From Aeromicrobium sp. Root344 (GTDB taxonomy: Bacteria > Actinomycetota > Actinomycetes > Propionibacteriales > Nocardioidaceae): a DNA stretch of 64,000 bases. The number at the start of each line of letters is the position of its first letter. Positions within the stretch are counted from its first letter, which is position 1. The stretch covers positions 1,090,474 through 1,154,473 of the forward strand of contig NZ_LMDH01000001.1 in the NCBI RefSeq assembly GCF_001425755.1, read 5' to 3'. This document shows, piece by piece, positions 1 to 64,000 of this stretch. The notes under the pieces are model-generated. The model ran no database searches. It saw only the letters and a program-made list of their open reading frames with translations, and was not told the DNA's origin. The position numbers were made by a program, and so were the translations under genes.

Positions 1-290
1 CGCTGTACGACCAGCTGTACGCCGTCAGCCCCACGCCGATCATCGCGCTCAACCGTGCCGTCGCCGTCGCCGAGCTCGACGGGCCCGACGTCGCCCTGGC
101 GATCGTCGACTCGCTCGACCTCAGCGGCTATCACGCCTGGCACGCCGCCCGCGCCGACCTGCTGCGAAGGCTGGGGCGCAGTGCCGAGGCGCGAACGGAG
201 TACGACGCCGCGATCGCCGCGACGCAGAACCCGGCCGAGACGGCCTACCTGTCCCGCCGCCGCGCGCACCTGGTCGATCCGAACGCCTGA
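1..290 (+). CDS. ECF RNA polymerase sigma factor, C-terminal fragment (ECF42/DUF6596 type)
   Basis: The reading frame is open from base 3 and ends with TGA at 288-290; the start lies outside the window, so only about 95 residues are visible. The visible part has the alpha-helical C-terminal extension typical of ECF42-like sigma factors: an LYDQLYAV stretch, then SPTPIIALNRAVAVAE, the YHAWHAARADLLRRLGR repeat, and a final AYLSRRRAHL. In this family the sigma2/sigma4 domains come first and this TPR-like extension follows, usually next to a DGPF (YCII-like) gene that would lie to the left. The domain assignment is secure; the sigma domains themselves are not visible. Confidence 0.85.
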   Translation, partial: LYDQLYAVSPTPIIALNRAVAVAELDGPDVALAIVDSLDLSGYHAWHAARADLLRRLGRSAEARTEYDAAIAATQNPAETAYLSRRRAHLVDPNA

Positions 291-390
291 GGACGAAGAA
301 AGTTCTCTCCGACCTGTCGTATCGGCCGAGCACCGTTCGTGGAACTGGTGAGAGGCAGCAACGGGCTGCTTCACCAGCCAGGAGCTCGAC

Positions 391-819
391 ATGACCATCA
401 CCACCGCTTCCACCGTCCGCACCACCGCCTCGACCACCACACCCATCTGGCGTCCCGCCGCCGCAGCCGGCGTCACGGCAGCCGCCGTCACGGCAGCGGT
501 CGCGGCCGTCGCCCACGCCGCCGGCGTGTCGCTGACCCTCGACGGCGAACCGATCCCGCCGTCGGGGTTCGCAGTCATGACGCTGGTGTGCACCGCCATC
601 GGCTTCGGGATCGCGGTCGCGCTGCGCCGCTGGGCCCGGCGCCCGCAGCGTACGTTCGTCCGGACGTCAATCGCGCTGACCGCGCTGTCGTTCCTCCCCG
701 ACCTGCTGGTCCCCGCGGCTTCGGCCGACACCCGGGTCACTCTGATGGCAACGCATGTCGTGGCCGCGGCGATCGTCATCCCCGTGATCGCCGCGCGACT
801 CGGCCAGTCGCATCGCTGA
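391..819 (+). CDS. DUF6069-type small integral membrane protein
   Basis: A 142-residue protein with four predicted membrane segments (about residues 22-44, 58-78, 91-110 and 114-136) after a Thr-rich N-terminus. The start is supported by CCAGGAG about 8 bases before the ATG. The layout, with GFAVMTLVCTAIGFGIA in helix 2 and THVVAAAIVIPVIA in helix 4, resembles the DUF6069 family of actinobacterial membrane proteins of unknown role. It follows the sigma factor fragment by 100 bases with its own room for a promoter. No catalytic residues are recognisable, so no function is assigned. Confidence 0.7.
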   Translation: MTITTASTVRTTASTTTPIWRPAAAAGVTAAAVTAAVAAVAHAAGVSLTLDGEPIPPSGFAVMTLVCTAIGFGIAVALRRWARRPQRTFVRTSIALTALSFLPDLLVPAASADTRVTLMATHVVAAAIVIPVIAARLGQSHR

Positions 820-831
820 CTGCGTACGAGG

Positions 832-857
832 CCCGGAACCCGATCACGGGTTCCGGG
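832..857. terminator. Bidirectional hairpin terminator
   Basis: Perfect 11-bp arms (CCCGGAACCCG and CGGGTTCCGGG) around the loop ATCA lie between the convergent DUF6069 gene and the permease gene. The tail on the plus strand is only weakly T-rich. Confidence 0.7.
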
Positions 858-872
858 TTCTCGTCGTTACGG

Positions 873-2198
873 CTACTCGGTACGCAGGTTGAGCGGCGAA
901 GCAGCCCGGCGGCTCCATGGCCGGACCGCCCGAACCGAGAGCACGGCTGCCAACCAGACCAGCCCGACCGTGACACTGGGGCCGAGGACAAGGGCGAGCA
1001 GCAGCTCTGCCAGCGGGTCGCCGGTGAGCAGCGGCATCGGCACAGCCCCGAGTATCGAGCCCCCTGCTGCCAACGGAAGGGCGACCAACGTGATCTCGCG
1101 CCTCGAAGCCGCCTCGAGCTCGGAGTCGAGCATTCCGGTCGCGGCAAGGAACGCCACCTCGCGCCGGCGGTCGAGCAGGGACTCGACGGAGTGCACGGCC
1201 ATGGACCCTGCGGCGACGAGCAGTCCGACCAGCAGGGCGATCGCCACGAGGGTGGCGCCCGCGAGGTAGGAGGAGTCCTCGTTGCCCCACACGTCGAGCA
1301 CGAAGCTGACAACACCCCCGCTGACGAGCGAGATTCCTCCGATCGCGGCGGCCGCCCGGCCGGCGGCCCGGGGATCGGCCATGATGCGCTGGGCGGCGAT
1401 CAAGGCAGTGGGGCTCGCCGTGCGGCGCTGCAGGCGCCGCGCCATCCTGTACGCCACCCACGGCGCCAGCAGCACGAGGGCGACGATCACGAGCGCGATC
1501 ACGACGAACGCCACGAAGTCGGTGCCGTGGTCGGTGCTGAGGGCCGTGGGGATCAGGAGAACGGCCAGTGCCAGGAGGGCCAGCCCCCAGGGCCGCGGAG
1601 CCGGTTGCCGCTGACGGCGGGTGACTCCGAAGGGCGACTCGACCACCGCGCGGGAGGCATGCCACCCGACGTACGTCCCGACGACCGCGACGGCAACCAC
1701 GACCACGACGGTCTGCCACGCGTTCGGCCCGGACACCGTGGGGACGATCGCGTAGTTGGATCCGCCGGGCCAGCTGCTGTCGTCCTGCCGGCCGCCGAGC
1801 AACTCACGCAGCAGCGCGAAGACACCCGTGCCGAGTGCCGCGCCCACCGTCACCGGGATGCCCACCTCGATGGCGCCGAGGCGGCGCACCTCGGACGTCG
1901 TCGCGCCAGCCACCCGCAACGCAGCGAGCCGCCGATCACGGTTGGCCGTGCCCAGGCGCACGGCCTGGTCCAGCAGCAGGAGCGGCGGGAGGGTCAGCAG
2001 CACCACCGCGAAGATCACGCCGCCCCGCGTGCTCCCATCGCGCACGAACGAGGCAAGCTGCTCGTCGAAGTCATCGCTGAGCACCAGCAGGGCCACGGCG
2101 ACGAGCAACAGCCCTGAGACGACCGCCGTGCACCCGGCGAGCAGCAGGGACCGGGCCCAACCGCCGGCGCGAGCGAGAGTCCATGCGAGGGAGAACAT
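873..2198 (-). CDS. ABC transporter permease, FtsX/MacB-like
   Basis: A 441-residue membrane protein. It has an N-terminal helix (about 15-38), a cytoplasmic segment with a DRRLAALRVAGATTSEVRRL motif like the FtsX-family coupling region, and further groups of helices around 98-120, 160-180 and 205-250. A second FtsX-like half (about 290-430) has the repeated DRRREVAFLAATGMLDSELE motif. Two such halves in one chain are typical of exporter permeases acting on lipids, peptides or drugs. The ATG overlaps the stop of the upstream ATPase gene as TGATG, so the pair is translationally coupled. The substrate is unknown. Confidence 0.85.
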   Translation of the reverse strand: MFSLAWTLARAGGWARSLLLAGCTAVVSGLLLVAVALLVLSDDFDEQLASFVRDGSTRGGVIFAVVLLTLPPLLLLDQAVRLGTANRDRRLAALRVAGATTSEVRRLGAIEVGIPVTVGAALGTGVFALLRELLGGRQDDSSWPGGSNYAIVPTVSGPNAWQTVVVVVAVAVVGTYVGWHASRAVVESPFGVTRRQRQPAPRPWGLALLALAVLLIPTALSTDHGTDFVAFVVIALVIVALVLLAPWVAYRMARRLQRRTASPTALIAAQRIMADPRAAGRAAAAIGGISLVSGGVVSFVLDVWGNEDSSYLAGATLVAIALLVGLLVAAGSMAVHSVESLLDRRREVAFLAATGMLDSELEAASRREITLVALPLAAGGSILGAVPMPLLTGDPLAELLLALVLGPSVTVGLVWLAAVLSVRAVRPWSRRAASPLNLRTE

Positions 2199-2896
2199 CA
2201 GACGTCCACGCGCTGCTCGTTGCAGCCGTCGCGCAGCACGATCTCACGGTCGGCCGAGGCGGCGACCCGATTGTCGTGCGTCACCAGGACCAGACTCGCC
2301 GCCGTCTCCCGAGCGACGTCCAGCAGGACCTGGAGCACCCGTTCACCGTTCACGGTGTCGAGCGCGCCGGTCGGCTCGTCGGCGAAGATGACCCTCGGTC
2401 CGGAGACCAACGCTCGCGCGATCGCGACGCGTTGGGACTCGCCGCCCGACATCTCACCGGGGCGGGCATCCGCCAGCTCGTCCGCGTCGAGGCGTTCGAG
2501 CCAGCTGCGGGCGGCGGCGAACGATGCCGCCTTGTCATGACGGTCGAGGAGCAGCGGCAGGGCGACGTTCTGGGCCGCAGTGAGCTCGGGAACGAGCTGC
2601 CCGAACTGCAGCACGAGACCGAAGTCGCGACGTCTCAGTCGGGAACGCTCAGCCTCGCCGAGGTCGTCGAGGAGCTGCCCGTCGTACGTCACGCGACCGG
2701 ACTCGGGCCTCAGCACTCCCGCGGCACACAGCAGCAGCGTCGACTTCCCACTGCCCGAGGGCCCGGTGATCGCCACGATCTCACCAGCCGCCACCGACAT
2801 TGACGCTCCCTGCAGGGCGTCGGTGCGGCCGAAGGACTTCCGGATGGCCTGGGCATCCAGCAGCGCCGCACTCCCTGATCGCTCGCTGAGGCTCAT
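2198..2896 (-). CDS. ABC transporter ATP-binding protein (MacB/LolD-like)
   Basis: A 232-residue ATPase with Walker A GPSGSGKST (residues 45-53), a Q-loop near LVLQFGQLVPELTA (about 95-107), the signature MSGGESQR (about 149-156) and Walker B VIFADEPTGALD (about 169-180). The DEPTGALD form is typical of the MacB/LolD/FtsE group, which pairs with FtsX-type permeases like the next gene. The start overlaps the stop of the upstream PadR gene by ATGA. It energises the permease at 873-2198 on the cytoplasmic face. Confidence 0.93.
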   Translation of the reverse strand: MSLSERSGSAALLDAQAIRKSFGRTDALQGASMSVAAGEIVAITGPSGSGKSTLLLCAAGVLRPESGRVTYDGQLLDDLGEAERSRLRRRDFGLVLQFGQLVPELTAAQNVALPLLLDRHDKAASFAAARSWLERLDADELADARPGEMSGGESQRVAIARALVSGPRVIFADEPTGALDTVNGERVLQVLLDVARETAASLVLVTHDNRVAASADREIVLRDGCNEQRVDV

Positions 2897-3417
2897 GCGC
2901 TTCGTGTCCTGTCTGCTGCGGCACGCTCAGCCGCTGTCTCAAGCCAGCGGAGGTCGGCGTCCAGGTGGGAGATGGTGTGGTCGATCGCGATGCTGACCGC
3001 GGCGCTGGGGGCCTCAGCCCGAGCCGCGACGAGGTCGCGCATCACCGCGAGATGGGTGATCCGCTGCCGCTGCAGGAACGCCGTGGCATCGGAACCCCTC
3101 AGCAAGGAGGTGACGGTCTTGCGCACCAGCTCGTCCGCCGCGTAGGGCCCTGCGGACTCCGTGGCCCCGAGCCAGGCACGAAGGGACTCGACCCCGGCTG
3201 GCGTGATGGCGTAGGTGGTGCGCTCGGGGCCGCCCTCCTGGTGGGTCTCGGCAACCTCGACAAGACCGTCCTTGGCGAGCTTGGCGAGAGCGGCGTAGAC
3301 CTGGCCGTACGCCAGAGGCTTGGCGCTCGGGAACCGCTCGTCGTGGATCCGCTTCACGTCATATCCGTGGGCCGGCCTCCGCTCGAGGATGCCCAGCAAC
3401 ACGTGTCCGATAGCCAT
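2893..3417 (-). CDS. PadR-family transcriptional repressor
   Basis: A 174-residue PadR regulator. The winged helix is at the N-terminus (ILERRPAHGYDVKRIHDERF, then YAALAKLAKDGLVE) and the C-terminal helical dimerisation part is about residues 95-170. I chose ATG 3417 rather than the in-frame start at 3438. On the minus strand TATAGT sits 7 bases before 3417, which would give a leaderless transcript and leave the longer start upstream of the +1. It heads the padR-ATPase-permease operon and probably represses it until an inducer, perhaps the exported compound, binds. Confidence 0.85.
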   Translation of the reverse strand: MAIGHVLLGILERRPAHGYDVKRIHDERFPSAKPLAYGQVYAALAKLAKDGLVEVAETHQEGGPERTTYAITPAGVESLRAWLGATESAGPYAADELVRKTVTSLLRGSDATAFLQRQRITHLAVMRDLVAARAEAPSAAVSIAIDHTISHLDADLRWLETAAERAAADRTRSA

Positions 3418-3456
3418 GCGGCCGACTATACACAACATGAATACTCGCGGTGCGAA

Positions 3457-3471
3457 TCTGCTCAGAGCAGA
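3457..3471. promoter_or_regulatory. Palindromic operator TCTGCT-N3-AGCAGA
   Basis: A perfect 6-bp inverted repeat with a 3-base centre (CAG) lies between the divergent PadR and XRE genes. A similar box (6049-6063) precedes the clpP pair. It resembles the PopR box of Streptomyces as I recall it (TTCTGCC-N3-GGCAGAA). Assignment to the XRE protein is inference. Confidence 0.5.
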
Positions 3472-3510
3472 ATTTCGCCGGGTTCTCGACGTTTGTGCCT
3501 AGGCTGAAGC

Positions 3511-3846
3511 ATGACCGAGATCGTCCGCCTGCACGCCGTCCCGAACCACCGCGTCATGGATCCGGAGCCGCTCTGGCGAGAGGTCCTGGGCCAGCGGCTC
3601 CGCGCCCTGCGAGCCCGCAGGGGCGAGACGCTCACCGAGACGGCCGAACGTGCCGGCATCTCGCCGCAGTACCTCTCCGAGATCGAGCGCGGGCTCAAGG
3701 ATCCGTCCAGCGAGGTCCTCGCCGCCGTCGCCGGTGCGCTCGGTGCAACCTTGATCGACCTGACGTCCCAGGTCACCGGCGACCTGCGCTCGTACGCGTT
3801 CGGGGTCCCGCAGGTCTCCAACCAGGCGCTCCTGCTCGCTGCCTAG
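3511..3846 (+). CDS. XRE-family regulator, ClgR/PopR-like
   Basis: A 111-residue protein with one helix-turn-helix domain at about residues 25-82: GQRLRALRARRGETLTETAERAGISPQYLSEIERGLKDPSSEVLAAVAGALG. The YLSEIERG...SSEVL pattern is that of the ClgR/PopR regulators, which control clp protease genes in actinobacteria. A tandem clpP pair lies less than 1 kb away and both loci carry a related palindrome, which supports a PopR-like role. TAGGCT ends 6 bases before the ATG, so the mRNA is probably leaderless. Its stop overlaps that of the convergent MarR gene by 4 bases. The family is certain; the target is inference. Confidence 0.8.
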   Translation: MTEIVRLHAVPNHRVMDPEPLWREVLGQRLRALRARRGETLTETAERAGISPQYLSEIERGLKDPSSEVLAAVAGALGATLIDLTSQVTGDLRSYAFGVPQVSNQALLLAA

Positions 3847-4274
3847 TCCTCGAGGATGGCGCGCAGGTCGGCGTGCAGCGCCGCCCTACGACGCTCGCTG
3901 AGCGGTGAAAGCAGGTCGTCGGAGATCCTGGCGGCGACGTCCTGCAGACGACCGAACTCCGTCGTGCCGCGGCTCGTGACCGCGATCAGCTTGCGCCGCC
4001 GGTCGGACGGGTCGACGCTGCGCTTCACGAGCTTCAGGTCCTCGAGATCGTCGATCGTCGAGGTCACGTCGCTGGGATCCAGCCCGAGGTTGGTGGCGAG
4101 CGACAGCTGACTCGTCGAGCCGTTGTCGGTGAGCCACGCGAGCACGAGCATGTGCCGCAGCCGCATGCCGCGCTCCTGGAGCTGCGCGTCGAGCTGTCGC
4201 TTGGCGACCTTGGCGGTCTGGGACAGCAGGTATGTCGTCAGTGTCATCAGCGACGACGGATGGGACGCAGGCAT
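3843..4274 (-). CDS. MarR-family transcriptional regulator
   Basis: A 143-residue winged-helix protein. The MarR DNA-binding domain spans about residues 40-105: MLVLAWLTDNGSTSQLSLATNLGLDPSDVTSTIDDLEDLKLVKRSVDPSDRRRKLIAVT, with the DRRRK wing. Long helices at both ends form the dimer interface. TAGCAT lies 6 bases upstream of the ATG, so the transcript is likely leaderless. It is divergent from the gene at 4342, with an inverted repeat between the two that probably binds this protein and controls both. Confidence 0.9.
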   Translation of the reverse strand: MPASHPSSLMTLTTYLLSQTAKVAKRQLDAQLQERGMRLRHMLVLAWLTDNGSTSQLSLATNLGLDPSDVTSTIDDLEDLKLVKRSVDPSDRRRKLIAVTSRGTTEFGRLQDVAARISDDLLSPLSERRRAALHADLRAILED

Positions 4275-4294
4275 GCCCTCATGCTAGACCCGGA

Positions 4295-4321
4295 CCAATG
4301 TTAGGCTCTACCTATTATTGG
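4295..4321. promoter_or_regulatory. Probable MarR operator
   Basis: An imperfect 27-bp inverted repeat with the layout CCAAT-N2-TAGG ... CCTA-N2-ATTGG. Nine bases of each half are complementary. It lies in the 67-base gap between the divergent MarR gene and the gene at 4342, covering the likely promoter of the latter (TATTAT). Confidence 0.6.
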
Positions 4322-4341
4322 CATTGACCAAGGAATACGAC

Positions 4342-4785
4342 ATGACAATCATCAACGAGATGTCCTTCCTCGTCGGGACGGCGAGCGGCCCGGAGACCGT
4401 CGCGGCTTCCACGTGGAGCCCCGCCAAGCGCGGCCGCAGCACGGTCACCGCGACTGCCGAGCTCGATGACGGCGTGCTCGTGCAGCGCGTCGACGACGAG
4501 TTCGACGACGGATCGCACTTCGCCGGACTCAACGTGTTCACGCTGGACCCTGAGACCGCGGAGATCCTCTGCTACGGCTTCGACACGTACGGCTTTCCCC
4601 CGGACCCACCTGGCCGTGGCTCTTGGCAGGACGGCGAGCTCGTGCTGGAACGCACCACCCCGCGGGGTTCCGCACGCATCGTCTTCGCCCCGACAGCGAC
4701 CGGCTACACGTGGCGCAAGGACTTCCGGCCCGGCGACGCGCACGAGTGGCAGCCCGTGGCGACCGCGGACCTCCAGCGCACCTAG
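4342..4785 (+). CDS. Conserved protein of unknown function under MarR control
   Basis: A 147-residue soluble protein rich in predicted beta strands ([28 protein letters not shown] alternation, then [22 protein letters not shown] and [18 protein letters not shown]). This recalls small DUF1579-like or lipocalin-like beta-barrel proteins. I chose ATG 4342 because AAGGAAT precedes it by about 7 bases; the TTG at 4318 lies within the presumed MarR operator. No signal peptide or catalytic motif is seen. Being divergent from the MarR gene with a shared operator suggests induction by the MarR ligand. The function is not recognised. Confidence 0.6.
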
Positions 4786-5384
4786 GCGGCCACAGGCGTA
4801 CGACGCTGCAGCACCTCGTCCGCCAACCCGTACGCGATCGCGGCGTCGGCGGCGAACACCCGGTCCCGGTCGGTGTCGGCCCGCAGCGCGTCGACGGTCT
4901 GCCCCGTATGCGTCGACAGGATCGACTCGATCGCGGCACGGATGCGTACGACCTCGTCGGCCTGCAGGATCAGGTCGGGGATCGCGCCGCGGCCCTGGAC
5001 CGCCGGCTGGTGCAGCACGACCCGGCTGTGCGGCAGCACCGAGCGCCGGCCCGGCTCGCCGGCGGCAAGCAGCACTGCACCCGCTGCGATCGCCTGGCCC
5101 ACGCACGTCGTGGCGACCGGCGCCTGGATGAACTGCATCGTGTCGTAGATCGCCAGCATCGCCGTCTCGTCGCCACCCTCGCAGTTGATGTAGAGGTTGA
5201 TCTCCTGCCCGGGACCGTCGGCCTCGAGGTGCAGGAGCTGGGCGATCAACGCGTTGGCGACCCCGGAGTCGATCCCGGTGCCGAGATAGATGATGCGCTC
5301 GGCCAGCAGGTGCGAGTAGACGTCCATGATCCGCTCCCCTCGCGGGTGCTGGGCGATGACATTGGGGATCGTGTACGAGCTCAT
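4782..5384 (-). CDS. ClpP-like protein lacking the catalytic serine
   Basis: A 200-residue ClpP-fold protein, downstream partner of a normal-looking clpP (ATGA overlap). The fold motifs are present: [48 protein letters not shown] and [20 protein letters not shown]. The nucleophile block, normally GQAASMGA, reads GQAIAAGA here. On the minus strand the codons are GGC CAG GCG ATC GCA GCG GGT GCA, so Ser is replaced by Ala (GCA). The usual GGS/SPGG loop is also altered to CEGGD. The triad His (VVLHQP) and Asp (DRDR) remain. It should be proteolytically inactive and act as a structural or regulatory subunit, comparable in principle to ClpR. I start at ATG 5384; the longer frame to 5756 is a shadow of the upstream clpP. 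Confidence 0.88.
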
Positions 5385-5992
5385 GCGTTCACTCCCATCG
5401 CGAGGTGCTTCTTGGTCGGCATGACCTGCTCGAAGTTGTCGACGATCGCGTCGACGAAGCCGTAGTCGACGGCCTCCTGGGCGGTGTACCACCGATCCCG
5501 GAGCGAGTCCTCGAAGATCCGCTCGACGGGCTGCCCGGTGTCGTCGGCGATGATCCCGAGCACCGTGTCGCGGGTGTAGCGCAGGTCCTCGGCCTGCAGC
5601 TCGACGTCGACCGCGGATCCGCCGATGCCGGCCGACCCCTGGTGCATGAGGATCCGGGAGTGCGGCAGGGCGTACCGCTTGCCCTTGGTGCCCGACGACA
5701 GCAGGAACTGTCCGGCGCTGCAGGCGAGACCCAGCGCGAGGGTCGCGACGTCGCACGGGACGAGCCGCATCACGTCGCGGATCGCCAGCATCGACGGCAC
5801 CGAGCCGCCCGGCGAGTGGATCCAGAGCACCGCGTCGGCGACCGGATCCTCTGCCGCCAGCGTCAGCAACTGGGTCGCCAGCAGCGTGCCGTTGTCGTCG
5901 TCGAGGGGTCCGTCGAGCACGAGGACGCGCCGGTGCAGAAGCTGCTGGCGCATCTGCCCGGAGAACAGGGTGGTCTTGTCGTTGTCAGCCAT
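5381..5992 (-). CDS. clpP: ATP-dependent Clp protease proteolytic subunit (active-site intact)
   Basis: A 203-residue ClpP. The nucleophile block is [17 protein letters not shown] with Ser in the usual position, the His block is [12 protein letters not shown] and the Asp block is [21 protein letters not shown], so the catalytic triad is complete. [18 protein letters not shown] matches the normal SPGGS loop. It is the first gene of a two-gene operon with a serine-less paralogue, so the tetradecamer may be mixed, with this subunit supplying activity. ATG 5992 follows GGAGGT closely. A palindrome at 6049-6063, about 57 bases upstream, is a plausible activator site. This looks like an accessory clpP pair rather than the main clpP1P2 next to clpX/tig; that is inference from context. 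Confidence 0.92.
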
Positions 5993-6048
5993 ACCTCCAT
6001 CGTGCGTACGTCTGACGCTGCGCAGAAGGCCTTGCTGCTGCAGGCGGA

Positions 6049-6063
6049 TCAGCCCAGAGCAGA
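6049..6063. promoter_or_regulatory. Putative PopR-like box upstream of the clpP pair
   Basis: TCAGCC-CAG-AGCAGA. Its right half, CAGAGCAGA, is identical to that of the palindrome at 3457-3471 upstream of the XRE regulator gene; the left half is degenerate. It lies 57 bases upstream of the clpP start codon. Confidence 0.4.
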
Positions 6064-6822
6064 TCAGGGCGCGGCGATGAACCCGCGGTCGCTGAGCAGC
6101 GGCACCGTCGTGCTCGTGCCGACCTCGGCGGCCACGGCCACGTCCTCGGCGAAGCCGGCGTCGACGAGCTCCCGGCCGCTGGCGCACGCCATGAGGTGCG
6201 ACTCCTCGCGGCCGGCGATCAGCCGGTAGGCGTCTGCGGCCATCGCGGCTTCTGGCGACAACCCCGGCCAGTCGTGGTCCTCGAGGGCGGCGAGCACCGC
6301 ACCGGCGCCCCAGAGGTCTTCGATGGCCGGGCGCAGCGAGCCGTCGGGCCATCGCTCGCCGGCGGCCACGACCGCGATCGAGGCGCTCTCGGCGTCGTGC
6401 TCGCGCGCGATCCAGTCGGCAACAGCGCGGGCGTTGCGCAACGACGCGCCCACCACGGTCGTGACGGCCGACGCGAGCTGCACCGAGATCGCCGAACCGT
6501 TGGGCGACGGGAGGACGAGCCTCTCCATCGGAGCAGCAGCGCGTACGCTCACCGGCGACAGGCTCACCTCTCCGGGGCCGGCGGCACCCCGCCCGAGGGC
6601 CAGGACCGCTCGATGCTGGGCGGCGTAGGTCGGCGCATCCTCGGCCTCCCACGGATAGGGCAGCACGACGATGCCGAGGTCGGCGGCGACGCTGAGCGAG
6701 GTCGAGAACGACAGCACGTCGACCACGACAGCCACGTCCGCGCCCTCGGCGATCGCTGCGCCGCCGACGGCGCCCCAGTCGAACCTGACCCCGTGTGCGG
6801 CCTGGTGCAGGACAGAGTTCAC
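6064..6822 (-). CDS. 2-phosphosulfolactate phosphatase family protein (ComB-like)
   Basis: A 252-residue protein carrying the ComB family landmarks in order: VDVLSFSTSLSVA (about 34-47, with the metal-binding Asp), LVLPSPNGSAIS (about 102-113), VVGASLRNARAVADWI and VVAAGERWPDGSLRPAIEDLWGAGAVL (about 150-180). ComB hydrolyses 2-phosphosulfolactate with Mg2+ in coenzyme M synthesis. In actinobacteria, which make no coenzyme M, the homologues have no proven substrate, so a general phosphatase role is the safe reading. It is downstream of the PAP2 gene by only 13 bases and probably co-transcribed with it. Confidence 0.82.
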   Translation of the reverse strand: MNSVLHQAAHGVRFDWGAVGGAAIAEGADVAVVVDVLSFSTSLSVAADLGIVVLPYPWEAEDAPTYAAQHRAVLALGRGAAGPGEVSLSPVSVRAAAPMERLVLPSPNGSAISVQLASAVTTVVGASLRNARAVADWIAREHDAESASIAVVAAGERWPDGSLRPAIEDLWGAGAVLAALEDHDWPGLSPEAAMAADAYRLIAGREESHLMACASGRELVDAGFAEDVAVAAEVGTSTTVPLLSDRGFIAAP

Positions 6823-6835
6823 AGGTCTGACTGTG

Positions 6836-7639
6836 TCAGAGCGTGAGCGCGGCGTCCTCGTGGGTGACGACTGGACTGCGTCTCTCCCACGCGATGACGC
6901 CGCCGAACGCGGCGAGGACCACGAGCCAGCCGACGACCGCGTCGAGCACCCAGTGGTTGCCGGTGCCGACGATCACGATCGTCATGATGCCGGCGTAGGC
7001 GAGACCGAGCGCCTGGACGATCTTGGGGACGCCGGCGCGGATCAACACGATCGCGACCCAGAGAGCCCAGCCTGCGTGCAGCGACGGGAAGGCCGCGAGC
7101 TCGTTGGTCATGCCGCCGAGTCCCTTGGGGGCCGAGGCGTCCGCGCCCCACCAGCCCGCAGCCGAGTGCAGGCTGAGCACGTCGACGTACATGCCGCTGA
7201 TCATGCGCGGCGGTGCCGTCGGCATGACGAGGTAGAACGAGAGCCCCATGATCGTCGCGAACACCAGCGCACGGCGGGCGGTGACGTATTCGGAGACGCT
7301 GCGGCGGTAGATCCAGATCAGGACTGCTGCCGTCGCGATGTAGTGCGTCGTGGCGTACCAGTAGCTGCCGAACAGGCCGAGCCAGTCGTACTGGACGAAC
7401 TTGTCGTTGAGCCACGACTCGGCATCGATGCGCCAGGACTTCTCGAACGCCAGCACGTCGAGCGCACGCCCGCGAGCCGGTGCGAAGTCGTTGGACGCGA
7501 GCAGCCGTGAGGCGCTGTAGCCCACGTAGAGGATCGCGAGGAACGTCAGCTCGATCGCACCGCGCTTGAGGCCCAAGGGCACACCAGATCTGCGTACGAC
7601 TTCGGTACGCCCTGTCTGCTGCTGTGACGACTGTGTCAT
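6836..7639 (-). CDS. PAP2-superfamily membrane phosphatase/phosphotransferase (Aur1-like)
   Basis: A 267-residue polytopic membrane protein. The PAP2 active-site motifs are visible: FPSLHAGWALWVAIVLI (PSxH block, about residue 180) and GTGNHWVLDAVVGW (His-x3-Asp block, about residue 222). This spacing fits the PAP2_3/Aur1-like group, which transfers inositol phosphate or phospholipid head groups. I start at ATG 7639, since AGGAGG lies about 7 bases before it; the longer frame would run into a structured leader. ComB follows. The exact lipid substrate is unknown. Confidence 0.85.
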   Translation of the reverse strand: MTQSSQQQTGRTEVVRRSGVPLGLKRGAIELTFLAILYVGYSASRLLASNDFAPARGRALDVLAFEKSWRIDAESWLNDKFVQYDWLGLFGSYWYATTHYIATAAVLIWIYRRSVSEYVTARRALVFATIMGLSFYLVMPTAPPRMISGMYVDVLSLHSAAGWWGADASAPKGLGGMTNELAAFPSLHAGWALWVAIVLIRAGVPKIVQALGLAYAGIMTIVIVGTGNHWVLDAVVGWLVVLAAFGGVIAWERRSPVVTHEDAALTL

Positions 7640-7660
7640 CACGCCTCCTGCGCCTTGATA

Positions 7661-7739
7661 CCGGGCCGGAGCCCGGCCGAAGGCGCCCAGGTGCGCCTTC
7701 CTGTTGCCACCCTGTATGCCGGCTGTTGCCTTCGGCAAC
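7661..7739 (-). promoter_or_regulatory. Structured leader with three consecutive hairpins
   Basis: Three perfect stem-loops lie just upstream of the PAP2 ribosome-binding site: 7725-7739 (GTTGCC/GGCAAC, 3-base loop), 7680-7699 (AAGGCGC/GCGCCTT, 6-base loop) and 7661-7676 (CCGGGC/GCCCGG, 4-base loop). They could form a cis-acting RNA. I do not recognise a known riboswitch class. Confidence 0.5.
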
Positions 7740-7858
7740 CAGAGACAACCCTGATTTGTTCCCTGAGACTACCGTCCCGCACCGACGTTTTCGGAACAAG
7801 TTCCTGATCTGGCCACGCACCACCGCCGGGCCTCAGGCAGGCTGTCTACACTGACCGG

Positions 7859-8161
7859 GTGATCTTCAGGAGGGTGAGCGAGGGACGCCCCTACCCGGAC
7901 CACGGGCTGACTCCGAGCACGTGGGCCCAGATCTCCCCGTCCCAGGTGCGCCTTGACGACCTCACGACCACCAAGACCCAGCTGGACCTCGAGCACCTGC
8001 TCGACGACGACTCGACCTACTTCGGCGACCTGTTCGCCCACGTCGTGAGCTGGGACGGTGAGCTGTTCCTCGAGGACGGCCTGCACCGCGCGCTGCGCGC
8101 CGCCCTGCAGCAGCGCAACATGCTGCACGCCCGCGTCCACTCGATCGAGAAGTCGGCATGA
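7859..8161 (+). CDS. Conserved actinobacterial protein, sometimes annotated VapB-like antitoxin
   Basis: A 100-residue protein starting at GTG 7859. TACACT lies 7 bases upstream, so the mRNA is likely leaderless. The pattern FRRVSEGRPYPDHGLTP...QVRLDDLTTTK, with DDDSTYFGDLFAHVVSW and LFLEDGLHRALRAALQQRNMLHARV, is a strongly conserved actinobacterial family that automatic annotation often labels VapB. No toxin gene is adjacent, and the frame overlaps the LytR-C protein gene by ATGA, so a cell-envelope or housekeeping link seems more likely than a toxin-antitoxin role. Confidence 0.75.
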   Translation: MIFRRVSEGRPYPDHGLTPSTWAQISPSQVRLDDLTTTKTQLDLEHLLDDDSTYFGDLFAHVVSWDGELFLEDGLHRALRAALQQRNMLHARVHSIEKSA

Positions 8162-8673
8162 CGAGGGCTTATCAGGCGCTGACCCTCGTGGTCGCGGCCG
8201 CGATCTTCGCGTTCGGTGGCATCACCGGATTCCGGCTGCTGACGTCGAACGCCGACACCGCGGACCAGGCGGCCACCTGCACCCCCAAGACCGTGCAGAA
8301 GGGACAGCGGCTCGACAGCAACCTCGTGACGGTCAACGTCTTCAACGCGTCGAACCGGGCCGGTCTGGCCAACCGCGTCACGATCAACCTGCAGACCAAC
8401 GGCTTCCTCGGCGGCACGATCAGCAACAGCCAGAGCGCCACCAAGCCGAGCAAGGTTGCGATCCTGACCGACGACCCCCGCGATCCACGCGTACGCCTGG
8501 TGGCGCGCCAGTTCAAGGACAAGGTCGCCTATCGCAAGCCCGACATCACGGTCGACACCGGTGTGATCGTGATCGTGGGCGACGACTACTCCGGACTGCG
8601 CAAGAAGGCGCCGACACGGATCACGTCGGACCGCGACATCACCGCCTGCGTCGCCACCGTCCCGCTGCCGTAG
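8158..8673 (+). CDS. LytR C-terminal-domain protein, membrane anchored
   Basis: A 171-residue protein with one N-terminal membrane segment (about 8-28, LTLVVAAAIFAFGGITGFRLL) and an extracytoplasmic LytR_C domain (about 55-145). The latter begins VTVNVFNASNRAGLANRVTINLQTNGF, where the V-N-V-x-NA/GxxGLA core is diagnostic. These proteins occur in actinobacterial cell-wall contexts; their biochemical role is unsettled. It is translationally coupled to the 100-residue protein (ATGA). It ends 2 bases from the convergent antiporter gene, leaving no room for a classical terminator. Confidence 0.85.
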   Translation: MTRAYQALTLVVAAAIFAFGGITGFRLLTSNADTADQAATCTPKTVQKGQRLDSNLVTVNVFNASNRAGLANRVTINLQTNGFLGGTISNSQSATKPSKVAILTDDPRDPRVRLVARQFKDKVAYRKPDITVDTGVIVIVGDDYSGLRKKAPTRITSDRDITACVATVPLP

Positions 8674-8675
8674 GA

Positions 8676-10163
8676 CTAGGTCGGGCGTCCCCAGCCGGCG
8701 AGGCGGCCGTGGCGGCCGACGGCACGCAAGCGGTCCTCCGCCCGCTCCCGCACGGCCCGGTCGGCGACGATCAGCAGGTCGTCGTGGATCGCGATGCGAT
8801 CGGTGCGGTGGGGCACGAACGTCGTACCGTCGCGGACGACCAGCGACACGGACGCACCGATCGGCAGCCGCAGCTCGCCGACCTCGACGCCCGCGAGCCG
8901 GGATCCCTTGGGCACGTGGATCTGCAGCAGGTCGGCAGACACCCGTTCGAGCGGCGCGGCCTCGACCTCGACGTCACGCACCTCGTCGCTCAGCACGCCG
9001 CACCAGGCCGCGAGGCGGGACAGCGGCGCCGCCTGGACCAGGGTGTAGATGACGACGGCCACGAAGACGACGTTGAAGAGATCGCGCGAGCCCGGCACGT
9101 CAGCGGCCAGCGGGATCGTGGCGAGCACGATCGGCACCGCCCCGCGGAGTCCGGCCCACCCGACGAACAGCTGTTCGCGCAGGCCGCGCTTGAACCAGAC
9201 GGCGCAGACGACGACCGACAATGGACGGGCCACGAAGGTGAGGATCGCACCGGCGGCGAGACCGTGCCAGACGTGCCACCAGCGCAGCTCGTCGGGGCTG
9301 GCGAGCAGGCCGAGCATCACGAACAGGCCGATCTGGGCGAGCCAGCCGATGCCCTCGACGAACGACCGGGTCGCCACGCGGTGCGGCAGCTCGGTGTTGC
9401 CGAGCACGAGCGCCGCGACGTAGACGGCCGCGAACCCACTGGCGTGGACGTACGCCGCGGAGCCGTACGCGAACACCGCGATCGCGAACACGACGAGGGG
9501 GTAGAGGCCTGAGGCCGGCAGGGCGACACGGCGCAGGCCGTACGCACCGATCCACCCGATGGCGAAGCCGATGGCACCGCCGGCGACGAGCTCGAACACG
9601 ATCAGGCCGATGAGTGCCCAGATGCCGTGGTCGAGCGCGTCCCCGGCGCTGATCGCCACGACGAGCACGACGATCGGGGCGTCGTTGAGGCCGGACTCGG
9701 CCTCGAGGGTTCCGGTCACGGAGTGGCGCAGCGGCACCGCGCGCAGCACCGAGAAGACCGCTGCCGCGTCGGTCGGCGTCAGGACGGCGGCGAGCAGGAT
9801 CGCGAGCTCCCAGGGCAGGTCGAGCAGGTAGTGCCCGCCGGTCGCGACCACCGTGACGCTGACGACCGAACCGAGGGTCGCCAGCAGCAGTCCGTAGCCG
9901 AGGTTGGGCCTGACGTGCTCCCACTTGGTCGTCAGACCACCCTCGGCGAGGATCAGGACGAGGCCACCGAACCCGAGCGCGTGGGCGAGGTCGGCGTCGG
10001 CGAACTCGATGCCGAGCCCGGAGCTGCCGAGGATCAGGCCGAGGAAGAGGTAGACGAGCAGCGAGGGGAGGCCCGCCGTGACCGAGATGCGTACGGCGAG
10101 AACTGCCAGCACGAGGACGCCGGAGCCGATCAGGAGGAACTGGTCGAGCTGGTCGGCATCCAC
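8676..10163 (-). CDS. Potassium/proton (or sodium/proton) antiporter with RCK_C domain, NhaP2-like
   Basis: A 495-residue CPA-family antiporter with about 12 hydrophobic segments (residues 5-385) and typical blocks PSLLVYLFLGLILGSSGLG, AVLTPTDAAAVFSVLR (PTDxAA ion-binding region) and ESGLNDAPIVVLVVAIS (the NDxP motif with the essential Asp). A cytoplasmic RCK_C/TrkA-C domain follows at about 405-480 (RVSADLLQIHVPKGSRLAGVEVGELRLP...IHDDLLIVAD). This layout matches NhaP2/CvrA potassium/proton exchangers. I start at GTG 10163, preceded by GGGAGGAG at proper spacing, rather than the frame's first ATG at 10250. Confidence 0.9.
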   Translation of the reverse strand: MDADQLDQFLLIGSGVLVLAVLAVRISVTAGLPSLLVYLFLGLILGSSGLGIEFADADLAHALGFGGLVLILAEGGLTTKWEHVRPNLGYGLLLATLGSVVSVTVVATGGHYLLDLPWELAILLAAVLTPTDAAAVFSVLRAVPLRHSVTGTLEAESGLNDAPIVVLVVAISAGDALDHGIWALIGLIVFELVAGGAIGFAIGWIGAYGLRRVALPASGLYPLVVFAIAVFAYGSAAYVHASGFAAVYVAALVLGNTELPHRVATRSFVEGIGWLAQIGLFVMLGLLASPDELRWWHVWHGLAAGAILTFVARPLSVVVCAVWFKRGLREQLFVGWAGLRGAVPIVLATIPLAADVPGSRDLFNVVFVAVVIYTLVQAAPLSRLAAWCGVLSDEVRDVEVEAAPLERVSADLLQIHVPKGSRLAGVEVGELRLPIGASVSLVVRDGTTFVPHRTDRIAIHDDLLIVADRAVRERAEDRLRAVGRHGRLAGWGRPT

Positions 10164-10261
10164 GAAGGCTCCTCCCACGGTGTCGACGGACCCTGATTCT
10201 ATCGGTCGTCGAGCGTGCGCCTGACCGTATGCGTACGATGCCGACGGCACAGGAGGCTGGC

Positions 10262-10981
10262 GTGGACGTGATCCGCTACGGGGACGACCCGGCGCAGTTC
10301 GGCGAGCTCAGCCGACCCGACGGGCCTTCCAAAGGCGTGGTCGTCGTGGTGCACGGCGGGTTCTGGCGAGCGAGGTACGACCTCTCACTCGGCCGGCCGC
10401 TCGCGGCATCGCTGGTCGAGCACGGCTGGACGGCGTACAACCTGGAGTACCGCCGCGTCGGCAATGGCGGCGGCTACCCGCAGACGCTCGACGACGTCGC
10501 CGCGGGCATCGACGCACTCGCCGCCGTCGACGGACTCGACACGTCTCGGGTCATGACGCTGGGACACTCGGCGGGTGGCCACCTCGCGGTGTGGGCAGCC
10601 GGCCGCAGTGGCCTTGCCGGTACGCCCTGGGCAACCGTCGCCGTGCCGGTGACCGCCACGATCTCGCAGGCCGGCGTGCTCAACCTGCACACGGCGGTGC
10701 ACCTCGGCAGCGGCGCGGCGCGAGCGTTCATGGGCGAGCAGACCGATCTCGCCTATGCCGACCCGAGCGCCCAGATCCCGCTGCGCGTACCGGTGCGCTG
10801 CGTGCACGCCACCGACGACGACACCGTGCCGATCAGCCAGTCGATCGAGTACGTCGACCGGACGAATGCGGCGGGCGGAGATGCCGAGCTCATCGAGGTC
10901 GACGGCGACCATTTCGTCGTGATCGACCCCCAGTCACCTGCGTGGGCACGGACGCTGGAGGTCCTCGAAGCGCTCCGGTGA
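10262..10981 (+). CDS. Alpha/beta hydrolase (esterase/lipase-like)
   Basis: A 239-residue hydrolase with the oxyanion motif HGGFWR (31-36), the nucleophile elbow GHSAGGH (Ser103), a late acidic residue in CVHATDDDTVP and the His in DGDHFVVID, which complete a Ser-Asp-His triad. The HGGFW form is typical of the BD-FAE/arylformamidase-like group. No signal peptide is seen, so it acts in the cytoplasm. GTG 10262 is chosen because CACAGGAGG precedes it; the ATG at 10229 lies before that ribosome-binding site. The substrate is unknown. Confidence 0.85.
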   Translation: MDVIRYGDDPAQFGELSRPDGPSKGVVVVVHGGFWRARYDLSLGRPLAASLVEHGWTAYNLEYRRVGNGGGYPQTLDDVAAGIDALAAVDGLDTSRVMTLGHSAGGHLAVWAAGRSGLAGTPWATVAVPVTATISQAGVLNLHTAVHLGSGAARAFMGEQTDLAYADPSAQIPLRVPVRCVHATDDDTVPISQSIEYVDRTNAAGGDAELIEVDGDHFVVIDPQSPAWARTLEVLEALR

Positions 10982-11065
10982 GGCGGTGACCTGCTCGCCC
11001 ATCAGAGCGTGAGGCGGTGACCTGCTCGCCCATCAGAGCGTCTGATGGGCGACTGACCCACCGCC
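10979..11065. repeat. Tandem 31-bp direct repeat followed by an inverted copy
   Basis: Two identical 31-bp units occupy 10979-11009 and 11010-11040 (each ending CCCATCAGAGCG). An imperfect reverse complement follows at 11041-11065 (begins TCTGATGGGCGA, ends CACCGCC). The second unit and the inverted copy can fold into a long hairpin. The stop codon of the hydrolase gene lies in the first unit, so the duplication extends from the gene's 3' end. Confidence 0.8.
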
Positions 11066-11085
11066 CCACGGGTCGCGGGCACACA

Positions 11086-11117
11086 GAAGCGCCCCGACCA
11101 AGTGATCGGGGCGCTTC
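11086..11117. terminator. Strong bidirectional hairpin terminator
   Basis: Perfect 12-bp arms (GAAGCGCCCCGA and TCGGGGCGCTTC) with an 8-base loop lie between the convergent hydrolase and csbD genes. Confidence 0.85.
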
Positions 11118-11130
11118 CATGAATTGACGC

Positions 11131-11304
11131 TCAGTGCTTGAAGGCGTCCTTGACGTTCTCGGCCGCGTCCTTGAGGTCGGACTTGGCCTGATCGCCCTTG
11201 CCCTGGCGCTCGAGCTCGTCGTCGCCCGTCGCTCCGCCAACGGCTTCCTTGGCCTTGCCCTTGGCATCCTCAGCGGCATTGCTCAACTTGTCATCCAGTC
11301 CCAT
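11131..11304 (-). CDS. CsbD-family stress protein
   Basis: A 57-residue hydrophilic protein, MGLDDKLSNAAEDAKGKAKE followed by AVGGATGDDELERQGKGDQAKSDLKDAAENVKDAFKH-like repeats, which is the classic CsbD pattern of alternating Ala, Lys and acidic residues. CsbD proteins are general stress proteins, sigma-B dependent in Bacillus; their mechanism is unknown. The ATG at 11304 has AAAGGAG upstream; the longer frame to 11367 adds unrelated residues. Confidence 0.88.
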   Translation of the reverse strand: MGLDDKLSNAAEDAKGKAKEAVGGATGDDELERQGKGDQAKSDLKDAAENVKDAFKH

Positions 11305-11363
11305 GATGGGGCTCCTTTCGTTGGCTTCGTCCGACGTACCCGGATCGCGGCGTCGTAACCGCC

Positions 11364-11795
11364 TCAATCGGGAGTGGCCTCATGGTGCCGGCGGCCGTGC
11401 GTACGGCGGTCCTCCTTCATCTCGGCCTCGAACAGGTGCGTACGCCCCTCGGCAAGCGCCTCGCGTGCCGACCTCTCGTGCTCCTTGAACGCGGCGTAGT
11501 AGCCCGCGTCGTACTCCTCGACGACCTGGAACGTCCAGCGCCCCTCCAGCACGTTGCGGCCGATCAGCTCGGTCGAGAGACGGTCGGCGATCTCGTCATG
11601 GCCGGCCTGGCGAAAGAGGTCCACGGCCTCGTCGAGCGCGAGGTCGGCCTCGCCGGTGCGGCGGTGGAACGTGTAGAGCAGCCCGCGGGCCTCCTCGATG
11701 ACCTCGAGGGCCTCGCTCAGCTTGCCCAGCGCCTCGACCGTGACGTCGTCGACACCGTCGGGCCGTGTGTGCTCAGATCTCGGTGACTCACCCAT
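11364..11795 (-). CDS. Conserved helical actinobacterial protein of unknown function
   Basis: A 143-residue soluble protein, mostly alpha-helical and acidic, with EALGKLSEALEVIEEARGLLYTFHRRTGEADLALDEAVDLFRQAGH at 22-66, then GRNVLEGRWTFQVVEEYDAGYYAAFKEHERSAREALAEGRTHLFEAEMKEDRRT. The C-terminus is His/Arg rich. It resembles an uncharacterised family found in Nocardioidaceae and relatives. It lies upstream of csbD on the same strand with a 59-base gap, so it may share the stress-related setting. No catalytic motif was seen. Confidence 0.6.
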   Translation of the reverse strand: MGESPRSEHTRPDGVDDVTVEALGKLSEALEVIEEARGLLYTFHRRTGEADLALDEAVDLFRQAGHDEIADRLSTELIGRNVLEGRWTFQVVEEYDAGYYAAFKEHERSAREALAEGRTHLFEAEMKEDRRTHGRRHHEATPD

Positions 11796-11848
11796 GCGTC
11801 CACGCTAGGTCGCCGACAGCACCTCGGCACGTCGAGCCGTACGCAGGC

Positions 11849-12979
11849 TCAGACGACGCGGCCCATCCGCTCGAGCGCCTCGGTGAGGATCTCCGGGGTC
11901 GTGCCGAAGTTGAGGCGTACGTGCCCCGCGCCGCTGCGGAACGGGAGGCCCGAGTTGACGGCGACCCGGCCACGCTCGAGGAACGCCGCCGCGGGGTCGT
12001 CGCCGAGTCCCAGCTCGCGGCAGTCGATCCAGGCCAGGAACGTGCCCGGCCCCTCAGCCCACCGCGCCCCGGGCAGGTGCGTCGCGAGGAGCTGGGCAAG
12101 CAACTTCCGGTTGTCGGCCAGGTCGGCGTGCAGGGCATCGAGCCAGTCGCCGCCTTCGCGGAACGCCGTCGTGTGCGCCAGGTCGCCGAAGTGGCTGGGT
12201 CCGTGGCCCACGACCTCAGGCAGCCGCGCCAGGTCAGCCGCAGCGTCCTCCCCCGCGACGAGCAGCGCCGCCTTCATGCCGGCGAGGTTCCACGCCTTGG
12301 TCGCCGACACCAGGCTGAACGCATTCGCCGTGTCCGGGACGCTGAGGTAGGGCACGAACCCCTCGGCGACCAGCGGAGCGTGGATCTCGTCGACCACGAC
12401 CCGCACGCCGTACGTCTGCGCGAGGGCTGCGACACCGGCCAGCTCCGCCGCGGTGTGCACGACGGCGGTGGGGTTCTGCGGGTTGCACAGCAGGTAGGTC
12501 ACCGGGCGACCATCGGCACCGGCGTGGATGAACGCCGCCTCTAGCGCGTCGAGGTCGAGGCGGCCCTCCTCGCTGAGCGGCGCCTCGACGACGGCCCGGC
12601 CGGCGTGCTCGACGTACCCGAAGAACGGTGGATAGACCGGCGGATTGACCACGACCGGGTCACCCGGTGTCGAGACCAGGCCGAGTGCCTCGACGATGCC
12701 CGTCATGACGTCGGCGACCAGCGCCGTGCGGCTTGGATCGACACTCCACGACCACCGCTCGTCGGCAAACGCGGCGAACGCCTCGGCATAGCCGGCTCCG
12801 TGCGGATAGCCCGTGTCGCCCTCGGCCACCGCACGGCTCACCACACGCGCGATGGGTTCGGCCAGGCGTACGTCCATCTCGGCCACCCAGAGCGGAAGGA
12901 CGTCCGGCTCGTACTCACGCCACTTCACGCTCGTGCGGCGGCGCAGGTCCTCGAGGGTCAGGTCGCGGAGCGGATGCAT
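11849..12979 (-). CDS. MalY/PatB-type PLP-dependent aminotransferase or C-S lyase
   Basis: A 376-residue fold-type I PLP enzyme. Landmarks are [22 protein letters not shown] at the N-terminus (the WVAEMD motif of PatB/MalY), the [12 protein letters not shown] block with the substrate-carboxylate Asn (about 165-175), [11 protein letters not shown] (Asp198 pairs with the pyridine N) and [12 protein letters not shown], whose Lys228 forms the Schiff base. This subgroup includes cystathionine beta-lyases, which release homocysteine, pyruvate and ammonia. I start at ATG 12979; the ATG at 13006 has no better ribosome-binding site. No partner gene is adjacent, so the physiological substrate is unproven. 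Confidence 0.87.
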
Positions 12980-13048
12980 GCCCCCATCATGATCGGCGTC
13001 ACGCAATGCGCATCACAGCGACCTTGACCTTGCGGGTTCAGTGAACAC

Positions 13049-13080
13049 GTGTAACCCTGAATTGTAACCCCGAGTTACAC
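13049..13080. promoter_or_regulatory. Operator-like array of TGTAAC half-sites upstream of the desaturase operon
   Basis: Two direct copies of TGTAACCC (13050-13057 and 13063-13070) are followed by the inverted half GTTACA (13074-13079). The outer pair forms GTGTAAC ... GTTACAC. It lies 21-52 bases upstream of the reductase start codon and probably controls the reductase-desaturase pair through a fatty-acid-responsive regulator that is not in the window. Confidence 0.55.
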
Positions 13081-13100
13081 CTTCGAGCCGGAGAGTCCAC

Positions 13101-14189
13101 ATGCCCAAGCCGCTCACCGCACGCACCCCGGCGTTGCAACGTCTCCGCAAGGCCGCGCACGCCCTCACCACCCCCCTCGCGCCCGACGACTACCTCAAGC
13201 TGATCAACCCGTTGTGGTCCCAGCGCGAGCTGCGCGGCCGGATCGAGAAGGTCGTCCCGGAGACCGAGAACGCCGCGACCCTGGTGATCAAGCCGGGATG
13301 GGGCTGGTCGTGGGACCACCAGCCCGGCCAGTACATCGGCATCGGCGTCGAGCTCGACGGCCGCTTCCACTGGCGCTCGTACTCGCTGTCGTCGCCGCCC
13401 CTGGTCGAGGGCAAGACCGTCAGCATCACCGTCAAGGCGATGCCCGAGGGCTTCCTCTCCGAGCACCTGGTCAACGGCCTCGAGCCGGGCACCATCGTGC
13501 GGCTCGCCTCGCCGCAGGGCGACTTCGTGCTCCCCGACCCGCCACCGGACAAGGCGTTGTTCCTGGTCGGCGGCAGCGGCATCACGCCCGTCATGTCGAT
13601 CCTGCGCACGCTCGACCGGCGCGACACCCTCCCCGACGTCACGCTCGTCTACTCCGCCCGCACCGAGGACGACATGATGTTCGTCCACGAGCTGCGCGTC
13701 ATGGCGATGCGCTATGAGAACTTCACGTTCCACGAGCGGTTCACCGACGCCGACGGCATGTTCACTCCCGAGCAGCTCGACGACGTCTGCCACGACTGGA
13801 TGGACCGCGAGACGTGGGCCTGCGGGCCCGGCCCGATGCTCGACGCGTTCACCGAGCACTATCAGCGCCTCGGCCGCGAGGAGCACATCCACGTCGAGCG
13901 CTTCACCCTCAACACCGCCGGAGGCGAGGCGGCCGGCGGCATGGTCACGTTCGGCGTCGGCGGCCCGACCGTCCAGGTCGACGGCGCCACCACGTTGCTC
14001 GAGGCCGGCGAGAAGGCCGGCGTCAACATGCTGTTCGGCTGCCGCATGGGCATCTGCCACACCTGCGACGTCCCTCTCGCGTCAGGCCGCATCCGCGACC
14101 TGCGCAGCGGCGAGGAGCACGACAACCCCAACGAGTACATCCAGACCTGCATCTCGGTCGCCGCCGGCGACTGCACCCTGACCCTCTAG
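13101..14189 (+). CDS. Ferredoxin reductase partner of the fatty-acid desaturase (Rv3230c-like)
   Basis: A 362-residue three-domain electron transfer protein. It has an FAD domain (RSYSLSSPP, about 93-101), an NAD(P) domain (LFLVGGSGITPVMSILR, about 153-169, ending with CGPGPMLDAF) and a C-terminal plant-type 2Fe-2S domain with C314, C319, C322 and C350 (GCRMGICHTCDVPLASGR). It transfers electrons from NAD(P)H to the membrane desaturase encoded 28 bases downstream, as Rv3230c does for DesA3 in Mycobacterium tuberculosis. GGAGAG precedes the ATG. A TGTAAC-type operator lies upstream. Confidence 0.92.
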   Translation: MPKPLTARTPALQRLRKAAHALTTPLAPDDYLKLINPLWSQRELRGRIEKVVPETENAATLVIKPGWGWSWDHQPGQYIGIGVELDGRFHWRSYSLSSPPLVEGKTVSITVKAMPEGFLSEHLVNGLEPGTIVRLASPQGDFVLPDPPPDKALFLVGGSGITPVMSILRTLDRRDTLPDVTLVYSARTEDDMMFVHELRVMAMRYENFTFHERFTDADGMFTPEQLDDVCHDWMDRETWACGPGPMLDAFTEHYQRLGREEHIHVERFTLNTAGGEAAGGMVTFGVGGPTVQVDGATTLLEAGEKAGVNMLFGCRMGICHTCDVPLASGRIRDLRSGEEHDNPNEYIQTCISVAAGDCTLTL

Positions 14190-14217
14190 CCCAACCTCCC
14201 CACAGAAGGAGACACCC

Positions 14218-15405
14218 ATGGCATTCGCAGACGTACGCGAGTACACCCACCTGACCGACGAGGAGGTCGAGGCCATCGGCCGCGAGCTCGACGAGATCCG
14301 CGCCGAGGTCGAGGCCGATCGAGGCCAGGCCGACCGTGACTACGTCACCCGCGTCATCACGCTCCAGCGGCGCTTGGCCGCCGCCGGTCGGATCACGCTG
14401 TTCGCAAGCTTCTTCCCGCCGGCGTGGCTCCTCGGCACCGCCCTGCTGGGCTCGGCCAAGATCCTGGAGAACATGGAGATCGGTCACAACACGATGCACG
14501 GCCAGTGGGACTGGATGAACGACCCCGAGATCCACTCCAGCAACTGGGAGTGGGACACCACCCAGCCCGCCGAGCAGTGGAAGCACTCGCACAACTACAT
14601 CCACCACCAGTTCACCAACGTGCTCGGCCACGACAACGACATCGGCTACGGCATCCTGCGGATGTCGCGCGACCAGAAGTGGACGCCCTACAACCTGGGC
14701 CAGCCGATCTACAACTTCTTCCTCGCTGCGTTCTTCGAGTGGGGCGTCGCCCTGCACGACCTCGACATCGAGGCGATCCGCAAGGGCAAGAAGGACCCGG
14801 CGCTGCTCAAGAAGCAGCTCAAGCAGATCGGCCAGAAGGTCGGCAAGCAGGGGTTCAAGGACTACCTCATGTATCCGCTGCTGACCGGTCCTGCGTTCTT
14901 CAGCACGCTGAGCGCCAACTTCACGGCCAACATCATCCGCAACTTCTGGTCCTACATGATCATCTTCTGCGGTCACTTCCCCGACGGTGCCGTGCACTTC
15001 ACGGAGGAGGAGCTGGAGGACGAGACCCGCGCGGAGTGGTACCTCCGACAGATGCTCGGCTCGGCCAACTTCGAGGGCGGCAAGCTCCTGCACGTCATGA
15101 GCGGTCAGCTCGGCTTCCAGATCGAGCACCACCTGTTCCCCGACCTGCCCAGCAACCGCTACGCGCAGATCGCGGTCAAGGTGAAGGACCTCTGCAAGCG
15201 CTACGACATCCCGTACACCACAGGCCCGCTCCACAAGCAGTACGGCCAGACGCTGCGGACGATCATGAAGCTCTCGCTGCCCAACCGGCGCACGAGCGAC
15301 AACCCGGCGCCACTGTCGCCCCGCAAGCGCCGCCGTCTCGACGACGCCGAGCGGCCGGTACGCCGCACGGAGCTCGGCAAGTGGTCCGGCACGGCCTCGG
15401 TATGA
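14218..15405 (+). CDS. desA3: Membrane fatty acyl-CoA desaturase (DesA3-like)
   Basis: A 395-residue integral membrane di-iron desaturase with the three histidine boxes: HNTMH (90-94), HSHNYIHH (123-130) and QIEHH (about 301-305). Hydrophobic segments surround residues 60-80 and about 225-255. The family inserts a cis double bond, typically delta-9 in stearoyl-CoA, using O2 and electrons from a reductase; the matching reductase is the preceding gene. AGAAGGAGA lies before the ATG. The C-terminus (about 355-395) is basic and probably cytoplasmic. Its stop overlaps the next start by ATGA, making a three-gene unit. The substrate position is inferred from the family. Confidence 0.9.
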   Translation: MAFADVREYTHLTDEEVEAIGRELDEIRAEVEADRGQADRDYVTRVITLQRRLAAAGRITLFASFFPPAWLLGTALLGSAKILENMEIGHNTMHGQWDWMNDPEIHSSNWEWDTTQPAEQWKHSHNYIHHQFTNVLGHDNDIGYGILRMSRDQKWTPYNLGQPIYNFFLAAFFEWGVALHDLDIEAIRKGKKDPALLKKQLKQIGQKVGKQGFKDYLMYPLLTGPAFFSTLSANFTANIIRNFWSYMIIFCGHFPDGAVHFTEEELEDETRAEWYLRQMLGSANFEGGKLLHVMSGQLGFQIEHHLFPDLPSNRYAQIAVKVKDLCKRYDIPYTTGPLHKQYGQTLRTIMKLSLPNRRTSDNPAPLSPRKRRRLDDAERPVRRTELGKWSGTASV

Positions 15406-15821
15406 GCACGGCGCTCGACGGCCGGCCCAGGGCCGGCGGGCTGCCGGTGCCGTTCGCGTGCGAGGACGACGACGGGGCGCTCGACCACTCGCACGTGGTC
15501 AAGCGCCGCGCCATCCGCTGTGCGCTGAGCCGCATCTGCGGCATCTGCGGCGAGACGTTGACCCGGCCCATCGCCTTCCTCGGGCCTGAGGACGAGGCGG
15601 CCGACGGGCAGTTCGTCTTCCCGCCGACCCACCTCGAGTGCGCCGAGGCGGCGCTCACCTTGTTCGCCCCGATCGGGGGACGGCATCTGGGTCAGGCCGA
15701 GCCGCCCCTGCGCTGGTCACTCGTGACGACCGGTGGCTTCGACCTCGTCCGGCCCGGCCGCAGGGGCGGCGCCGTGTCGTTCCGTCCCAACTCGGTGATC
15801 GAGACCACGACGTACGACTGA
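15402..15821 (+). CDS. Unknown CxxC/H-C protein coupled to the desaturase
   Basis: A 139-residue protein, start ATG 15402 inside the desaturase stop (ATGA). It carries a probable zinc site, CALSRICGICGETL followed by THLECAEAAL, with several further Cys and His residues. The remainder (SLVTTGGFDLVRPGRR...VSFRPNSVIETTTYD) looks like a small beta domain. I do not recognise the family. Translational coupling suggests it serves the desaturase system, perhaps as a regulator or metal-handling factor; that is inference. Confidence 0.65.
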   Translation: MSTALDGRPRAGGLPVPFACEDDDGALDHSHVVKRRAIRCALSRICGICGETLTRPIAFLGPEDEAADGQFVFPPTHLECAEAALTLFAPIGGRHLGQAEPPLRWSLVTTGGFDLVRPGRRGGAVSFRPNSVIETTTYD

Positions 15822-15829
15822 GGCCGCCG

Positions 15830-16693
15830 TCAGACGGCGTCGGACAGCGCCTGGAACTGTTCGTCGGTCAGCTCGATGGCCGCACCGCCGAGGTTGTCCT
15901 CGAGGTGCGACACGGACGACGTGCCGGGGATCGGCAGGATGACCGGCGAACGCCGGAGCAGCCACGCGAGCGCGAGCTGGGACGGCGTCGCGCCCTGCTC
16001 CTTGGCGATCTCGACGAGCGGGCCGCCGTCCTTGACCAGTCCGCCCGTCGCGAGCGGGAACCACGGGATGAACGCGATGCCCTCGTCCGTCACGTGGTCG
16101 AGGAGTGCCTCAGCGCGCCGGTCGGCGAGGTTGTAGAGGTTCTGGACCGACACGATCTCGGCAGTCTTCTGCGCCTCCTTGAGCTCGTCGACGGTCACCT
16201 CGCTGAGGCCGATGTGGCGCACCTTGCCCTGGTCCTGCAGGTCCTTGAACGCGCCGACCTGGTCGGCGACCGGGACCTCGGGGTCGATGCGGTGCAGCTG
16301 GATCAGGTCGATACGGTCGACGCCGAGGCGGCGCAGGCTGAGCTCGACCTGCTGCTTGAGGTAGGCGGGACGGCCGACGGGGATCCACTCGCCGGGACCC
16401 GTGCGGGTGAGGCCGGCCTTGGTGGCGACCACGACGTCGTCGGCGTACGGGTGCAGTGCCTCGCGGATGATCTCCTCGGACACGTTGGGGCCGTAGGAGT
16501 CCGCGGTGTCGATGAACGTCACGCCGAGCTCGACCGCGCGCCGCAGCACCCGGACGGCTTCGTCACGATCACGGGGCTCGCCCCAGACACCGTCGCCGGT
16601 GATCTGCATCGCGCCATATCCGAGGCGGACGACCGGGAGGTCGCCGCCGAGCTGGAACGTGCCGGACGTGGTTGCGGAGAGTGTGGAAGTCAT
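15830..16693 (-). CDS. Aldo/keto reductase
   Basis: A 287-residue NADPH-dependent TIM-barrel reductase. The N-terminal block [16 protein letters not shown] is followed by [24 protein letters not shown] (catalytic Asp and Tyr in DTADSYG), VVATKAGL (Lys), [12 protein letters not shown] (His) and the late [25 protein letters not shown], which binds cofactor. This matches the AKR13-like group of actinobacteria. ATG 16693 gives the usual length; the frame extends to 16759 but the extra residues are unlike the family. It is convergent with the CxxC protein gene, 8 bases apart. Confidence 0.88.
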
Positions 16694-16733
16694 GCCGTGG
16701 TCAAGGACCCGTGGCGCCGAGTTATTCCGGTGC

Positions 16734-18425
16734 CTAGTCGACCATGCGGAACGTCGCATCGGCGCGGGCGGTCGCGCTCCGGATCACGTCGAGCCGCACG
16801 CCCAGGCCGTGGTGCCGAAGGTGGCGGTCGGGGTAGTTGTGCGCCCTCAGGGACGTCAGCCGTGCGTCTGCCAAGCCGGCGACCGGGATGAACGTGGCAT
16901 GCGCGGCGAACCCCTTGGAGTGGTCGTTCCGCACGAGCCGCAGCTCGAAGCCGCGGTGGCGCAGGAAGTACCCGGGCGCGTCAACGGCTTCGAACGACAC
17001 GCGCCCGCGAGTCCGGCCGGCGAGGCCGGGGACGACTCGGAACTCCGAGGAGGTGAGCGGCATCGACGTGGGCTGGAGCCGGATTGCCGACCCCGCATGA
17101 CGTACGTACCGCTGCGGTTGGTTGAAGCTCTGCAGCCGCGTCATCCGGCGACCGGTCCCGGCGACGTACTGCGTGAGGGTGCCGAACCCCAGCTGGTCGT
17201 ACCCACCGGAGTTCGGGCCGTAGTCGCCGCCTCCGCCGTCGGGTCGCAGGCTGGCAGCGATCTCGGCGACCCACGGCGTGGCCAGCCCTCGACGGCCGGA
17301 GTAGTGCCCGAGCACCTGGTCCCACACGGGGCGCGCCTGCCCGCGGCCGCCCGCGCCCGGCACGGTCTGCGTGTGCCACCCCGCGTGTGACGCCGTCGTG
17401 GCGCGAGGGCCGGACTGCCACGTGTAGGGCGTGAAAGGCACGTCATGACCGAGGTTGTACTTCGCCACGTACTCGGCGGCCTTCAGGAACCGGTTGTCGT
17501 CCGCGCCATAGCAGTCGATGCCCTGGTTCCACGCCATCTCGCAGAACGCCCCCATGAGGCCGATGCCCATGATCGTGTGCCCCTGGTCGCGGCCGCTCTC
17601 CTGCCACTGGGCCAGCCCGTCGCCGTGGAGGTACGGCACCGCGTGCGCGAGGGAGCCGTTGCCGGCGCCGGTGTGGAAGTAGTCGACGGCGCGGTCCACG
17701 AGGTCGTCGCGGTCGGCGAAGATGCCGATCGCGAGGGTCGATGCCATGTTGCAGAGGTCCCAGTTGGCCCAGTAGTTCGTGATCACCGCGCCGTTGTGGT
17801 CGGTGAGGAACTGCTCGTTCATCGGGTGGAAGATCGTCAGCAGCATGTCGCGGAACCGACCGAGCTCGAAGTCGGGACGGTCGCGCACGAGCTCGGCCGC
17901 GTTAGCGAACTGATAGCCGTAGATGCCCGCGGCGAGAAAGCGGTCGGCATTGCCGGTCACCGTCTTCAACGTGCCGGACCAGGCGTTGAGGATCCGCACT
18001 GCGGCGGCGCCGTGTGCCTCCTCGCCGGAGATGCGCCACCGCAAGGCGTTCTGGTACGCCGCGTGGATGTCGGTGAACAGCGGGCCGTAGTTCTGACCGG
18101 TGCCGCCCCGGATGACGGTCTCGACCGGGCGGGGAGACCAGGTCGCGCGCGACCGGCCGTTCGCGGTGAGCCGCCCCCAGCCGCCAGTCCACGGCTCGGC
18201 GCCGAGGTGACGGGTCATGCGGTCGAGGTCCGCGAGCGTGTGGAGGAGTCCCGGATGCGCGTACGTCGAGGCAGCCACCGAGGCAGCGGCGGCGGGTTCG
18301 CCGAGCCACAGCGGTGCGCCGGATGCCGCGAACGCCGTCAGCGGCACTGCCAGGGATGCCGCCCTGACGAACGACCGGCGCGAGATTCCTGGGGCTGATG
18401 GCAGCGCATCGCGATTCGTCGACAT
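16734..18425 (-). CDS. Secreted alginate-lyase-like protein with C-terminal AbfB (CBM42-like) domain
   Basis: A 563-residue exported protein. Residues 14-46 are a Tat signal ([13 protein letters not shown] followed by a hydrophobic stretch and a cleavage site near AAAA). The middle (about 55-410) resembles the alginate-lyase (alpha/alpha toroid) domain, with [21 protein letters not shown] and [26 protein letters not shown]. The C-terminus (about 425-563) has the beta-trefoil AbfB repeats [26 protein letters not shown] and [13 protein letters not shown]. It probably cleaves an acidic or arabinose-containing polysaccharide outside the cell. The GH16 enzyme gene nearby suggests a shared task in plant or algal polysaccharide use. 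The catalytic residues were not verified. Confidence 0.8.
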
Positions 18426-18498
18426 CGTCGTCCATTCGTGTGGAGGGGTACGCCGGATCGCGAAATCCGTTGTCCGGAATCCTCACACACGGGCGGGC

Positions 18499-18547
18499 TC
18501 ACCTGGTCGCACCCACGCGCAGCGTCCCGCGGGGTGAGACCAGGTGA
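18499..18547. terminator. Long two-stage inverted repeat, probable terminator
   Basis: Outer arms TCACCTGGTC (18499-18508) and GACCAGGTGA (18538-18547) enclose a partly complementary inner part (CACCC ... GGGGTG). It lies immediately downstream of the minus-strand nitroreductase gene and upstream of the alginate-lyase-like gene. Confidence 0.6.
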
Positions 18548-18552
18548 TCGCG

Positions 18553-18990
18553 TCACTCGACAGGCGTCAGCAGGAAGACCGGAATGATCCGGTCGGTCTT
18601 CTTCTGATAGTTCTCGTAGTCCGGCCAGACCTCCACCGCCCGGGCCCACCAGATCTCCCGCTCCTCACCGCTGAGCTCACGCGGCACGTAGTCCTTGCGG
18701 ACCGGACCGTCCTGCAGCTCGACCAACGGCGCATTGACGACGTTGTAGTACCAGCTCGGGTGCTTCGGTGCTCCACCCCGCGAGGCCACGACGGCGTACT
18801 CGCCGTCGTGCTCGACCCGCATCAGTGCGGTCTTGCGCAGCTTGCCCGAGGTCGCGCCGAGCGTTGTCAGCAAGATGATCGGGCGCCCTTGCAACGTGTT
18901 GCCCTCGGCGCCGTTGGTGCTCTCGAACAGCTCGGCCTGCTCGCGGGCCCAATCGGACGTGCTCGGTGCGTACTCTCCGGTCAATGGCAT
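18553..18990 (-). CDS. Nitroreductase-family deazaflavin (F420)-dependent oxidoreductase
   Basis: A 145-residue protein of the Ddn/FDOR-B type. Family marks are [54 protein letters not shown], with the basic residues that grip the F420 phosphate tail. These split-barrel enzymes reduce nitro compounds, quinones or unsaturated ketones with reduced F420. I start at ATG 18990, which gives the family length; the longer frame adds unrelated residues. It is divergent from an aldo/keto reductase gene with a 57-base gap. The substrate is unknown. Confidence 0.87.
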
Positions 18991-19047
18991 GACTCCAGAC
19001 TGCCAGACCTGCCAACACCGCGCCGCGGGGCACGGCATGATCGACCC

Positions 19048-20025
19048 ATGGAGCGCGTGACGCTGGGAACCAGCGACCTCGAGGTGTCAGCCGTCATCCT
19101 CGGCTGCATGAGCTACGGCGACCCGGCTCGCGGCACGCATCCGTGGTCGCTGCCCGAGGAGCAGAGCCGCCCGTTCATCCAGCAGGCGCTCGACGCCGGC
19201 ATCACGACGTTCGACACCGCCAACATGTACTCCGACGGCAGCAGCGAGGAGATCGTCGGCCGGGCGCTCGCGGACTTCGCCCGCCGCGAGGACGTCGTCA
19301 TCGCGACCAAGCTGTTCTACCCGATGGGTGGCGACCCCTCGAGCGGCGGACTGTCCCGGCCCGCCGTGCTGACCCAGATCGACGGGAGCCTCCGGCGGCT
19401 CGGCACGGACTACGTCGACCTCTACCAGATCCATCGCTGGGACCCCGAGGTCCCGATCGAGGAGACCATGGAGGCCCTTGACGAGGTGGTCAGGGCCGGC
19501 AAGGCGCGCTTCATCGGGGCGTCCTCGATGTATGCCTGGCAGCTCGCCCAGGCCCAGCACGCCGCCGACCTCAACGGCTGGGCCCCGTTCGTCTCGATGC
19601 AGGACCAGTACAACCTCGTGCAGCGCGAAGAGGAGCGGGAGATGCACCCGTTCTGCCTCGACGAGGGCATCGGCGTGATCCCGTGGAGTCCACTCGCGCG
19701 CGGCCGGCTCACCCGCGACTGGGACGACCTGAGCACGACCCGCAGCGCGGGTGACGCGGTCGCCAAGGGCTACTACCGGCAGGCCGAGGAGTCGGACCGG
19801 GCGATCGCCGCGGCCGTCGGCGCGATCGCCGCCGAGCGTGGGGTCTCCCGCGCCCAGGTCGCGCTGGCATGGGTGCGTCAGCACGACGTCGTCACGGCGC
19901 CGATCGTCGGTGCGACCAAGCCGCTGCACCTGGCCGACGCGGTGGCCTCGCTCGAGCTCACGCTCAGCGCCGACGAGATCGCCCGACTCGAGCAGCCGTA
20001 CGTCCCCCGGCTGCCCGAGTTCTGA
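19048..20025 (+). CDS. Aldo/keto reductase (AKR11-like)
   Basis: A 325-residue TIM-barrel NADPH reductase: [14 protein letters not shown], then [24 protein letters not shown] (Asp and Tyr of the tetrad), [12 protein letters not shown] (Lys), [23 protein letters not shown] (His), and the cofactor-binding [35 protein letters not shown] near the C-terminus. The pattern is that of actinobacterial enzymes acting on small aldehydes and sugars. I start at ATG 19048; the open frame further upstream is a shadow of the nitroreductase gene. The gene is convergent with the GH16 gene, 3 bases apart. Confidence 0.9.
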
Positions 20026-20028
20026 CGA

Positions 20029-20928
20029 TCAGGACCAGACGCGCACCCAGTCGACGTCGGTCGTCGCCGGCAACGGCGTCGACGTGGCGTTGAAGGTGTT
20101 CGTTCCCGTGCCGAGCACCTGGGTGAGCAGCACGGCGTAGGGCTGGTCGAACGGTTGCGGTGACGTCAACGGAGCCGCGGGGTTGAACGTGTGCGTCAAG
20201 CATGCCGTGTCGTTGTGGCTGATCGTGATCCCGGTCGTGGTCCACTCCGCGACGTACGTGTTGAACACCGACGGGTCGAGCTTGCAGGACCAGTTGGTGA
20301 CGGGCGAGCTGTCGTCCGCCGTGTTGTAGTGGATGTAGGGGATCGAGCGATCCGGGTACTGGCTGTAGAACTCGGTCACGTCGATCTCGCCGGAAGCGGG
20401 CCACGCACCGTACTTGAGGGTGGCCGGGTACATCCAGAGCGCGGTCTGGACGCCGGGCACCTTGACTGCCGGGAACTTCGCCCGGAACTCGAACCGACCG
20501 TAGGTCTGCGCGAACTTGCCGGTCGTCGTCACGCCGCCGCTGGTGTACTGCGTGGTGTAGGCGCCGTACGGGCTCCTGCAGGTGAACGCCGCGGCCTCCT
20601 TGCGCGTCGTCAGGTGGAGGCTGCCGCCCGACACGGAGACGTTACGGCTGCTGTTGACCAGGCACTCCGGCCCGGCATGCATGCCGGTCGCAGCGGTCTG
20701 CTGGACGGCCCACTTCTTGCCGTCCAGCGTGCCGGTGTTGAAGTCGTCGGCGAACGTGCACTTCCATGCCGTGCCATCGGGCTTGTAGATCGTGGTCCCG
20801 CACGTGGGAGCCGGCTGCGGGGTCGGCCACCACCAGACGGCACTCGCGGGCGCGGTGGTCGCCACGACCATGGTGACTGCCCCTGCCAGTGCCAGGGCTG
20901 CACGTCTCATCTGGGTTGCTCGGATCAT
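20029..20928 (-). CDS. Secreted glycoside hydrolase family 16 protein
   Basis: A 299-residue exported enzyme with a Sec signal peptide (about residues 1-30, cleavage after ASA). The mature part begins with an aromatic VWWWPTPQPAP linker. The GH16 jelly-roll carries the active-site signature GEIDVTEF (E181 nucleophile, D183, E186 acid/base) with the upstream YGRFEFRAKFPAVKVPGVQTALWMYP block. Likely substrates are beta-1,3 or beta-1,3-1,4 glucans or related galactans. ATG 20928 has GGGAG 7 bases upstream. The longer frame to 20958 is not supported. Confidence 0.87.
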   Translation of the reverse strand: MIRATQMRRAALALAGAVTMVVATTAPASAVWWWPTPQPAPTCGTTIYKPDGTAWKCTFADDFNTGTLDGKKWAVQQTAATGMHAGPECLVNSSRNVSVSGGSLHLTTRKEAAAFTCRSPYGAYTTQYTSGGVTTTGKFAQTYGRFEFRAKFPAVKVPGVQTALWMYPATLKYGAWPASGEIDVTEFYSQYPDRSIPYIHYNTADDSSPVTNWSCKLDPSVFNTYVAEWTTTGITISHNDTACLTHTFNPAAPLTSPQPFDQPYAVLLTQVLGTGTNTFNATSTPLPATTDVDWVRVWS

Positions 20929-21305
20929 TGCGGTACTCCCTCTCGGTGTCGTCGCCAAGAGGCCCGCTCACGCCCCCGTCCATGCACGCCCGTCGTCCAG
21001 TGCTGAGCGTTCGACTCGCGACATCGATCCGACGAATCCGGCCGGAGCCGGTTCTCCCTTCGGCGGACCGCGGTCACGGGTGACATGACCTGCCAAGCTC
21101 CCTCTTGACTTGCTCACGGTAGCCCTCTGATCAGCGGGTTCGCCGGGAAATGCGGATACTTTCGGCCGCCGGGACTTCGGTGTGATTCTCGTCAAATATG
21201 AACAGACTGACTCCAAAGCGCCTCGGGATGCAGAACAATGGAGCCACGGGAGATGAAGGGGCGAGGCATGCTTGCGATCGCGCGGACACGTGATGAGGCA
21301 CTGGC
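20929..21305. other. 377-base intergenic region between divergent genes
   Basis: It separates the GH16 gene (leftward) from the small gene at 21306 (rightward), so it should hold two promoters. A TTGACT hexamer is visible at about 21102-21107 on the plus strand, but no convincing partner -10 was found. A local drop in GC around 21150-21235 (CTCGTCAAATATGAACAGACTG and neighbours) suits a promoter. No convincing coding frame or RNA gene is seen. Confidence 0.5.
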
Positions 21306-21560
21306 ATGCGCTACTACGTCCTGAGCACCCCCGCCGGCGACGAGGTCGTCCGCCTCAGCGGCGGCTCCGCGGCATACTTCGAGACGTCGACCGGGCGCTG
21401 GGTTCCCGACCCGCTCCTCGCCGCCGAGGTGCGCTTCGGTGGCGAATGGCGGCAGGTCGAGTCGCACGAGCTTCCTCCCGGCGTGGCGCCGGTCAACGAG
21501 GAGCAGCCGCGGCTCCGGAAGTCCCGATCGCTGCGACGCGGCCGGCACACCCGCAAGTGA
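21306..21560 (+). CDS. Small protein of unknown function
   Basis: An 84-residue frame with plausible protein character: MRYYVLSTPAGDEVVRLSGG, then AAYFETSTGRWVPDPLLAAEVRFGGEWRQVESHELPPGVAP, and a basic tail RLRKSRSLRRGRHTRK. Third-position GC bias fits a real gene and the start has a weak TGAGGC upstream. The methyltransferase gene follows 22 bases later on the same strand, so they may be co-transcribed. The family is not recognised. Confidence 0.5.
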   Translation: MRYYVLSTPAGDEVVRLSGGSAAYFETSTGRWVPDPLLAAEVRFGGEWRQVESHELPPGVAPVNEEQPRLRKSRSLRRGRHTRK

Positions 21561-21582
21561 CCGCAGCGGGCAGACTGTCCTC

Positions 21583-22239
21583 GTGAACTCCGAGATGCCC
21601 GCAGACCTGTTCGCCCATGCCGTCGCGGCCAAGGGCTTCATGCCGGAGGACGAAGGTGCCTTCCTGCACCGCGTCGCCCGCGAGCGGCTCCCCCACGGCC
21701 CGGCACTCGAGATCGGTACGTACTGCGGCAAGTCCGCGATCTATCTCGGCGCCGCAGCGCGCGAGGTCGGTGGCGTCGTGCTCACGATCGACCACCATCG
21801 CGGTTCCGAGGAGAACCAGTCGGGCTGGGAGCACCACGACGCCTCCCTCGTCGACGCGGAGTTCGGCCTCATGGACACCCTCCCGGTGTTCCGCCGGACC
21901 ATCGCCCGCGCCGGCCTCGAGGACCAGGTCACGGCGGTCATCGGCCGTTCGACCAGCGTGGCGACCTGGTGGCGTACGCCCGTCAGCCTGCTCTTCATCG
22001 ACGGCGGTCACGCCGAGGAGCACGCCCAGAACGACTACTCGGGCTTTGCCCACTGGCTCGTGCCGGGCGGCGCCCTGGTGATCCACGACGTGTTCGAGCG
22101 GCCGGAGGACGGTGGCCAGGCGCCGTTCCACGTCTGGCAGCGCGCCGTCGCCTCGGGATCGTTCGAGCCGCGCGAGACAGTCGGCTCGATGCGGGTGCTA
22201 GCGCGTACCCGGGGAGACGCCGGCGAACCGGTCGGATGA
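21583..22239 (+). CDS. Class I SAM-dependent methyltransferase (Methyltransf_24-like)
   Basis: A protein of about 218 residues. The SAM-binding motif I is LEIGTYCGKSAIYLGAA; the acidic residue of motif II is in VLTIDHHRG; then SLLFIDGGHAEEHAQNDYSGFAHWLVPGGALVIHDVF. The IDGxH pattern is typical of Methyltransf_24 (cephalosporin-hydroxylase/rhamnosyl-O-methyltransferase-like) enzymes. I use GTG 21583; ATG 21595 is equally possible. Its 3' end overlaps the convergent prenyltransferase-like gene by 42 bases (22198-22239), which is unusually long. Confidence 0.8.
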   Translation: MNSEMPADLFAHAVAAKGFMPEDEGAFLHRVARERLPHGPALEIGTYCGKSAIYLGAAAREVGGVVLTIDHHRGSEENQSGWEHHDASLVDAEFGLMDTLPVFRRTIARAGLEDQVTAVIGRSTSVATWWRTPVSLLFIDGGHAEEHAQNDYSGFAHWLVPGGALVIHDVFERPEDGGQAPFHVWQRAVASGSFEPRETVGSMRVLARTRGDAGEPVG

Positions 22240-23277
22240 CGGGCAGTCGCACTCGAACGCGATGCCCTCGAAATCGACCCCGATGTGGTGACCGGTCATC
22301 ACGCCGGCCCCCGGAGTCGTGCCGGTGAGCACGTCCCACGCGAGGATCACCGCCGCCGCGGTGTAGGTCGTCTGCTCGGCCGGCCAGTTGACGTTCTCGG
22401 GGAAGACGAAGCCGGTCCAGTAGTCGCCGCTGTCGGTGCGCAGGTGCTGCATGTCCGCGAACAGCTGCTCGGCCCGCGGGTCGCCGGCGGCCTTGAGCGC
22501 CATCGCCAGCTCGCACGTCTCGGCGCCGGTCACCCATGGGTTGGTGCTGACGCAGCGGATCCCGAGGCCGTCGACCACGAACGTGTCCCACTCCGAGGCC
22601 AGCAAGGCATCGGCGGCCGGGCCACGCACGGCGCCACCGAGCACCGGGTAGTACCAGTCCATCGAGAATGTCGACTTGTCGAGGAATCTGTCGCGGTGCT
22701 GGCGGAGGGCATGCCCGAGCCGGCCACCCGCGAGCTCCCACTCCGGCTGCGGCTCCCCCATCAGCTCGGCGAGGGCGACACCGCAGCGGAGCGACTGGTA
22801 GATGCTCGAGCTGCCCGCCAGCAGGGCCTCGCGGTTGACCGTGGCAGGGCCGTCGGCGTCCCACTCCCGCGACCACGCCATGCCGCCGAACGGCAGCTGC
22901 AGGTCGACGACGAGGTCCAGCGCGCGGCGTACGACGGGCCACATGCGCTCGACGAACGCGCGGTCCTGCCGGATCTTCCAGTGGTGCAGGACGCCGACGG
23001 CGATGTAGGCCGCCATGTTGGACTCGCTGCTGGCGTCCTCGACCCGGCCGCCGACGATCTTCATGGGCCAGGAGCCGTCGGCGCGCTGCGTGCGGGCACA
23101 CCAGTCGTACGCGGCAGCGGCGGCCTCGACCTGACCGCCGACCACGAGGGCCATGGCCCCTTCGACGTGGTTCCAGGCATCGGTGTGCTCGCCGGTGGTC
23201 CAGGGGATCGCCCCGTCCGGCTCCTGCATCGCGGCGATGCCGGCAGCCGTCTGGGCGATCTGGTCAGCCGTCAGCAT
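22198..23277 (-). CDS. Prenyltransferase/squalene-oxidase-repeat protein
   Basis: A 359-residue alpha/alpha-barrel-type protein with repeats such as AAYDWCARTQRADGSWPMKIVGG and DYWTGFVFPENVNWPAEQTTYTAAAVILAWDVLTG, which resemble the prenyltransferase/squalene-oxidase superfamily. It is the third gene of an operon with a GT4 glycosyltransferase and a methyltransferase, a set I recall as recurrent in actinobacterial genomes and presumably concerned with a glycosylated or prenylated envelope compound. The ATG overlaps the upstream stop as TGATG. It lacks a clear DXDD cyclase motif, so it may not be a terpene cyclase. The open frame to 23610 is a shadow of the methyltransferase gene. Confidence 0.72.
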   Translation of the reverse strand: MLTADQIAQTAAGIAAMQEPDGAIPWTTGEHTDAWNHVEGAMALVVGGQVEAAAAAYDWCARTQRADGSWPMKIVGGRVEDASSESNMAAYIAVGVLHHWKIRQDRAFVERMWPVVRRALDLVVDLQLPFGGMAWSREWDADGPATVNREALLAGSSSIYQSLRCGVALAELMGEPQPEWELAGGRLGHALRQHRDRFLDKSTFSMDWYYPVLGGAVRGPAADALLASEWDTFVVDGLGIRCVSTNPWVTGAETCELAMALKAAGDPRAEQLFADMQHLRTDSGDYWTGFVFPENVNWPAEQTTYTAAAVILAWDVLTGTTPGAGVMTGHHIGVDFEGIAFECDCPSSDRFAGVSPGTR

Positions 23278-24002
23278 CACGCGTCCGGCTTGCGCAGGTA
23301 GAGCACCATGCTCTTGCCGATCAGCGGGTTGAGCGCCTTCTCGGCGAGGCGCGTCGCGGTGCTGTAGCCCCGCGTCTTCATGATGTCCCAGACCAGCACC
23401 TGGTGGTACGCCTTGACGAGCGGGTGGTTGTCGTTCTTCACGCCGACGGCGCACTTGAGCCACCAGTAAGGCGAGTGCAGGCCGTGGGCGTAGTCGATGC
23501 CGTCGAAGGTCATGCCCGCGTTCTGGAGCTTGCCGATCAGCTCCTTGTCGGAGTAGATCCTGATGTGGCCGCCGGGCGTGTTGTGGTAGTCCTCGGACAG
23601 CTTCCAGCACACCACCTCGGGCAGCCAGCGGGGCACCGTCACGGCCATGGTCCCGCCGGGCCGCAGGACGCGTACGAGCTCACCGATCGCCTGGATGTCG
23701 GCGGGGATGTGCTCCAGCACCTCGGACGCCACGACCCGGTCGAACTCGCCGTCGGCGAACGGCAGCGACAGTGCGTCGCCCTCCTTGATGTCGGCCGAGG
23801 CGCCCTCGGGAACCTCGCCGGCCTCCTTCATGGCGCCGAACAGCTCGAGCACCCCGGCCAGCTCGTCGGCGTCCTGGTCGAACGCGATGACGTCGGCGCC
23901 GCGGCGATACATCTCGAACGCGTGGCGCCCGGCGCCGCAGCCCATGTCGATCACCCGGTCGCCCGGGCGCAGCCCCAGACGGTCGAAATCAATCGTCAGC
24001 AC
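23277..24002 (-). CDS. Class I SAM-dependent methyltransferase
   Basis: A 241-residue methyltransferase: RVIDMGCGAGRHAFEMYRRGADVIAFDQD (motif I and the acidic ribose-binding residue), DALSLPFADGEFDRVVASEVLEHIPAD (motif II) and ELVRVLRPGGTMAVTVPRW (motif III). The C-terminal half includes HGLHSPYWWLKCAVG. It starts at GTG 24002 behind GGGAGAC and overlaps the GT4 gene by 14 bases. Middle gene of the GT4 operon; probably modifies the same glycolipid or polyprenyl product. Confidence 0.88.
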   Translation of the reverse strand: MLTIDFDRLGLRPGDRVIDMGCGAGRHAFEMYRRGADVIAFDQDADELAGVLELFGAMKEAGEVPEGASADIKEGDALSLPFADGEFDRVVASEVLEHIPADIQAIGELVRVLRPGGTMAVTVPRWLPEVVCWKLSEDYHNTPGGHIRIYSDKELIGKLQNAGMTFDGIDYAHGLHSPYWWLKCAVGVKNDNHPLVKAYHQVLVWDIMKTRGYSTATRLAEKALNPLIGKSMVLYLRKPDA

Positions 24003-25254
24003 GGTTGTCTCCCTTGTGTTCTGATGCCGCGCTCGCGGCGATGACCTCTTCGTACGCTGCTGCGGTCGCGCTCGCGACGGCGCGCCAGCTGAACAGCTCC
24101 AGCACGCGCTCACGACCGGCGCGGCCCATCGCCTCGCGGCGGGCCGGGTCGTCGAGGAGCTCCTCGATCGCGGCTTCCAGCTCGCCGACGTCACCCGGAG
24201 GCACGAGCGTGGCGCACGCGCCGTCCTCGCCGACGACCTCGGGGATCGCACCTGCCCGGCTGACGACGAGCGGTGTCGCGCAGGCCATCAGCTCGGCGGT
24301 CGGCAGCGAGAATCCCTCGTAGAGCGATGGCACGCAGGCGACCTCGGCCGATCCCATGACGTCGACCAGCTCGGCATCGCTGATGCCGTTGACGAACGAC
24401 ACGTGCTCGGCGATGCCCAGCTCGTCGATGAGCCGTTCGGTGCGGCCGCCCGGCTTGAGCGTCGTGACCAGCAGGAGCTCGACGTCACGCTCGGTGCGCA
24501 GCTTGGCGAACGCCTCGAGCAGCGTCGCGATGCCCTTCATCGGTGCGTCGGCACTGGCCATCGCCACGATGCGGCCCGGCACCCGCGGCGCGGTCGGCGG
24601 CACGAACACGTCGTCGACGCCGAGGGTGATGACCTCGAGTCGCGACGGGTCGACGCCGAAGTCCGTCACGATGTCACGCCGGCTGGACTCCGAGACCGTC
24701 AGGATCTTGGGCAGCTGTCGGGCGACCTTCTTCTGCATGCCGAGGAACCCGTACCAGCGGCGGAGGCTGAGCTTCTTGCGCAGGGTCGGCGCGTTGGCGA
24801 TGTCGATGCGCCGGTCGAACGTGATCGGGTGGTGGATCGTCGTGATCAACGGGAAGCCCTGCTCGGCGATGTCGAGCATGCCGGAGCCGAGCGTCTGGTT
24901 GTCGTGGACGATGTCGAAGTCACCCTGGCGGCCCTTGAGCAACCGGGCCACGCGCTTGCTGAACGTCCTGGGCTCGGGGAATCCCGCGGTCCACATCGTC
25001 AGGACCTCCTCGACGTCGATGAGGTCGCGGTACTCCTTGGGCCGGGGCGTGCGGAACGGGTCGGGCTCGCGATAGAGGTCGAGCGACGGGACCTTGGTCA
25101 GCGTGACGCCCTCGTCGAGCTCCGGATAGGGCTGGCCCGAGAACACCTCGACGGTGTGCCCGAGCGCCACGAGCTCGCGACTGAGGTGGCGTACGTAGAC
25201 GCCCTGACCGCCGCAGTGTGGCTTGCTGCGGTAGGACATGAGTGCGATGCGCAA
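23989..25254 (-). CDS. Glycosyltransferase family 4 protein
   Basis: A 421-residue GT-B glycosyltransferase. The N-terminus RIALMSYRSKPHCGGQGVYVRHLSRELVALGHTVEVFSG has the glycine-rich acceptor loop, and the C-terminal donor-site motif is CVPSLYEGFSLPTAELMACATPLVVSRAGAIPEVVG (EX7E). The start is decided by the promoter. TTGACG (-35) and TACAAA (-10) at 25286-25313 place transcription downstream of all ATG/GTG options, leaving TTG 25254, which has CGGAGG 7 bases before it. First gene of the GT4-methyltransferase-prenyltransferase-like operon. Sugar donor and acceptor are unknown. Confidence 0.88.
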   Translation of the reverse strand: MRIALMSYRSKPHCGGQGVYVRHLSRELVALGHTVEVFSGQPYPELDEGVTLTKVPSLDLYREPDPFRTPRPKEYRDLIDVEEVLTMWTAGFPEPRTFSKRVARLLKGRQGDFDIVHDNQTLGSGMLDIAEQGFPLITTIHHPITFDRRIDIANAPTLRKKLSLRRWYGFLGMQKKVARQLPKILTVSESSRRDIVTDFGVDPSRLEVITLGVDDVFVPPTAPRVPGRIVAMASADAPMKGIATLLEAFAKLRTERDVELLLVTTLKPGGRTERLIDELGIAEHVSFVNGISDAELVDVMGSAEVACVPSLYEGFSLPTAELMACATPLVVSRAGAIPEVVGEDGACATLVPPGDVGELEAAIEELLDDPARREAMGRAGRERVLELFSWRAVASATAAAYEEVIAASAASEHKGDNRADD

Positions 25255-25285
25255 GGGCCGCCTCCGATTGACTGTCTGGAACTGA

Positions 25286-25315
25286 TTTGTATCACTCGTT
25301 GACACATCGTCAACG
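25286..25315 (-). promoter_or_regulatory. Sigma70-type promoter overlapping a palindromic operator
   Basis: On the minus strand a TTGACG -35 (25308-25313) and a TACAAA -10 (25286-25291) are 16 bases apart. The -35 lies inside the inverted repeat CGTTGAC-ACATC-GTCAACG (25297-25315), so a regulator bound there would block the polymerase. Confidence 0.65.
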
Positions 25316-25342
25316 ACTCGCCTCGGGGATGAGGCGGTCATC

Positions 25343-26122
25343 TCACGACGCGCCGCCCTGTCCGCTGTTGCCGGGATAGAACGAATGCGTGGCCGTGACG
25401 CCGCCATCGACCGCGAACTCGCCGCCGGTCGTGTAGCCGCTCTCGTCGCCGGCGAGGTACACGTACAACGGCGCGACGTCGTCGGGCGTCCCCACTCGTT
25501 CGAGCGGTACGCGCGTCGCGCCCCACTGCATCGCGGCCTCGCCGCCGACCTCGCGGGTCATGCCCGTGTCGATCATGCCGGGGTGCACCGAGTTGACCCG
25601 GACGCCGTACGCACCGAGCTCGACCGCGGCCGCCTTGGTCATGCCGCGGATCGCGAACTTGGTGCCGGTGTACGCCGTGAGGGAGGCCATGCCGGCGAGG
25701 CCCTCGACCGACGAGCAGTTGATGATCGAGCCCTGGCGCTGGCGCTTCATCGCCGGTGCCACGGCCCGCATGCCGAGGAAGCAACCGCGCATGTTGACGC
25801 TGATCAGCAGGTCGAGGTCGTCCAACGGCATCGTGTCGACCTCACCGAAGCGCAGCACGCCGGCGTTGTTGACCAGCACGTTGGCCGGGGCGCCGAGGAG
25901 GCCCTCGGCGTCGACGATCAGCTGGTCCCACGACGCAGGGTCGCTGACGTCGTGGCGGCAGTAGGCCGCCGCGTCGCCGAGCTCCTCGGCCAGGGCCTCG
26001 CCGTCGGCGACGTCGGCGATGATGACGCGCGCGCCCTCACCGACGAACGCGCGCGCGATGGCGGCACCCTGTCCTTGAGCGGCGCCGGTGATGATCGCGT
26101 GCTTGTCCTTGAGACGGGACAT
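25343..26122 (-). CDS. Short-chain dehydrogenase/reductase (hydroxysteroid-dehydrogenase-like)
   Basis: A 259-residue classical SDR: cofactor motif TGAAQGQGAAIARAF (about 12-26), NNAGVLRFGEVDT (about 90-102), catalytic Ser in NCSSVEGLAGMASL, Tyr-x3-Lys in AYTGTKFAIRG, and NSVHPGMIDTGM. The GQG variant and the overall layout resemble 3-alpha- or 20-beta-hydroxysteroid dehydrogenases (NAD dependent). It is the last gene after fdxD-hsd4A (28-base gap) and sits at the edge of the steroid island, supporting a steroid substrate. Confidence 0.87.
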   Translation of the reverse strand: MSRLKDKHAIITGAAQGQGAAIARAFVGEGARVIIADVADGEALAEELGDAAAYCRHDVSDPASWDQLIVDAEGLLGAPANVLVNNAGVLRFGEVDTMPLDDLDLLISVNMRGCFLGMRAVAPAMKRQRQGSIINCSSVEGLAGMASLTAYTGTKFAIRGMTKAAAVELGAYGVRVNSVHPGMIDTGMTREVGGEAAMQWGATRVPLERVGTPDDVAPLYVYLAGDESGYTTGGEFAVDGGVTATHSFYPGNSGQGGAS

Positions 26123-26150
26123 GGTTCTCCTCGGTGAAGGGTGGTGTGGG

Positions 26151-27044
26151 TCAGAGCGAGAGGACGGAGTCGGCGGCGAACGAGACCTCGGGATCGCGTT
26201 CGGCGAAGAAGCCGCCGAGCGTACGGTCGAGCTCCTCGGTGGACCAGAGCTCGCCTTCGGTGTCGAACCTGCGCTCGACGACCGGGGCGGCCAGCAGCGC
26301 GACCATTCCTCCGTAGACGACGAACACCTGGCCGCTGATGCGGCTGGCCGCAGGCGAGGCGAGATAGGCGACGAGGGGTGCCACGTGGTCCGCGCTGTAG
26401 GGGTCGACGGCGCTGCCGGACTCGTCGGGGCCGAACACGTCGGCCGTCATCGCGGTGCGTGCTCGAGGACAGATGGCGTTCGCGCGTACGCCGATGCGGG
26501 AGAGACCGCGTGCGGTCGTCAAGGTGAGCGCGGCGATGCCCCCCTTGGCGGCGGCATAGTTGGCCTGGCCCGGCGAACCCGTGAGGAACGCCTCTGAGGC
26601 GGTGTTGATGACGCTCGCGTCGACCGTCGCGCCGGTCTCCTTGGCGACCTGGCGCCAGTGGGCCGCGGCGTTGCGGGAGAGCAGGAAGTGACCGCGCAGG
26701 TGGATGCGGAGCACGAGGTCGAACTCCTCGTCGGACATGTTGAACAGCATCCGGTCGCGGGTCACGCCGGCGTTGTTGACCACGATGTCGAGCGCGCCGA
26801 AGCTCTCGAGAGCGGTCTGCATGATCAGGTCCGCGGTCGACCGCTCGCCCACGTCGCCTGCGGCGATCGCCACCTCACCACCCAGAGCCTTGATCTCCGA
26901 CGCGGTGTCGTCGGCGGCGCCGGGCAGGTCGTTGAGCACGACGCGCGCGCCGGCAGTCGCCAGCGCGATCGCCTCGGCACGGCCCAGGCCCGCACCAGAG
27001 CCCGTGACGACGGCGACCTTGCCGTCGAGTGACGTCCCCGTCAT
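26151..27044 (-). CDS. hsd4A: Hsd4A-like 17-beta-hydroxysteroid / 3-hydroxyacyl-CoA dehydrogenase
   Basis: A 297-residue SDR with TGSGAGLGRAEAIAL, NNAGVTRDRMLFNMSDEEFD, HLRGHFLLSRNAAAHWR, the catalytic NTASEAFLTGSPGQANYAAAKGG (Ser, Tyr, Lys) and the distinctive ICPRARTAMTADVFG. The last 60 residues (VFVVYGGMVALLAAPVVERRF...) match the mycobacterial Hsd4A (Rv3502c) pattern. Hsd4A oxidises 3-hydroxyacyl-CoA side chains of sterols and 17-hydroxysteroids, feeding FadA5. As in M. tuberculosis it is paired with a ferredoxin (ATGA overlap) close to mce4. Start ATG 27044. Confidence 0.9.
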   Translation of the reverse strand: MTGTSLDGKVAVVTGSGAGLGRAEAIALATAGARVVLNDLPGAADDTASEIKALGGEVAIAAGDVGERSTADLIMQTALESFGALDIVVNNAGVTRDRMLFNMSDEEFDLVLRIHLRGHFLLSRNAAAHWRQVAKETGATVDASVINTASEAFLTGSPGQANYAAAKGGIAALTLTTARGLSRIGVRANAICPRARTAMTADVFGPDESGSAVDPYSADHVAPLVAYLASPAASRISGQVFVVYGGMVALLAAPVVERRFDTEGELWSTEELDRTLGGFFAERDPEVSFAADSVLSL

Positions 27045-27241
27045 GCGTCGTTCGCGATGCGCAGCGCCGACTTGGGACACGAGGCGACGGCGCGCTCGAC
27101 GCGAGACCGGTTCTCGTCGGTCACCGTCGGATCCTCGACCTGCAGCATGTCGTCGTCATCGACGAAGAACATGTCAGGTGCCATGGCCTCGCACAGGGCG
27201 TTCGACTCACACGCGTCGAAATCGACCTCAACCCTTGCCAT
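27041..27241 (-). CDS. fdxD: 3Fe-4S-type ferredoxin (FdxD-like)
   Basis: A 66-residue ferredoxin with Cys residues in DACESNALCEAM and ASCPKSAL, giving only three ligands in the C-x5-C ... CP pattern, which indicates a 3Fe-4S cluster. Such ferredoxins commonly feed cytochrome P450s; here CYP125 and the P450 at 48778 are candidate partners. It precedes hsd4A with an ATGA overlap. The start at 27241 has GAGGAGG upstream; the longer frame contains that site. A KstR-type operator is directly upstream. Confidence 0.88.
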   Translation of the reverse strand: MARVEVDFDACESNALCEAMAPDMFFVDDDDMLQVEDPTVTDENRSRVERAVASCPKSALRIANDA

Positions 27242-27274
27242 CAGCGATTCGCCTCCTCGCTTCACACACAGAAC

Positions 27275-27288
27275 TAGAACGTGTTCTA
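27275..27288. promoter_or_regulatory. KstR-type operator (fdxD-hsd4A promoter)
   Basis: TAGAACGTGTTCTA matches the KstR consensus TnnAACnnGTTnnA exactly and is nearly fully palindromic. It lies 34-47 bases upstream of the fdxD start and just after the end of the mce operon. Confidence 0.85.
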
Positions 27289-27290
27289 GT

Positions 27291-28082
27291 CTAGCCCAGC
27301 ATCTTCAGTTTGGATATGGCCCAGTCACCGCCACCGCGGGTCAGGGTGATCACGAGGCTGTTCTGCAGTGCCTGCTGGTTGGCGTTCTTGCCGGTGCCGG
27401 CGGTCGTCGTCTGGTTGACGAACACCAGGACCCTGGCCTTGTGCTCGGTCGCGCTGATGATCGCCGACGACACCGCGACGGTCTGGAGCACGATCTTGTT
27501 CTTGGTCGTGTTGGCGCGGACCTCGGCCATCGTGCTGTCGTACTGCTTGCGGAACGCCGGAGTCATCCGCGCGCGGGCGACCTCCATGTCGTTGGCCAGG
27601 GTCTTGTAGTCGTACGAGAGGGTGCGCTGCGCGAGGTCGGCGCCGGCGACCAGCACCTCGGTGCGCGCATCGTCGCCGACGAGCGCTCCGCCGGGGGCGA
27701 CCGTGGCCGAGCCCTGCTCGGCCTGCCACCACAACGTGCCGACGCCGGCCGCGGCGAGCACGACCAGCACCGAGAGCACCAGGGTCAGCCGCTGGTGCAG
27801 AGAGAGTCCCTCGAACCGCGCGCGAGGCGCGGCCTTGGCAACCTCGACCTCGTCGGCGTCGCCCGTCTCCTCGGCGACCTCAACGACCTCGGATGCGGCT
27901 TCGGGAGCAGCCTCGGCTCGTGGCCGGAACCTGGTCCGGGTCTGCTCGGTCGTGGGTGCCCCGGACTCGGCGTCGATCAGCGGAGTCACGTCCGAGTGGC
28001 AGAACCGGCACCGGATCGCGGACGCCTTGATCGTCTCCGCGCAGAACGGGCAGACTCGTTGGTCACGCTTCAGCTTCGCCAT
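27291..28082 (-). CDS. Mce-associated membrane protein with N-terminal zinc ribbon
   Basis: A 263-residue protein. Residues 11-28 hold a double CxxC zinc ribbon (C11, C14, C25, C28: CPFCAETIKASAIRCRFC). An acidic linker follows, then a single membrane helix (about 95-117) and an extracytoplasmic Mce-associated domain (about 140-262, with YDYKTLANDMEVARARMTPAFRKQYDSTMAEV). Mce-associated (Mas) proteins stabilise the Mce importer complex. The cytosolic zinc ribbon is an addition I do not recall in characterised Mas proteins. Last gene of the kshA-mce operon, 4 bases after the previous one. Confidence 0.82.
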   Translation of the reverse strand: MAKLKRDQRVCPFCAETIKASAIRCRFCHSDVTPLIDAESGAPTTEQTRTRFRPRAEAAPEAASEVVEVAEETGDADEVEVAKAAPRARFEGLSLHQRLTLVLSVLVVLAAAGVGTLWWQAEQGSATVAPGGALVGDDARTEVLVAGADLAQRTLSYDYKTLANDMEVARARMTPAFRKQYDSTMAEVRANTTKNKIVLQTVAVSSAIISATEHKARVLVFVNQTTTAGTGKNANQQALQNSLVITLTRGGGDWAISKLKMLG

Positions 28083-28086
28083 CGCG

Positions 28087-28593
28087 TTATCCCACGAACT
28101 CGAGCTGGGAGACGAGCCACCGGTCGTCCTTCTTGACCATCGAGAGCTTGATCCGCCAGGACCGGTCCTCGACCTTGCCGTTGGTGCCCTTGTTCTGCAC
28201 CTTGCTGCCGGCGGCCACGAACACCGTCGCGGCATCGGGGTCGACCTCGCCCAGTCCGATCTCGCCCACGCTGCCCTTGGAGATCGACTCCTGGGCGACC
28301 GCGGTCTCCTTGAGGGACTTCACGGATGACTGGTACTGCTTCTTGAACGTCCCGGTCGCGCCGTCGAGCACGCGAGCGGTCAGCTCGTCCATCTTCTTGT
28401 GGTCGACCGTGAGGAACGCCATCGTCTCGGCACGCGCCGCCCGGGTGATGTCGGAGTACTCCGAGGACTGCGCCTCCGACTTCGTGCTGCCCGGCGCCGC
28501 CGCGTCGCCACGTACGGCGAACATCACGAGCCAGGCGCAGAGAGCCAGCAGCAGCACGCCGAGCACTCCGTTGATCACGGTCGTACGGTTCAC
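28087..28593 (-). CDS. Mce-associated membrane protein
   Basis: A 168-residue protein with an N-terminal membrane helix (about 8-28, INGVLGVLLLALCAWLVMFAV) and a NTF2-like Mas domain: YSDITRAARAETMAFLTVDHKKMDELTARVLDGATGTFKKQYQSSVKSLKE...SWRIKLSMVKKDDRWLVSQLEFVG. It starts at GTG 28593, overlapping the mce4F stop by GTGA. It belongs to the same extracytoplasmic family as the following gene and should act in the Mce4 complex. Confidence 0.87.
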   Translation of the reverse strand: MNRTTVINGVLGVLLLALCAWLVMFAVRGDAAAPGSTKSEAQSSEYSDITRAARAETMAFLTVDHKKMDELTARVLDGATGTFKKQYQSSVKSLKETAVAQESISKGSVGEIGLGEVDPDAATVFVAAGSKVQNKGTNGKVEDRSWRIKLSMVKKDDRWLVSQLEFVG

Positions 28594-29723
28594 TCGTCGC
28601 CCCCGGCCAGTTCCTTCTTCCAGTCGATCGGGTCAGGCGCGTACTTCATGCCACGCATGTTCACCGGTGGGCCGGACGCGCACTCGGCTGGGTAGTACGG
28701 CACGAAGCTCTCCTTGGACGTTGGCTGCCATTGTCCGGGTGGGAGGTATCCCTCCGTGCACGCGGGCGGGTTCTGGTTGAGGTTGAGGTGGACCCGGCCG
28801 AACTTCTGGTCGCCCGGTGTGAGCGCCGAAGGGCCCGCCGCGACGAGTCGCGGGAAGGTGACGAGCAGCTGCTCGAGCGCCGGGAGCCGGGCATCGAGCA
28901 CCTCGGTGACGCTCGTCAGGTGCTTGAGCGCCGGCGGCAGCTCGGTCCGCAGCGTCTTCATCAGGCTCCTGAGCTCGTCGGCCGCAGGGCCGCCCTTGGC
29001 GAGGATGCGCCGGACGTCGGCGTCCGAGGCGGCCAGCGTACCGGTGAGCGCCGCGAGATCACGCGCGAAGGACCGGATCTCCTCGGCATGGTCCTGCTGC
29101 GTCTGGAGGACCGTCTGGGCGTTGTCGAGGAGGTCGATCGTCGCCGACTCGTTGTCGGCCGCCGACTCGATGAACTCCTGCGTGCTGTCGACCATCGACC
29201 GGATGGGGTTGGCGTTGTCACGGAACATCGTGCCCAGCTCGCTGACGACGGTGTTGAGCTCGCTGCCGTTGAGGCTCGAGACGAAGTGGCTGAGGTCCTG
29301 CAGCAGCACGTCCTCGCCCAGCGGCAGGCTCTCCTTGGTGCCGTGCACCGTGTCACCGTCCTTGAGCACGGGCCCCTTCTTGGAGGCCGGCTCGAACGAG
29401 ACGTACTGCTCCCCCACGACGCTGAGGTTGTGCACGAAGACCGGCGAGCTGGCCGGCACCTTGGTGTCGTGCTCGAGGGCGAGATCGACCCTGAGACCGT
29501 CGTTGTCGACCTCCATCTTGGCGACCTTGCCGATCCTGACGCCGCGATAGGTGACCTCGCTGCCCTCGTAGAGACCGCCGGAGTCCGGCAGCACCACGTG
29601 CACGGTGTAGCCCCGTCCGAGCGCCTGGTCGACGAAGCCGAGGTAGGAGGCGCCGATGTAGAGGGTGCCGAGCGCGCTGAGGAGCACGAACGCGATGAGC
29701 CTGACCTTGATGCCACGCCTCAT
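28590..29723 (-). CDS. mce4F: Mce-family protein, MceF position of the mce4 operon
   Basis: A 377-residue protein. It has an N-terminal membrane anchor (about 8-28), the MlaD/Mce domain (about 35-120: YTVHVVLPDSGGLYEGSEVTYRGVRIGKVAKMEV...NLSVVGEQYVSFEP), a long helical MceIV-type region (about 130-300) and a proline-rich end with CTEGYLPPG. Mce proteins line a hydrophobic tunnel carrying lipids, here probably sterols, across the envelope. Sixth Mce gene in the run; ATGA overlap with mce4E. Confidence 0.9.
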   Translation of the reverse strand: MRRGIKVRLIAFVLLSALGTLYIGASYLGFVDQALGRGYTVHVVLPDSGGLYEGSEVTYRGVRIGKVAKMEVDNDGLRVDLALEHDTKVPASSPVFVHNLSVVGEQYVSFEPASKKGPVLKDGDTVHGTKESLPLGEDVLLQDLSHFVSSLNGSELNTVVSELGTMFRDNANPIRSMVDSTQEFIESAADNESATIDLLDNAQTVLQTQQDHAEEIRSFARDLAALTGTLAASDADVRRILAKGGPAADELRSLMKTLRTELPPALKHLTSVTEVLDARLPALEQLLVTFPRLVAAGPSALTPGDQKFGRVHLNLNQNPPACTEGYLPPGQWQPTSKESFVPYYPAECASGPPVNMRGMKYAPDPIDWKKELAGGDE

Positions 29724-31048
29724 GACGATCCGCCTCCCAGGAGTCCTTCGAGCAGCTTCGCCAGCGCACCGCCGGAACCGCCGCCGGTGGCGCCCGGGTC
29801 CGGAGTGGTCGTGCCGGGAGTGTCCGTCGAGCCCGAGGAGGCCGGCGGCTTGGCGGCGCCGCTCTCCTTCTCGGCCTTGGCCAGCGCAGCGGCCACGTCG
29901 TCCACCGTGGTGTCCTTGCACAGCGGCAAGGTGGCGAGCACCGAGCAGAGCTGATCGACGGCGTCGCCCGCCGGTGAGCAGATCGGGGCCGCCGGGGTGG
30001 CCCGGCACAACGTGACGACGTCCTGGAGCGTCGTGGGCAGCAGGCCACCCTCGCTGATCGGCGTCAGCTTGATCTGCATCTTGAACACGACGTTGGCGAA
30101 GTCACCCTTGATCGCCGCGGCGGCGTCGACGGGGAACGGATAGCTCGCAGCTGCCACGAGGCCCGGCACGAGCGAGTCGCCCGTGTCGGAGAGCCTGCGC
30201 AGGACCGGCTCGAGGTGGGCGAGCTCGGCGATCAGGTCGTCCTTGGTCTCGTTGACGACACGGGTGCCGACGTCACCGAGGCGATCGAGCTCGGACAGCA
30301 TGCGGACCAGCTGCGTGTGCTGGTCACGGAGGACGTCGATCGCCGGCCCGGCGGCGTCGAGCGCGTCGCCGATGGTCTGCTTCTCAGCGACGAGCGTGCT
30401 GCTGAGGCCGTTGATCGACTCCATGGCCTGGACGATGTCGCCCTTCTGCGAATTCAACGTCCTGACCAGCGTGCCGACCTCGCCCAGGACGTCGCGGATC
30501 TTGCCGGTGCGGCCGTCCATCATCTCGTTGAGCTCGTGCGTGATGCTCTGGATCTGGCCCACGCCGCCACCCGTCAGCACGAGGGACAACGCACCGAGGA
30601 CTTCCTCGACCTCGGGATTGCGGCCCGTGCGACCGATGGGAATGACGTCGTTGGGGCCGAGGCGACCCGTGCTGGCCGCCTTGCCATCCGGATCGGCCGG
30701 CGGCGCTGACAGGGCGACGAACTTCTCGCCGAGCAGGCTGGTCTGGCGGATCTGCGCCTCGGCGTCAGCGGGCAGCACGACGTCCTTGCGGACCAGCATC
30801 GTGACGCGCGCGTGCCAGCCGACGCGGGTGACCGACTCGACCTGTCCCACGGGGACGTCTCCGACCATGACCGAGGACCGCGGGACGAGGTTGAGGGCGT
30901 CGGCGAAGTCGGCCTTGATCGTGAAGCCGTTGTCGTGGTTGACCTTGTTGCCCGGCAACGGGACGTCGTAGATGCCACTGAATCCGCAGCCGCTCAGCAG
31001 GAGCGCAAGCACCGTGCCCATGGCCACGCGAAGACGAAGGCTCGTCAT
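29720..31048 (-). CDS. mce4E: Mce-family lipoprotein, MceE position
   Basis: A 442-residue protein with a lipoprotein signal: hydrophobic N-terminus VAMGTVLALLLSGCGFSG with the lipobox LLSGC near residue 21. A lipidated MceE subunit is standard in mycobacterial mce operons. The Mce domain follows (FTIKADFADALNLVPRSSVMVGDVPVGQVESV), then the helical region and a Ser/Gly/Thr-rich tail ending LLGGGSS. It overlaps mce4D and mce4F by ATGA at each end. Confidence 0.92.
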   Translation of the reverse strand: MTSLRLRVAMGTVLALLLSGCGFSGIYDVPLPGNKVNHDNGFTIKADFADALNLVPRSSVMVGDVPVGQVESVTRVGWHARVTMLVRKDVVLPADAEAQIRQTSLLGEKFVALSAPPADPDGKAASTGRLGPNDVIPIGRTGRNPEVEEVLGALSLVLTGGGVGQIQSITHELNEMMDGRTGKIRDVLGEVGTLVRTLNSQKGDIVQAMESINGLSSTLVAEKQTIGDALDAAGPAIDVLRDQHTQLVRMLSELDRLGDVGTRVVNETKDDLIAELAHLEPVLRRLSDTGDSLVPGLVAAASYPFPVDAAAAIKGDFANVVFKMQIKLTPISEGGLLPTTLQDVVTLCRATPAAPICSPAGDAVDQLCSVLATLPLCKDTTVDDVAAALAKAEKESGAAKPPASSGSTDTPGTTTPDPGATGGGSGGALAKLLEGLLGGGSS

Positions 31049-32244
31049 GAGCCACCTCCCAGCAGCTCGAGCAGCGCCGGCAGGCCGGTCTTGGGGCCGG
31101 ACGACGGCTGCTGGGGCGTGACGGGCGCCGAGGCGGTCGGCTGCTTGGCCGGCTTCTGCGTCGTGGTGGACTGGCCCGACGTCGTCGGCAGGATCGGCTG
31201 GAGCAGGTTGGTGAGGGTCGCGCAGATCGACTCCGGCGTGCCGATGTTGACCAAGGTCTGGCACAGGAACTGGTCGGGCCGGAACTGCAGGCCCGGCGCG
31301 ACCTGGACACGAGAGCCGTAGGTGCCCGTGCTGGGCTCGAACGCCAGGGCGAGGTTGCTCATCGCCAGCGAACCCTTCTGGACGACCAGGCCGAGGGCGT
31401 CCTTCTGCCGGTCCACGCGCTCGAGCAGGCTGCTCAGCAGGTTGATGTCCTTGCCGAGCGTCGCCCGGTTCTCGTGCACGAAGCCCTGCACCGAGCCGAG
31501 CACCCTCGCGAGCGAGGCCAGGACGTCCTTGAGCTCGTCGCGCTCACCGGCGAGCTGCCCCGAGACGGACGACAGGTCCTTGACGAATGTCTGGACGGTC
31601 GAGTCGTTCTGGGCCAGCGTGTCGGTGATCTGCGCCAGTGCACGGACGTTGTCGAACAGCGGTCCACGGTTGTCCGCGAACACCTCGGCGGCGTTCGACA
31701 GGTTGCGGATCGTCTTGGACCCGAGCGCGCCGTTGCCGTCGAGCGCTTTGGCGCCGGCCGAGAGCAGGTTGTCGAGCGCGCCCTTGGTCGAGCCGGACTT
31801 GGGTCCCAGCGTCACGGCCAGGTCGTCGAGCGACTTGAACATGCGGTCGAGCTCGATCGGGGTCTGGGTCCGCGAGAGCGGGATGTCGCCGTGGTCGGGC
31901 ATCGCCGGGCCCTTGGAGTAGGCCGGGAAGACCTGGACGTAGCGGTCTGCCACCAGGGTCGGCGTCACGACGGCGGCCTTCGCGTCGGCCGGCAGCTTGT
32001 ATTCCGAGTCGTACTTCAGCTGGACCCGGACGCTGTTGCCCTCCGGGACGACCGAGGTGACCTCACCGACACGCACACCCATGATCCGGACGTGCGTCCC
32101 CTTGTAGACCCCGACCGCGCGATCGAAGTGCACCGTGACGGTCCGCGACGGCTCGCCCGGCACGACGACCCACGCGACGAGCATCAGCATCGCGGCGATC
32201 AGGGCCACGCCGATGACCTGCATGCGCCTGCTCAAGCCCCTCAT
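31045..32244 (-). CDS. mce4D: Mce-family protein, MceD position
   Basis: A 399-residue protein: N-terminal membrane helix (about 9-28), Mce domain RTVTVHFDRAVGVYKGTHVRIMGVRVGEVTSVVPEGNSVRVQLKYDSEYKLP (about 34-90), a helical region to about 320, and a Thr/Pro/Gln-rich C-terminal tail (about 345-399). Conserved Cys near the end of the folded part (QFLCQTLVNIGTPESICATL) are typical of MceD. Linked by ATGA to mce4C and mce4E. Confidence 0.92.
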   Translation of the reverse strand: MRGLSRRMQVIGVALIAAMLMLVAWVVVPGEPSRTVTVHFDRAVGVYKGTHVRIMGVRVGEVTSVVPEGNSVRVQLKYDSEYKLPADAKAAVVTPTLVADRYVQVFPAYSKGPAMPDHGDIPLSRTQTPIELDRMFKSLDDLAVTLGPKSGSTKGALDNLLSAGAKALDGNGALGSKTIRNLSNAAEVFADNRGPLFDNVRALAQITDTLAQNDSTVQTFVKDLSSVSGQLAGERDELKDVLASLARVLGSVQGFVHENRATLGKDINLLSSLLERVDRQKDALGLVVQKGSLAMSNLALAFEPSTGTYGSRVQVAPGLQFRPDQFLCQTLVNIGTPESICATLTNLLQPILPTTSGQSTTTQKPAKQPTASAPVTPQQPSSGPKTGLPALLELLGGGS

Positions 32245-33227
32245 TTGGCACCTCCGGGCTTTGTCGGCAGGAACTCGCCGGTGAAGACGCCCGTGATGTT
32301 GGGGACGTACGCGTCGAACCAGGGGCCGCTGCCGACGATGTTGCCGAGGATGTTGACGTACGGCCCGTAGTTGTGGATCAGCGTCTCGATCTGGTTCTCC
32401 CGCGCGTGCAGGAACGACAGCACGTTCTCGAGCTTGTCGAGCGTCGGCTTGAGCTGCTTGCGGTTGTCCTGGACGAGGCCCTGGAGCTCGGCGGCCAGGT
32501 TGTTGGCGTTGACGAGCAGCTCGTGGATCGTCTGCTTGCGCGTCTGCAGCTCCTGGAAGACCAGGTTGGCTTCCTTCATCAGCGTCACGAGGTCGCCCTT
32601 GCGCTCGTCGAGCAGCTGCGTGACGTTGCTCGAGCGGCGCAGCAGCTTCTCGATCTCCTCGTCGCGTGAGGCGATCGTCTTGGAGAGACGGGACAGCCCG
32701 CTGAAGCTCGTGTGCACCTCGGGCGCCGCTGAGTTGATGACCTCCGCGAGCGAGTCCAGCGCCGTCGTGAGGTTTTTCTTGTTGGTCTGCTCGGTCTGTG
32801 TCGTGAGCTCGCCGAGCGTGCTGACGATGTCGAACGTGACGTCGGTGCGCGACAACGGAATGGTGGCGCCGGCCGCCATCGTGCCGCTGCCCTCGGGCTT
32901 GATGTTGAGGAACTTCTCGCCCAGCAGGCTCTTGACCTCGACGCTGGCCCGCGTCGAGCGGCCCAGGGTCGCACCCGAGACGTCGAAGTCGACGACGACC
33001 TTCTGGGTGCCGATGCTCAGCTTGTTGACGCGGCCCACCCGGATGCCGGCGACCTGGACCTCGCTGCCGGTGCGCAGGCCCGACGCGTCGGTGAGCTCGG
33101 CGTGATAGGTCGTGCCCCGCAGCCAGGGCAACTTCTGCAGGTTGAACGACGCGACCATCACGAGCAGCAGCATCGCCAAGGAGATGATGCCGATCTGCAG
33201 GATGCGGGAGTCATTGCGGCGTGCCAT
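32241..33227 (-). CDS. mce4C: Mce-family protein, MceC position
   Basis: A 328-residue protein: membrane helix (about 11-30, LQIGIISLAMLLLVMVASF), Mce domain TTYHAELTDASGLRTGSEVQVAGIRVGRVNKLSIGTQKVVVDFDV with SLLGEKFLNIKPEG, and a helical C-terminal half ending at a GPYVNILGNIVGSGPWFDAYVPN block typical of Mce proteins. I start at ATG 33227, which overlaps the mce4B stop (TGATG) and has GAGGTG upstream; GTG 33236 is an alternative three codons longer. Confidence 0.92.
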   Translation of the reverse strand: MARRNDSRILQIGIISLAMLLLVMVASFNLQKLPWLRGTTYHAELTDASGLRTGSEVQVAGIRVGRVNKLSIGTQKVVVDFDVSGATLGRSTRASVEVKSLLGEKFLNIKPEGSGTMAAGATIPLSRTDVTFDIVSTLGELTTQTEQTNKKNLTTALDSLAEVINSAAPEVHTSFSGLSRLSKTIASRDEEIEKLLRRSSNVTQLLDERKGDLVTLMKEANLVFQELQTRKQTIHELLVNANNLAAELQGLVQDNRKQLKPTLDKLENVLSFLHARENQIETLIHNYGPYVNILGNIVGSGPWFDAYVPNITGVFTGEFLPTKPGGAK

Positions 33228-34294
33228 CACTGACACCTCTTCGCGCGGCTGTAGAGCGTGAAGTCCGACATCTGCTTCTGCGCCGAGGCCGGCAGCGCGT
33301 CCATGATCGCGCTGGGCAGGACGACGCCGCCGTGGAACTCACAGAGGTAGTAGTTGTACCAAGAGCCGTAGACGCCGATGCGGGTCTGCTTCGCAAGCAT
33401 CGACGGCAGCGCGTCCAGCGTCTGGTCGAGGTACTGCTTGTTCTGGGGCTTCGCGAGCACCGTGAACAGGCGGCGGAGCTGCGCGACGTCCTGCTTGAGC
33501 AGCGGCCGGCCGTCGGTCAGCAGGTCCGCGACCGACTTGCTGACGGCCGAGATGTTGGTCAAGGACGAGCCGATGACCTTGCGGTCCTTGGCCAGGTCGC
33601 CGAACCACGAGCGCATGCTCGTCAGCAGCTCGTCGAGCTGCTGGTGGTGGTCGTCGACCGTCGTCATCAACGTGCTCAGGTTGGTGATCACGTCGCCGAT
33701 GAGCTGATCGCGATCGGCCAGCGTGTTGGTCAGGGACGCGGTGTTGGCGAGCAGCTGTTGCACCGTGCCGCCCTCACCCTGGAGCACCTGGATGAGGTTG
33801 AGCGACAGCTCGTTGACGTCCTCGGGGCGCAGCGCCGCGAAGAGCGGCTGGAAGCCCTGGAAGAGCTCGGTCAGGTTGAGCGCGGGCGTCGTGCGGTCGA
33901 CCGGCAGGGTCGCCGACGGCCGCAGGCGGGTCGAACCCTCCTTGCCCTCCGACAGCGACATGTAACGGTCGCCGATCAGGTTGAGGAACCGGATGCTGGC
34001 CCGCGAGTCCTCGGTGACCGGGACGTCGTCCTGGACCTCGAACGTCACGAGCGCCTGGTCGCGGTGGTAGATCTTGACGTCCTTGACCTTGCCCACGACG
34101 ACGCCGGCGATGCGTACGTCATCACCCGACGTCAGCTCCGAGGCGCTCGTGAACACGGCCTTGTACTGCACCAACGAGCCCATGCCGAAGTTGCCCATGA
34201 TCACGACGAGTCCCGCGGTCACCAGGACCGAGACCAGGGTGAAGATGCCGAGCTTGATCGCCGCGATGGCGAACGTCGTGTCGCGGCTGGTCAT
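33227..34294 (-). CDS. mce4B: Mce-family protein, MceB position
   Basis: A 355-residue protein: membrane helix (about 9-31), Mce domain VQYKAVFTSASELTSGDDVRIAGVVVGKVKDVKIYHRDQALVTFEV with NLIGDRYMSLSEG, then a helical region and a C-terminal block GVYGSWYNYYLCEFHGGVVLP, a known signature of MceB proteins (YGSWxNxYLC). It is preceded by mce4A with an ATGA overlap. The frame open to 34543 is a shadow of mce4A. Confidence 0.93.
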   Translation of the reverse strand: MTSRDTTFAIAAIKLGIFTLVSVLVTAGLVVIMGNFGMGSLVQYKAVFTSASELTSGDDVRIAGVVVGKVKDVKIYHRDQALVTFEVQDDVPVTEDSRASIRFLNLIGDRYMSLSEGKEGSTRLRPSATLPVDRTTPALNLTELFQGFQPLFAALRPEDVNELSLNLIQVLQGEGGTVQQLLANTASLTNTLADRDQLIGDVITNLSTLMTTVDDHHQQLDELLTSMRSWFGDLAKDRKVIGSSLTNISAVSKSVADLLTDGRPLLKQDVAQLRRLFTVLAKPQNKQYLDQTLDALPSMLAKQTRIGVYGSWYNYYLCEFHGGVVLPSAIMDALPASAQKQMSDFTLYSRAKRCQ

Positions 34295-35433
34295 CCGATG
34301 CCCCCGTCCGGATCGTCCTTGTCGGAGCCGTCCTTGAGGGGCTCGAAGGGGGCCGGTACCAGGTAGTTGTCCGGCAGCCCGAGGCACCACGGGCCGTGCC
34401 CGACCTCGCCGTACTCGGGCGCGTCTGCGGCGGTGTAGGCACTTCGCTGGGGGGCGCCCAGCTCGAGCGTCTGGTGGATGATGCCGCCCTGGAAGACGTT
34501 GCTGGCGTTGGGCCGCTGACGGTCGAGCCCGGTCAGCAGGCACTTGAGCTCGGGCGAGTAGGTGTCGAGCAACGCCAGCAGCGGCCGGCCCGACCGGGTC
34601 TGGTCGATCAGCGCCTGCTCGTTCTCGGACAGCGTCACGCGGGTCGTGCTGGCGAGTCCGGTGATGCTGCCGAGGGCCCGGTCGAGCTCGCCCTGCTTGT
34701 CGGTCAGCGTCTTGGCGGTCACGGTCGCGTTGCGCAGCAGCCGGATCAGGTCGGGCGCGGCCAGGTCGTACGTGTGGGAGACCTGCGACAGCAGCGACAG
34801 GTCCTTGCGCAGCGTGGGCAGCTTGACGTTGACCCGGTTGAGGTAGTCGTCCAGCACCTCGAACGTGTCGCCGAGCTGGTCGCCCTTGCCCTGCAGCCCG
34901 TGCGCGATGGCGTACAACGTCGCGTTGAGGTCGGCCGGCCGCACCGAGCGCAGGAGCGGGAACAGGTTGGCGAGGATGCTCTGGAGCGCGACGTTGGTCG
35001 TGACCCGCTCGTGCGGGACGACGGAGCCGTCGCGCAGGGTCTGGCCGGTCGCCGTGCCGGTCTTGGGCGGGATCAGCTGGATGTAGTTGCGGCCGAACAG
35101 CGTCGTCGGCAGGATCTGCACCTCGACGTTGCTGGGGATCGTGCGCGCCGAGTCGGGGTTGAGCGCCATCGTGATCCGGGCCCGCTTGCCGTCGCTCGCG
35201 ATGCTCTTGACGTGCCCCACGAGGGCACCGTGCAGGCGTACGTCGCTGAACCTGGCGAGCTGCAGGCCGGCCCGATCAGTGACCACGGTGACGTTGGTGC
35301 TGTTGGTGAACGCCTTGTTGTAGATCGCGATCGACAGGCCGACCAGCAACGCGATCGAGACGAGGTAGGCCACACCGGCGACCCAGAGCCGTCGATGCTC
35401 CCGCGGGGTGTCGTGGACGAGGTTGACGAGCAT
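34291..35433 (-). CDS. mce4A: Mce-family protein, MceA position
   Basis: A 380-residue protein: membrane helix (about 16-38, LWVAGVAYLVSIALLVGLSIAI), Mce domain STNVTVVTDRAGLQLARFSDVRLHGALVGHVKSI with TTLFGRNYIQLIPP, a helical region and the MceA end motif LLDTYSPELKCLLTGLDR. First of six mce genes, 3 bases after yrbE4B. Mce4A is required for cholesterol import in mycobacteria; here the association with ksh genes supports the same cargo. Confidence 0.93.
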   Translation of the reverse strand: MLVNLVHDTPREHRRLWVAGVAYLVSIALLVGLSIAIYNKAFTNSTNVTVVTDRAGLQLARFSDVRLHGALVGHVKSIASDGKRARITMALNPDSARTIPSNVEVQILPTTLFGRNYIQLIPPKTGTATGQTLRDGSVVPHERVTTNVALQSILANLFPLLRSVRPADLNATLYAIAHGLQGKGDQLGDTFEVLDDYLNRVNVKLPTLRKDLSLLSQVSHTYDLAAPDLIRLLRNATVTAKTLTDKQGELDRALGSITGLASTTRVTLSENEQALIDQTRSGRPLLALLDTYSPELKCLLTGLDRQRPNASNVFQGGIIHQTLELGAPQRSAYTAADAPEYGEVGHGPWCLGLPDNYLVPAPFEPLKDGSDKDDPDGGIG

Positions 35434-35436
35434 CGG

Positions 35437-36276
35437 CTACCCCGTGATCCGCACGGTCGTCGTCGATCCCCAGATCGCGAAGCTCAGGAAGAAGTTGGCG
35501 ACCACGACGGTGACGATCGATGAGCGGATCGCCTTGCCGACGGCGAGGCCGACGCCGGCCGGTCCACCCGACGCGGTGTAGCCGTAGTAGCAGTGGATCA
35601 AGATGATGGCGATGGCCAGGACGAGCATCTTGCCGAACGACCACAGGATGTCGACGGGTGGCAGGAACTGCCGGAAGTAGTGGTCGTACGTGCCGGCCGA
35701 CTCGCCGTAGATCATGACCGTGATCAGCCGTGGTGACAGGTAGGACGCCAGCAGCGCGACGGTGTAGAGCGGGATCACCGCGATGAACCCGGCGATCATG
35801 CGGGTGGTCACGAGGAACGGCAGGGACGGCACGCCCATGACCTCGAGCGCGTCGATCTCCTCCGAGATCCGCATCGCGCCGAGCCGGGCGGTGTAGCCGC
35901 ACCCGACCGTGGCGGCCAGGGCGATCGAGGACACCAGGGGTGCGACCTCGCGGGTGTTGAAGTAGGCCGAGATGAACGCCGTGAACTTCGCGACACCGAT
36001 CTGGCTCAGCGACGCATAGCCCTGCAGGCCGACCTCGGTGCCGGCGAAGAACGCGAGGAAGGCGATGACGCCCACCGTGCCGGCGATGACCGAGAGCGCG
36101 CCGACGCCGAACACGACCTCGGCCAGCGTCTTGGCGACCTCCTTGCGGTAGCTCGTCAGCACCTTGGGGACCCAGCTCAGCGCCCGGGCGTAGAACAGCA
36201 GCTGGTCGCCCATCGTCTCCAGGCGCGTGCGCCCGGACTTGACGGCGGAGGTACGGATCTCGGTGAGAACGCTCAT
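35437..36276 (-). CDS. yrbE4B: YrbE/MlaE-family permease, second copy
   Basis: A 279-residue integral membrane permease of the Mce ABC importer. MlaE-family motifs: GTVGVIAFLAFFAGTEVGLQGYASL, ALAATVGCGYTARLGAMRISEEIDALEVMGV (the EQ-loop-like ATPase contact) and GYTASGGPAGVGLAVGKAIRSS. It should pair with YrbE4A as the inner-membrane channel driven by an MceG/MkI ATPase, which is not encoded in this window. The ATG overlaps the yrbE4A stop (TGATG). Confidence 0.94.
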   Translation of the reverse strand: MSVLTEIRTSAVKSGRTRLETMGDQLLFYARALSWVPKVLTSYRKEVAKTLAEVVFGVGALSVIAGTVGVIAFLAFFAGTEVGLQGYASLSQIGVAKFTAFISAYFNTREVAPLVSSIALAATVGCGYTARLGAMRISEEIDALEVMGVPSLPFLVTTRMIAGFIAVIPLYTVALLASYLSPRLITVMIYGESAGTYDHYFRQFLPPVDILWSFGKMLVLAIAIILIHCYYGYTASGGPAGVGLAVGKAIRSSIVTVVVANFFLSFAIWGSTTTVRITG

Positions 36277-37049
36277 CACAGTCCTGCCTGGGGGACGAAC
36301 TGGAAGTAGAGCGCCGTGATGATCGAGTTCAACAGGAACAGCAGCATGAACGAGAGGATCACCGACTCGTTGACGGCCCGGCCCACGCCCGCAGGACCAC
36401 CGCCGGCGCTGAGGCCCTTGTAGGACCCGACGATCGCCGCGAGGAAGCCGAACATCGCCGCCTTGATCATGGAGACGTAGATGTCCGGCAGCGTGGCGAG
36501 TGCCGTGAACGAGGCGAGGAACGCGCCGGCGGAGCCGCCCTGGACGATGACGGTGAAGTAGTAGCCGCCGGCGATGCCGGCGGTGATGACGATGCCGTTC
36601 ATGAGCACTGCGACGGTCACGGTCGCGAGAGCACGCGGCACGACGAGGCGGGCGATCGGGTCGATGCCGAGGGTCTCCATCGCGTCGATCTCCTCGCGCA
36701 TCTTGCGCGCCCCGAGGTCCGAGCAGATCGCCGAGCCGGCGGCGCCCGCGATGATCAGTGCGGCGGCGATCGGTGCGGCCTCGCGGACGGTGGCGAGCAC
36801 CGCGGTGGCGCCGGCGAACGACTGGGCGCCGAGCTGCCCCGTGAGGTTGCCGACCTGCAGGGCGATCACCGCGCCGAACGGGATCGAGACGAGGATCGTC
36901 GGCATCAGGGTGACGCTCGCGACGAACCATGCCTGCTCGACGAACTCGCGGAGCTGGAACCGCGTGGTGAACGTCAGCTTGATGACGTCCCACGCCATGG
37001 CGGCGATGTGTCCGGGTCCACGGACCACGGATGCGACGCTCAGGCCCAT
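36276..37049 (-). CDS. yrbE4A: YrbE/MlaE-family permease, first copy
   Basis: A 257-residue integral membrane protein with MlaE-family blocks: LMPTILVSIPFGAVIALQVGNLTGQLGAQSFAGA, IIAGAAGSAICSDLGARKMREEIDAMETLGIDPI and SAGGGPAGVGRAVNESVILS. The dual YrbE arrangement is standard for actinobacterial mce loci. Its start lies 10 bases inside the 3' end of the upstream flavoprotein gene, so the importer is transcribed and probably translated together with the steroid oxidation genes. Confidence 0.94.
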   Translation of the reverse strand: MGLSVASVVRGPGHIAAMAWDVIKLTFTTRFQLREFVEQAWFVASVTLMPTILVSIPFGAVIALQVGNLTGQLGAQSFAGATAVLATVREAAPIAAALIIAGAAGSAICSDLGARKMREEIDAMETLGIDPIARLVVPRALATVTVAVLMNGIVITAGIAGGYYFTVIVQGGSAGAFLASFTALATLPDIYVSMIKAAMFGFLAAIVGSYKGLSAGGGPAGVGRAVNESVILSFMLLFLLNSIITALYFQFVPQAGL

Positions 37050-38644
37050 GACTCCTCCTGTGGTCCGTCGGCTCCGGGGTGACGGGACCCGCTGGGAAGA
37101 GCGCCTGTCGATGGTGCCGTGGCGACTTCAGTAGAGTAACGACCCGGTGTGACCTGCGTTACGTTTTTGCGGGTTCTGCTCGCGGCATGGCGCCCGGCAC
37201 GACGGCCGAAGAACGAGGCCTCGCCGAGCTGCGTGCCCGAGGCATAGCCCTTGCCGTCGACCGCGATGTTGGAGGCGCAGGCGCCTGCGGCGTAGAGACC
37301 GTCGACGACGCTGCGGTCGTCACGGAGCACGCGACCGTCGGGGTCCACGCGCAGCCCGCCGCACGTGAAGCCGCTGTAGAAGGCCTGGCCGGGCGTGAGG
37401 TCGTATGCCCCGTAGGGCGGCTGGTCGAGCGGTGCGACGTAGTCCGCCGCCTTGTGGAACGCGGGGTCACGGCCGTCGCGCGCGGCCGCGTTGTAGTCGT
37501 CGAGCGTGCGGGCGAGCGAGCCCTCGGGGACGCCGAGGCCGACCTCCATCTCGGCGACGGTCTCCCAGCCGTCGACGAGCGGTTGCAGCCCGTACGCCGG
37601 CTCGGCCATGTGCACCGAGTCGAGGATCAGCCAGGCCTTCTGCCCGGGCTGGTCGAACACGAACGCCGAGGTCCTGGAGTGATAGGAGTCCTCGGCGACG
37701 AATCGCTCACCCTGGCTGTTGACGCAGATGCCCTTGACCAGGTCGCCGGGTGGATAGAACGGGGCGGTCAGGAACGCGCCGTCCATGTGCTCGGTGGCGC
37801 CGCCGACCGACTCGCCGAGCCGGATGCCGAGACCGTCGTCGTACGTGTTGCCGAGCGCCATGCCCCGAGCGAGCAGTGCTTCGAGGGGCGGTGCGAACGC
37901 GTGCACCATGTCGGGGTTCATGACGAAGCCGCCGGCTGCGACGACGACAGTGTCGGCGCTGATGGCGCCGGTCTCGGTGAACCGCTTCCAGGTCACGCCG
38001 ACCACACGGTCACCCTCGGTCACCAGGGCCGTGGCCCCGGTCTCGAAGCGCACCTCCACGCCGAGCTCGTCGAGCCGCTTGAGCGCAAGGTCGAGCACCA
38101 GCGCACCGCCACCGGAGTCGCCGACGACCGGCGGCTGGTGCCCCCGCGGCGCCGGCTTGGCGAGGTCGTGGAACGGCCACACCTTCTCGTTGCCGGTGAA
38201 CATGACGCCTTGGGTGCCCGGCGCCATGACGCTCTTGTCGGGGTAGAACGAGCGCTCGAACTCAAAGCCCAGCGACTCGAGCCAGCCGAAGTGCTCGACG
38301 CTGCCCTCGCTGTAGAGCCGGATCTTCTCCGGGTCGCAGTCGGGCGAGACGGCCTGGAGATACTTCGCCATCTCCTCGGGGGTGTCGTCGTAGCCGGAGA
38401 CCTGTTGCACCGCGGTGCCGCCGCCGAGGTAGAAGTGACCACCCGCCATCGCACTGGTGCACGACAGGCGGCCGCCCCGGTCGATGACCAGGACCCGCGC
38501 TCCTGCGTCGGCCGCTTCGATCGCCGCCGCCGTGCCGGCCATGCCGGCGCCGATGACGAGCACATCGACCTCGTCGGACCACGACGCGACGGTGTCGGCC
38601 GGCAGGGCAGCCGGGATCTCGGTGTTCTGCGGCTTGTCGCTCAC
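37040..38644 (-). CDS. FAD-dependent oxidoreductase, 3-ketosteroid-dehydrogenase-like
   Basis: A 534-residue flavoprotein of the fumarate-reductase/KstD superfamily. The FAD motif is VDVLVIGAGMAGTAAAIEAADAGARVLVIDRGG (about 27-59); further blocks are SAMAGGHFYLGGGTAVQQ, VVVAAGGFVMNPDM and the C-terminal GLYAAGACASNIAVDGKGYASGTQLGEASFFGRRAG. The Tyr in GKGYASGT sits where KstD has a catalytic Tyr. It differs from canonical KstD and is closer to what I recall of the mycobacterial Rv0785 group. Located directly after kshB (GTGA overlap, start GTG 38644), it may perform steroid delta-1 or delta-4 dehydrogenation. The exact reaction is unproven. Confidence 0.78.
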   Translation of the reverse strand: MSDKPQNTEIPAALPADTVASWSDEVDVLVIGAGMAGTAAAIEAADAGARVLVIDRGGRLSCTSAMAGGHFYLGGGTAVQQVSGYDDTPEEMAKYLQAVSPDCDPEKIRLYSEGSVEHFGWLESLGFEFERSFYPDKSVMAPGTQGVMFTGNEKVWPFHDLAKPAPRGHQPPVVGDSGGGALVLDLALKRLDELGVEVRFETGATALVTEGDRVVGVTWKRFTETGAISADTVVVAAGGFVMNPDMVHAFAPPLEALLARGMALGNTYDDGLGIRLGESVGGATEHMDGAFLTAPFYPPGDLVKGICVNSQGERFVAEDSYHSRTSAFVFDQPGQKAWLILDSVHMAEPAYGLQPLVDGWETVAEMEVGLGVPEGSLARTLDDYNAAARDGRDPAFHKAADYVAPLDQPPYGAYDLTPGQAFYSGFTCGGLRVDPDGRVLRDDRSVVDGLYAAGACASNIAVDGKGYASGTQLGEASFFGRRAGRHAASRTRKNVTQVTPGRYSTEVATAPSTGALPSGSRHPGADGPQEESWA

Positions 38645-39711
38645 GAGTAGGTCACCCGGACCTTCTCGGACGCGGGCTCGCTCTGGCAGCCGAGGCGGAT
38701 GCCGTCGGCGAGATCCTCGTCCTCGAGGATGTCGTTGGCGCGCATCGTGACCTCGCCCTCCAGCAGCCGGATCGCGCACGCGGAGCACTCGCCCTCGCGG
38801 CACGAGTAGGGCGCCTTGATGCCCTTGCTCTCGAGATGCTCCAGCAGCGTCGTGCCGGGCCGCCAGTCGTCGAACTCGTAGTCGACGCCGTCGAGGTCGA
38901 CCTGCAGGTGCACCTGGCCGATGGCGGGCTGGGCCGGGGCCGCGGCGTCGTCCTCGGCATCGTCCGCGCCGGGCTCTCGCTCGGCGGTGGTCTCGAACGG
39001 GTTGCCGCCCAGCGAGACGAACTTCTCCTGGTGGCGGCGCTCACGGGGGAACTCGAGCTCCTTGAGCGCGGACACCGTCGCCGCCATGAACGGCCCCGGA
39101 CCGCAGACGAACGCATCCCGGTCGACGTACTGTGCCGCGAATGCCCGCAGCTGGTCCTGCGACGGCAGGCCCTGCACCGACTCGAGCCAATGCACGACGA
39201 GCAGGCGGTCGGGGTGCTCGGCGGCGAGCTCCTTGAGGGCGGCCCCGAAGATCACGGAGCGCTCGTCGCGGTTGGCGTAGAACAGCACGATCCGACCGGA
39301 CCCGCGGGCCAGGCACGTGCGGATGATCGACATGACCGGCGTGATGCCGCTGCCGCCGGCGAACAGCAGCAGGTCGGCGTCGAGGTTCTTGGGCGTGAAG
39401 ATCCCGCTCGGCGGCAGCACCCGGAGCCGGTCGCCGGGACGCAGCTCGGAGCAGATCCACCCCGAGGCATAGCCGTCGGGCGTGCGCTTGACCGTGATGG
39501 TCAGCGGCCCGTCCTCGGCCGGTGTCGACGAGAGGGAGTAGCTGCGCGCGACGAGCCCCGTGCGGTCGCTCGGCACGGCGACCGTGAGGAACTGGCCCGG
39601 CGTGTAGGCGAAGTGCTCGCGGTGCTCGCCGGGATCAAGGACGACCGAGCGGGCCTCGCCGGTCTCCTCGATGACGTCGAGCACTTCCAGCTCGAACGAG
39701 TCGTCAGTCAT
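38641..39711 (-). CDS. kshB: 3-ketosteroid-9-alpha-hydroxylase reductase subunit
   Basis: A 356-residue electron transfer protein: FAD domain with RSYSLSSTP, NAD domain LLLFAGGSGITPVMSIIRT ... FVCGPGPFM, a linker rich in Asp/Ala (about 243-262), and a C-terminal 2Fe-2S domain with C304, C309, C312 and C342 (SCREGECSACAIRLLEGEV). The sequence REGECSACAIRLLEGEVTM is characteristic of KshB/HmpA. It delivers electrons from NADH to KshA, whose gene is two genes upstream. It overlaps the small Cys protein by 8 bases and the flavoprotein by GTGA. Confidence 0.93.
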   Translation of the reverse strand: MTDDSFELEVLDVIEETGEARSVVLDPGEHREHFAYTPGQFLTVAVPSDRTGLVARSYSLSSTPAEDGPLTITVKRTPDGYASGWICSELRPGDRLRVLPPSGIFTPKNLDADLLLFAGGSGITPVMSIIRTCLARGSGRIVLFYANRDERSVIFGAALKELAAEHPDRLLVVHWLESVQGLPSQDQLRAFAAQYVDRDAFVCGPGPFMAATVSALKELEFPRERRHQEKFVSLGGNPFETTAEREPGADDAEDDAAAPAQPAIGQVHLQVDLDGVDYEFDDWRPGTTLLEHLESKGIKAPYSCREGECSACAIRLLEGEVTMRANDILEDEDLADGIRLGCQSEPASEKVRVTYS

Positions 39712-40039
39712 CGGCCCTGCGGTCCCGGTCGAGCCCGGCCGGGTCGACCCCGGCGCCCACCGTGACCATGCCCTCGCTCACGGCGTACTCGATCGACGCC
39801 ACCAGCTGGGGGCAGGCCGAGTGGACGGGGCGGCCGTCCTCTCGCTGGTCGAGGTCGGAGAACACCGCACACGTCTCGACGGCCTCGCGGGTCCACTGGA
39901 TCGAGGTGTGGTGCTCGCTGTTCTTGCGCACCATGACCTGCGCCTGGCACTGCCGGCACGTCACGTCCGAGAGGCTGCTGCGGGTGTAGAGCTCCCGGTC
40001 CTCCAGGGTCTCCCGGAGGGACGGGACGATGTACGCCAT
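39704..40039 (-). CDS. Unknown small Cys-containing protein between kshA and kshB
   Basis: A 111-residue soluble protein. It has four Cys (C28, C31, C57, C76), arranged as TCRQCQAQ, ETCAVF and SACPQL, plus His residues at 43, 44 and 73; this could bind zinc or a cluster. A YIVPSLRETLEDRELYTRSSLSDV N-terminus is followed by the CxxC. It overlaps the kshA stop (TGATG) and the kshB start (8 bases), so it is made with both 9-alpha-hydroxylase subunits. I know no assigned function; an accessory role in KshAB assembly or electron transfer is a guess. Confidence 0.75.
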   Translation of the reverse strand: MAYIVPSLRETLEDRELYTRSSLSDVTCRQCQAQVMVRKNSEHHTSIQWTREAVETCAVFSDLDQREDGRPVHSACPQLVASIEYAVSEGMVTVGAGVDPAGLDRDRRADD

Positions 40040-41199
40040 CAGGCGTCAGCCGTCTCGACGGCGTTCTCCGCGGCGGCACGGTCCTCGGCCTCCTTGCGCG
40101 CGAGGTTCTCGGCCACCTCGGCCCGCCAGTTCTCGTTGGCCTTGGTCGTGTCGACCTCGAACTCGAACCGTTCGACCATCTCGGGCTCGATGTCGGCGCG
40201 GTCGACGTAGAACTGCTCGTACCAGCGGCGCAGCTGGTAGACCGGGCCGTCCTCCTCGCAGAGGAGGGGGTTCTGGACGGGTGCCTTGTTCTGCCAGATC
40301 GCGACATCCTGCAGGAAGCCCTGTTCGAACGTCTCGGCGTACTTGTCGCCGATGTACTTCGCCGTGGCCTCGTCGACACCCTCGGGCTTCTCGACGCACA
40401 GGCCGTACTGCAGGTTGAACGAGTTGGGGCCCGTCGGGATGTGGCAGTTGATCAAGATGACCTTGGTCAGGAAGCCCTTGTAGTCGGTGTCGAGCCAGTT
40501 GATCATGTAGGACGGCCCGAAGTAGGTCGCCTCGGACTTGAGCACCAGGTCCTCGTCGCCGTAGCCCTCGGCCTTCATGTCGGGCCGGCCGGTCGACTCC
40601 ATGAACTGCGTGGCCTTGTCGCCCTCGAAGACGTTGCGGAAGTTGGTCGGGAACGCGAAGTGGATGTAGAAGAAGTGCGCCATGTCGACGACGTTGTCGA
40701 TGATCTCGCGGCAGTGGGCGTTGTCGACCTCGATGACGTTCCAGGTCCACTCGGTGTACTTGTCCGTGCCGACGCCTTCGAGGACCGGCGGGAGGCTCTC
40801 GTGGTCGGCGGCGCTGCCCTCGGGGTCGTGCCAGATCATCAGCATCCCGTTGCGGACGACACTCTCGTAGCGCTGCGTACGTGCGCGTAGCGGGACGCGC
40901 TTGGCGTAGGGGATGGCCTTGCACTTGCCGTCGCCGCCCCAGCGCCAGTCGTGGAACGGGCACGCGATCTCGTCGCCCTTGACGGTGCCCTGCGTCAGGT
41001 CACCGCCCATGTGCCGGCAGTAGCCGTCCAGCACGTGCAGCTCACCCTGCGAGTCGCTCCACACGACGAGCTTGCCGCCGAAGGCCTCGACGGAGTGCGG
41101 CTTGCCGTCGGTGAAGTCGCGTTCGAGGCCGAGGCAGTGCCAGCCACGAGCGAAGCGCTCCGGTACGGAGCCGGCGTCGAGTACGCGGGTCTCAGTCAC
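40039..41199 (-). CDS. kshA: 3-ketosteroid-9-alpha-hydroxylase oxygenase subunit (Rieske)
   Basis: A 386-residue Rieske oxygenase. Cluster ligands are C61-x-H63 and C80-x2-H83 (CRHMGGDLTQGTVKGDEIACPFH). The mononuclear iron motif is NVVDMAHFFYIHFAFPTNF, with H175 and H180. It hydroxylates C9 of 3-ketosteroids, which with delta-1 dehydrogenation opens ring B. Start GTG 41199 with GGAGG upstream. It is the first gene of the run down to 27291, with a KstR-type site 40 bases upstream shared with the divergent fadE26 promoter. Confidence 0.94.
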   Translation of the reverse strand: MTETRVLDAGSVPERFARGWHCLGLERDFTDGKPHSVEAFGGKLVVWSDSQGELHVLDGYCRHMGGDLTQGTVKGDEIACPFHDWRWGGDGKCKAIPYAKRVPLRARTQRYESVVRNGMLMIWHDPEGSAADHESLPPVLEGVGTDKYTEWTWNVIEVDNAHCREIIDNVVDMAHFFYIHFAFPTNFRNVFEGDKATQFMESTGRPDMKAEGYGDEDLVLKSEATYFGPSYMINWLDTDYKGFLTKVILINCHIPTGPNSFNLQYGLCVEKPEGVDEATAKYIGDKYAETFEQGFLQDVAIWQNKAPVQNPLLCEEDGPVYQLRRWYEQFYVDRADIEPEMVERFEFEVDTTKANENWRAEVAENLARKEAEDRAAAENAVETADA

Positions 41200-41238
41200 G
41201 ATTTGCCTCCGAAATCACGGGCCGCAGTGGACCAAAAC

Positions 41239-41252
41239 GAGAACACGTTATA
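41239..41252. promoter_or_regulatory. KstR-type operator between kshA and fadE26
   Basis: GAGAACACGTTATA matches TnnAACnnGTTnnA except for the first base. It overlaps the fadE26 -10 (TATAGT, 41250-41255), which is followed by only 7 bases before the ATG, implying a leaderless transcript. Confidence 0.8.
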
Positions 41253-41262
41253 GTTTTACCAC

Positions 41263-42447
41263 ATGTACGTCGCCCTGACAGCCGACCAGCTTCGCCTTCG
41301 TGACGAGCTGAAGGGCTACTTCTCCGAGCTGGTCACCCCTGAGCGAAGGGCTGCGCTTGCAGCGTCCTCCGGCGAGTTCGGGGACGTCACGGTCTACAAG
41401 GACGTCATCCGCCAGCTCGGCGCCGACGGCTGGCTCGGCATGGGCTGGCCCGAGGAGTGGGGCGGGCAGAACCGCTCGATGGTCGACGAGCTGATCTTCA
41501 CCAACGTCGCCGCGGTCGCGGGCGTGCCGATCCCCTACCTGACGCTCAACACCGTGGGCCCCACGATCATGCGCTACGGCACGCAGGAGCAGAAGGAGTA
41601 CTTCCTTCCCCGGATCGTCCAGGGCGAGCTGCACTTCTCGATCGGCTACTCCGAGCCCGGCTCCGGCACCGACCTGGCGTCGCTGCGCACGCGCGCCGAG
41701 CTCGACGAGTCGACCGGCGAGTGGGTCATCAACGGCCAGAAGATGTGGACCTCGCTGATCCAGTACGCCGACTGGATCTGGATGGCCTGCCGCACCGACC
41801 CCGACCTGCCCCGTCACAAGGGCCTGTCGATGATCCTCGTTCCGGCGGACGCCAAGGGCTTCTCCTACACGCCGGTCCACACGCTCGCCGGGGTCGGCAC
41901 GAGCGCGACGTACTACGACGACGTACGCGTGCCGGCCGACAACCTCATCGGCGGCCGCGGCGGCGGCTGGGCGCTCATCACCAACCAGCTCAACCGGGAG
42001 CGCGTCGCGCTCACCTCGTCGGCGCCCCTGGTGCACTCGATCGAGCTCGTCACCGACTGGGCGCAGCAGACCAAGGACGCCTACGGCGTACGCATCATCG
42101 ACCACGAGTGGGTGCAGATCCTGCTCGGCCGAGCCCAGGCGCGCACGGATGCCCTGACCCTGATGGGCTGGAAGCTCGCGACCGAGATCGACACGCTCTC
42201 GCCGGCCGACGCCTCGGCGATCAAGGTCTACGGCTCGGAGCTCGCGATCGAGGTCTACCGCGCGCTCAAGGAGGTCGTCGGCCCTGCCGCCGGCATCGCC
42301 GCCGACTCCCCCGGTGCCGTGCTCGCCGGCCGGCTCGAGCGCTACTTCCGCTCGTCGCTCGTGATGACGTTCGGTGGCGGCACCAACGAGATCCAGCGCG
42401 ACATCATCGGCTACGTCGGACTCGGCCTCCCGGCCGCACAGCGCTAG
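41263..42447 (+). CDS. fadE26: Steroid acyl-CoA dehydrogenase, FadE26 (ChsE4) type
   Basis: A 394-residue acyl-CoA dehydrogenase: N-terminal helical domain, LHFSIGYSEPGSGTDLASLRTRAELDESTGEWVINGQKMWTSLIQYADWIWMACRTD (flavin-contact region, about 125-180) and the C-terminal VMTFGGGTNEIQRDIIGYVGLGLP. In M. tuberculosis FadE26 pairs with FadE27 as an alpha2beta2 enzyme (ChsE4-ChsE5) that dehydrogenates C27 steroid-26-oyl-CoA. The gene order here, fadE26-fadE27-fadD17, is identical to Rv3504-Rv3506. The transcript appears leaderless. Confidence 0.92.
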   Translation: MYVALTADQLRLRDELKGYFSELVTPERRAALAASSGEFGDVTVYKDVIRQLGADGWLGMGWPEEWGGQNRSMVDELIFTNVAAVAGVPIPYLTLNTVGPTIMRYGTQEQKEYFLPRIVQGELHFSIGYSEPGSGTDLASLRTRAELDESTGEWVINGQKMWTSLIQYADWIWMACRTDPDLPRHKGLSMILVPADAKGFSYTPVHTLAGVGTSATYYDDVRVPADNLIGGRGGGWALITNQLNRERVALTSSAPLVHSIELVTDWAQQTKDAYGVRIIDHEWVQILLGRAQARTDALTLMGWKLATEIDTLSPADASAIKVYGSELAIEVYRALKEVVGPAAGIAADSPGAVLAGRLERYFRSSLVMTFGGGTNEIQRDIIGYVGLGLPAAQR

Positions 42448-42455
42448 GACATCGC

Positions 42456-43538
42456 ATGGACTTCACGTTCTCTCCCGAGGCCGACGACGCCGCCGCGCTG
42501 GCCGCGACGATCCTGGCCGACCACACCAAGCCCGAGCGGCTGGCCGAGGTCGAAGCTGCCGGCGACCGCTTCGACGCCGTGCTGTGGCGCGCGCTCGGGG
42601 ACGCCGGTCTGCGCAGCCTCACGACCCCCGAGGCGCACGACGGGGCGGGGCTCGGCCTCGTCGAGCTGTGCCGCGTGCTGGTCGAGGTCGGCCGGACCGT
42701 CGCCCCGGTACCGCTCGCCACCGACGCCGCCGCACGCTTCTTCCTCAGGGAGCGCGGCAGCGCCGAGCAGCAGCGTCTCGGGTTCGCCGCCGACGTCCTG
42801 AGCTGCGCGATCACCGAGGAGCACGACCACGCCCCGACGGCACCGACCACCACGGCGATCGTCGACGGTGAGGCGTACGTGCTGACCGGCACCAAGTACC
42901 TCGTCCCGGCCGCCACCGTCGCGACCTCGTTCCTCGTGAGCGCCTCGACTGCCGACGGCGCCGCGGTCTTCCTCGTCGACGCCGGCACCAGCGGCCTCGG
43001 CGTCCGGGAGCAGCACCTCAGCGACGGCGACGTGGCGGGACTCCTGGAGCTCGACGACGTACGCGTGCCGGCCGACCGCCGGATCGACGATGCCGCGCAC
43101 CTGGCCGACCTCCTCACGGTCGCCTCCTGCGCTGTTCAGCTCGGCGTCACCGAGGGTGCGGTCGCCCTGACGGCGGAGTACGCCAAGACGCGCCAGCAGT
43201 TCGACCGGCCGATCGCGACGTTCCAAGCGGTCTCGCAGCGGCTCGCCGACGGCTACATCGACACCCGGTTCCAGGCGCTCACGGTGTGGCAGGCGGCCTG
43301 GCGGCTCGCCGAGGGCCTGCCTGCCGAGGAAGCCATCGCCACGGCCAAGCTCTGGGCCGCCGACGCCGGGCACCGCATCGCGCACACGACGGTGCACGTC
43401 CATGGCGGCGTCGGGGTCGACCTCGACGGCGTCGCGCACCGCTACTTCACCGCCGCGACACGCTACGAGCAGCAGTACGGCGGGGCGACGGAGCAGGCGC
43501 TGCGCCTCGGCCGGCTCCTGGCCGCCGGACCCGCGTGA
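42456..43538 (+). CDS. fadE27: Steroid acyl-CoA dehydrogenase, FadE27 (ChsE5) type
   Basis: A 360-residue, more divergent acyl-CoA dehydrogenase. An N-terminal FSPEADDAAALAATILADH segment is followed by LRSLTTPEAHDGAGLGLVELCRVLVEVGRTVAP, then VASCAVQLGVTEGAVALTAEYAKTRQQFDRPIATFQAVSQRLAD and the VHVHGGVGVDLDGVAHRYF block. It lacks the SEPGSGTD flavin segment of FadE26, as expected for the second subunit of a heteromeric steroid ACAD. 8 bases after fadE26; its stop overlaps fadD17 (GTGA). Confidence 0.92.
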   Translation: MDFTFSPEADDAAALAATILADHTKPERLAEVEAAGDRFDAVLWRALGDAGLRSLTTPEAHDGAGLGLVELCRVLVEVGRTVAPVPLATDAAARFFLRERGSAEQQRLGFAADVLSCAITEEHDHAPTAPTTTAIVDGEAYVLTGTKYLVPAATVATSFLVSASTADGAAVFLVDAGTSGLGVREQHLSDGDVAGLLELDDVRVPADRRIDDAAHLADLLTVASCAVQLGVTEGAVALTAEYAKTRQQFDRPIATFQAVSQRLADGYIDTRFQALTVWQAAWRLAEGLPAEEAIATAKLWAADAGHRIAHTTVHVHGGVGVDLDGVAHRYFTAATRYEQQYGGATEQALRLGRLLAAGPA

Positions 43539-45079
43539 CCATCCGGGACCTCCTCCTGGCGCGTGCCGAGCAGGACACCCCGGCACTGCTGACCCACGAA
43601 CGTACGTGGACGTGGCGGGAGCTCGTCGCCGACGCCTCGGCGCGGGCTGCGGCTCTGCGTCGCGCCCTCGATCCGGAGCGGCCGCCGCACGTCGGGCTGT
43701 TGATGGACAACACGGCGGAGATGCTGCTCGGCCTCGCCGCCGCGGGGCTCGGCGGGCACGTTGCCGTGGGCATCAACAGCACCCGCCGCGGCGACGCGAT
43801 CGTGGCGGACCTCGAGCGGGCGGACGTGCAGGTGCTGCTCACGGACGCTACGCAGCGGCACCTCCTGGACGGGCTCGACCTGTCCGGCATCCGGGTGATC
43901 GACACGGACGCGCCCGACTGGGCGGGTGCAGAAAAGGTCCTTGAGCCTGTCGAAAGGACACCAACGAAAGCCTCCCTCTTCATGCTGATCTTCACGTCGG
44001 GCACCAGCGGCCGGCCCAAGGCTGTACGCATCACGCACGAGAAGGTGACCTATCCGGGGGCGTACCTCAGCGAGCGGTTCGGGCTCACCGCCCACGACGT
44101 GCACTACGTCGCGATGCCCCTGTTCCACTCCAACGCCGTGATGGCGGGCTGGGCACCGGCGCTCGTCACGGGCGCCGCGGTGGCCCTGCGGGAGAAGTTC
44201 TCGGCGTCGGAGTTCCTGTCGGACATACGCCGCTTCGGCGCGACGTACGCGTCGTACGTCGGCAAGCCCCTGACGTACGTGCTCGCGACGCCGGAGCGCC
44301 CCGACGACGCGGACAACCCGCTGCGGCTGGTGTTCGGCAACGAGGCCGGCGACCGGGACATCCGTGCGTTCGGGGAGCGGTTCGGGTGCGTGGTCGTCGA
44401 CGGGTTCGGCTCGACCGAGAACGCCGTCATCGTCAGCCGGATCGAGGGCACCCCCGCCGGCGCGCTGGGCTGGCCGGGCGAGGGGGTGGCCGTGCTCGAC
44501 CCCGAGACCGGCGTCGAGTGCCCGAGGGCCGAGCTCGACGAGGACGGCCAGGTGCTCAACCTGGACGAGTGCGTCGGCGAGCTCGTCAACACCACCGGCG
44601 CCGGGCAGTTCGCCGGCTACTACAACGACGACGAGGCGACGGCCGAGCGGATGCGCGGCGGCATGTACTGGTCGGGCGACCTCGCCTACCGCGACGCCGA
44701 GGGGTGGGTCTGGTTCGCCGGGCGTACGGCCGCGTGGCTACGGGTCGACGGCGAGAACCTCGCGTGTGCTCCGATCGAGCGGATCCTCCTGCGGCATCCA
44801 GCGATCGACCAGGCCGCCGTCTACGCCGTGCCGGACGAGCGCTCCGGCGACCAGGTGGCGGCGGCGCTGGTGCTGCGCGGCGAGCTGGGGCCGGACGACT
44901 TCGCGTGGTTCCTCGACGAGCAGGCCGACCTGTCGCCCAAGGCACGGCCGCGCTACGTACGTCTTGTCGACGACCTCCCGCGCACGGCGACGCACAAGGT
45001 GCTGCACCGCGAGCTGACCGCGGCCGGCACCACCGACGTCACGTGGACGAGGGAAGAACGCGGCACGGCGTACGCCTAG
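43535..45079 (+). CDS. fadD17: Steroid-CoA ligase, FadD17 type
   Basis: A 514-residue acyl-adenylate-forming enzyme. AMP motif: FMLIFTSGTSGRPKAVRITHEKV (about 149-171); VVDGFGSTENAVIVSR (A4-like); WSGDLAYRDAEGWVWFAGRTAAWLRVDGENLAC (hinge); the C-terminal DLPRTATHKVLHREL has the catalytic Lys. FadD17 activates C24 steroid side chains in mycobacteria. Start GTG 43535. A short palindromic repeat (43936-43959) lies inside the gene in a region encoding EKVLEPVERTPTK, with AT-richer codons than its surroundings; this looks like an in-frame insertion. Confidence 0.9.
   Translation: MTIRDLLLARAEQDTPALLTHERTWTWRELVADASARAAALRRALDPERPPHVGLLMDNTAEMLLGLAAAGLGGHVAVGINSTRRGDAIVADLERADVQVLLTDATQRHLLDGLDLSGIRVIDTDAPDWAGAEKVLEPVERTPTKASLFMLIFTSGTSGRPKAVRITHEKVTYPGAYLSERFGLTAHDVHYVAMPLFHSNAVMAGWAPALVTGAAVALREKFSASEFLSDIRRFGATYASYVGKPLTYVLATPERPDDADNPLRLVFGNEAGDRDIRAFGERFGCVVVDGFGSTENAVIVSRIEGTPAGALGWPGEGVAVLDPETGVECPRAELDEDGQVLNLDECVGELVNTTGAGQFAGYYNDDEATAERMRGGMYWSGDLAYRDAEGWVWFAGRTAAWLRVDGENLACAPIERILLRHPAIDQAAVYAVPDERSGDQVAAALVLRGELGPDDFAWFLDEQADLSPKARPRYVRLVDDLPRTATHKVLHRELTAAGTTDVTWTREERGTAYA
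43936..43959. repeat. REP-like palindromic repeat inside fadD17
   Basis: The stem GTCCTT/AAGGAC encloses GAGCCTGTCG. The word CTTGAGCCTGTCGAAAGG is, from memory, a dispersed intergenic palindrome in many high-GC genomes. Here it is translated in frame. Confidence 0.6.
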
Positions 45080-45084
45080 CCCCA

Positions 45085-45143
45085 CGATGTCGGCACTTGT
45101 GCACCGGAATCGGGTCGATTCACCTGCACAAGTGCCGACATCG
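45085..45143. terminator. Long inverted repeat between convergent fadD17 and nitronate monooxygenase genes
   Basis: Perfect 19-bp arms, CGATGTCGGCACTTGTGCA (45085-45103) and its complement at 45125-45143, with a 21-base loop and further outer CCC/GGG pairing. Probably a bidirectional terminator. Confidence 0.75.
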
Positions 45144-45150
45144 CGGGGGT

Positions 45151-46248
45151 TCAGAGCGACGACAGGCGCTTGACGGTCTCTTCGTACTCGTTGATCAGGT
45201 CGGCCATGACCTCGGCGACGGGGCGGACCTCGTTCATCGAGCCGACGATCTGGCCCACCGGCATCGAGATGACGTCGGGGTTGCCGGCGGAGTTCATCCG
45301 GCTGTGCGCGTCGGCCACCAGCAGGTTCTGCAGCGGCATCGGCAGCGGTGACGGTGCCTCCTCCTCGTCCCACGCCTGCGTCCACTTGGTCTTGAGCAGG
45401 CGGGCGGGCTTGCCGGTGTAGATGCGCGTCCGCACGGTGTCGGCGCTCGACGCCCGCAGGAACGCCTCGGTCATGCCGGCGTTGGTGTTGAGGTTCTGGT
45501 ACTCCTCGGTCGTCAGCCACACGGAGCCGGTCCACACACCCTGCGCGCCGAGCGCGAGCGACGCCGCGACCTGGCGGCCACGACCGATGCCGCCGGCGCC
45601 GAGGACCGCGACGTCGGGTCCCACCGCGTCGACGATCTCCGGGGTCAGCACCATGCTGGCGATCTCGCCGGTGTGCCCGCCGGCCTCGTAGCCCTGCGCG
45701 ATGATGATGTCGACGCCGTTGGCGACGTGCGACAGCGCGTGCTTCGCCGCTCCGGCCAACGCGGCAACCTGCACGCCGGCCGCGTGCGCCTGGTCGATGA
45801 CGTCCTTGGGCGGCGAGCCCAGCGCGTTGGCGATCAGCACGGGCCGGTGGTTGAGCGCCACGTCGACGTGTGAGCGGGCGACGGAGTGCAGCCAGCCGAG
45901 GACGCCGTCACGGCCCTCACCCTCGGGCAGCGGCGGCACGCCGAGCTGTTGCAAGGTGCGCTCGACGAAGCTGATGTGCTCGTCGGGGATCATCGCCTTG
46001 AGGTCGACGGCCTTGCCCTCGGTCGGCACCTTCATCGGCATCACGACGTCGACGCCGTACGGCTTGCCGTCCGTGTTGTCGTCGAGCCAGTCGAGGGTGC
46101 GGTCGAGCTCGTCAGCGTCGTTGAAGCGTACGGCGCCGAGCACGCCCAGACCACCGGCGCGTGAGACTGCCGCGGCGACGTGCTCGGAGGGGGTGAAGGC
46201 GAAGATCGGGTACTGGATCCCGAAGCGGTCGCAGAGCTCAGTGCGCAT
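45151..46248 (-). CDS. Nitronate monooxygenase-family flavoprotein
   Basis: A 365-residue TIM-barrel FMN protein: IQYPIFAFTPSEHVAAAVSRAGGLGVLGAVRF (about 11-42), IIIAQGYEAGGHTGE (the H-containing FMN loop) and AVLGAGGIGRGRQVAASLALGAQGVWTGSVWLTTEEY (phosphate-binding). Related proteins in steroid-degrading actinobacteria (IpdC in the ring-degradation pathway and others) act on CoA thioesters rather than nitronates, so the family name may mislead. It is downstream of fadD19 with an 11-base overlap and would share its KstR control. Confidence 0.85.
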   Translation of the reverse strand: MRTELCDRFGIQYPIFAFTPSEHVAAAVSRAGGLGVLGAVRFNDADELDRTLDWLDDNTDGKPYGVDVVMPMKVPTEGKAVDLKAMIPDEHISFVERTLQQLGVPPLPEGEGRDGVLGWLHSVARSHVDVALNHRPVLIANALGSPPKDVIDQAHAAGVQVAALAGAAKHALSHVANGVDIIIAQGYEAGGHTGEIASMVLTPEIVDAVGPDVAVLGAGGIGRGRQVAASLALGAQGVWTGSVWLTTEEYQNLNTNAGMTEAFLRASSADTVRTRIYTGKPARLLKTKWTQAWDEEEAPSPLPMPLQNLLVADAHSRMNSAGNPDVISMPVGQIVGSMNEVRPVAEVMADLINEYEETVKRLSSL

Positions 46249-47869
46249 CGGCGACAGCTCCCTGTGCGGCCTCGGCGATGTCCTTGGCGGCCGGGTAGTT
46301 GGCCTTGCCCGTGGCGGTGCGCGGGATCTCCTCGACGTACGCGACGGACCGCGGCAGCTTGTAGCCGGACAGCAGCGTGCGGAGGTGGGTCTGCAGGTCC
46401 TCGAGCGTGGGCGGCTCGTCGGACCGGGACTGGATGACCGCCGAGACGTGGTGGCCCCACTTCTCGTCGGGCAGGCCGACCACGAGGGCGTCGTACACGT
46501 CGGGGTGGCTCTTGAGCGCCATCTCGACCTCTTCGGGGTAGACCTTCTCGCCGCCGGTGTTGATGCAGTTGGAGCCGCGGCCCAGCAGCGTCACCTTGTT
46601 GTCCTTCTCGATGCGGGCGTAGTCGCCGGGCACGGAGTAGCGCGTGCCGTCGACCTCGAGGAACGTACGCGCCGACTTCTCCTCGTCGCGGTAGTAGCCC
46701 AGCGGGACACTGCCGGAACGGGCGAGCCGGCCGATCGCGCCGATGTTGGCCGGGTCGATCGGCTGGTTGTGGTCGTTGAGCACGACGGTCTCGGCACCGA
46801 GGGCGACGACCGGGCCCTGGCCCTGGATGTTGTCGCTGTCCTGCAAGCCGGTGCCGGAGAACCCGGTCTCGGACGAGCCGATCGAGTCGGTGAAGAACGC
46901 GTTGGGGAACGCCTTCATCCAGACCTCCTTGACCGGGCGGCTGAAGATCGCGGCACTGCTGGCGATCGCGACGAGCGAGCTGCCGTCGTAGCTGCCGGCG
47001 CCGTACGCCTCGATCAGCGGACGTGCCATGGCGTCGCCGGTCATGAAGATCAGCTGCACCTTCTCGCGGTCGATGATTCGCCAGGTCTCGTCGGCTTTGA
47101 ACGTCGGCTCGAGGATCGTGAGGTGCCCCGCGAACAGGTGCATCAGCATCGCGGCCTGGGCGCCGCCGTGCATCAGCGGACTGAGCGGGAACGTCACCAT
47201 GGGATCGGTGGTCCTGGCGTTCTCGGACTGCGTGAACTCCTCGATCCGTTCGCCGGTCATGAAGTCGATGCCGCCACCGAGCACGCGCCAGAAGTCCTCG
47301 TGGCGCCACATGACGCCCTTGGGGAAGCCGGTCGTGCCGCCGGTGTAGACGATGTAGAGGTCGTCGCCGCTGCGCGCCTCGAAGTCACGATCGGCGCTCT
47401 GGCCGGCCAGCGCCTCGTCCCACGTGATGCCGCCGAACGGCGTCAGGTCGGCGTCGCTGTCAGGGTCCGTCGGGTCGGGCATCGCCACGATCGTCTTGAC
47501 GGCCGGGTGGTTCGGGACCGTACGGGCGACCATGCCGGCGTACGGGCGCTCGTGCAGCAGCGCGACCATGTCGGAGTTGTCGATGAGGTAGCTGAGCTCA
47601 TTCTCGACGTAGCGGTAGTTGACGTTGATCGCGACGGCGCGGATCTTGAAGATCGCCAGCAGCGACACCACGTGCTCGAGGCTGTTCTTGGCGTAGATCC
47701 CGACGTGGTCGCCCTTGCCGATGCCCTGGGACGCAAGGAAGTGCGCGAGCTGGTTGGCCTGCGACTCCAGCTCGGCGTAGGTCAGCTTGCGGGGCCCGAC
47801 CTGGAGGATCGGACGGTCGGGTACGGCGTCGACGGCGTGCTCGAACAAGTCGGCAATGTTCAGTGGCAT
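46238..47869 (-). CDS. fadD19: Steroid-CoA ligase, FadD19 type
   Basis: A 543-residue acyl-CoA ligase. YIVYTGGTTGFPKGVMWRHEDFWRVLGGGIDF is the P-loop with the FadD19-like continuation; TDSIGSSETGF (A4), YSVPGDYARIEKDNKVTLLGRGSNCINTGGEKVYPEEVE (hinge), and IPRTATGKANYPAAK (catalytic Lys) follow. Mycobacterial FadD19 ligates CoA to the C26 acid of the intact C27 side chain. As in M. tuberculosis it is divergent from echA19, with a KstR-type operator between. The promoter seems leaderless: TAGTCT ends 7 bases before the ATG. Confidence 0.92.
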   Translation of the reverse strand: MPLNIADLFEHAVDAVPDRPILQVGPRKLTYAELESQANQLAHFLASQGIGKGDHVGIYAKNSLEHVVSLLAIFKIRAVAINVNYRYVENELSYLIDNSDMVALLHERPYAGMVARTVPNHPAVKTIVAMPDPTDPDSDADLTPFGGITWDEALAGQSADRDFEARSGDDLYIVYTGGTTGFPKGVMWRHEDFWRVLGGGIDFMTGERIEEFTQSENARTTDPMVTFPLSPLMHGGAQAAMLMHLFAGHLTILEPTFKADETWRIIDREKVQLIFMTGDAMARPLIEAYGAGSYDGSSLVAIASSAAIFSRPVKEVWMKAFPNAFFTDSIGSSETGFSGTGLQDSDNIQGQGPVVALGAETVVLNDHNQPIDPANIGAIGRLARSGSVPLGYYRDEEKSARTFLEVDGTRYSVPGDYARIEKDNKVTLLGRGSNCINTGGEKVYPEEVEMALKSHPDVYDALVVGLPDEKWGHHVSAVIQSRSDEPPTLEDLQTHLRTLLSGYKLPRSVAYVEEIPRTATGKANYPAAKDIAEAAQGAVADAH

Positions 47870-47880
47870 GAGCCCAAGAC

Positions 47881-47894
47881 TAGAACACGTTCTC
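47881..47894. promoter_or_regulatory. KstR-type operator between fadD19 and echA19
   Basis: TAGAACACGTTCTC matches TnnAACnnGTTnnA except for the last base. It sits at the -35 position of the echA19 promoter (TACGCT at 47904-47909) and next to the fadD19 -10. Confidence 0.82.
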
Positions 47895-47916
47895 GTTTTT
47901 GACTACGCTCTCCTCC

Positions 47917-48711
47917 ATGTCCACCAACGCTGCCCACTGCCTCGTCGAGCTCGAAGGCAACACCCTCGTCGTCACGATGAACCGCCCCGAGGCGCGCAAC
48001 GCCCTCTCGGGCGAGATGCTCCAGATCATGGGCGAAGCCTGGGACCGGACCAACTCCGATCCCGACGTCAAGGTCGTGATCCTGACGGGTGCCGGTGGCT
48101 ACTTCTGCGCCGGTGCGGACCTGAAGTCGATGTCGTCGTCCTCGCCGTCCGACAAGTTCGAGTCCGGCGAGTTCGACCCCACGATCATCAAGCCGCTCCT
48201 CAAGGGCTTCCGGCTGACCAAGCCGCTCATCGCCGCCGTCGAGGGGCCCGCGATCGCCGGCGGCACCGAGATCCTGCAGGCCACCGACATCCGCGTGGCG
48301 GGCGAGTCCGCCCGGTTCGGCGTGTCCGAGCCGAAGTGGGGCCTCTATCCCTTGGGCGGTTCGGCCGTACGCCTGCCGCGCCAGCTCCCCTACACGGTGG
48401 CCGCCGACCTGCTCCTGACCGGCCGGCACATCAAGGCACCGGAGGCCAAGGAGATCGGCCTGATCGGGCATGTCGTCCCCGACGGCGAGGCGCTCGCCAA
48501 GGCACACGAGATCGCCGACATGATCGCCGCGAACGGCCCCCTCGCGGTGCAGGCCGTGCTCAAGACGATCCGCGACTCCGAGGGCAAGCACGAGGACGAC
48601 TGCTGGAAGGCCGACGCCGAGGTGGGTGCCGCGGTGTTCGCGTCCGAGGACGCCAAGGAGGGGCCCCGCGCGTTCGCCGAGCGCCGAGCCCCGCAGTTCC
48701 AGGGAAAGTAG
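47917..48711 (+). CDS. echA19: Steroid enoyl-CoA hydratase, EchA19 type
   Basis: A 264-residue crotonase: [35 protein letters not shown] (oxyanion hole Ala/Gly), [50 protein letters not shown] (catalytic Glu region). EchA19 hydrates C22/C24-unsaturated steroid CoA esters. ATG 47917 is chosen over TTG 47899: with TACGCT as -10 the mRNA would begin at or near the ATG, giving a leaderless gene. Confidence 0.92.
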
Positions 48712-48777
48712 AGACGGCACAGGTTTTCTCATGACACATTGAGGCCATCGGGGTCCACCGTCTCCCAGGAGCTCGGC

Positions 48778-50145
48778 ATGAGCACTCCCGAAGTCACCAC
48801 CGACGTGTCGGCCCTGCCGCTCGCGCCCGACGTACCGATGGGCCTGCGGGAACGGTTGAGAACCGTCCAGCAGTTCCACACCGGGCCGGCACGGTTTCGC
48901 GACGCCGGCGGACCCGTGACGATGGTCCGTCTCGGCCCGCGTCGGTTCGTCCCGGTGTTCGCCGTCGTGACGTCGCCGGAGGGCGCGCACGACGTGCTCG
49001 CCGCCTCCGACGGTGCGTTCGACAAGGAGATGATCGTCCACGTCCAGAACCGGACATTCGGCGACAACTTGTTCAACCTGCCCCACGAGCGCTGGAAGCC
49101 TCGACGACGCACGATCCAACCGGTGTTCACCAAGAAGCAGGTCGGCACGTACGCCGGGCACATGGCGGTGACCGCGGAGGCGACGGCGACGACGCTGGCC
49201 GCCCACGGCACGGTCGACCTCGACGCCGAGATGCGCCACATGACGCTGCAGGTCCTGGGTCGATCCGTGCTCGGCCTCGACCTCGGTGACCGCGCGGAGG
49301 AGCTCGGCCCGCCGGTCAACCGGATGCTGCGCTGGAACACGGGCCGAGCCCTGCGTCCGGTGCGTGCCCCGATCTGGCTCCCGACGCCGGCCCGCCGCCG
49401 GTTCCACCAGGCACTGAAGGCGGTGCACGCCGTGGTCGACGACGCGATCGATCACGCTGCGGAGTCCGAGGACAGCGGACTGATCCGTCTGCTGCAGGAC
49501 GCGGTCGACCCGGTCACGGGCGAGCCGTTGACCAGGGCCCAGATCCGCGACGAGCTCATCGTCTTCATCATCGCCGGCCACGACACCACCGCGACGACCC
49601 TGAGCTACACGCTTTGGGCACTCGGCCGCGACCAGGTTCTCCAGGACCGGGTGGCGAGCGAGATCAGGGCGCTGGGCGACCGGCCGTTGACGATCGAGGA
49701 CGTACCGGACCTGCCGCTGACCGTGCAGGTGCTGCACGAGTCCCTCCGGTTGTGCCCGCCCGCACCGGCGTTCGGCCGGCTCGCCATGCGCGAGGTCGTC
49801 GTCGGCGGCTTCCGGATCCCGGCCGGCACCAACGTCGTCGTCGGGGCATACGCCCTGCACCACGATCCGGCGCTGTGGGACGAGCCCGAGCGGTTCGACC
49901 CCGACCGGTTCAGCCCAGAGCGCAGCGAAGGCCGCAGCCGCTGGCAGTTCCTGCCGTTCGGCGCAGGTCCGCGGTCGTGCGTCGGCGACCACTTCGCGAT
50001 GCTCGAGGCCACGCTGGGACTCGCCACGATCGTGCGCGCTGTCCGTGTCGAGGCGCTCGGCGACGACTTCCCGCTCGCGCTCCCGTTCACGATGACCGCA
50101 GGAGGCCCGATCCCCGCCAAGGTCGCCGCCCGCCAGCCGCGCTGA
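48778..50145 (+). CDS. Cytochrome P450 (long, CYP138/CYP132-like)
   Basis: A 455-residue P450. I-helix oxygen-binding motif AGHDTTATT (about 268-276); ExxR in VLHESLRLCPP; PERF motif (WDEPERFDPDRF); heme loop FGAGPRSCVGDHFAMLEA with C401 as thiolate ligand. The length and the WKPRRRTIQPVFTKKQ block resemble the mycobacterial CYP4-like group rather than typical soluble actinobacterial P450s. AGGAG precedes the ATG. No KstR site is seen in its 66-base upstream gap, so it may be read through from echA19. Its substrate, possibly a sterol side chain, is unknown. Confidence 0.88.
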   Translation: MSTPEVTTDVSALPLAPDVPMGLRERLRTVQQFHTGPARFRDAGGPVTMVRLGPRRFVPVFAVVTSPEGAHDVLAASDGAFDKEMIVHVQNRTFGDNLFNLPHERWKPRRRTIQPVFTKKQVGTYAGHMAVTAEATATTLAAHGTVDLDAEMRHMTLQVLGRSVLGLDLGDRAEELGPPVNRMLRWNTGRALRPVRAPIWLPTPARRRFHQALKAVHAVVDDAIDHAAESEDSGLIRLLQDAVDPVTGEPLTRAQIRDELIVFIIAGHDTTATTLSYTLWALGRDQVLQDRVASEIRALGDRPLTIEDVPDLPLTVQVLHESLRLCPPAPAFGRLAMREVVVGGFRIPAGTNVVVGAYALHHDPALWDEPERFDPDRFSPERSEGRSRWQFLPFGAGPRSCVGDHFAMLEATLGLATIVRAVRVEALGDDFPLALPFTMTAGGPIPAKVAARQPR

Positions 50146-50149
50146 TCCC

Positions 50150-50214
50150 CCGAGATTTGGATTCGGGTGCACCACGCCACGCGAGATCGTGGTGCACCGG
50201 CATCCAAATCTCGG
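50150..50214. terminator. Two-stage long inverted repeat between convergent genes
   Basis: Outer arms CCGAGATTTGGAT (50150-50162) and its complement (50202-50214) plus inner arms GTGCACCACG (50067-type position, i.e. 50167-50176) and CGTGGTGCAC (50188-50197), separated by a small internal loop. It lies between the P450 and acyl-CoA ligase stops. Confidence 0.75.
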
Positions 50215-50219
50215 TTGGT

Positions 50220-51788
50220 CTAGCCGACGGCTCTTTCGCCGGTCCAGAACTTCGCGCGCAGGGCCTTCTTGTCGGGCTTGCCGAGCGGGGTCAGCGGCAG
50301 CGAGTCCGCGACGATGACCTCCTTGGGCGCCTGGACGGCGCCCTTGCGCTCCTTGACCAGCGCCTGGATCTCGGCCTTGAGGTCGGCGAGCGACCGGCCA
50401 TCACGCTTCGCATCCTCGCGCAGCACGACGATCGCCGTGACGGCCTCGCCGAACTTCTCGTGCGGGGTGCCGATCACGCCGACCTGGGCCACCGCAGGGT
50501 GCTCGGCGACGACGTCCTCGACCTCGCGCGGGAAGACGTTGAAGCCGCCACTGACGATCATGTCCTTGATGCGGTCGACGATGTACCAGAACCCGTCCTC
50601 GTCCTCACGCGCCACGTCACCCGTGTGCAGCCACCCGTCGTGGAACGCCTCGGCGGTCTCCTCGGGCTTGTTCCAGTAGCCGCCCGCGAGCACCGGACCG
50701 GCGACGCAGATCTCGCCAGGTTGACCCGGCTCGACGGGCTGGCCGTCCTCACCGAGCAGCGCGGTGCGCAGGAACGCGCTGGGACGTCCGCAGCTCGCGA
50801 GCCGCTCTGGCGTGTGGTCGGCCTTGGCGAGGTAGGAGATGACCATGGGGCACTCGGACTGCCCGAAGTACTGGGCGAAGATCTTGCCGAACCGGTCGAT
50901 CGCCTCGGCCAGCCGCGTGGGGTTGATCGCCGCGGCACCGTAGTAGACCGTCTCGAGGCTCGACAGGTCGCGCGTGTGCGAGTCCGGGTGGTCCATCAGG
51001 GCGTACAGCATGCTCGGCACGAGCATCGTCGCGGTGATCCGCTCCTCCTCGATCGTGCGCAGCACCGTCGCGGGGTCGAAGCCGGGCAGCACCACGAGCC
51101 GGCCACCCTTGGCGACCGTCGGTGCGAAGAACGCAGCGCCGGCGTGGGACAGCGGCGTGCAGATGAGGAACGTCGGCGCCTCGGGCCACTCCCACTCGGC
51201 GAGCTGCACCTGGGTCATCGCGGCGATGCTCGACGCCGTGCCGATGACGCCCTTGGGCTTGCCGGTCGTGCCTCCGGTGTACGTGATCCCGACGACGTGA
51301 TCGGGGGGCAGGTCCTTCGCGACGAGCGGCTGGACGTCATATGTCGCGGCCTTGGCGGCGAGGTCGTCGATCGTGATGACGGTGCTCAGCGACGGCACCT
51401 TCTCCTGCAGCGCCGCCGCCCGCTCGAGGAACGTCGGGATGTTGTCGACGATCAGGGCGGTCGCACCGGCGTCGTCGAGGACGTACGCGTGGTCGTCGAG
51501 CGAGCCGAGGGGATGCAGCGCCGTTCGGCGGTAGCCCTGCGTCTGGCCCGCGCCGATCAGGAACAGCACCTCGGGCCGGTTGGCGGCGAGCAGGCCGACA
51601 GCCGCACCCGTGCCGGCACCGAGGTCCTCGAGCGCACGCACGTACCGGCTCATCTCGTCGGCCATCTCCTGGCCGGTGATGTTGCGGTCGCCGAGCTGGA
51701 GGACCGAGGCCTCGCGGTGTCGCTTGAGCGAGTCGAGGAGCATCTGCCCCGAGTGCGGTCCGCGGTGGATGTCCGGATCGAGTGTCAT
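50220..51788 (-). CDS. Acyl-CoA synthetase (FadD family, FadD8-like)
   Basis: A 522-residue acyl-adenylate-forming ligase: VGITYTGGTTGKPKGVIGTASS (about 168-188), the A4-type YFGQSECPMVISYL, LHTGDVAREDEDGFWYIVDRIKDMIVSGGFNVFPREVED (hinge and CoA tunnel) and the C-terminal LPLTPLGKPDKKALR with the catalytic Lys. It does not clearly match FadD19, FadD17 or FadD3; the closest recollection is the FadD8 group. Directly downstream of the SDR (0-base gap) and SnoaL genes, whose promoter has a KstR site, so a steroid-derived acid is the likely substrate. Confidence 0.87.
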   Translation of the reverse strand: MTLDPDIHRGPHSGQMLLDSLKRHREASVLQLGDRNITGQEMADEMSRYVRALEDLGAGTGAAVGLLAANRPEVLFLIGAGQTQGYRRTALHPLGSLDDHAYVLDDAGATALIVDNIPTFLERAAALQEKVPSLSTVITIDDLAAKAATYDVQPLVAKDLPPDHVVGITYTGGTTGKPKGVIGTASSIAAMTQVQLAEWEWPEAPTFLICTPLSHAGAAFFAPTVAKGGRLVVLPGFDPATVLRTIEEERITATMLVPSMLYALMDHPDSHTRDLSSLETVYYGAAAINPTRLAEAIDRFGKIFAQYFGQSECPMVISYLAKADHTPERLASCGRPSAFLRTALLGEDGQPVEPGQPGEICVAGPVLAGGYWNKPEETAEAFHDGWLHTGDVAREDEDGFWYIVDRIKDMIVSGGFNVFPREVEDVVAEHPAVAQVGVIGTPHEKFGEAVTAIVVLREDAKRDGRSLADLKAEIQALVKERKGAVQAPKEVIVADSLPLTPLGKPDKKALRAKFWTGERAVG

Positions 51789-52637
51789 CTAGCGTGCTCC
51801 CTTGCCCGGGCCCTTGACCCGTGGATCGTCCTTGAAGTTGATCGCGTCGCGCTCCGAGGCGCCGACGGTGTTGATCGTGATGCCGCCGTCGACGTCGAGG
51901 ATCGTGCCGGTGACGTACGACGACGCGTCCGACGCGAGGAACAGCGCCGCGTCGGCGATGTCGGCGTGCGTGCCCCAACGGCGCAGCGGCGTCGAGGCGG
52001 TGATGGTCTCCTTGATGCCCGGCATCGTCGCGATGACGTTGTCCATGCCCCAGGTGTCCTCGATCGGGCCCGGGCTGATGCCGTTGACGCGTACGCCAGC
52101 AGGTCCCCACTCGAGCGCGAGGCACTTGGTCAGCATGTTGACCGCGGCCTTGGACGCGCACACGTGGCTCTGGAACGCGAGTGGCTTGACCGCCTCGGGC
52201 GCCGTGATCGCGATCAGCGAGGCGCCCGGGGCGCGAAGGTGCTCGAAGCTCGCGCGGTAGAGGTTGAACGTGCCCATGAGGTCGATGTCGACGACGGACT
52301 GGAACGCCTTGGACGACATGCCGAGAGCCGGCGCGTAGAAGTTGCCGGCCTGACCGGCGACCACGATGTCGATGCCGCCGAACGTGTCGGCGGTCTCCTG
52401 CATCGTCTCGGCGATCCGGTCGTAGTCGCGGGCGTCTGCCGGCAGACCCAAGGCCTCGCCGCCGGCCTCGCGGATCTCCTTGGCCGCCGAGGCGCAGCGC
52501 TCGACGTCGCGGCTCATCACCACGACCTTGGCGCCCTGCTCGGCGTAGCGCTTGGCGATCGCGAGGTTGAACCCGCGCGTGCCACCGGCGACGTACGCGA
52601 CCTTGCCCTCGAGGACGTTCTCTCCGAACACCGTCAT
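51789..52637 (-). CDS. SDR-family protein of the 2,4-dienoyl-CoA reductase type
   Basis: A 282-residue SDR. The cofactor region is VAYVAGGTRGFNLAIAKRYAEQGAKVVVMSRD. The usual NNAG is VAGQAGNFYAP, and the usual YxxxK is SHVCASKAAVNMLTKCLALEWGPAGVRVNGISPGPIEDTWGM, so the classical Tyr is missing while Lys remains. This is the pattern of peroxisomal-type 2,4-dienoyl-CoA reductases (DECR2: VHAGSAKAAVDAM). Such enzymes reduce double bonds during beta-oxidation of unsaturated side chains, which would suit plant sterols or dienoyl intermediates. ATGA overlap with the SnoaL gene. Confidence 0.82.
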   Translation of the reverse strand: MTVFGENVLEGKVAYVAGGTRGFNLAIAKRYAEQGAKVVVMSRDVERCASAAKEIREAGGEALGLPADARDYDRIAETMQETADTFGGIDIVVAGQAGNFYAPALGMSSKAFQSVVDIDLMGTFNLYRASFEHLRAPGASLIAITAPEAVKPLAFQSHVCASKAAVNMLTKCLALEWGPAGVRVNGISPGPIEDTWGMDNVIATMPGIKETITASTPLRRWGTHADIADAALFLASDASSYVTGTILDVDGGITINTVGASERDAINFKDDPRVKGPGKGAR

Positions 52638-53095
52638 GACTGCTCCCCCTTCGTGAACGACGCCATCGCGCGCTCGGGCTCCCAGTAGGCCTTCATCGAC
52701 GCCACCCGTCCGTCGTCGTGCACGACGTAGACCATGATCAGGTCGGTCGTGCTGTAGCTCCCGTCGGGAAACGTCGTCGTGATGCGGCCGACGTTGGCGC
52801 ACGTGTTGCTGCCGGGGTTGGCGAACGAGTCGGTGATCTCGAACGCGAATCGGTCGATCGGGGCGATCGCGGCGTTCCAGAACGCGCGGATGCCGTCGTG
52901 CCCCCGGTGTCCCTTGCCGTCGGGGTCGAACATCGACGGCCCGACGGGGTCCTCGATGACAGCGTCCTCGGCGTACACCGTCAGCCACTCGTCGAGGTCG
53001 CCCTTGGCGACGGCGGAGTACGAGCGTTGTGAAGCAGAGCGGGCGGGGTGCGGATCGTTGGGCGCGTTCCACGTGATGGCGTCGGACGAGATCAT
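52634..53095 (-). CDS. SnoaL-like (NTF2-fold) protein
   Basis: A 153-residue NTF2-fold protein: RSYSAVAKGDLDEWLTVYAEDAVIEDPVGPSMFDPDGKGHRGHDGIRAFWNAAIAPIDRFAFEITDSFANPGSNTCANVGRI. This fold includes steroid delta-5-isomerases and limonene epoxide hydrolases; the Asp-Pro-Val-Gly and Tyr-Ala-Glu-Asp blocks are typical of steroid-cluster SnoaL proteins. I start at ATG 53095, because TAGTAT lies 7 bases upstream, making it leaderless; ATG 53104 is inside that promoter. First gene of a three-gene KstR-type unit with an SDR and an acyl-CoA ligase. Confidence 0.8.
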   Translation of the reverse strand: MISSDAITWNAPNDPHPARSASQRSYSAVAKGDLDEWLTVYAEDAVIEDPVGPSMFDPDGKGHRGHDGIRAFWNAAIAPIDRFAFEITDSFANPGSNTCANVGRITTTFPDGSYSTTDLIMVYVVHDDGRVASMKAYWEPERAMASFTKGEQS

Positions 53096-53106
53096 GCTCG
53101 TCATAC

Positions 53107-53120
53107 TAGAACACGTTCCA
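53107..53120. promoter_or_regulatory. KstR-type operator for the SnoaL-SDR-ligase unit
   Basis: TAGAACACGTTCCA matches TnnAACnnGTTnnA exactly. It lies 12-25 bases upstream of the minus-strand start codon at 53095, overlapping the -10. Confidence 0.85.
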
Positions 53121-53151
53121 GTTTTGAGGAATGTCCACTTGCCGCCAAAAC

Positions 53152-53165
53152 TAGAACATGTTTCA
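53152..53165. promoter_or_regulatory. KstR-type operator for the DUF35-ltp4-ltp3 unit
   Basis: TAGAACATGTTTCA matches TnnAACnnGTTnnA exactly. A TTCACT -10 (53162-53167) overlaps its end and the ATG follows 7 bases later (leaderless). Confidence 0.85.
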
Positions 53166-53174
53166 CTTTGGTCC

Positions 53175-54134
53175 ATGACGGAAGCCGGGACCCTGCACGC
53201 GCCCATGAAGGTCGAGTTCGACTACACCCGGTCCCTCGGACCCACGCTCTCTGAGTTCATGACCGGCCTCAAGCGCCGGCAGATCCTCGGGGGCGTGCTG
53301 TCCGACGGGACCATCGCCGTACCTCCCCCGGAGTTCGACGCCGAGACGTACGAGCCGATCACCGAGATGGTGCCGGTGCAGGACGAGGGCGTCGTGCAGA
53401 CCTGGGCCTGGGTGCCCGAGCCCGTGCCTGGGCAGCCCCTCGACCGGCCGTTCGCGTTCGCCCACATCCTGCTCGACGGCGCCGACCGCCCGCTGCTCCA
53501 CGCGGTCGCCGTCGACTCGGCGGACCAGATCGAGACCGGCCTGCGCGTGCGTGCCGTGTGGGCCGACGAGCCGGTCGGCGCGATCACCGATGTTCGCTGG
53601 TTCGAGCCCGCGGGCGATGCCGCAGCGACGACGCCCGGCCAGGAGGGTGGCGAGGCGGTCACCGGCATCATCTCGCCGGTGCACCTCGCGTACGACTTCG
53701 CCGCGTCGCCTGAGGAGTCGAAGTTCTTCCGCGGCCTCGCCGAGGGCAAGATCCTCGGTCAGCGGTGCCCGACGTGCGGCAAGGTGTACGTCCCGCCGCG
53801 CGGTGCGTGCCCCGTCGACGGGGTGCCGACGACGACCGAGGTCGAGGTGCCGGACACCGGCATCGTCACGACGTTCTGCATCGTCAACGTGCCGTTCCTC
53901 GGCCAGAAGATCACGCCGCCGTACGTCTCGGCCTACATGCTGCTCGACGGCGCGGACATCGCGTTCCTCCACCTCCTGCTCGGCGTCGATCCTGCGGACG
54001 TGCGCATGGGCATGCGGGTCAAGGCGGTCTGGAAGCCGCGCGACGAGTGGGGCACGACGATCGAGAACATCAGCCACTTCGAGCCGACCGGGGAACCGGA
54101 CGCCGACTTCGAGACATACAAGGTGCACCTGTGA
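53175..54134 (+). CDS. Double OB-fold zinc-ribbon (DUF35) protein, Rv3521-like partner of Ltp3/Ltp4
   Basis: A 319-residue protein with two OB-fold halves. The second has the rubredoxin-like zinc ribbon CPTCGKVYVPPRGACPVDG (about 197-215) and an OB fold with IVTTFCIVNVPFLGQKITPPYVSAYMLLDGAD. The first half lacks the Cys residues. DUF35 proteins bind thiolase-like proteins and are required by steroid side-chain retro-aldolases (ChsH2/Ltp2 type). In M. tuberculosis Rv3521 precedes ltp4 and ltp3, exactly as here. Start ATG 53175; the earlier open frame is a shadow. Confidence 0.88.
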   Translation: MTEAGTLHAPMKVEFDYTRSLGPTLSEFMTGLKRRQILGGVLSDGTIAVPPPEFDAETYEPITEMVPVQDEGVVQTWAWVPEPVPGQPLDRPFAFAHILLDGADRPLLHAVAVDSADQIETGLRVRAVWADEPVGAITDVRWFEPAGDAAATTPGQEGGEAVTGIISPVHLAYDFAASPEESKFFRGLAEGKILGQRCPTCGKVYVPPRGACPVDGVPTTTEVEVPDTGIVTTFCIVNVPFLGQKITPPYVSAYMLLDGADIAFLHLLLGVDPADVRMGMRVKAVWKPRDEWGTTIENISHFEPTGEPDADFETYKVHL

Positions 54135-54168
54135 GAGAGCGTCAGCGAACGAACCATGAGGCAGGGTT

Positions 54169-54216
54169 CCTGCCGACACGTCCGTACCGTGCCCTTCCCA
54201 CGGAGGTGTCGGCAGG
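54169..54216 (+). promoter_or_regulatory. Hairpin covering the ltp4 ribosome-binding site
   Basis: Arms CCTGCCGACACGTCCGT (54169-54185) and ACGGAGGTGTCGGCAGG (54200-54216) pair at 16 of 17 positions. The right arm contains the GGAGG ribosome-binding site and ends directly before the ATG at 54217. It may lower ltp4 translation relative to the upstream gene or stabilise the mRNA end. Confidence 0.65.
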
Positions 54217-55272
54217 ATGAGGGACGTTGCAGTCGTAGGTTTTGCCCAGCGGCAGATGAAGGAGTTCGACGGGTCTCCCACCTGCGTCGAGCTGCTCGTG
54301 CCGATCTTCGCCGAGCTGTTCGAGCAGACCGGCTGGACCAAGTCCGACATCGGGTTCTGGTGCTCGGGGTCGAGCGACTACCTCGCCGGGCGGTCGTTCT
54401 CGTTCGTCTCGGCCGTCGACGCGATCGGCGCGCTGCCTCCGGTCATGGAGTCACACGTCGAGATGGACGCCGCGTGGGCGCTCTACGAGGCCTGGGTCAA
54501 GATCCAGACCGGCCTCGTCGACACTGCCCTGGTCTACGGCTTCGGCAAGTCCAGCGCCGGCCAGCTGCGGCGCATCATGTCGCTGCAGATGGACCCCTAC
54601 ACGGTCACGCCACTCTGGGCCGACGCCGTCTCGATCGCCGCGATGCAGGCGCGGTCAGGGCTCCAAGGTGGAGCTTGGGACGAGGAGCAGATGGCCGCGG
54701 TCGTCGCGCGATCGATGAGCGACGCCACTGACAATGAGCACGCCATACGAGCCAAGGCCACGTCGGTCGAGGACGTGCTGGCCCAGCCCGTGTACGCCGA
54801 TCCGCTCCGCCGCTGGGACTGCGCGCCAGTCTCCGACGGTGCTGCGGCGATCGTCATCTCGGCTGCGGACGCTCCCGCATTCGACCGGCTCAAGAGCCCA
54901 GCCGCCTGGATCACCGGAATCGAGCACCGCATCGAGCCCGGCGCACTGAGCAACCGTGACCTCACGGTGTCGACGAGCACCGCATCGGCTGGAGCCGCCG
55001 TCGGTGTCGACGGCGTCGACCTCGCTGAGCTGCACGCTCCGTTCTCGCACCAGGAGCTGATCCTCGGCTCGGCCCTCGGCCTCGGCGACGACGTACGGAT
55101 CAACCCGTCCGGCGGCGCCCTGACCGCCAACCCGATGTTCACCGCCGGGCTCAACCGGATCGGCGAGGCCGCTCGACAGATCTGGGCCGGCTCGTCGCAG
55201 CGTGCCCTCGCACACGCCACCTCAGGACCCGCCCTGCAACAGAATCTCGTGATGACGATGGAGGCACGATGA
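54217..55272 (+). CDS. ltp4: Thiolase-like steroid lyase, Ltp4 type
   Basis: A 351-residue thiolase-fold protein: VAVVGFAQRQMKEFDG, then SDIGFWCSGSSDYLAGRSFSFVSAVDAIGALPPVMESHVEMDAAWALYEAWVKIQTGLVDTALVYGFGKSSAG, as in mycobacterial Ltp4 (Rv3522). The thiolase nucleophile position (usually Cys before ASG) reads VEMDAAW, so no acyl-enzyme Cys is present; catalysis as a retro-aldolase or a structural role is expected. It overlaps ltp3 by ATGA. With the DUF35 protein it likely forms a heteromer acting on branched or C22 steroid side chains. Confidence 0.9.
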   Translation: MRDVAVVGFAQRQMKEFDGSPTCVELLVPIFAELFEQTGWTKSDIGFWCSGSSDYLAGRSFSFVSAVDAIGALPPVMESHVEMDAAWALYEAWVKIQTGLVDTALVYGFGKSSAGQLRRIMSLQMDPYTVTPLWADAVSIAAMQARSGLQGGAWDEEQMAAVVARSMSDATDNEHAIRAKATSVEDVLAQPVYADPLRRWDCAPVSDGAAAIVISAADAPAFDRLKSPAAWITGIEHRIEPGALSNRDLTVSTSTASAGAAVGVDGVDLAELHAPFSHQELILGSALGLGDDVRINPSGGALTANPMFTAGLNRIGEAARQIWAGSSQRALAHATSGPALQQNLVMTMEAR

Positions 55273-56435
55273 GCACGCTCGCCGCAGTGGTCGGTGTCGG
55301 CCAGACCCACCACCGGGCCAAGCGCGGTGACGTGTCGATGGCCGGCCTCCTGCGAGAGGCGGTCGACCGCGCCCTCGCCGACGCCGAGCTGACGTTCGCC
55401 GACATCGACGCGATCGTCATCGGCAAGGCGCCCGACCTGTTCGAGGGCGTCATGATGCCCGAGCTCTATCTCGCCGAGGCTCTCGGCGCGGCCGGCAAGC
55501 CTTTGCTCCGCGTGCACACCGCCGGCTCGGTCGGCGGGTCGACCGCGATCGTCGCGGCATCGCTCGTCGAGGCCGGCATCCACGAACGCGTGCTCACGGT
55601 CGCGTTCGAGAAGCAGTCGGAGTCCAACGCCATGTGGGCGCTGTCGATCGCGGTGCCGTTCATCATGCCGGTGCACGCCGGCGCCGGCGGCTACTTCGCG
55701 CCCCACGTGCGGTCGTACATCCGACGGTCCGGCGCACCCACGCACATCGGTGCGATCGTCGCGGCCAAGGATCGGCAGAACGCACTCAAGAACCCCTTCG
55801 CCCACCTGCAGAACCCCGACACCACCGTCGAGTCCGTCATGGCGTCGCAGATGCTGTGGGACCCGATCCGCTACGACGAGACGTGCCCGTCGTCCGACGG
55901 CGCGTGCGCGCTGGTGATCGCGTCTGAGTCGGCTGTGGAGCGTTCTGGCATCAAGAACCCGGCGTGGATCCACGGCACCCAGATGCGCAGCGAGCCCACG
56001 ACCGCGGCCGAGCGCGACCAGGTCAACCCGCACGCCGGCCGCGAAGCTGCCGCTGCGTTGTGGAAGCAGGCCGGCATCACCTCACCGATCGACGAGATCG
56101 ACTGCGCCGAGATCTATGTGCCGTTCTCGTGGTTCGAGCCGATGTGGCTGGAGAACCTCGGCTTCACCGAGCAGGGCGGCGGGTGGAAGCTCACCGAGGC
56201 GGGAGAGACCGCCATCGGCGGTCGCATCCCGGTCAACATGAGCGGCGGCGTGCTGTCGTCCAACCCGATCGGCGCCAGCGGCATGCTGCGCTTCGGCGAG
56301 GCAGCGCTGCAGGTCATGGGCGAGGCCGGCGAGCATCAGGTCGACGGCGCCCGCAAGGCCCTCGGCCACGCGTACGGCGGTGGCTCCCAGTTCTTCGCGA
56401 TGTGGGTCGTCGGAGCCGACAAGCCGAGTCATTAG
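55269..56435 (+). CDS. ltp3: Thiolase-like steroid lyase, Ltp3 type
   Basis: A 388-residue thiolase-fold protein: VVGVGQTHHRAKRGDVSMAGLLREAVDRALADAELTFADIDAIVIGKAPDLFEGVMMPELYLAEALGAAGKPLLRVHTAGSVGGSTAIVAASLV, FEKQSESNAMWALSI, PSSDGACALVI and NMSGGVLSSNPIGASGMLRFGEAALQVMGEAG. These blocks follow mycobacterial Ltp3 (Rv3523) closely. The canonical active Cys position reads HTAGSVGGS, so ordinary thiolysis is not expected. It probably acts with Ltp4 and DUF35 in aldol cleavage of sterol side-chain CoA esters. Confidence 0.93.
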   Translation: MSTLAAVVGVGQTHHRAKRGDVSMAGLLREAVDRALADAELTFADIDAIVIGKAPDLFEGVMMPELYLAEALGAAGKPLLRVHTAGSVGGSTAIVAASLVEAGIHERVLTVAFEKQSESNAMWALSIAVPFIMPVHAGAGGYFAPHVRSYIRRSGAPTHIGAIVAAKDRQNALKNPFAHLQNPDTTVESVMASQMLWDPIRYDETCPSSDGACALVIASESAVERSGIKNPAWIHGTQMRSEPTTAAERDQVNPHAGREAAAALWKQAGITSPIDEIDCAEIYVPFSWFEPMWLENLGFTEQGGGWKLTEAGETAIGGRIPVNMSGGVLSSNPIGASGMLRFGEAALQVMGEAGEHQVDGARKALGHAYGGGSQFFAMWVVGADKPSH

Positions 56436-56448
56436 GGGCGCCACGCCG

Positions 56449-56508
56449 CGATTTGGCCCGGGATCCACCACCTGACACTGGTCTGGTGGTGGTTCTCGGG
56501 CCAAATCG
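56449..56508. terminator. Two-stage long inverted repeat between convergent ltp3 and cyp125
   Basis: Outer arms CGATTTGGCCCG (56449-56460) and CGGGCCAAATCG (56497-56508) are perfect; the inner arms (GATCCACCACC against GGTGGTGGTTC) are nearly so. Probable bidirectional terminator with the same architecture as those at 45.1 and 50.2 kb. Confidence 0.75.
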
Positions 56509-56514
56509 TGGGGG

Positions 56515-57759
56515 TCAGACGTACTGGACCGGGAGCTCCTTGATGCCGTTGATCCAGCCGTGGCGGAGGCGCTTGGCCTCGCCGAGCTGCTTGATGTCGG
56601 GCAGCCGGTCGGCGAGCGTGTTGAACATGATCTCGACCTCGAGGCGGGCCAGGTTGGCGCCGATGCAGTAGTGCGCGCCGTGGCCGCCGAACGACAGGTG
56701 CGGGTTGGGGCTGCGGGTGATGTCGAACGTGTTGGGGTCGGTGAAGACCTCTTCGTCGTGGTTGGCGCTGGCGTAGTAGAGGCCGACACGCTCGCCCTTC
56801 TTGACCTCGACGTCGCCGACCATCACGTCGTTGATCGCGGTGCGCTGGAACGTCGTCACCGGGGTGGCCCAGCGGATGACCTCGTCGACCATGGTCGAGG
56901 GGCGCTCCGCCTTCCACAGCTCCCACTGGTCGGGGTGCTGGAAGAACGCGTTCATGCCGTGCGTGATCGCGTTGCGGGTGGTCTCGTTGCCGGCGACCGC
57001 CAGCATGATGACGAAGTAGCCGAACTCGTCCTCGCCGAGCTGGCCGTGGCCGTCGACGTCGGCGGTGATGAGCTTGGTGATGATGTCGTCCTGAGGGTTC
57101 TTGCGACGCTCCTCGGCGAGGCCCATGGCGTAGACCAGGATCTCGGCAGCGGCCTCGTCCGGGTTGCCCACGAAGTCCGGGTCGTCGAACGACATCATCG
57201 TGTTGGACCAGTCGAAGAGCTTGCCGCGATCCTCCTGCGGTACGCCCATCAGGTCGGCGATCGCCTGGAGCGGCAGCTCCGAGGCGACCTCGTTGACGAA
57301 GTCGCCGGAACCCTTGGCGATGGCCTCGTCGACGATGTTGTTGGCGCGCTGCACGAGGACGTCGTGCTGCGCGTTGATCGAGCGGGGCGTGAAGCCGCGG
57401 CTGATGATCTGGCGGATCTTGGTGTGGTCCGGCGGATCCTGGTTGATCAGCATGATGCCCTGCAGCTCGACCTGCTCGCGGGTCATGTCCGGCGCGAACC
57501 GGATGATCGCGCCGTTCTCCTGGCTCGAGAAGTCCTTGCTGTTCTTGGAGACGGCAGCGACGTCAGCGTGCTTGCTGATCGCCCAGAAGCCCTCGCCGTT
57601 GAACCCGGCGCGGGACTCCGGGGTCTGCTCGACCCACCACACCGGGGCCGTACGCCTCAGCTCCGCGAACTCGTCGAGCGGCACACCCGTCTGGCACAGG
57701 TCAGGGTCGGTGGGGTCGAAACCGGCGGGAATGGCGGGGGCAGCGGGCGACGCGGTCAC
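56515..57759 (-). CDS. cyp125: Steroid C26-monooxygenase, CYP125
   Basis: A 414-residue P450: LINQDPPDHTKIRQIISRGFTPRSI, I-helix VAGNETTRNAITHGM, ExxR in DEVIRWATPVTTFQRTA, and heme loop SFGGHGAHYCIGANLARLE with C365. The sequence, with NFVGNPDEA-like and GFNGEGFWAISKHADV blocks, fits CYP125, which oxidises the terminal methyl (C26) of cholesterol and 4-cholestenone. GTG 57759 is the start, with AGGAG in front; the overlapping ATG is out of frame. Divergent from fadA5, as in M. tuberculosis, with two KstR-type sites between. Confidence 0.93.
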   Translation of the reverse strand: MTASPAAPAIPAGFDPTDPDLCQTGVPLDEFAELRRTAPVWWVEQTPESRAGFNGEGFWAISKHADVAAVSKNSKDFSSQENGAIIRFAPDMTREQVELQGIMLINQDPPDHTKIRQIISRGFTPRSINAQHDVLVQRANNIVDEAIAKGSGDFVNEVASELPLQAIADLMGVPQEDRGKLFDWSNTMMSFDDPDFVGNPDEAAAEILVYAMGLAEERRKNPQDDIITKLITADVDGHGQLGEDEFGYFVIMLAVAGNETTRNAITHGMNAFFQHPDQWELWKAERPSTMVDEVIRWATPVTTFQRTAINDVMVGDVEVKKGERVGLYYASANHDEEVFTDPNTFDITRSPNPHLSFGGHGAHYCIGANLARLEVEIMFNTLADRLPDIKQLGEAKRLRHGWINGIKELPVQYV

Positions 57760-57776
57760 ATGGGCTCCTAGATTTC

Positions 57777-57790
57777 TATAACACGTTCTA
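57777..57790. promoter_or_regulatory. KstR-type operator for cyp125
   Basis: TATAACACGTTCTA matches TnnAACnnGTTnnA exactly, 18-31 bases upstream of the cyp125 start and overlapping the minus-strand TATAGA -10. Confidence 0.85.
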
Positions 57791-57837
57791 GTTCATCCTG
57801 ACATGACTTGCGGCGATTCGGAAGGCTTGTGCAAGAC

Positions 57838-57851
57838 GAGAACGTGTTCTA
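57838..57851. promoter_or_regulatory. KstR-type operator for fadA5
   Basis: GAGAACGTGTTCTA matches TnnAACnnGTTnnA except for the first base. It overlaps the fadA5 -10 (TCTAGT, 57848-57853); the ATG follows 8 bases later, and the intervening TTTTACC is shared with the fadE26 promoter. Confidence 0.82.
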
Positions 57852-57852
57852 G

Positions 57853-59025
<1,173 letters not shown>

Positions 59026-59039
59026 CCAGAAGGACTGCC

Positions 59040-60659
59040 ATGACCGACAAGAACATCCTGCGCGACGAGGCCGACTACGTCGTCGTGGGCGCCGGCAGCG
59101 CAGGCTCCGCCGTCGCGTCCCGACTCGCCGCCTCAGGCGCCTCGGTCATCCTCCTCGAGGCGGGCAAGAAGGACTCGGCGTTCCTCGTCACGAAGCCCGG
59201 CATGATCGGACCGATGCACGCGGTCCCCCAGCTCAAGAAGACCGTCGACTGGGGCTACTACACGACGCCGCAGGAGCACCTCAACGGCCGCAAGCTGCCG
59301 CAGCCGCGCGGCAAGGTCGTCGGCGGTTCCAGCTCGATCAACGGCCTCCTCTGGGTGCGCGGGCACCGCGCCAACTACGACTCCTGGGCAGCCGAGGGCA
59401 ACACCGGCTGGGACGCCGACTCGGTCAACGCGGCATACAAGCGCGTCGAGGACTTCGAGGACGGTGCCAACGACTACCGCGGCGCCGGCGGACCGATCAA
59501 GGTCTCGCGGCACACCCAGCCGACCGAGGCGTCGCTGCAGTTCCAGCAGGCGGCCGCGGACACGCTGGGCGTCAAGATCCTCAAGGACTACAACGCCGCC
59601 GAGCAGGAGGGCGTGAGCACGTTCCAGCAGAGCGCCGGGGGTGGCAAGCGCTACTCCTCTTCGCGCGGCTACATCACCGAGGCGGACCGTCCGACCCTCA
59701 GCGTGCAGCCTGAGATCACGGTGCAGCGCGTCGTGATCGAGAACGGGCGGGCCACGGGCGTCGAGGTCGTGGACAAGCGCGGCAGGACCCGCACGGTGCG
59801 CGCCGGCAAGGAGGTCATCCTCTCGGCCGGCGTGTTCGGCTCGGCACAGCTGCTGATGCTCTCGGGCGTCGGCCCGGCGGGCCACCTCGCCGAGCACGGC
59901 ATCGAGGTCAAGGCCGACCTGCCCGTCGGCGACAACCTCCACGACCACATGTTCGTGCCGACGACCTGGGTCATGCCCAACGCGCTCCACCGCGGCAAGG
60001 CGTCCTACTTCGCACGCGGTCTCGCCAAGGAGCTCACCCGCGGCGGCTCGTTCCTCGAGAACTCCGTGTTCGAGACGGTGGCGTTCGTCCGTACGTCCTT
60101 GGCGACCGACGTGCCCGACCTGCAGATCCACGTGCTCCCGTGGGCGTACCCGTCGCCGAACCAGGACGCACCGATCCGTCACCAGGTCGACACCCGTGCC
60201 GCGCTGACCGTGATGTCGACGCTCATCTATCCGCGCAGTCGCGGCACGGTGCGGCTCGCGTCGAACGACCCGAGCGCAGCTCCGCTCATCGACATGAACT
60301 ACCTTGCCGAGGCCGGCGACCGGCAGGTGCTCCTCGAGGGCGTCGAGATGATCCGCGAGATCATGAAGTCGGCGGCCTTCGGCGACAACGTGAAGTCCGA
60401 GCTGCACCCGGGCGTCAAGCTCGACGCCGCCGCGATGAAGACCGAGGTGCTCAACCGCGCCACCAGCGTCTATCACGGCGTGGGCACGTGCCGCATGGGC
60501 GTCGACGAGCGCGCTGTCGTCGGTCCGGACCTCAAGGTCCGCGGCATCGACGGCCTGCGCGTCGCCGACGCCTCGATCATGCCGTCGATCATCGGCGGCA
60601 ACACCAACGCACCGTCGATCATGATCGGCGACCAGGCTGCGGAGCTGATCCTGCGATGA
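59040..60659 (+). CDS. GMC-family FAD oxidoreductase
   Basis: A 539-residue glucose-methanol-choline oxidoreductase. The FAD fold is YVVVGAGSAGSAVASRLAASGASVILLEAGK (about 13-43); GMC signatures are LPQPRGKVVGGSSSINGLLWVRGH and VILSAGVFGSAQLLMLSGVGP; the C-terminal YHGVGTCRMG holds the catalytic His and NTNAPSIMIGDQAAELI follows. It is a dehydrogenase-type member without a signal peptide, so cytoplasmic. Placed 14 bases after fadA5 and overlapping an aldehyde dehydrogenase gene, it may convert an alcohol, such as the C26 alcohol of a sterol, to the aldehyde. That role is inference. AGAAGGA precedes the ATG. Confidence 0.9.
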   Translation: MTDKNILRDEADYVVVGAGSAGSAVASRLAASGASVILLEAGKKDSAFLVTKPGMIGPMHAVPQLKKTVDWGYYTTPQEHLNGRKLPQPRGKVVGGSSSINGLLWVRGHRANYDSWAAEGNTGWDADSVNAAYKRVEDFEDGANDYRGAGGPIKVSRHTQPTEASLQFQQAAADTLGVKILKDYNAAEQEGVSTFQQSAGGGKRYSSSRGYITEADRPTLSVQPEITVQRVVIENGRATGVEVVDKRGRTRTVRAGKEVILSAGVFGSAQLLMLSGVGPAGHLAEHGIEVKADLPVGDNLHDHMFVPTTWVMPNALHRGKASYFARGLAKELTRGGSFLENSVFETVAFVRTSLATDVPDLQIHVLPWAYPSPNQDAPIRHQVDTRAALTVMSTLIYPRSRGTVRLASNDPSAAPLIDMNYLAEAGDRQVLLEGVEMIREIMKSAAFGDNVKSELHPGVKLDAAAMKTEVLNRATSVYHGVGTCRMGVDERAVVGPDLKVRGIDGLRVADASIMPSIIGGNTNAPSIMIGDQAAELILR

Positions 60660-62212
60660 CCACGCGACCTGCCAGCCTGACTCCGGAGTTCCTCGACGGC
60701 CTCGTCCAGCGCGTACCCGGCACGACCGGCAACACGTGGAAGCTGACCGAGGTCTACACCGGCGACCTGCTCGTCGAGCTGCCGCAGTCGTCGCCGGCCG
60801 ACATCGAGCAGGCCTTCGACGCCGCCCGTGCGGCCCAGCAGGTCTGGGGCTCGTGGTCGCTGCGCAAGCGCCTCAAGGTGCTCAAGAAGTTCCACGCGCT
60901 CGTGCTCGACAACCAGTACCTCATCACCGACCTCATCCAGGCCGAGAGCGGCAAGAACCGGCGCATGGCGTTCGAGGAGTCCTGCGACGTGCCGATGGGC
61001 ACGAGCCACTACATCAAGCGTGCGCCGTCGGTGCTCAAGGACCGCAAGCACGCCGGTCCGATCCCGGTGCTGTCGCACTCGACCGAGGTGCGGCGGCCCA
61101 AGGGCGTCGTCGCGATCATCGCGCCGTGGAACTTCCCGTTCGCCACCGGCATCTCCGACACGATCCCGGCCCTGATCGCCGGCAACGGTGTCGTGGTCAA
61201 GCCCGACAACAAGACCGCGCTGTCGCCCCTGCTCGGCGTACGACTCCTGGAGCAGGCCGGCATGCCCAAGGGCCTCGTCCAGGTCATCTGCGGCGAAGGC
61301 CCCGACGTCGGTGGGCCCATGCTGTCGAACGCCGACTACGTCATGTTCACCGGCTCGACCGCCACCGGCCGGATCATCGGTGAGCTCGCCGGCAAGCACC
61401 TCATCGGCGCGTGCCTCGAGCTCGGCGGCAAGAACCCCATGCTGGTCCTCGAGGACGCCAACGTCGACGAGGCCGTGCACGCAGCACTGTTCGGCGGGTT
61501 CGGCAACTCCGGCCAGATCTGCATGCACATCGAGCGGTTGTATGTGCACGACTCGATCTACGACGAGTTCCGCGACAAGTTCGTCGCCGCCACCGAGGCG
61601 ATGCAGATCGGCGCCACGTACGACTTCGGCCCCGACATCGGCTCGCTCGTCTCGGTCGACCATCGCGACCGCGTCGCCTCCCACGTCGACGACGCCCGCG
61701 CCAAGGGCGCGACAGTGCTGACCGGCGGCAAGGCGCGACCCGACCTCGGCCCGGCGTTCTACGAGCCGACGATCCTCGAAGGCGTCACCAAGGCCATGCT
61801 GGCCGGCTCGACCGAGACGTTCGGCCCGGTCGTCGGGCTCTACCGCTTCTCGACCGAGGACGAGGCGATCGCCCTCGCCAACGACACCGACTACGGCCTC
61901 AACGCCAGCGTCTGGAGCAAGGACGTCAAGCGCGGCCTCGCGGTCGCCCGTCGCATCGACTCGGGCAACGTCAACGTCAACGACATCCTCGCCACGGCGT
62001 ACGCCTCGAAGGGCTCACCGTCGGGTGGTCTCAAGCAGTCCGGCGTCGGCGCCCGTCATGGCGACCAGGGACTGCTCAAGTACACCGACGCGCAGAACAT
62101 CGCGCTGCTCAAGAAGCAGGTCATGGAGCCGAAGGCCGGCCAGTCGTACGAGGCGTATGCGAAGCAGACCCAGTCCGGCCTGCGGTGGATGCGCAAGACG
62201 CGCCTCCGCTAG
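60656..62212 (+). CDS. NAD(P)-dependent aldehyde dehydrogenase (succinate-semialdehyde-dehydrogenase-like)
   Basis: A 518-residue ALDH: IIAPWNFPFATGI (about 158-170), MFTGSTATGRIIGELAG (cofactor), LELGGKNPM with general base E255, and GNSGQICMHIERL with nucleophile C289. The N-terminus aligns with the GabD2-type group. It overlaps the GMC gene stop by ATGA, so an alcohol-to-acid oxidation unit is encoded, probably providing the C26 or C24 carboxylate for FadD19 or FadD17. Its stop overlaps the convergent SRPBCC gene by 4 bases. Confidence 0.9.
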   Translation: MTTRPASLTPEFLDGLVQRVPGTTGNTWKLTEVYTGDLLVELPQSSPADIEQAFDAARAAQQVWGSWSLRKRLKVLKKFHALVLDNQYLITDLIQAESGKNRRMAFEESCDVPMGTSHYIKRAPSVLKDRKHAGPIPVLSHSTEVRRPKGVVAIIAPWNFPFATGISDTIPALIAGNGVVVKPDNKTALSPLLGVRLLEQAGMPKGLVQVICGEGPDVGGPMLSNADYVMFTGSTATGRIIGELAGKHLIGACLELGGKNPMLVLEDANVDEAVHAALFGGFGNSGQICMHIERLYVHDSIYDEFRDKFVAATEAMQIGATYDFGPDIGSLVSVDHRDRVASHVDDARAKGATVLTGGKARPDLGPAFYEPTILEGVTKAMLAGSTETFGPVVGLYRFSTEDEAIALANDTDYGLNASVWSKDVKRGLAVARRIDSGNVNVNDILATAYASKGSPSGGLKQSGVGARHGDQGLLKYTDAQNIALLKKQVMEPKAGQSYEAYAKQTQSGLRWMRKTRLR

Positions 62213-62670
62213 GTCGTACGGAGCAGCGCCTCGGCTCGGGCCTTCAGGGCGTACGCGACGGAGTCGAAGCCGGCGCGGACCCACTCGCCGTTGAGCTCCA
62301 TGACCAGGCCCGCGTGCTCGCCGCTCAGGGTGTCGGTCGTCCAGTAGGAGCAGCGATCGTCGCCGAGGGCGTTGATCCACTGGTCGCGGATGGCGTGGAT
62401 GCCCTCCATCTCGTCGCCAGTGTCATAGCGCAGGTGGTGCGGCGGGTCGACGATGCGGATGAACTCGCGGTTGACGAACGTCCCCTCGGACCCGTCGGGG
62501 TTGTTGAGCGTCAGGTCGATCCGGTCGTCGAGCTCGAGGCTCGTCTCGACCGCGATCGTGTACGGATTCCACTCCGGATAACGCGGATAGTCGACCAGCA
62601 CGTCCCAGACGAACGCCGCCGGTGCCTCGATCTCGACGGTCACCGACGTGATCACGAACGGGGCTGTCAT
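62209..62670 (-). CDS. SRPBCC-family (START/polyketide-cyclase-like) protein
   Basis: A 153-residue helix-grip-fold protein: ITSVTVEIEAPAAFVWDVLVDYPRYPEWNPYTIAVET is the diagnostic N-terminus (ss-AHA/SRPBCC), followed by a beta sheet and the long C-terminal helix DSVAYALKARAEALLRTT. These proteins bind hydrophobic ligands, including sterols and aromatic polyketides. ATG 62670 overlaps the upstream SDR stop by ATGA. A ligand-binding role in this steroid island is plausible but unproven. Confidence 0.8.
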   Translation of the reverse strand: MTAPFVITSVTVEIEAPAAFVWDVLVDYPRYPEWNPYTIAVETSLELDDRIDLTLNNPDGSEGTFVNREFIRIVDPPHHLRYDTGDEMEGIHAIRDQWINALGDDRCSYWTTDTLSGEHAGLVMELNGEWVRAGFDSVAYALKARAEALLRTT

Positions 62671-63443
62671 GCCGGCATGTACTCGCCGCCGTTGACGTCG
62701 AGCACCGCACCGGTGACCTCCGAGGCCAGGTCGGAGAGCAGGTAGAGGATCGCTCCGGCACACGCCTCGTCGGTCGGGATCCGGCCCAGGGGGTTGCGCG
62801 ACGCGATGTCGTCGTAGACCTCCTGCTCCGTGATGCCCTTCTCCTCCGCGGTCATCGTCAGGTAGAACCGCACGCCGGGACCGTCGAGCCAGCCCATGAT
62901 CGCCTGGTTGACCCGGATGCCCTTCTCACCGAGCTCCAGCGCCATGTACTGGGACGCGCAGCCCATCGCTGCCTTCGCCATCGCGTACCCGCCCTCGCCA
63001 CGCATCGGGACACGTGTGGACATCGTGCCCACGTTGACGATCGAGCCTCCGCCCGTCATGTGCGGGACGACAGCGCGGCTCATGCCCAGCGATCCGTAGA
63101 GGATGATGTCCATCGCCCGGCGCAGCGCCTTGTCGGGGGTGTCCAGCAGGTCGGTGAAGCCGGGGTGCCCGTACGCGCTGTTGACCAGGCCGGTGACCTT
63201 GCCGTAGCGCTCGACAGCGGTCGCCACGACGCGTTCGACGTCCTCCTCCTTGCGCACGTCGCACTGCACGGCGACGGCGTCGCCGCCTGCGGCGATGATC
63301 TCCTTGACGACCTGGCCGGTGACCCCGTCGGACCGCGCGGCGAGCACGACCTTGGCACCCTCGGCCGCGGCACGGGCCGACAGCTTGGCCCCCAACCCGG
63401 CGCCGACACCGGACACGATGACGACCTCGTCCTTGAGGATCAT
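62667..63443 (-). CDS. Short-chain dehydrogenase/reductase
   Basis: A 258-residue SDR: VVIVSGVGAGLGAKLSARAAAEGAKVVLAARS (about 7-38). NNAG is replaced by VNSAYGHPG. Catalytic Ser lies in NVGTMSTRVPM and Tyr-x3-Lys in GYAMAKAAMG, with NQAIMGWLDGPGVRFYL after. The SGVGxGLG and NSA variants resemble the mycofactocin-coupled or steroid-type SDR groups of actinobacteria. Sits between a sulfotransferase-like gene and an SRPBCC gene with ATGA overlaps on both sides, so all three are one operon. Confidence 0.87.
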   Translation of the reverse strand: MILKDEVVIVSGVGAGLGAKLSARAAAEGAKVVLAARSDGVTGQVVKEIIAAGGDAVAVQCDVRKEEDVERVVATAVERYGKVTGLVNSAYGHPGFTDLLDTPDKALRRAMDIILYGSLGMSRAVVPHMTGGGSIVNVGTMSTRVPMRGEGGYAMAKAAMGCASQYMALELGEKGIRVNQAIMGWLDGPGVRFYLTMTAEEKGITEQEVYDDIASRNPLGRIPTDEACAGAILYLLSDLASEVTGAVLDVNGGEYMPA

Positions 63444-64000
63444 GACGCCAGCTCCTTCTCATAGAACGCGAAGTCCTGCTCGAGCCCGGCCTCGGTGAGT
63501 CCGAAGTCCTCGGCGGTGTACGTGTGCGAGCCGTGCCGCTGCTCCTGGTTGCGCTCCATGTACGCCTCCAGCGCCTCGCGGTCCGCCGGCAGCCCGAGCT
63601 CGCCCATGACCTTGGTCGCGGTGCCCACCGGGTCCGAGACGGTGTCCTGGAACGTGACGTCGACGAACCGATCAGGCCGGGCGGCGCGCACCACGGCGTA
63701 CTCCTGCAGCGCCGTGACGAATCGGTCGCGCCAGTAGGGTCCGACCGCCTTCGGGTCGACGTCGTTGCTGTACTGCGACGAGATCGCGCCGACCATCGAG
63801 GCGTACGAGGGCACGGCCTTGGTCGGCGAGCGGTGCGTCATGACTATCTTGCAGCCGGGGAACGTGTCGAGCACCGTGTCGACCGCGGTGAGGTGGTGCG
63901 GCGACTTGAGGATCCACGGCTTGCCATCGCGGTGGGGGCTCTGCCACTGGAGGACCTGCAGCCATTCCTTGAGGTCGCGATAGGCCGGCGCCTGGTCGAA
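63440..64000 (-). CDS. Sulfotransferase-family protein, C-terminal part
   Basis: The frame is open to the window edge, so the N-terminus is missing; about 186 residues are visible. Blocks WILKSPHHLTAVDTVLDTFPG and KIVMTHRSPTKAVPSYASMVG match the Sulfotransfer_3 family (the 3'-phosphate-binding region with the R-S-P motif), and a later VTFQDTVSDPVGTATKVMGELGLP is family-typical. Such genes are common in steroid islands of actinobacteria, but the acceptor is unknown. Stop overlaps the SDR start by ATGA. The internal GTG at 63874 is not the real start. Confidence 0.82.
   Translation of the reverse strand, partial: FDQAPAYRDLKEWLQVLQWQSPHRDGKPWILKSPHHLTAVDTVLDTFPGCKIVMTHRSPTKAVPSYASMVGAISSQYSNDVDPKAVGPYWRDRFVTALQEYAVVRAARPDRFVDVTFQDTVSDPVGTATKVMGELGLPADREALEAYMERNQEQRHGSHTYTAEDFGLTEAGLEQDFAFYEKELAS

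Follow-up and report, generated by a model that had tools for sequence, protein, structure and literature searches.

The window, by which we mean the whole 64,000-nt stretch of the Aeromicrobium sp. Root344 genome under study, carries a tandem pair of clpP genes on its minus strand. The upstream gene (5381..5992) encodes a P1-like, ClpP3-type subunit of 203 aa and the downstream gene (4782..5384) a P2-like, ClpP4-type subunit of 200 aa; the stop codon of the first and the start codon of the second share an ATGA overlap (5381..5384, minus strand). Both proteins match the Pfam family CLP_protease (E-values of 2.2e-54 and 6.5e-63, respectively). The ClpP3-type subunit retains Ser92, His117, and Asp166, i.e., the triad that marks an active ClpP of peptidase family S14, which is incomplete in the ClpP4-type subunit. 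Direct reading of the codons in the nucleophile region of the latter, CAG GCG ATC GCA GCG, places a GCA codon (5085..5087, minus strand) and hence Ala100 at the position of the nucleophilic Ser. His125 within an LHQP motif and Asp174, the last D of ADTDRD and presumably the counterpart of E. coli Asp171, are kept. An earlier note on this DNA had described this pattern, a complete triad upstream and a downstream subunit without its Ser but with His and Asp, and its reading is correct down to the codons. Judged from its sequence, the ClpP4-type subunit is expected to be inactive. At the usual INSPGGS site it carries the loop INCEGGDET, in which CEGGD (5169..5183, minus strand) replaces SPGGS with both glycines retained.

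The pair could still be an ordinary active one if a nearby cysteine had taken over as nucleophile in the second subunit. Two residues come into question, Cys94, which is invariant in a 21-row alignment (A2), and Cys68 within the CEGGD loop. However, those rows of this alignment that are intact and bear Ser have Cys94 as well, other broken members (L077, L128, L134) carry Ser or Thr in place of Cys68, and neither Ser nor Thr adjoins Ala100. A substitute cysteine is thus unsupported, and we give this reading almost no credence.

The genome (3.87 Mb, single contig) contains four ClpP matches, namely the pair in the window and a second pair at 2808210-2809327, which represents an intact housekeeping set (locus L001) with clpX adjoining at 2809506; two ORFs with Clp_N domains are also present. 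The ClpP4-type subunit is 47% identical to ClpP2 and 42% to ClpP1 of its own genome. Its best matches among solved structures are ClpPs from other bacteria, and those of the ClpP3-type subunit include M. tuberculosis ClpP1 chains. Other genes on the minus strand of the window include a potassium/proton antiporter gene (8676-10250; NF003716, 594.7 bits, above cut-off) and, in a row at 873-3438, genes for a PadR-like regulator and an ABC transporter ATPase and a large ORF that matches no family.

A PopR-like regulator and predicted operator sites

A gene for a PopR/ClgR-like HTH regulator of 111 aa, which ends in the degron-like sequence ALLLAA, lies convergent with the clpP pair on the plus strand (3511..3846), and two other genes separate it from the pair. 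The protein scores 58.7 against the NCBIfam ClgR model, below the cut-off of 170, and a separate, better match to this model is found in the genome at 3779499. Over 121 columns it is 41% identical to the HTH regulator encoded directly downstream of the clpP pair of Streptomyces fungicidicus, where, in contrast to the window, no genes intervene. A PopR/ClgR-like gene accompanies 121 of 124 auxiliary loci with a length of 7 kb or more (auxiliary and housekeeping pairs are separated by the tree of second subunits described below), compared to 0/41 housekeeping loci. All 121 genes are on the strand opposite the pair, and 102 of them, unlike the one in the window, lie no more than 200 bp from its end. 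A C-terminal AA is found in 114 of the encoded proteins, versus 293/8952 ORFs at large.

Upstream of the pair, we searched for the PopR box as given in PMC9775585, leaving the GAA spacer open. A PopR-box-like tandem site matching 17/21 specified positions (6034..6063, minus strand) begins 71 bp before the start of the clpP3-type gene. A match this good (4 mismatches) arose in 3 of 2000 shuffles, which, here and for the palindrome below, swap segments with dinucleotides preserved. The three sister genomes have sites of 16, 17, and 16 matching positions in the same place, and the S. fungicidicus box matches at 21/21. With a threshold of at least 16/21, a box is found in 118/184 auxiliary loci (1/184 when shuffled) and in 1/65 housekeeping loci. 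The gene just upstream of the pair, at 6064-6822 on the minus strand, abuts this box with its end and resembles a 2-phosphosulfolactate phosphatase gene, all matches being below the curated cut-offs.

A perfect palindrome, TCTGCTCAGAGCAGA (3457..3471, plus strand), begins 54 bp before the start of the popR-like gene. It is the sole match of the genome to TCTGCYNNNRGCAGA; since this pattern was chosen after the site had been seen, its reversed control has three matches, and an equally good box turns up in 3.4% of local shuffles, the evidence lies in the place of the palindrome and not in its rarity. In the relatives, a box with at most two mismatches precedes popR in 36/121 cases compared to 3/121 shuffled sequences. 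The position of the palindrome suggests that the popR-like gene could be autoregulated.

In all these features, a tandem auxiliary pair in the same clade as the Streptomyces pair, an HTH activator with a C-terminal AA, and a predicted operator upstream, the locus resembles the Streptomyces PopR-clpP3-clpP4 system. This type of operon has already been described, as have PopR, the PopR box, and the degradation of PopR (PMC9765437, PMC12607617, and PMC9775585); in S. lividans, the activator PopR is reported to be degraded by ClpP1P2 and the pair to be expressed only upon ClpP1P2 failure (PMC9765437 and PMC12607617). A laboratory strain of S. lividans that lacks clpP1clpP2 is reportedly kept viable by clpP3clpP4. 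The window pair is one instance of this PopR-regulated clpP3-clpP4 type and not a lone oddity.

Triad loss is confined to the second subunit in the pairs surveyed

Pairs were collected at four taxonomic levels. Within the genus, the pair is present in 6/49 genomes (matches of at least 62% identity), a set that includes some incomplete genomes and two without any ClpP match. Matches were found in 133/294 genomes of the family (E 1e-60), in 158/394 of the class (E 1e-56, a looser cut that lets in some housekeeping copies), and in 18/296 of the phylum (E 1e-64). Loci were fetched for 70 of the 133 matches in the family and for no fewer than 90 of the 158 in the class. ClpP was found in 260 loci, of which 253 have a tandem pair on the fetched stretch and 251 are distinct; 7 loci without a tandem pair and 2 duplicates were left out at this stage. 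Six further loci were set aside as repeats (L002, L003, L004, L083, L085, and L105), and L267-L291 are later additions outside the count of 251. None of the 251 rows is more than 99.5% identical to another in both proteins. First and second subunits were assigned by their score against the window proteins, and the catalytic Asp was read as the final D of the xRxDTDRD motif.

A tree of the second subunits separates a housekeeping clade of 66 pairs from an auxiliary clade of 185; the ATGA overlap occurs in 143/185 auxiliary versus 20/66 housekeeping pairs. The Ser-His-Asp triad of the first subunit is intact in all 251 distinct pairs. In contrast, the triad of the second subunit is intact in 66/66 housekeeping but only 61/185 auxiliary pairs; the remaining 124/185 are broken, a proportion that does not represent a population frequency because auxiliary loci were picked for resembling the proteins of the window and the matches were fetched in part. 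The 124 include L136 and L144, where the Asp column is cut off yet the Ser is absent. Written in the order nucleophile, His, Asp, the broken states are AHD (58 pairs), GHD (14), SGD (11), WHT (8), WHD (7), SHN (5), EHH (4), EHN (3), ATQ, SHS, and GHE (2 each), and eight singles. Ser is replaced by Ala, Gly, Trp, Glu, or Phe, and elsewhere His or Asp is lost. Ala-bearing second subunits are found in Amycolatopsis, Kribbella, Nocardia, Nonomuraea, and Tsukamurella, Gly-bearing ones in Microbacterium and Agromyces, and in S. fungicidicus the His is changed to Gly. Thus, the auxiliary second subunit appears, from these alignments, to have been inactivated repeatedly by different mutations with its partner spared. 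In L153 and L156 (Corynebacterium kalidii and a Candidatus Corynebacterium), the whole triad is changed, with Ala, Thr, and Gln in place of Ser, His, and Asp, respectively.

Of seven stretches from outside the class, three, which belong to other classes of the phylum, carry both the pair and a PopR-like gene. In each of these, the first triad is intact and the second is broken, with Asp changed to Ala in L285 and L286 and Ser to Ala in L288. The other four (L287, L289, L290, and L291) encode an intact second-type subunit with no partner or regulator above the thresholds used.

Ala occupies the nucleophile position in four genomes, that of the window and those of its three nearest relatives at 96-97% identity, and is encoded by GCA, GCG, and GCC. 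Ala in four genomes, the differing codons, and the 58 distinct AHD pairs together rule out a sequencing error or a sporadic mutation. According to the earlier note, Ser in relatives of the same genus would have spoken against the finding. This is partly what we see, as the six pair-bearing genomes comprise four with Ala, one with Ser, and one with Gly; the Ser-bearing (L009) and Gly-bearing (L010) members group with sequences from other genera. The note had also taken the CEGGD loop as a sign of long-term specialization. The state is indeed old and not recent, given the number of broken pairs and the purifying selection described below, but the loop is no mark of inactivity by itself, because it occurs alongside Ser in two relatives, L009 and L048, and many relatives with a broken second subunit retain SPGGS.

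Number of losses and selection on the ClpP4-type gene

The number of events was estimated on trees from which the three triad columns had been removed. An IQ-TREE of 112 rows (104 auxiliary representatives and 8 housekeeping), obtained by a quick search and with support below 80 on 42 of 109 inner branches, requires by parsimony no fewer than 10 switches of state (intact to broken or back), of which 8 are losses and 2 regains if the root is intact. FastTree likewise yields 10 changes and its 29 bootstraps 8-10, with 6-8 losses in the loss-richest reconstructions and down to 3 in the loss-poorest. If regain is forbidden, 14-20 losses are needed. None of the losses affects the first subunit. The clades differ in the positions and residues lost, which favors separate losses. 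In L009 and L048 the Ser is encoded by TCC, and both sequences are nested within an Ala/Gly clade, which could reflect a regain of the nucleophile.

The inactivated gene is conserved as a protein. Among the window genome and its three closest relatives, omega is 0.012-0.054 for the ClpP4-type gene and 0.019-0.054 for its live partner, and the former values rule out a pseudogene. Median omega values of the second subunit, computed over non-independent pairs, are 0.144 for broken (649 pairs), 0.217 for intact auxiliary (140), and 0.189 for housekeeping genes (297).

Docking surface and a probable division of labor between the subunits

We compared the residues of the hydrophobic patch for ATPase docking as listed in PMC4416901. 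The equivalent of E. coli Y62 is Tyr in 124/124 broken second subunits, and the F82 equivalent is Phe in 60, Tyr in 37, and His in 27 of them. In the first subunits, the F82 equivalent is Leu in 139/185 cases and the Y62 equivalent is also aromatic in 160/185. The pocket of the second subunit is partly unlike that of housekeeping ClpP2, e.g., 98/124 broken subunits have His where E. coli has L48. The N-terminal stretch is conserved in the second subunit, with a mean entropy of 1.01 bits (housekeeping 1.05), and variable in the first, with 2.36 bits (housekeeping 1.72). The acidic residue equivalent to E. coli E169, which we take to be the inter-ring sensor, is present in 179/185 second subunits but only 26/185 first subunits, versus 65/66 housekeeping first subunits. 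Residue 164 of the window ClpP3-type subunit corresponds to this sensor position. Loss of the acid in the first subunit is also seen in many pairs with both triads intact, and the Streptomyces clade retains both acids in 11/11 pairs, so that the asymmetry is no general precondition of catalytic loss.

A division of labor with catalysis by ClpP1 and ATPase docking by ClpP2 has been described for actinobacterial ClpP1P2 (PMC4416901 and PMC9765437). In S. hawaiiensis, ClpP1 combined with ClpP2(S131A) is fully active and ClpP1(S113A) abolishes activity, and ClpX, ClpC1, and ClpC2 dock on ClpP2 only (PMC9765437). The natural Ser-to-Ala change in the window ClpP4-type subunit is the same as that in ClpP2(S131A). 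Together with the window's second subunit being closest to ClpP2 of its own genome, this precedent would assign the catalytic ring to the ClpP3-type and the dead docking ring to the ClpP4-type subunit. We therefore regard as quite probable an inducible PopR-clpP3-clpP4-type core in which the ClpP3-type ring is catalytic and the ClpP4-type ring is a pseudoprotease used for docking. The sequences, the triad loss, its conservation, and the association with regulator and operator are seen directly. By analogy with ClpP1P2 of Streptomyces and Mycobacterium, the housekeeping ClpP1P2 would degrade the PopR-like activator via its C-terminal AA tail and keep the pair off. Upon failure or saturation of ClpP1P2, the activator would build up and bind the box at 6034-6063, and probably also the palindrome before its own gene, so that the pair is switched on. 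The two subunits would then assemble as a hetero-tetradecamer, in which the ClpP3-type ring would do all peptide-bond cutting and the ClpP4-type ring, lacking a nucleophile and presumably catalytically dead, would have a structural and Clp-ATPase-docking role. A hetero-oligomer with a dead subunit, as predicted in the earlier note with either one dead ring or mixed subunits, is by this analogy the best reading of the pair.

Mixed rings would resemble cyanobacterial ClpP3/R, with dead and live subunits alternating within each heptamer and the dead ones relieving crowding or tuning the rate. The cyanobacterial core has such an arrangement and restoring the ClpR sites did not make it faster (PMC4673316), and the frequent gene overlap would favor matched subunit amounts. 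Against this stand the Listeria and Mycobacterium ClpP1P2 cores, which are built of separate homo-heptameric rings (same source), as well as the match of the first subunit to M. tuberculosis ClpP1 structures and the proximity of the second to ClpP2 of its own genome. We consider mixed rings unlikely. Even more improbable, in our view, is that the second subunit forms no protease of its own and inhibits or regulates the housekeeping ClpP1P2 by poisoning or titrating it. In S. hawaiiensis, ClpP-ADEP is known to disturb complexes of ADEP-activated ClpP1, indicating that cross-assembly between ClpP homologues occurs (PMC12607617). Against this reading, an intact partner is encoded in tandem in all 251 distinct pairs.

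A more serious contender is neutral decay. Catalysis by a ClpP2-type subunit would be unneeded and its triad free to drift, with the subunit kept for structure and docking and its inactivity bringing no benefit. This is compatible with the anatomy proposed above for a catalytic ClpP3-type and a docking ClpP4-type ring. The variety of substitutions, which affect each of the three triad positions, the full activity of Streptomyces ClpP1 with ClpP2(S131A) (PMC9765437), and the two Ser carriers within the dead clade are in line with drift. Conversely, given broken states persist over many genomes, as in the AHD and the 11 SGD pairs, the rest of the ClpP4-type protein is under purifying selection, and the triad of housekeeping ClpP2, although likewise reported to be dispensable in Streptomyces (PMC9765437), is intact throughout. 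We rate neutral decay at somewhat less than an even chance. As 61/185 auxiliary second subunits are intact and two Ser carriers lie within the Ala/Gly clade, the activity of the second subunit may be dispensable and not selected against.

A further-reaching proposal is that actinomycetes evolved ClpR-like pseudoproteases repeatedly (eight times on the best tree), always in the docking, ClpP4-type subunit of the PopR-controlled backup protease and, across the pairs examined, in neither its catalytic partner nor the housekeeping core. Since in most lineages the sensor acid is lost from the catalytic subunit and kept in the dead one, the two might exchange inter-ring signals with each other alone, as an obligate hetero-ring machine of one working and one dead ring. 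Given that both acids are present in the Streptomyces clade and that fewer losses suffice on some bootstrap trees, we put this forward tentatively, at somewhat less than an even chance.

Relation to known Clp systems

The earlier note had called the arrangement ClpR-like outside cyanobacteria and plastids. The ClpP4-type subunit matches ten NCBIfam models, none of them above cut-off; it reaches 153 bits against NF009204/PRK12552, which we take to be the cyanobacterial-type family model of ClpR, with a cut-off of 263. The family model thus does not place it in ClpR, and what stands of the comparison is that the subunit may work like ClpR. ClpR of cyanobacteria, plastids, and apicoplasts is a ClpP homologue without a working triad that forms a core with active ClpP (PMC7966870). 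The triad of the ClpP4-type subunit is lost in part only, with the nucleophile absent and His and Asp present, and unlike ClpR it belongs to an actinobacterial auxiliary branch with intact close relatives.

The S. fungicidicus pair falls into the auxiliary clade and is 61% identical to the window in the second subunit and 49% in the first (BLASTP). In contrast to the window, where Ser is Ala and His is kept, S. fungicidicus and ten other genomes of its clade have kept the Ser of the second subunit and have Gly at the catalytic His. The two-subunit core is shared with the actinobacterial housekeeping ClpP1P2 of Mycobacterium and Streptomyces, which differ from the auxiliary pairs in that both triads are intact in 66/66 cases and a PopR-like gene is absent from all 41 loci examined. 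Hetero-ClpP cores are also known from Listeria and Pseudomonas, whose ClpP1 carries Asn and Pro, respectively, at the Asp position (PMC9765437 and PMC12900304); these subunits keep the Ser nucleophile and some activity, whereas the second subunit in the window has no nucleophile. Functional parallels are Pseudomonas ClpP1 with its Ser-His-Pro triad (PMC12900304) and chloroplast CLPP3, whose active site is dispensable (PMC6508832). The operon type is already known; in the open-access literature searched, in which the primary PopR and clpP3 clpP4 papers (Viala 2000 and 2002) appear through citations, we found neither catalytic loss reported for ClpP4 of actinomycetes nor its recurrent one-sided form.

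Why Clp cores hold non-catalytic subunits has so far been argued mainly from cyanobacteria and plastids. The one-sided, repeated loss described here, together with Ala-, Gly-, and Ser-bearing relatives in one genus, makes the role of such subunits directly testable, and L009 and L048 versus Ala-bearing second subunits form a natural comparison pair. This raises the question of whether silencing of the docking ring affects the rate, processivity, or substrate choice of a backup protease. Moreover, because the ClpP4-type subunits of the S. fungicidicus clade lack the catalytic His, the ClpP3P4 core that is described in Streptomyces as a functional backup might use just one of its two subunit types for cutting.
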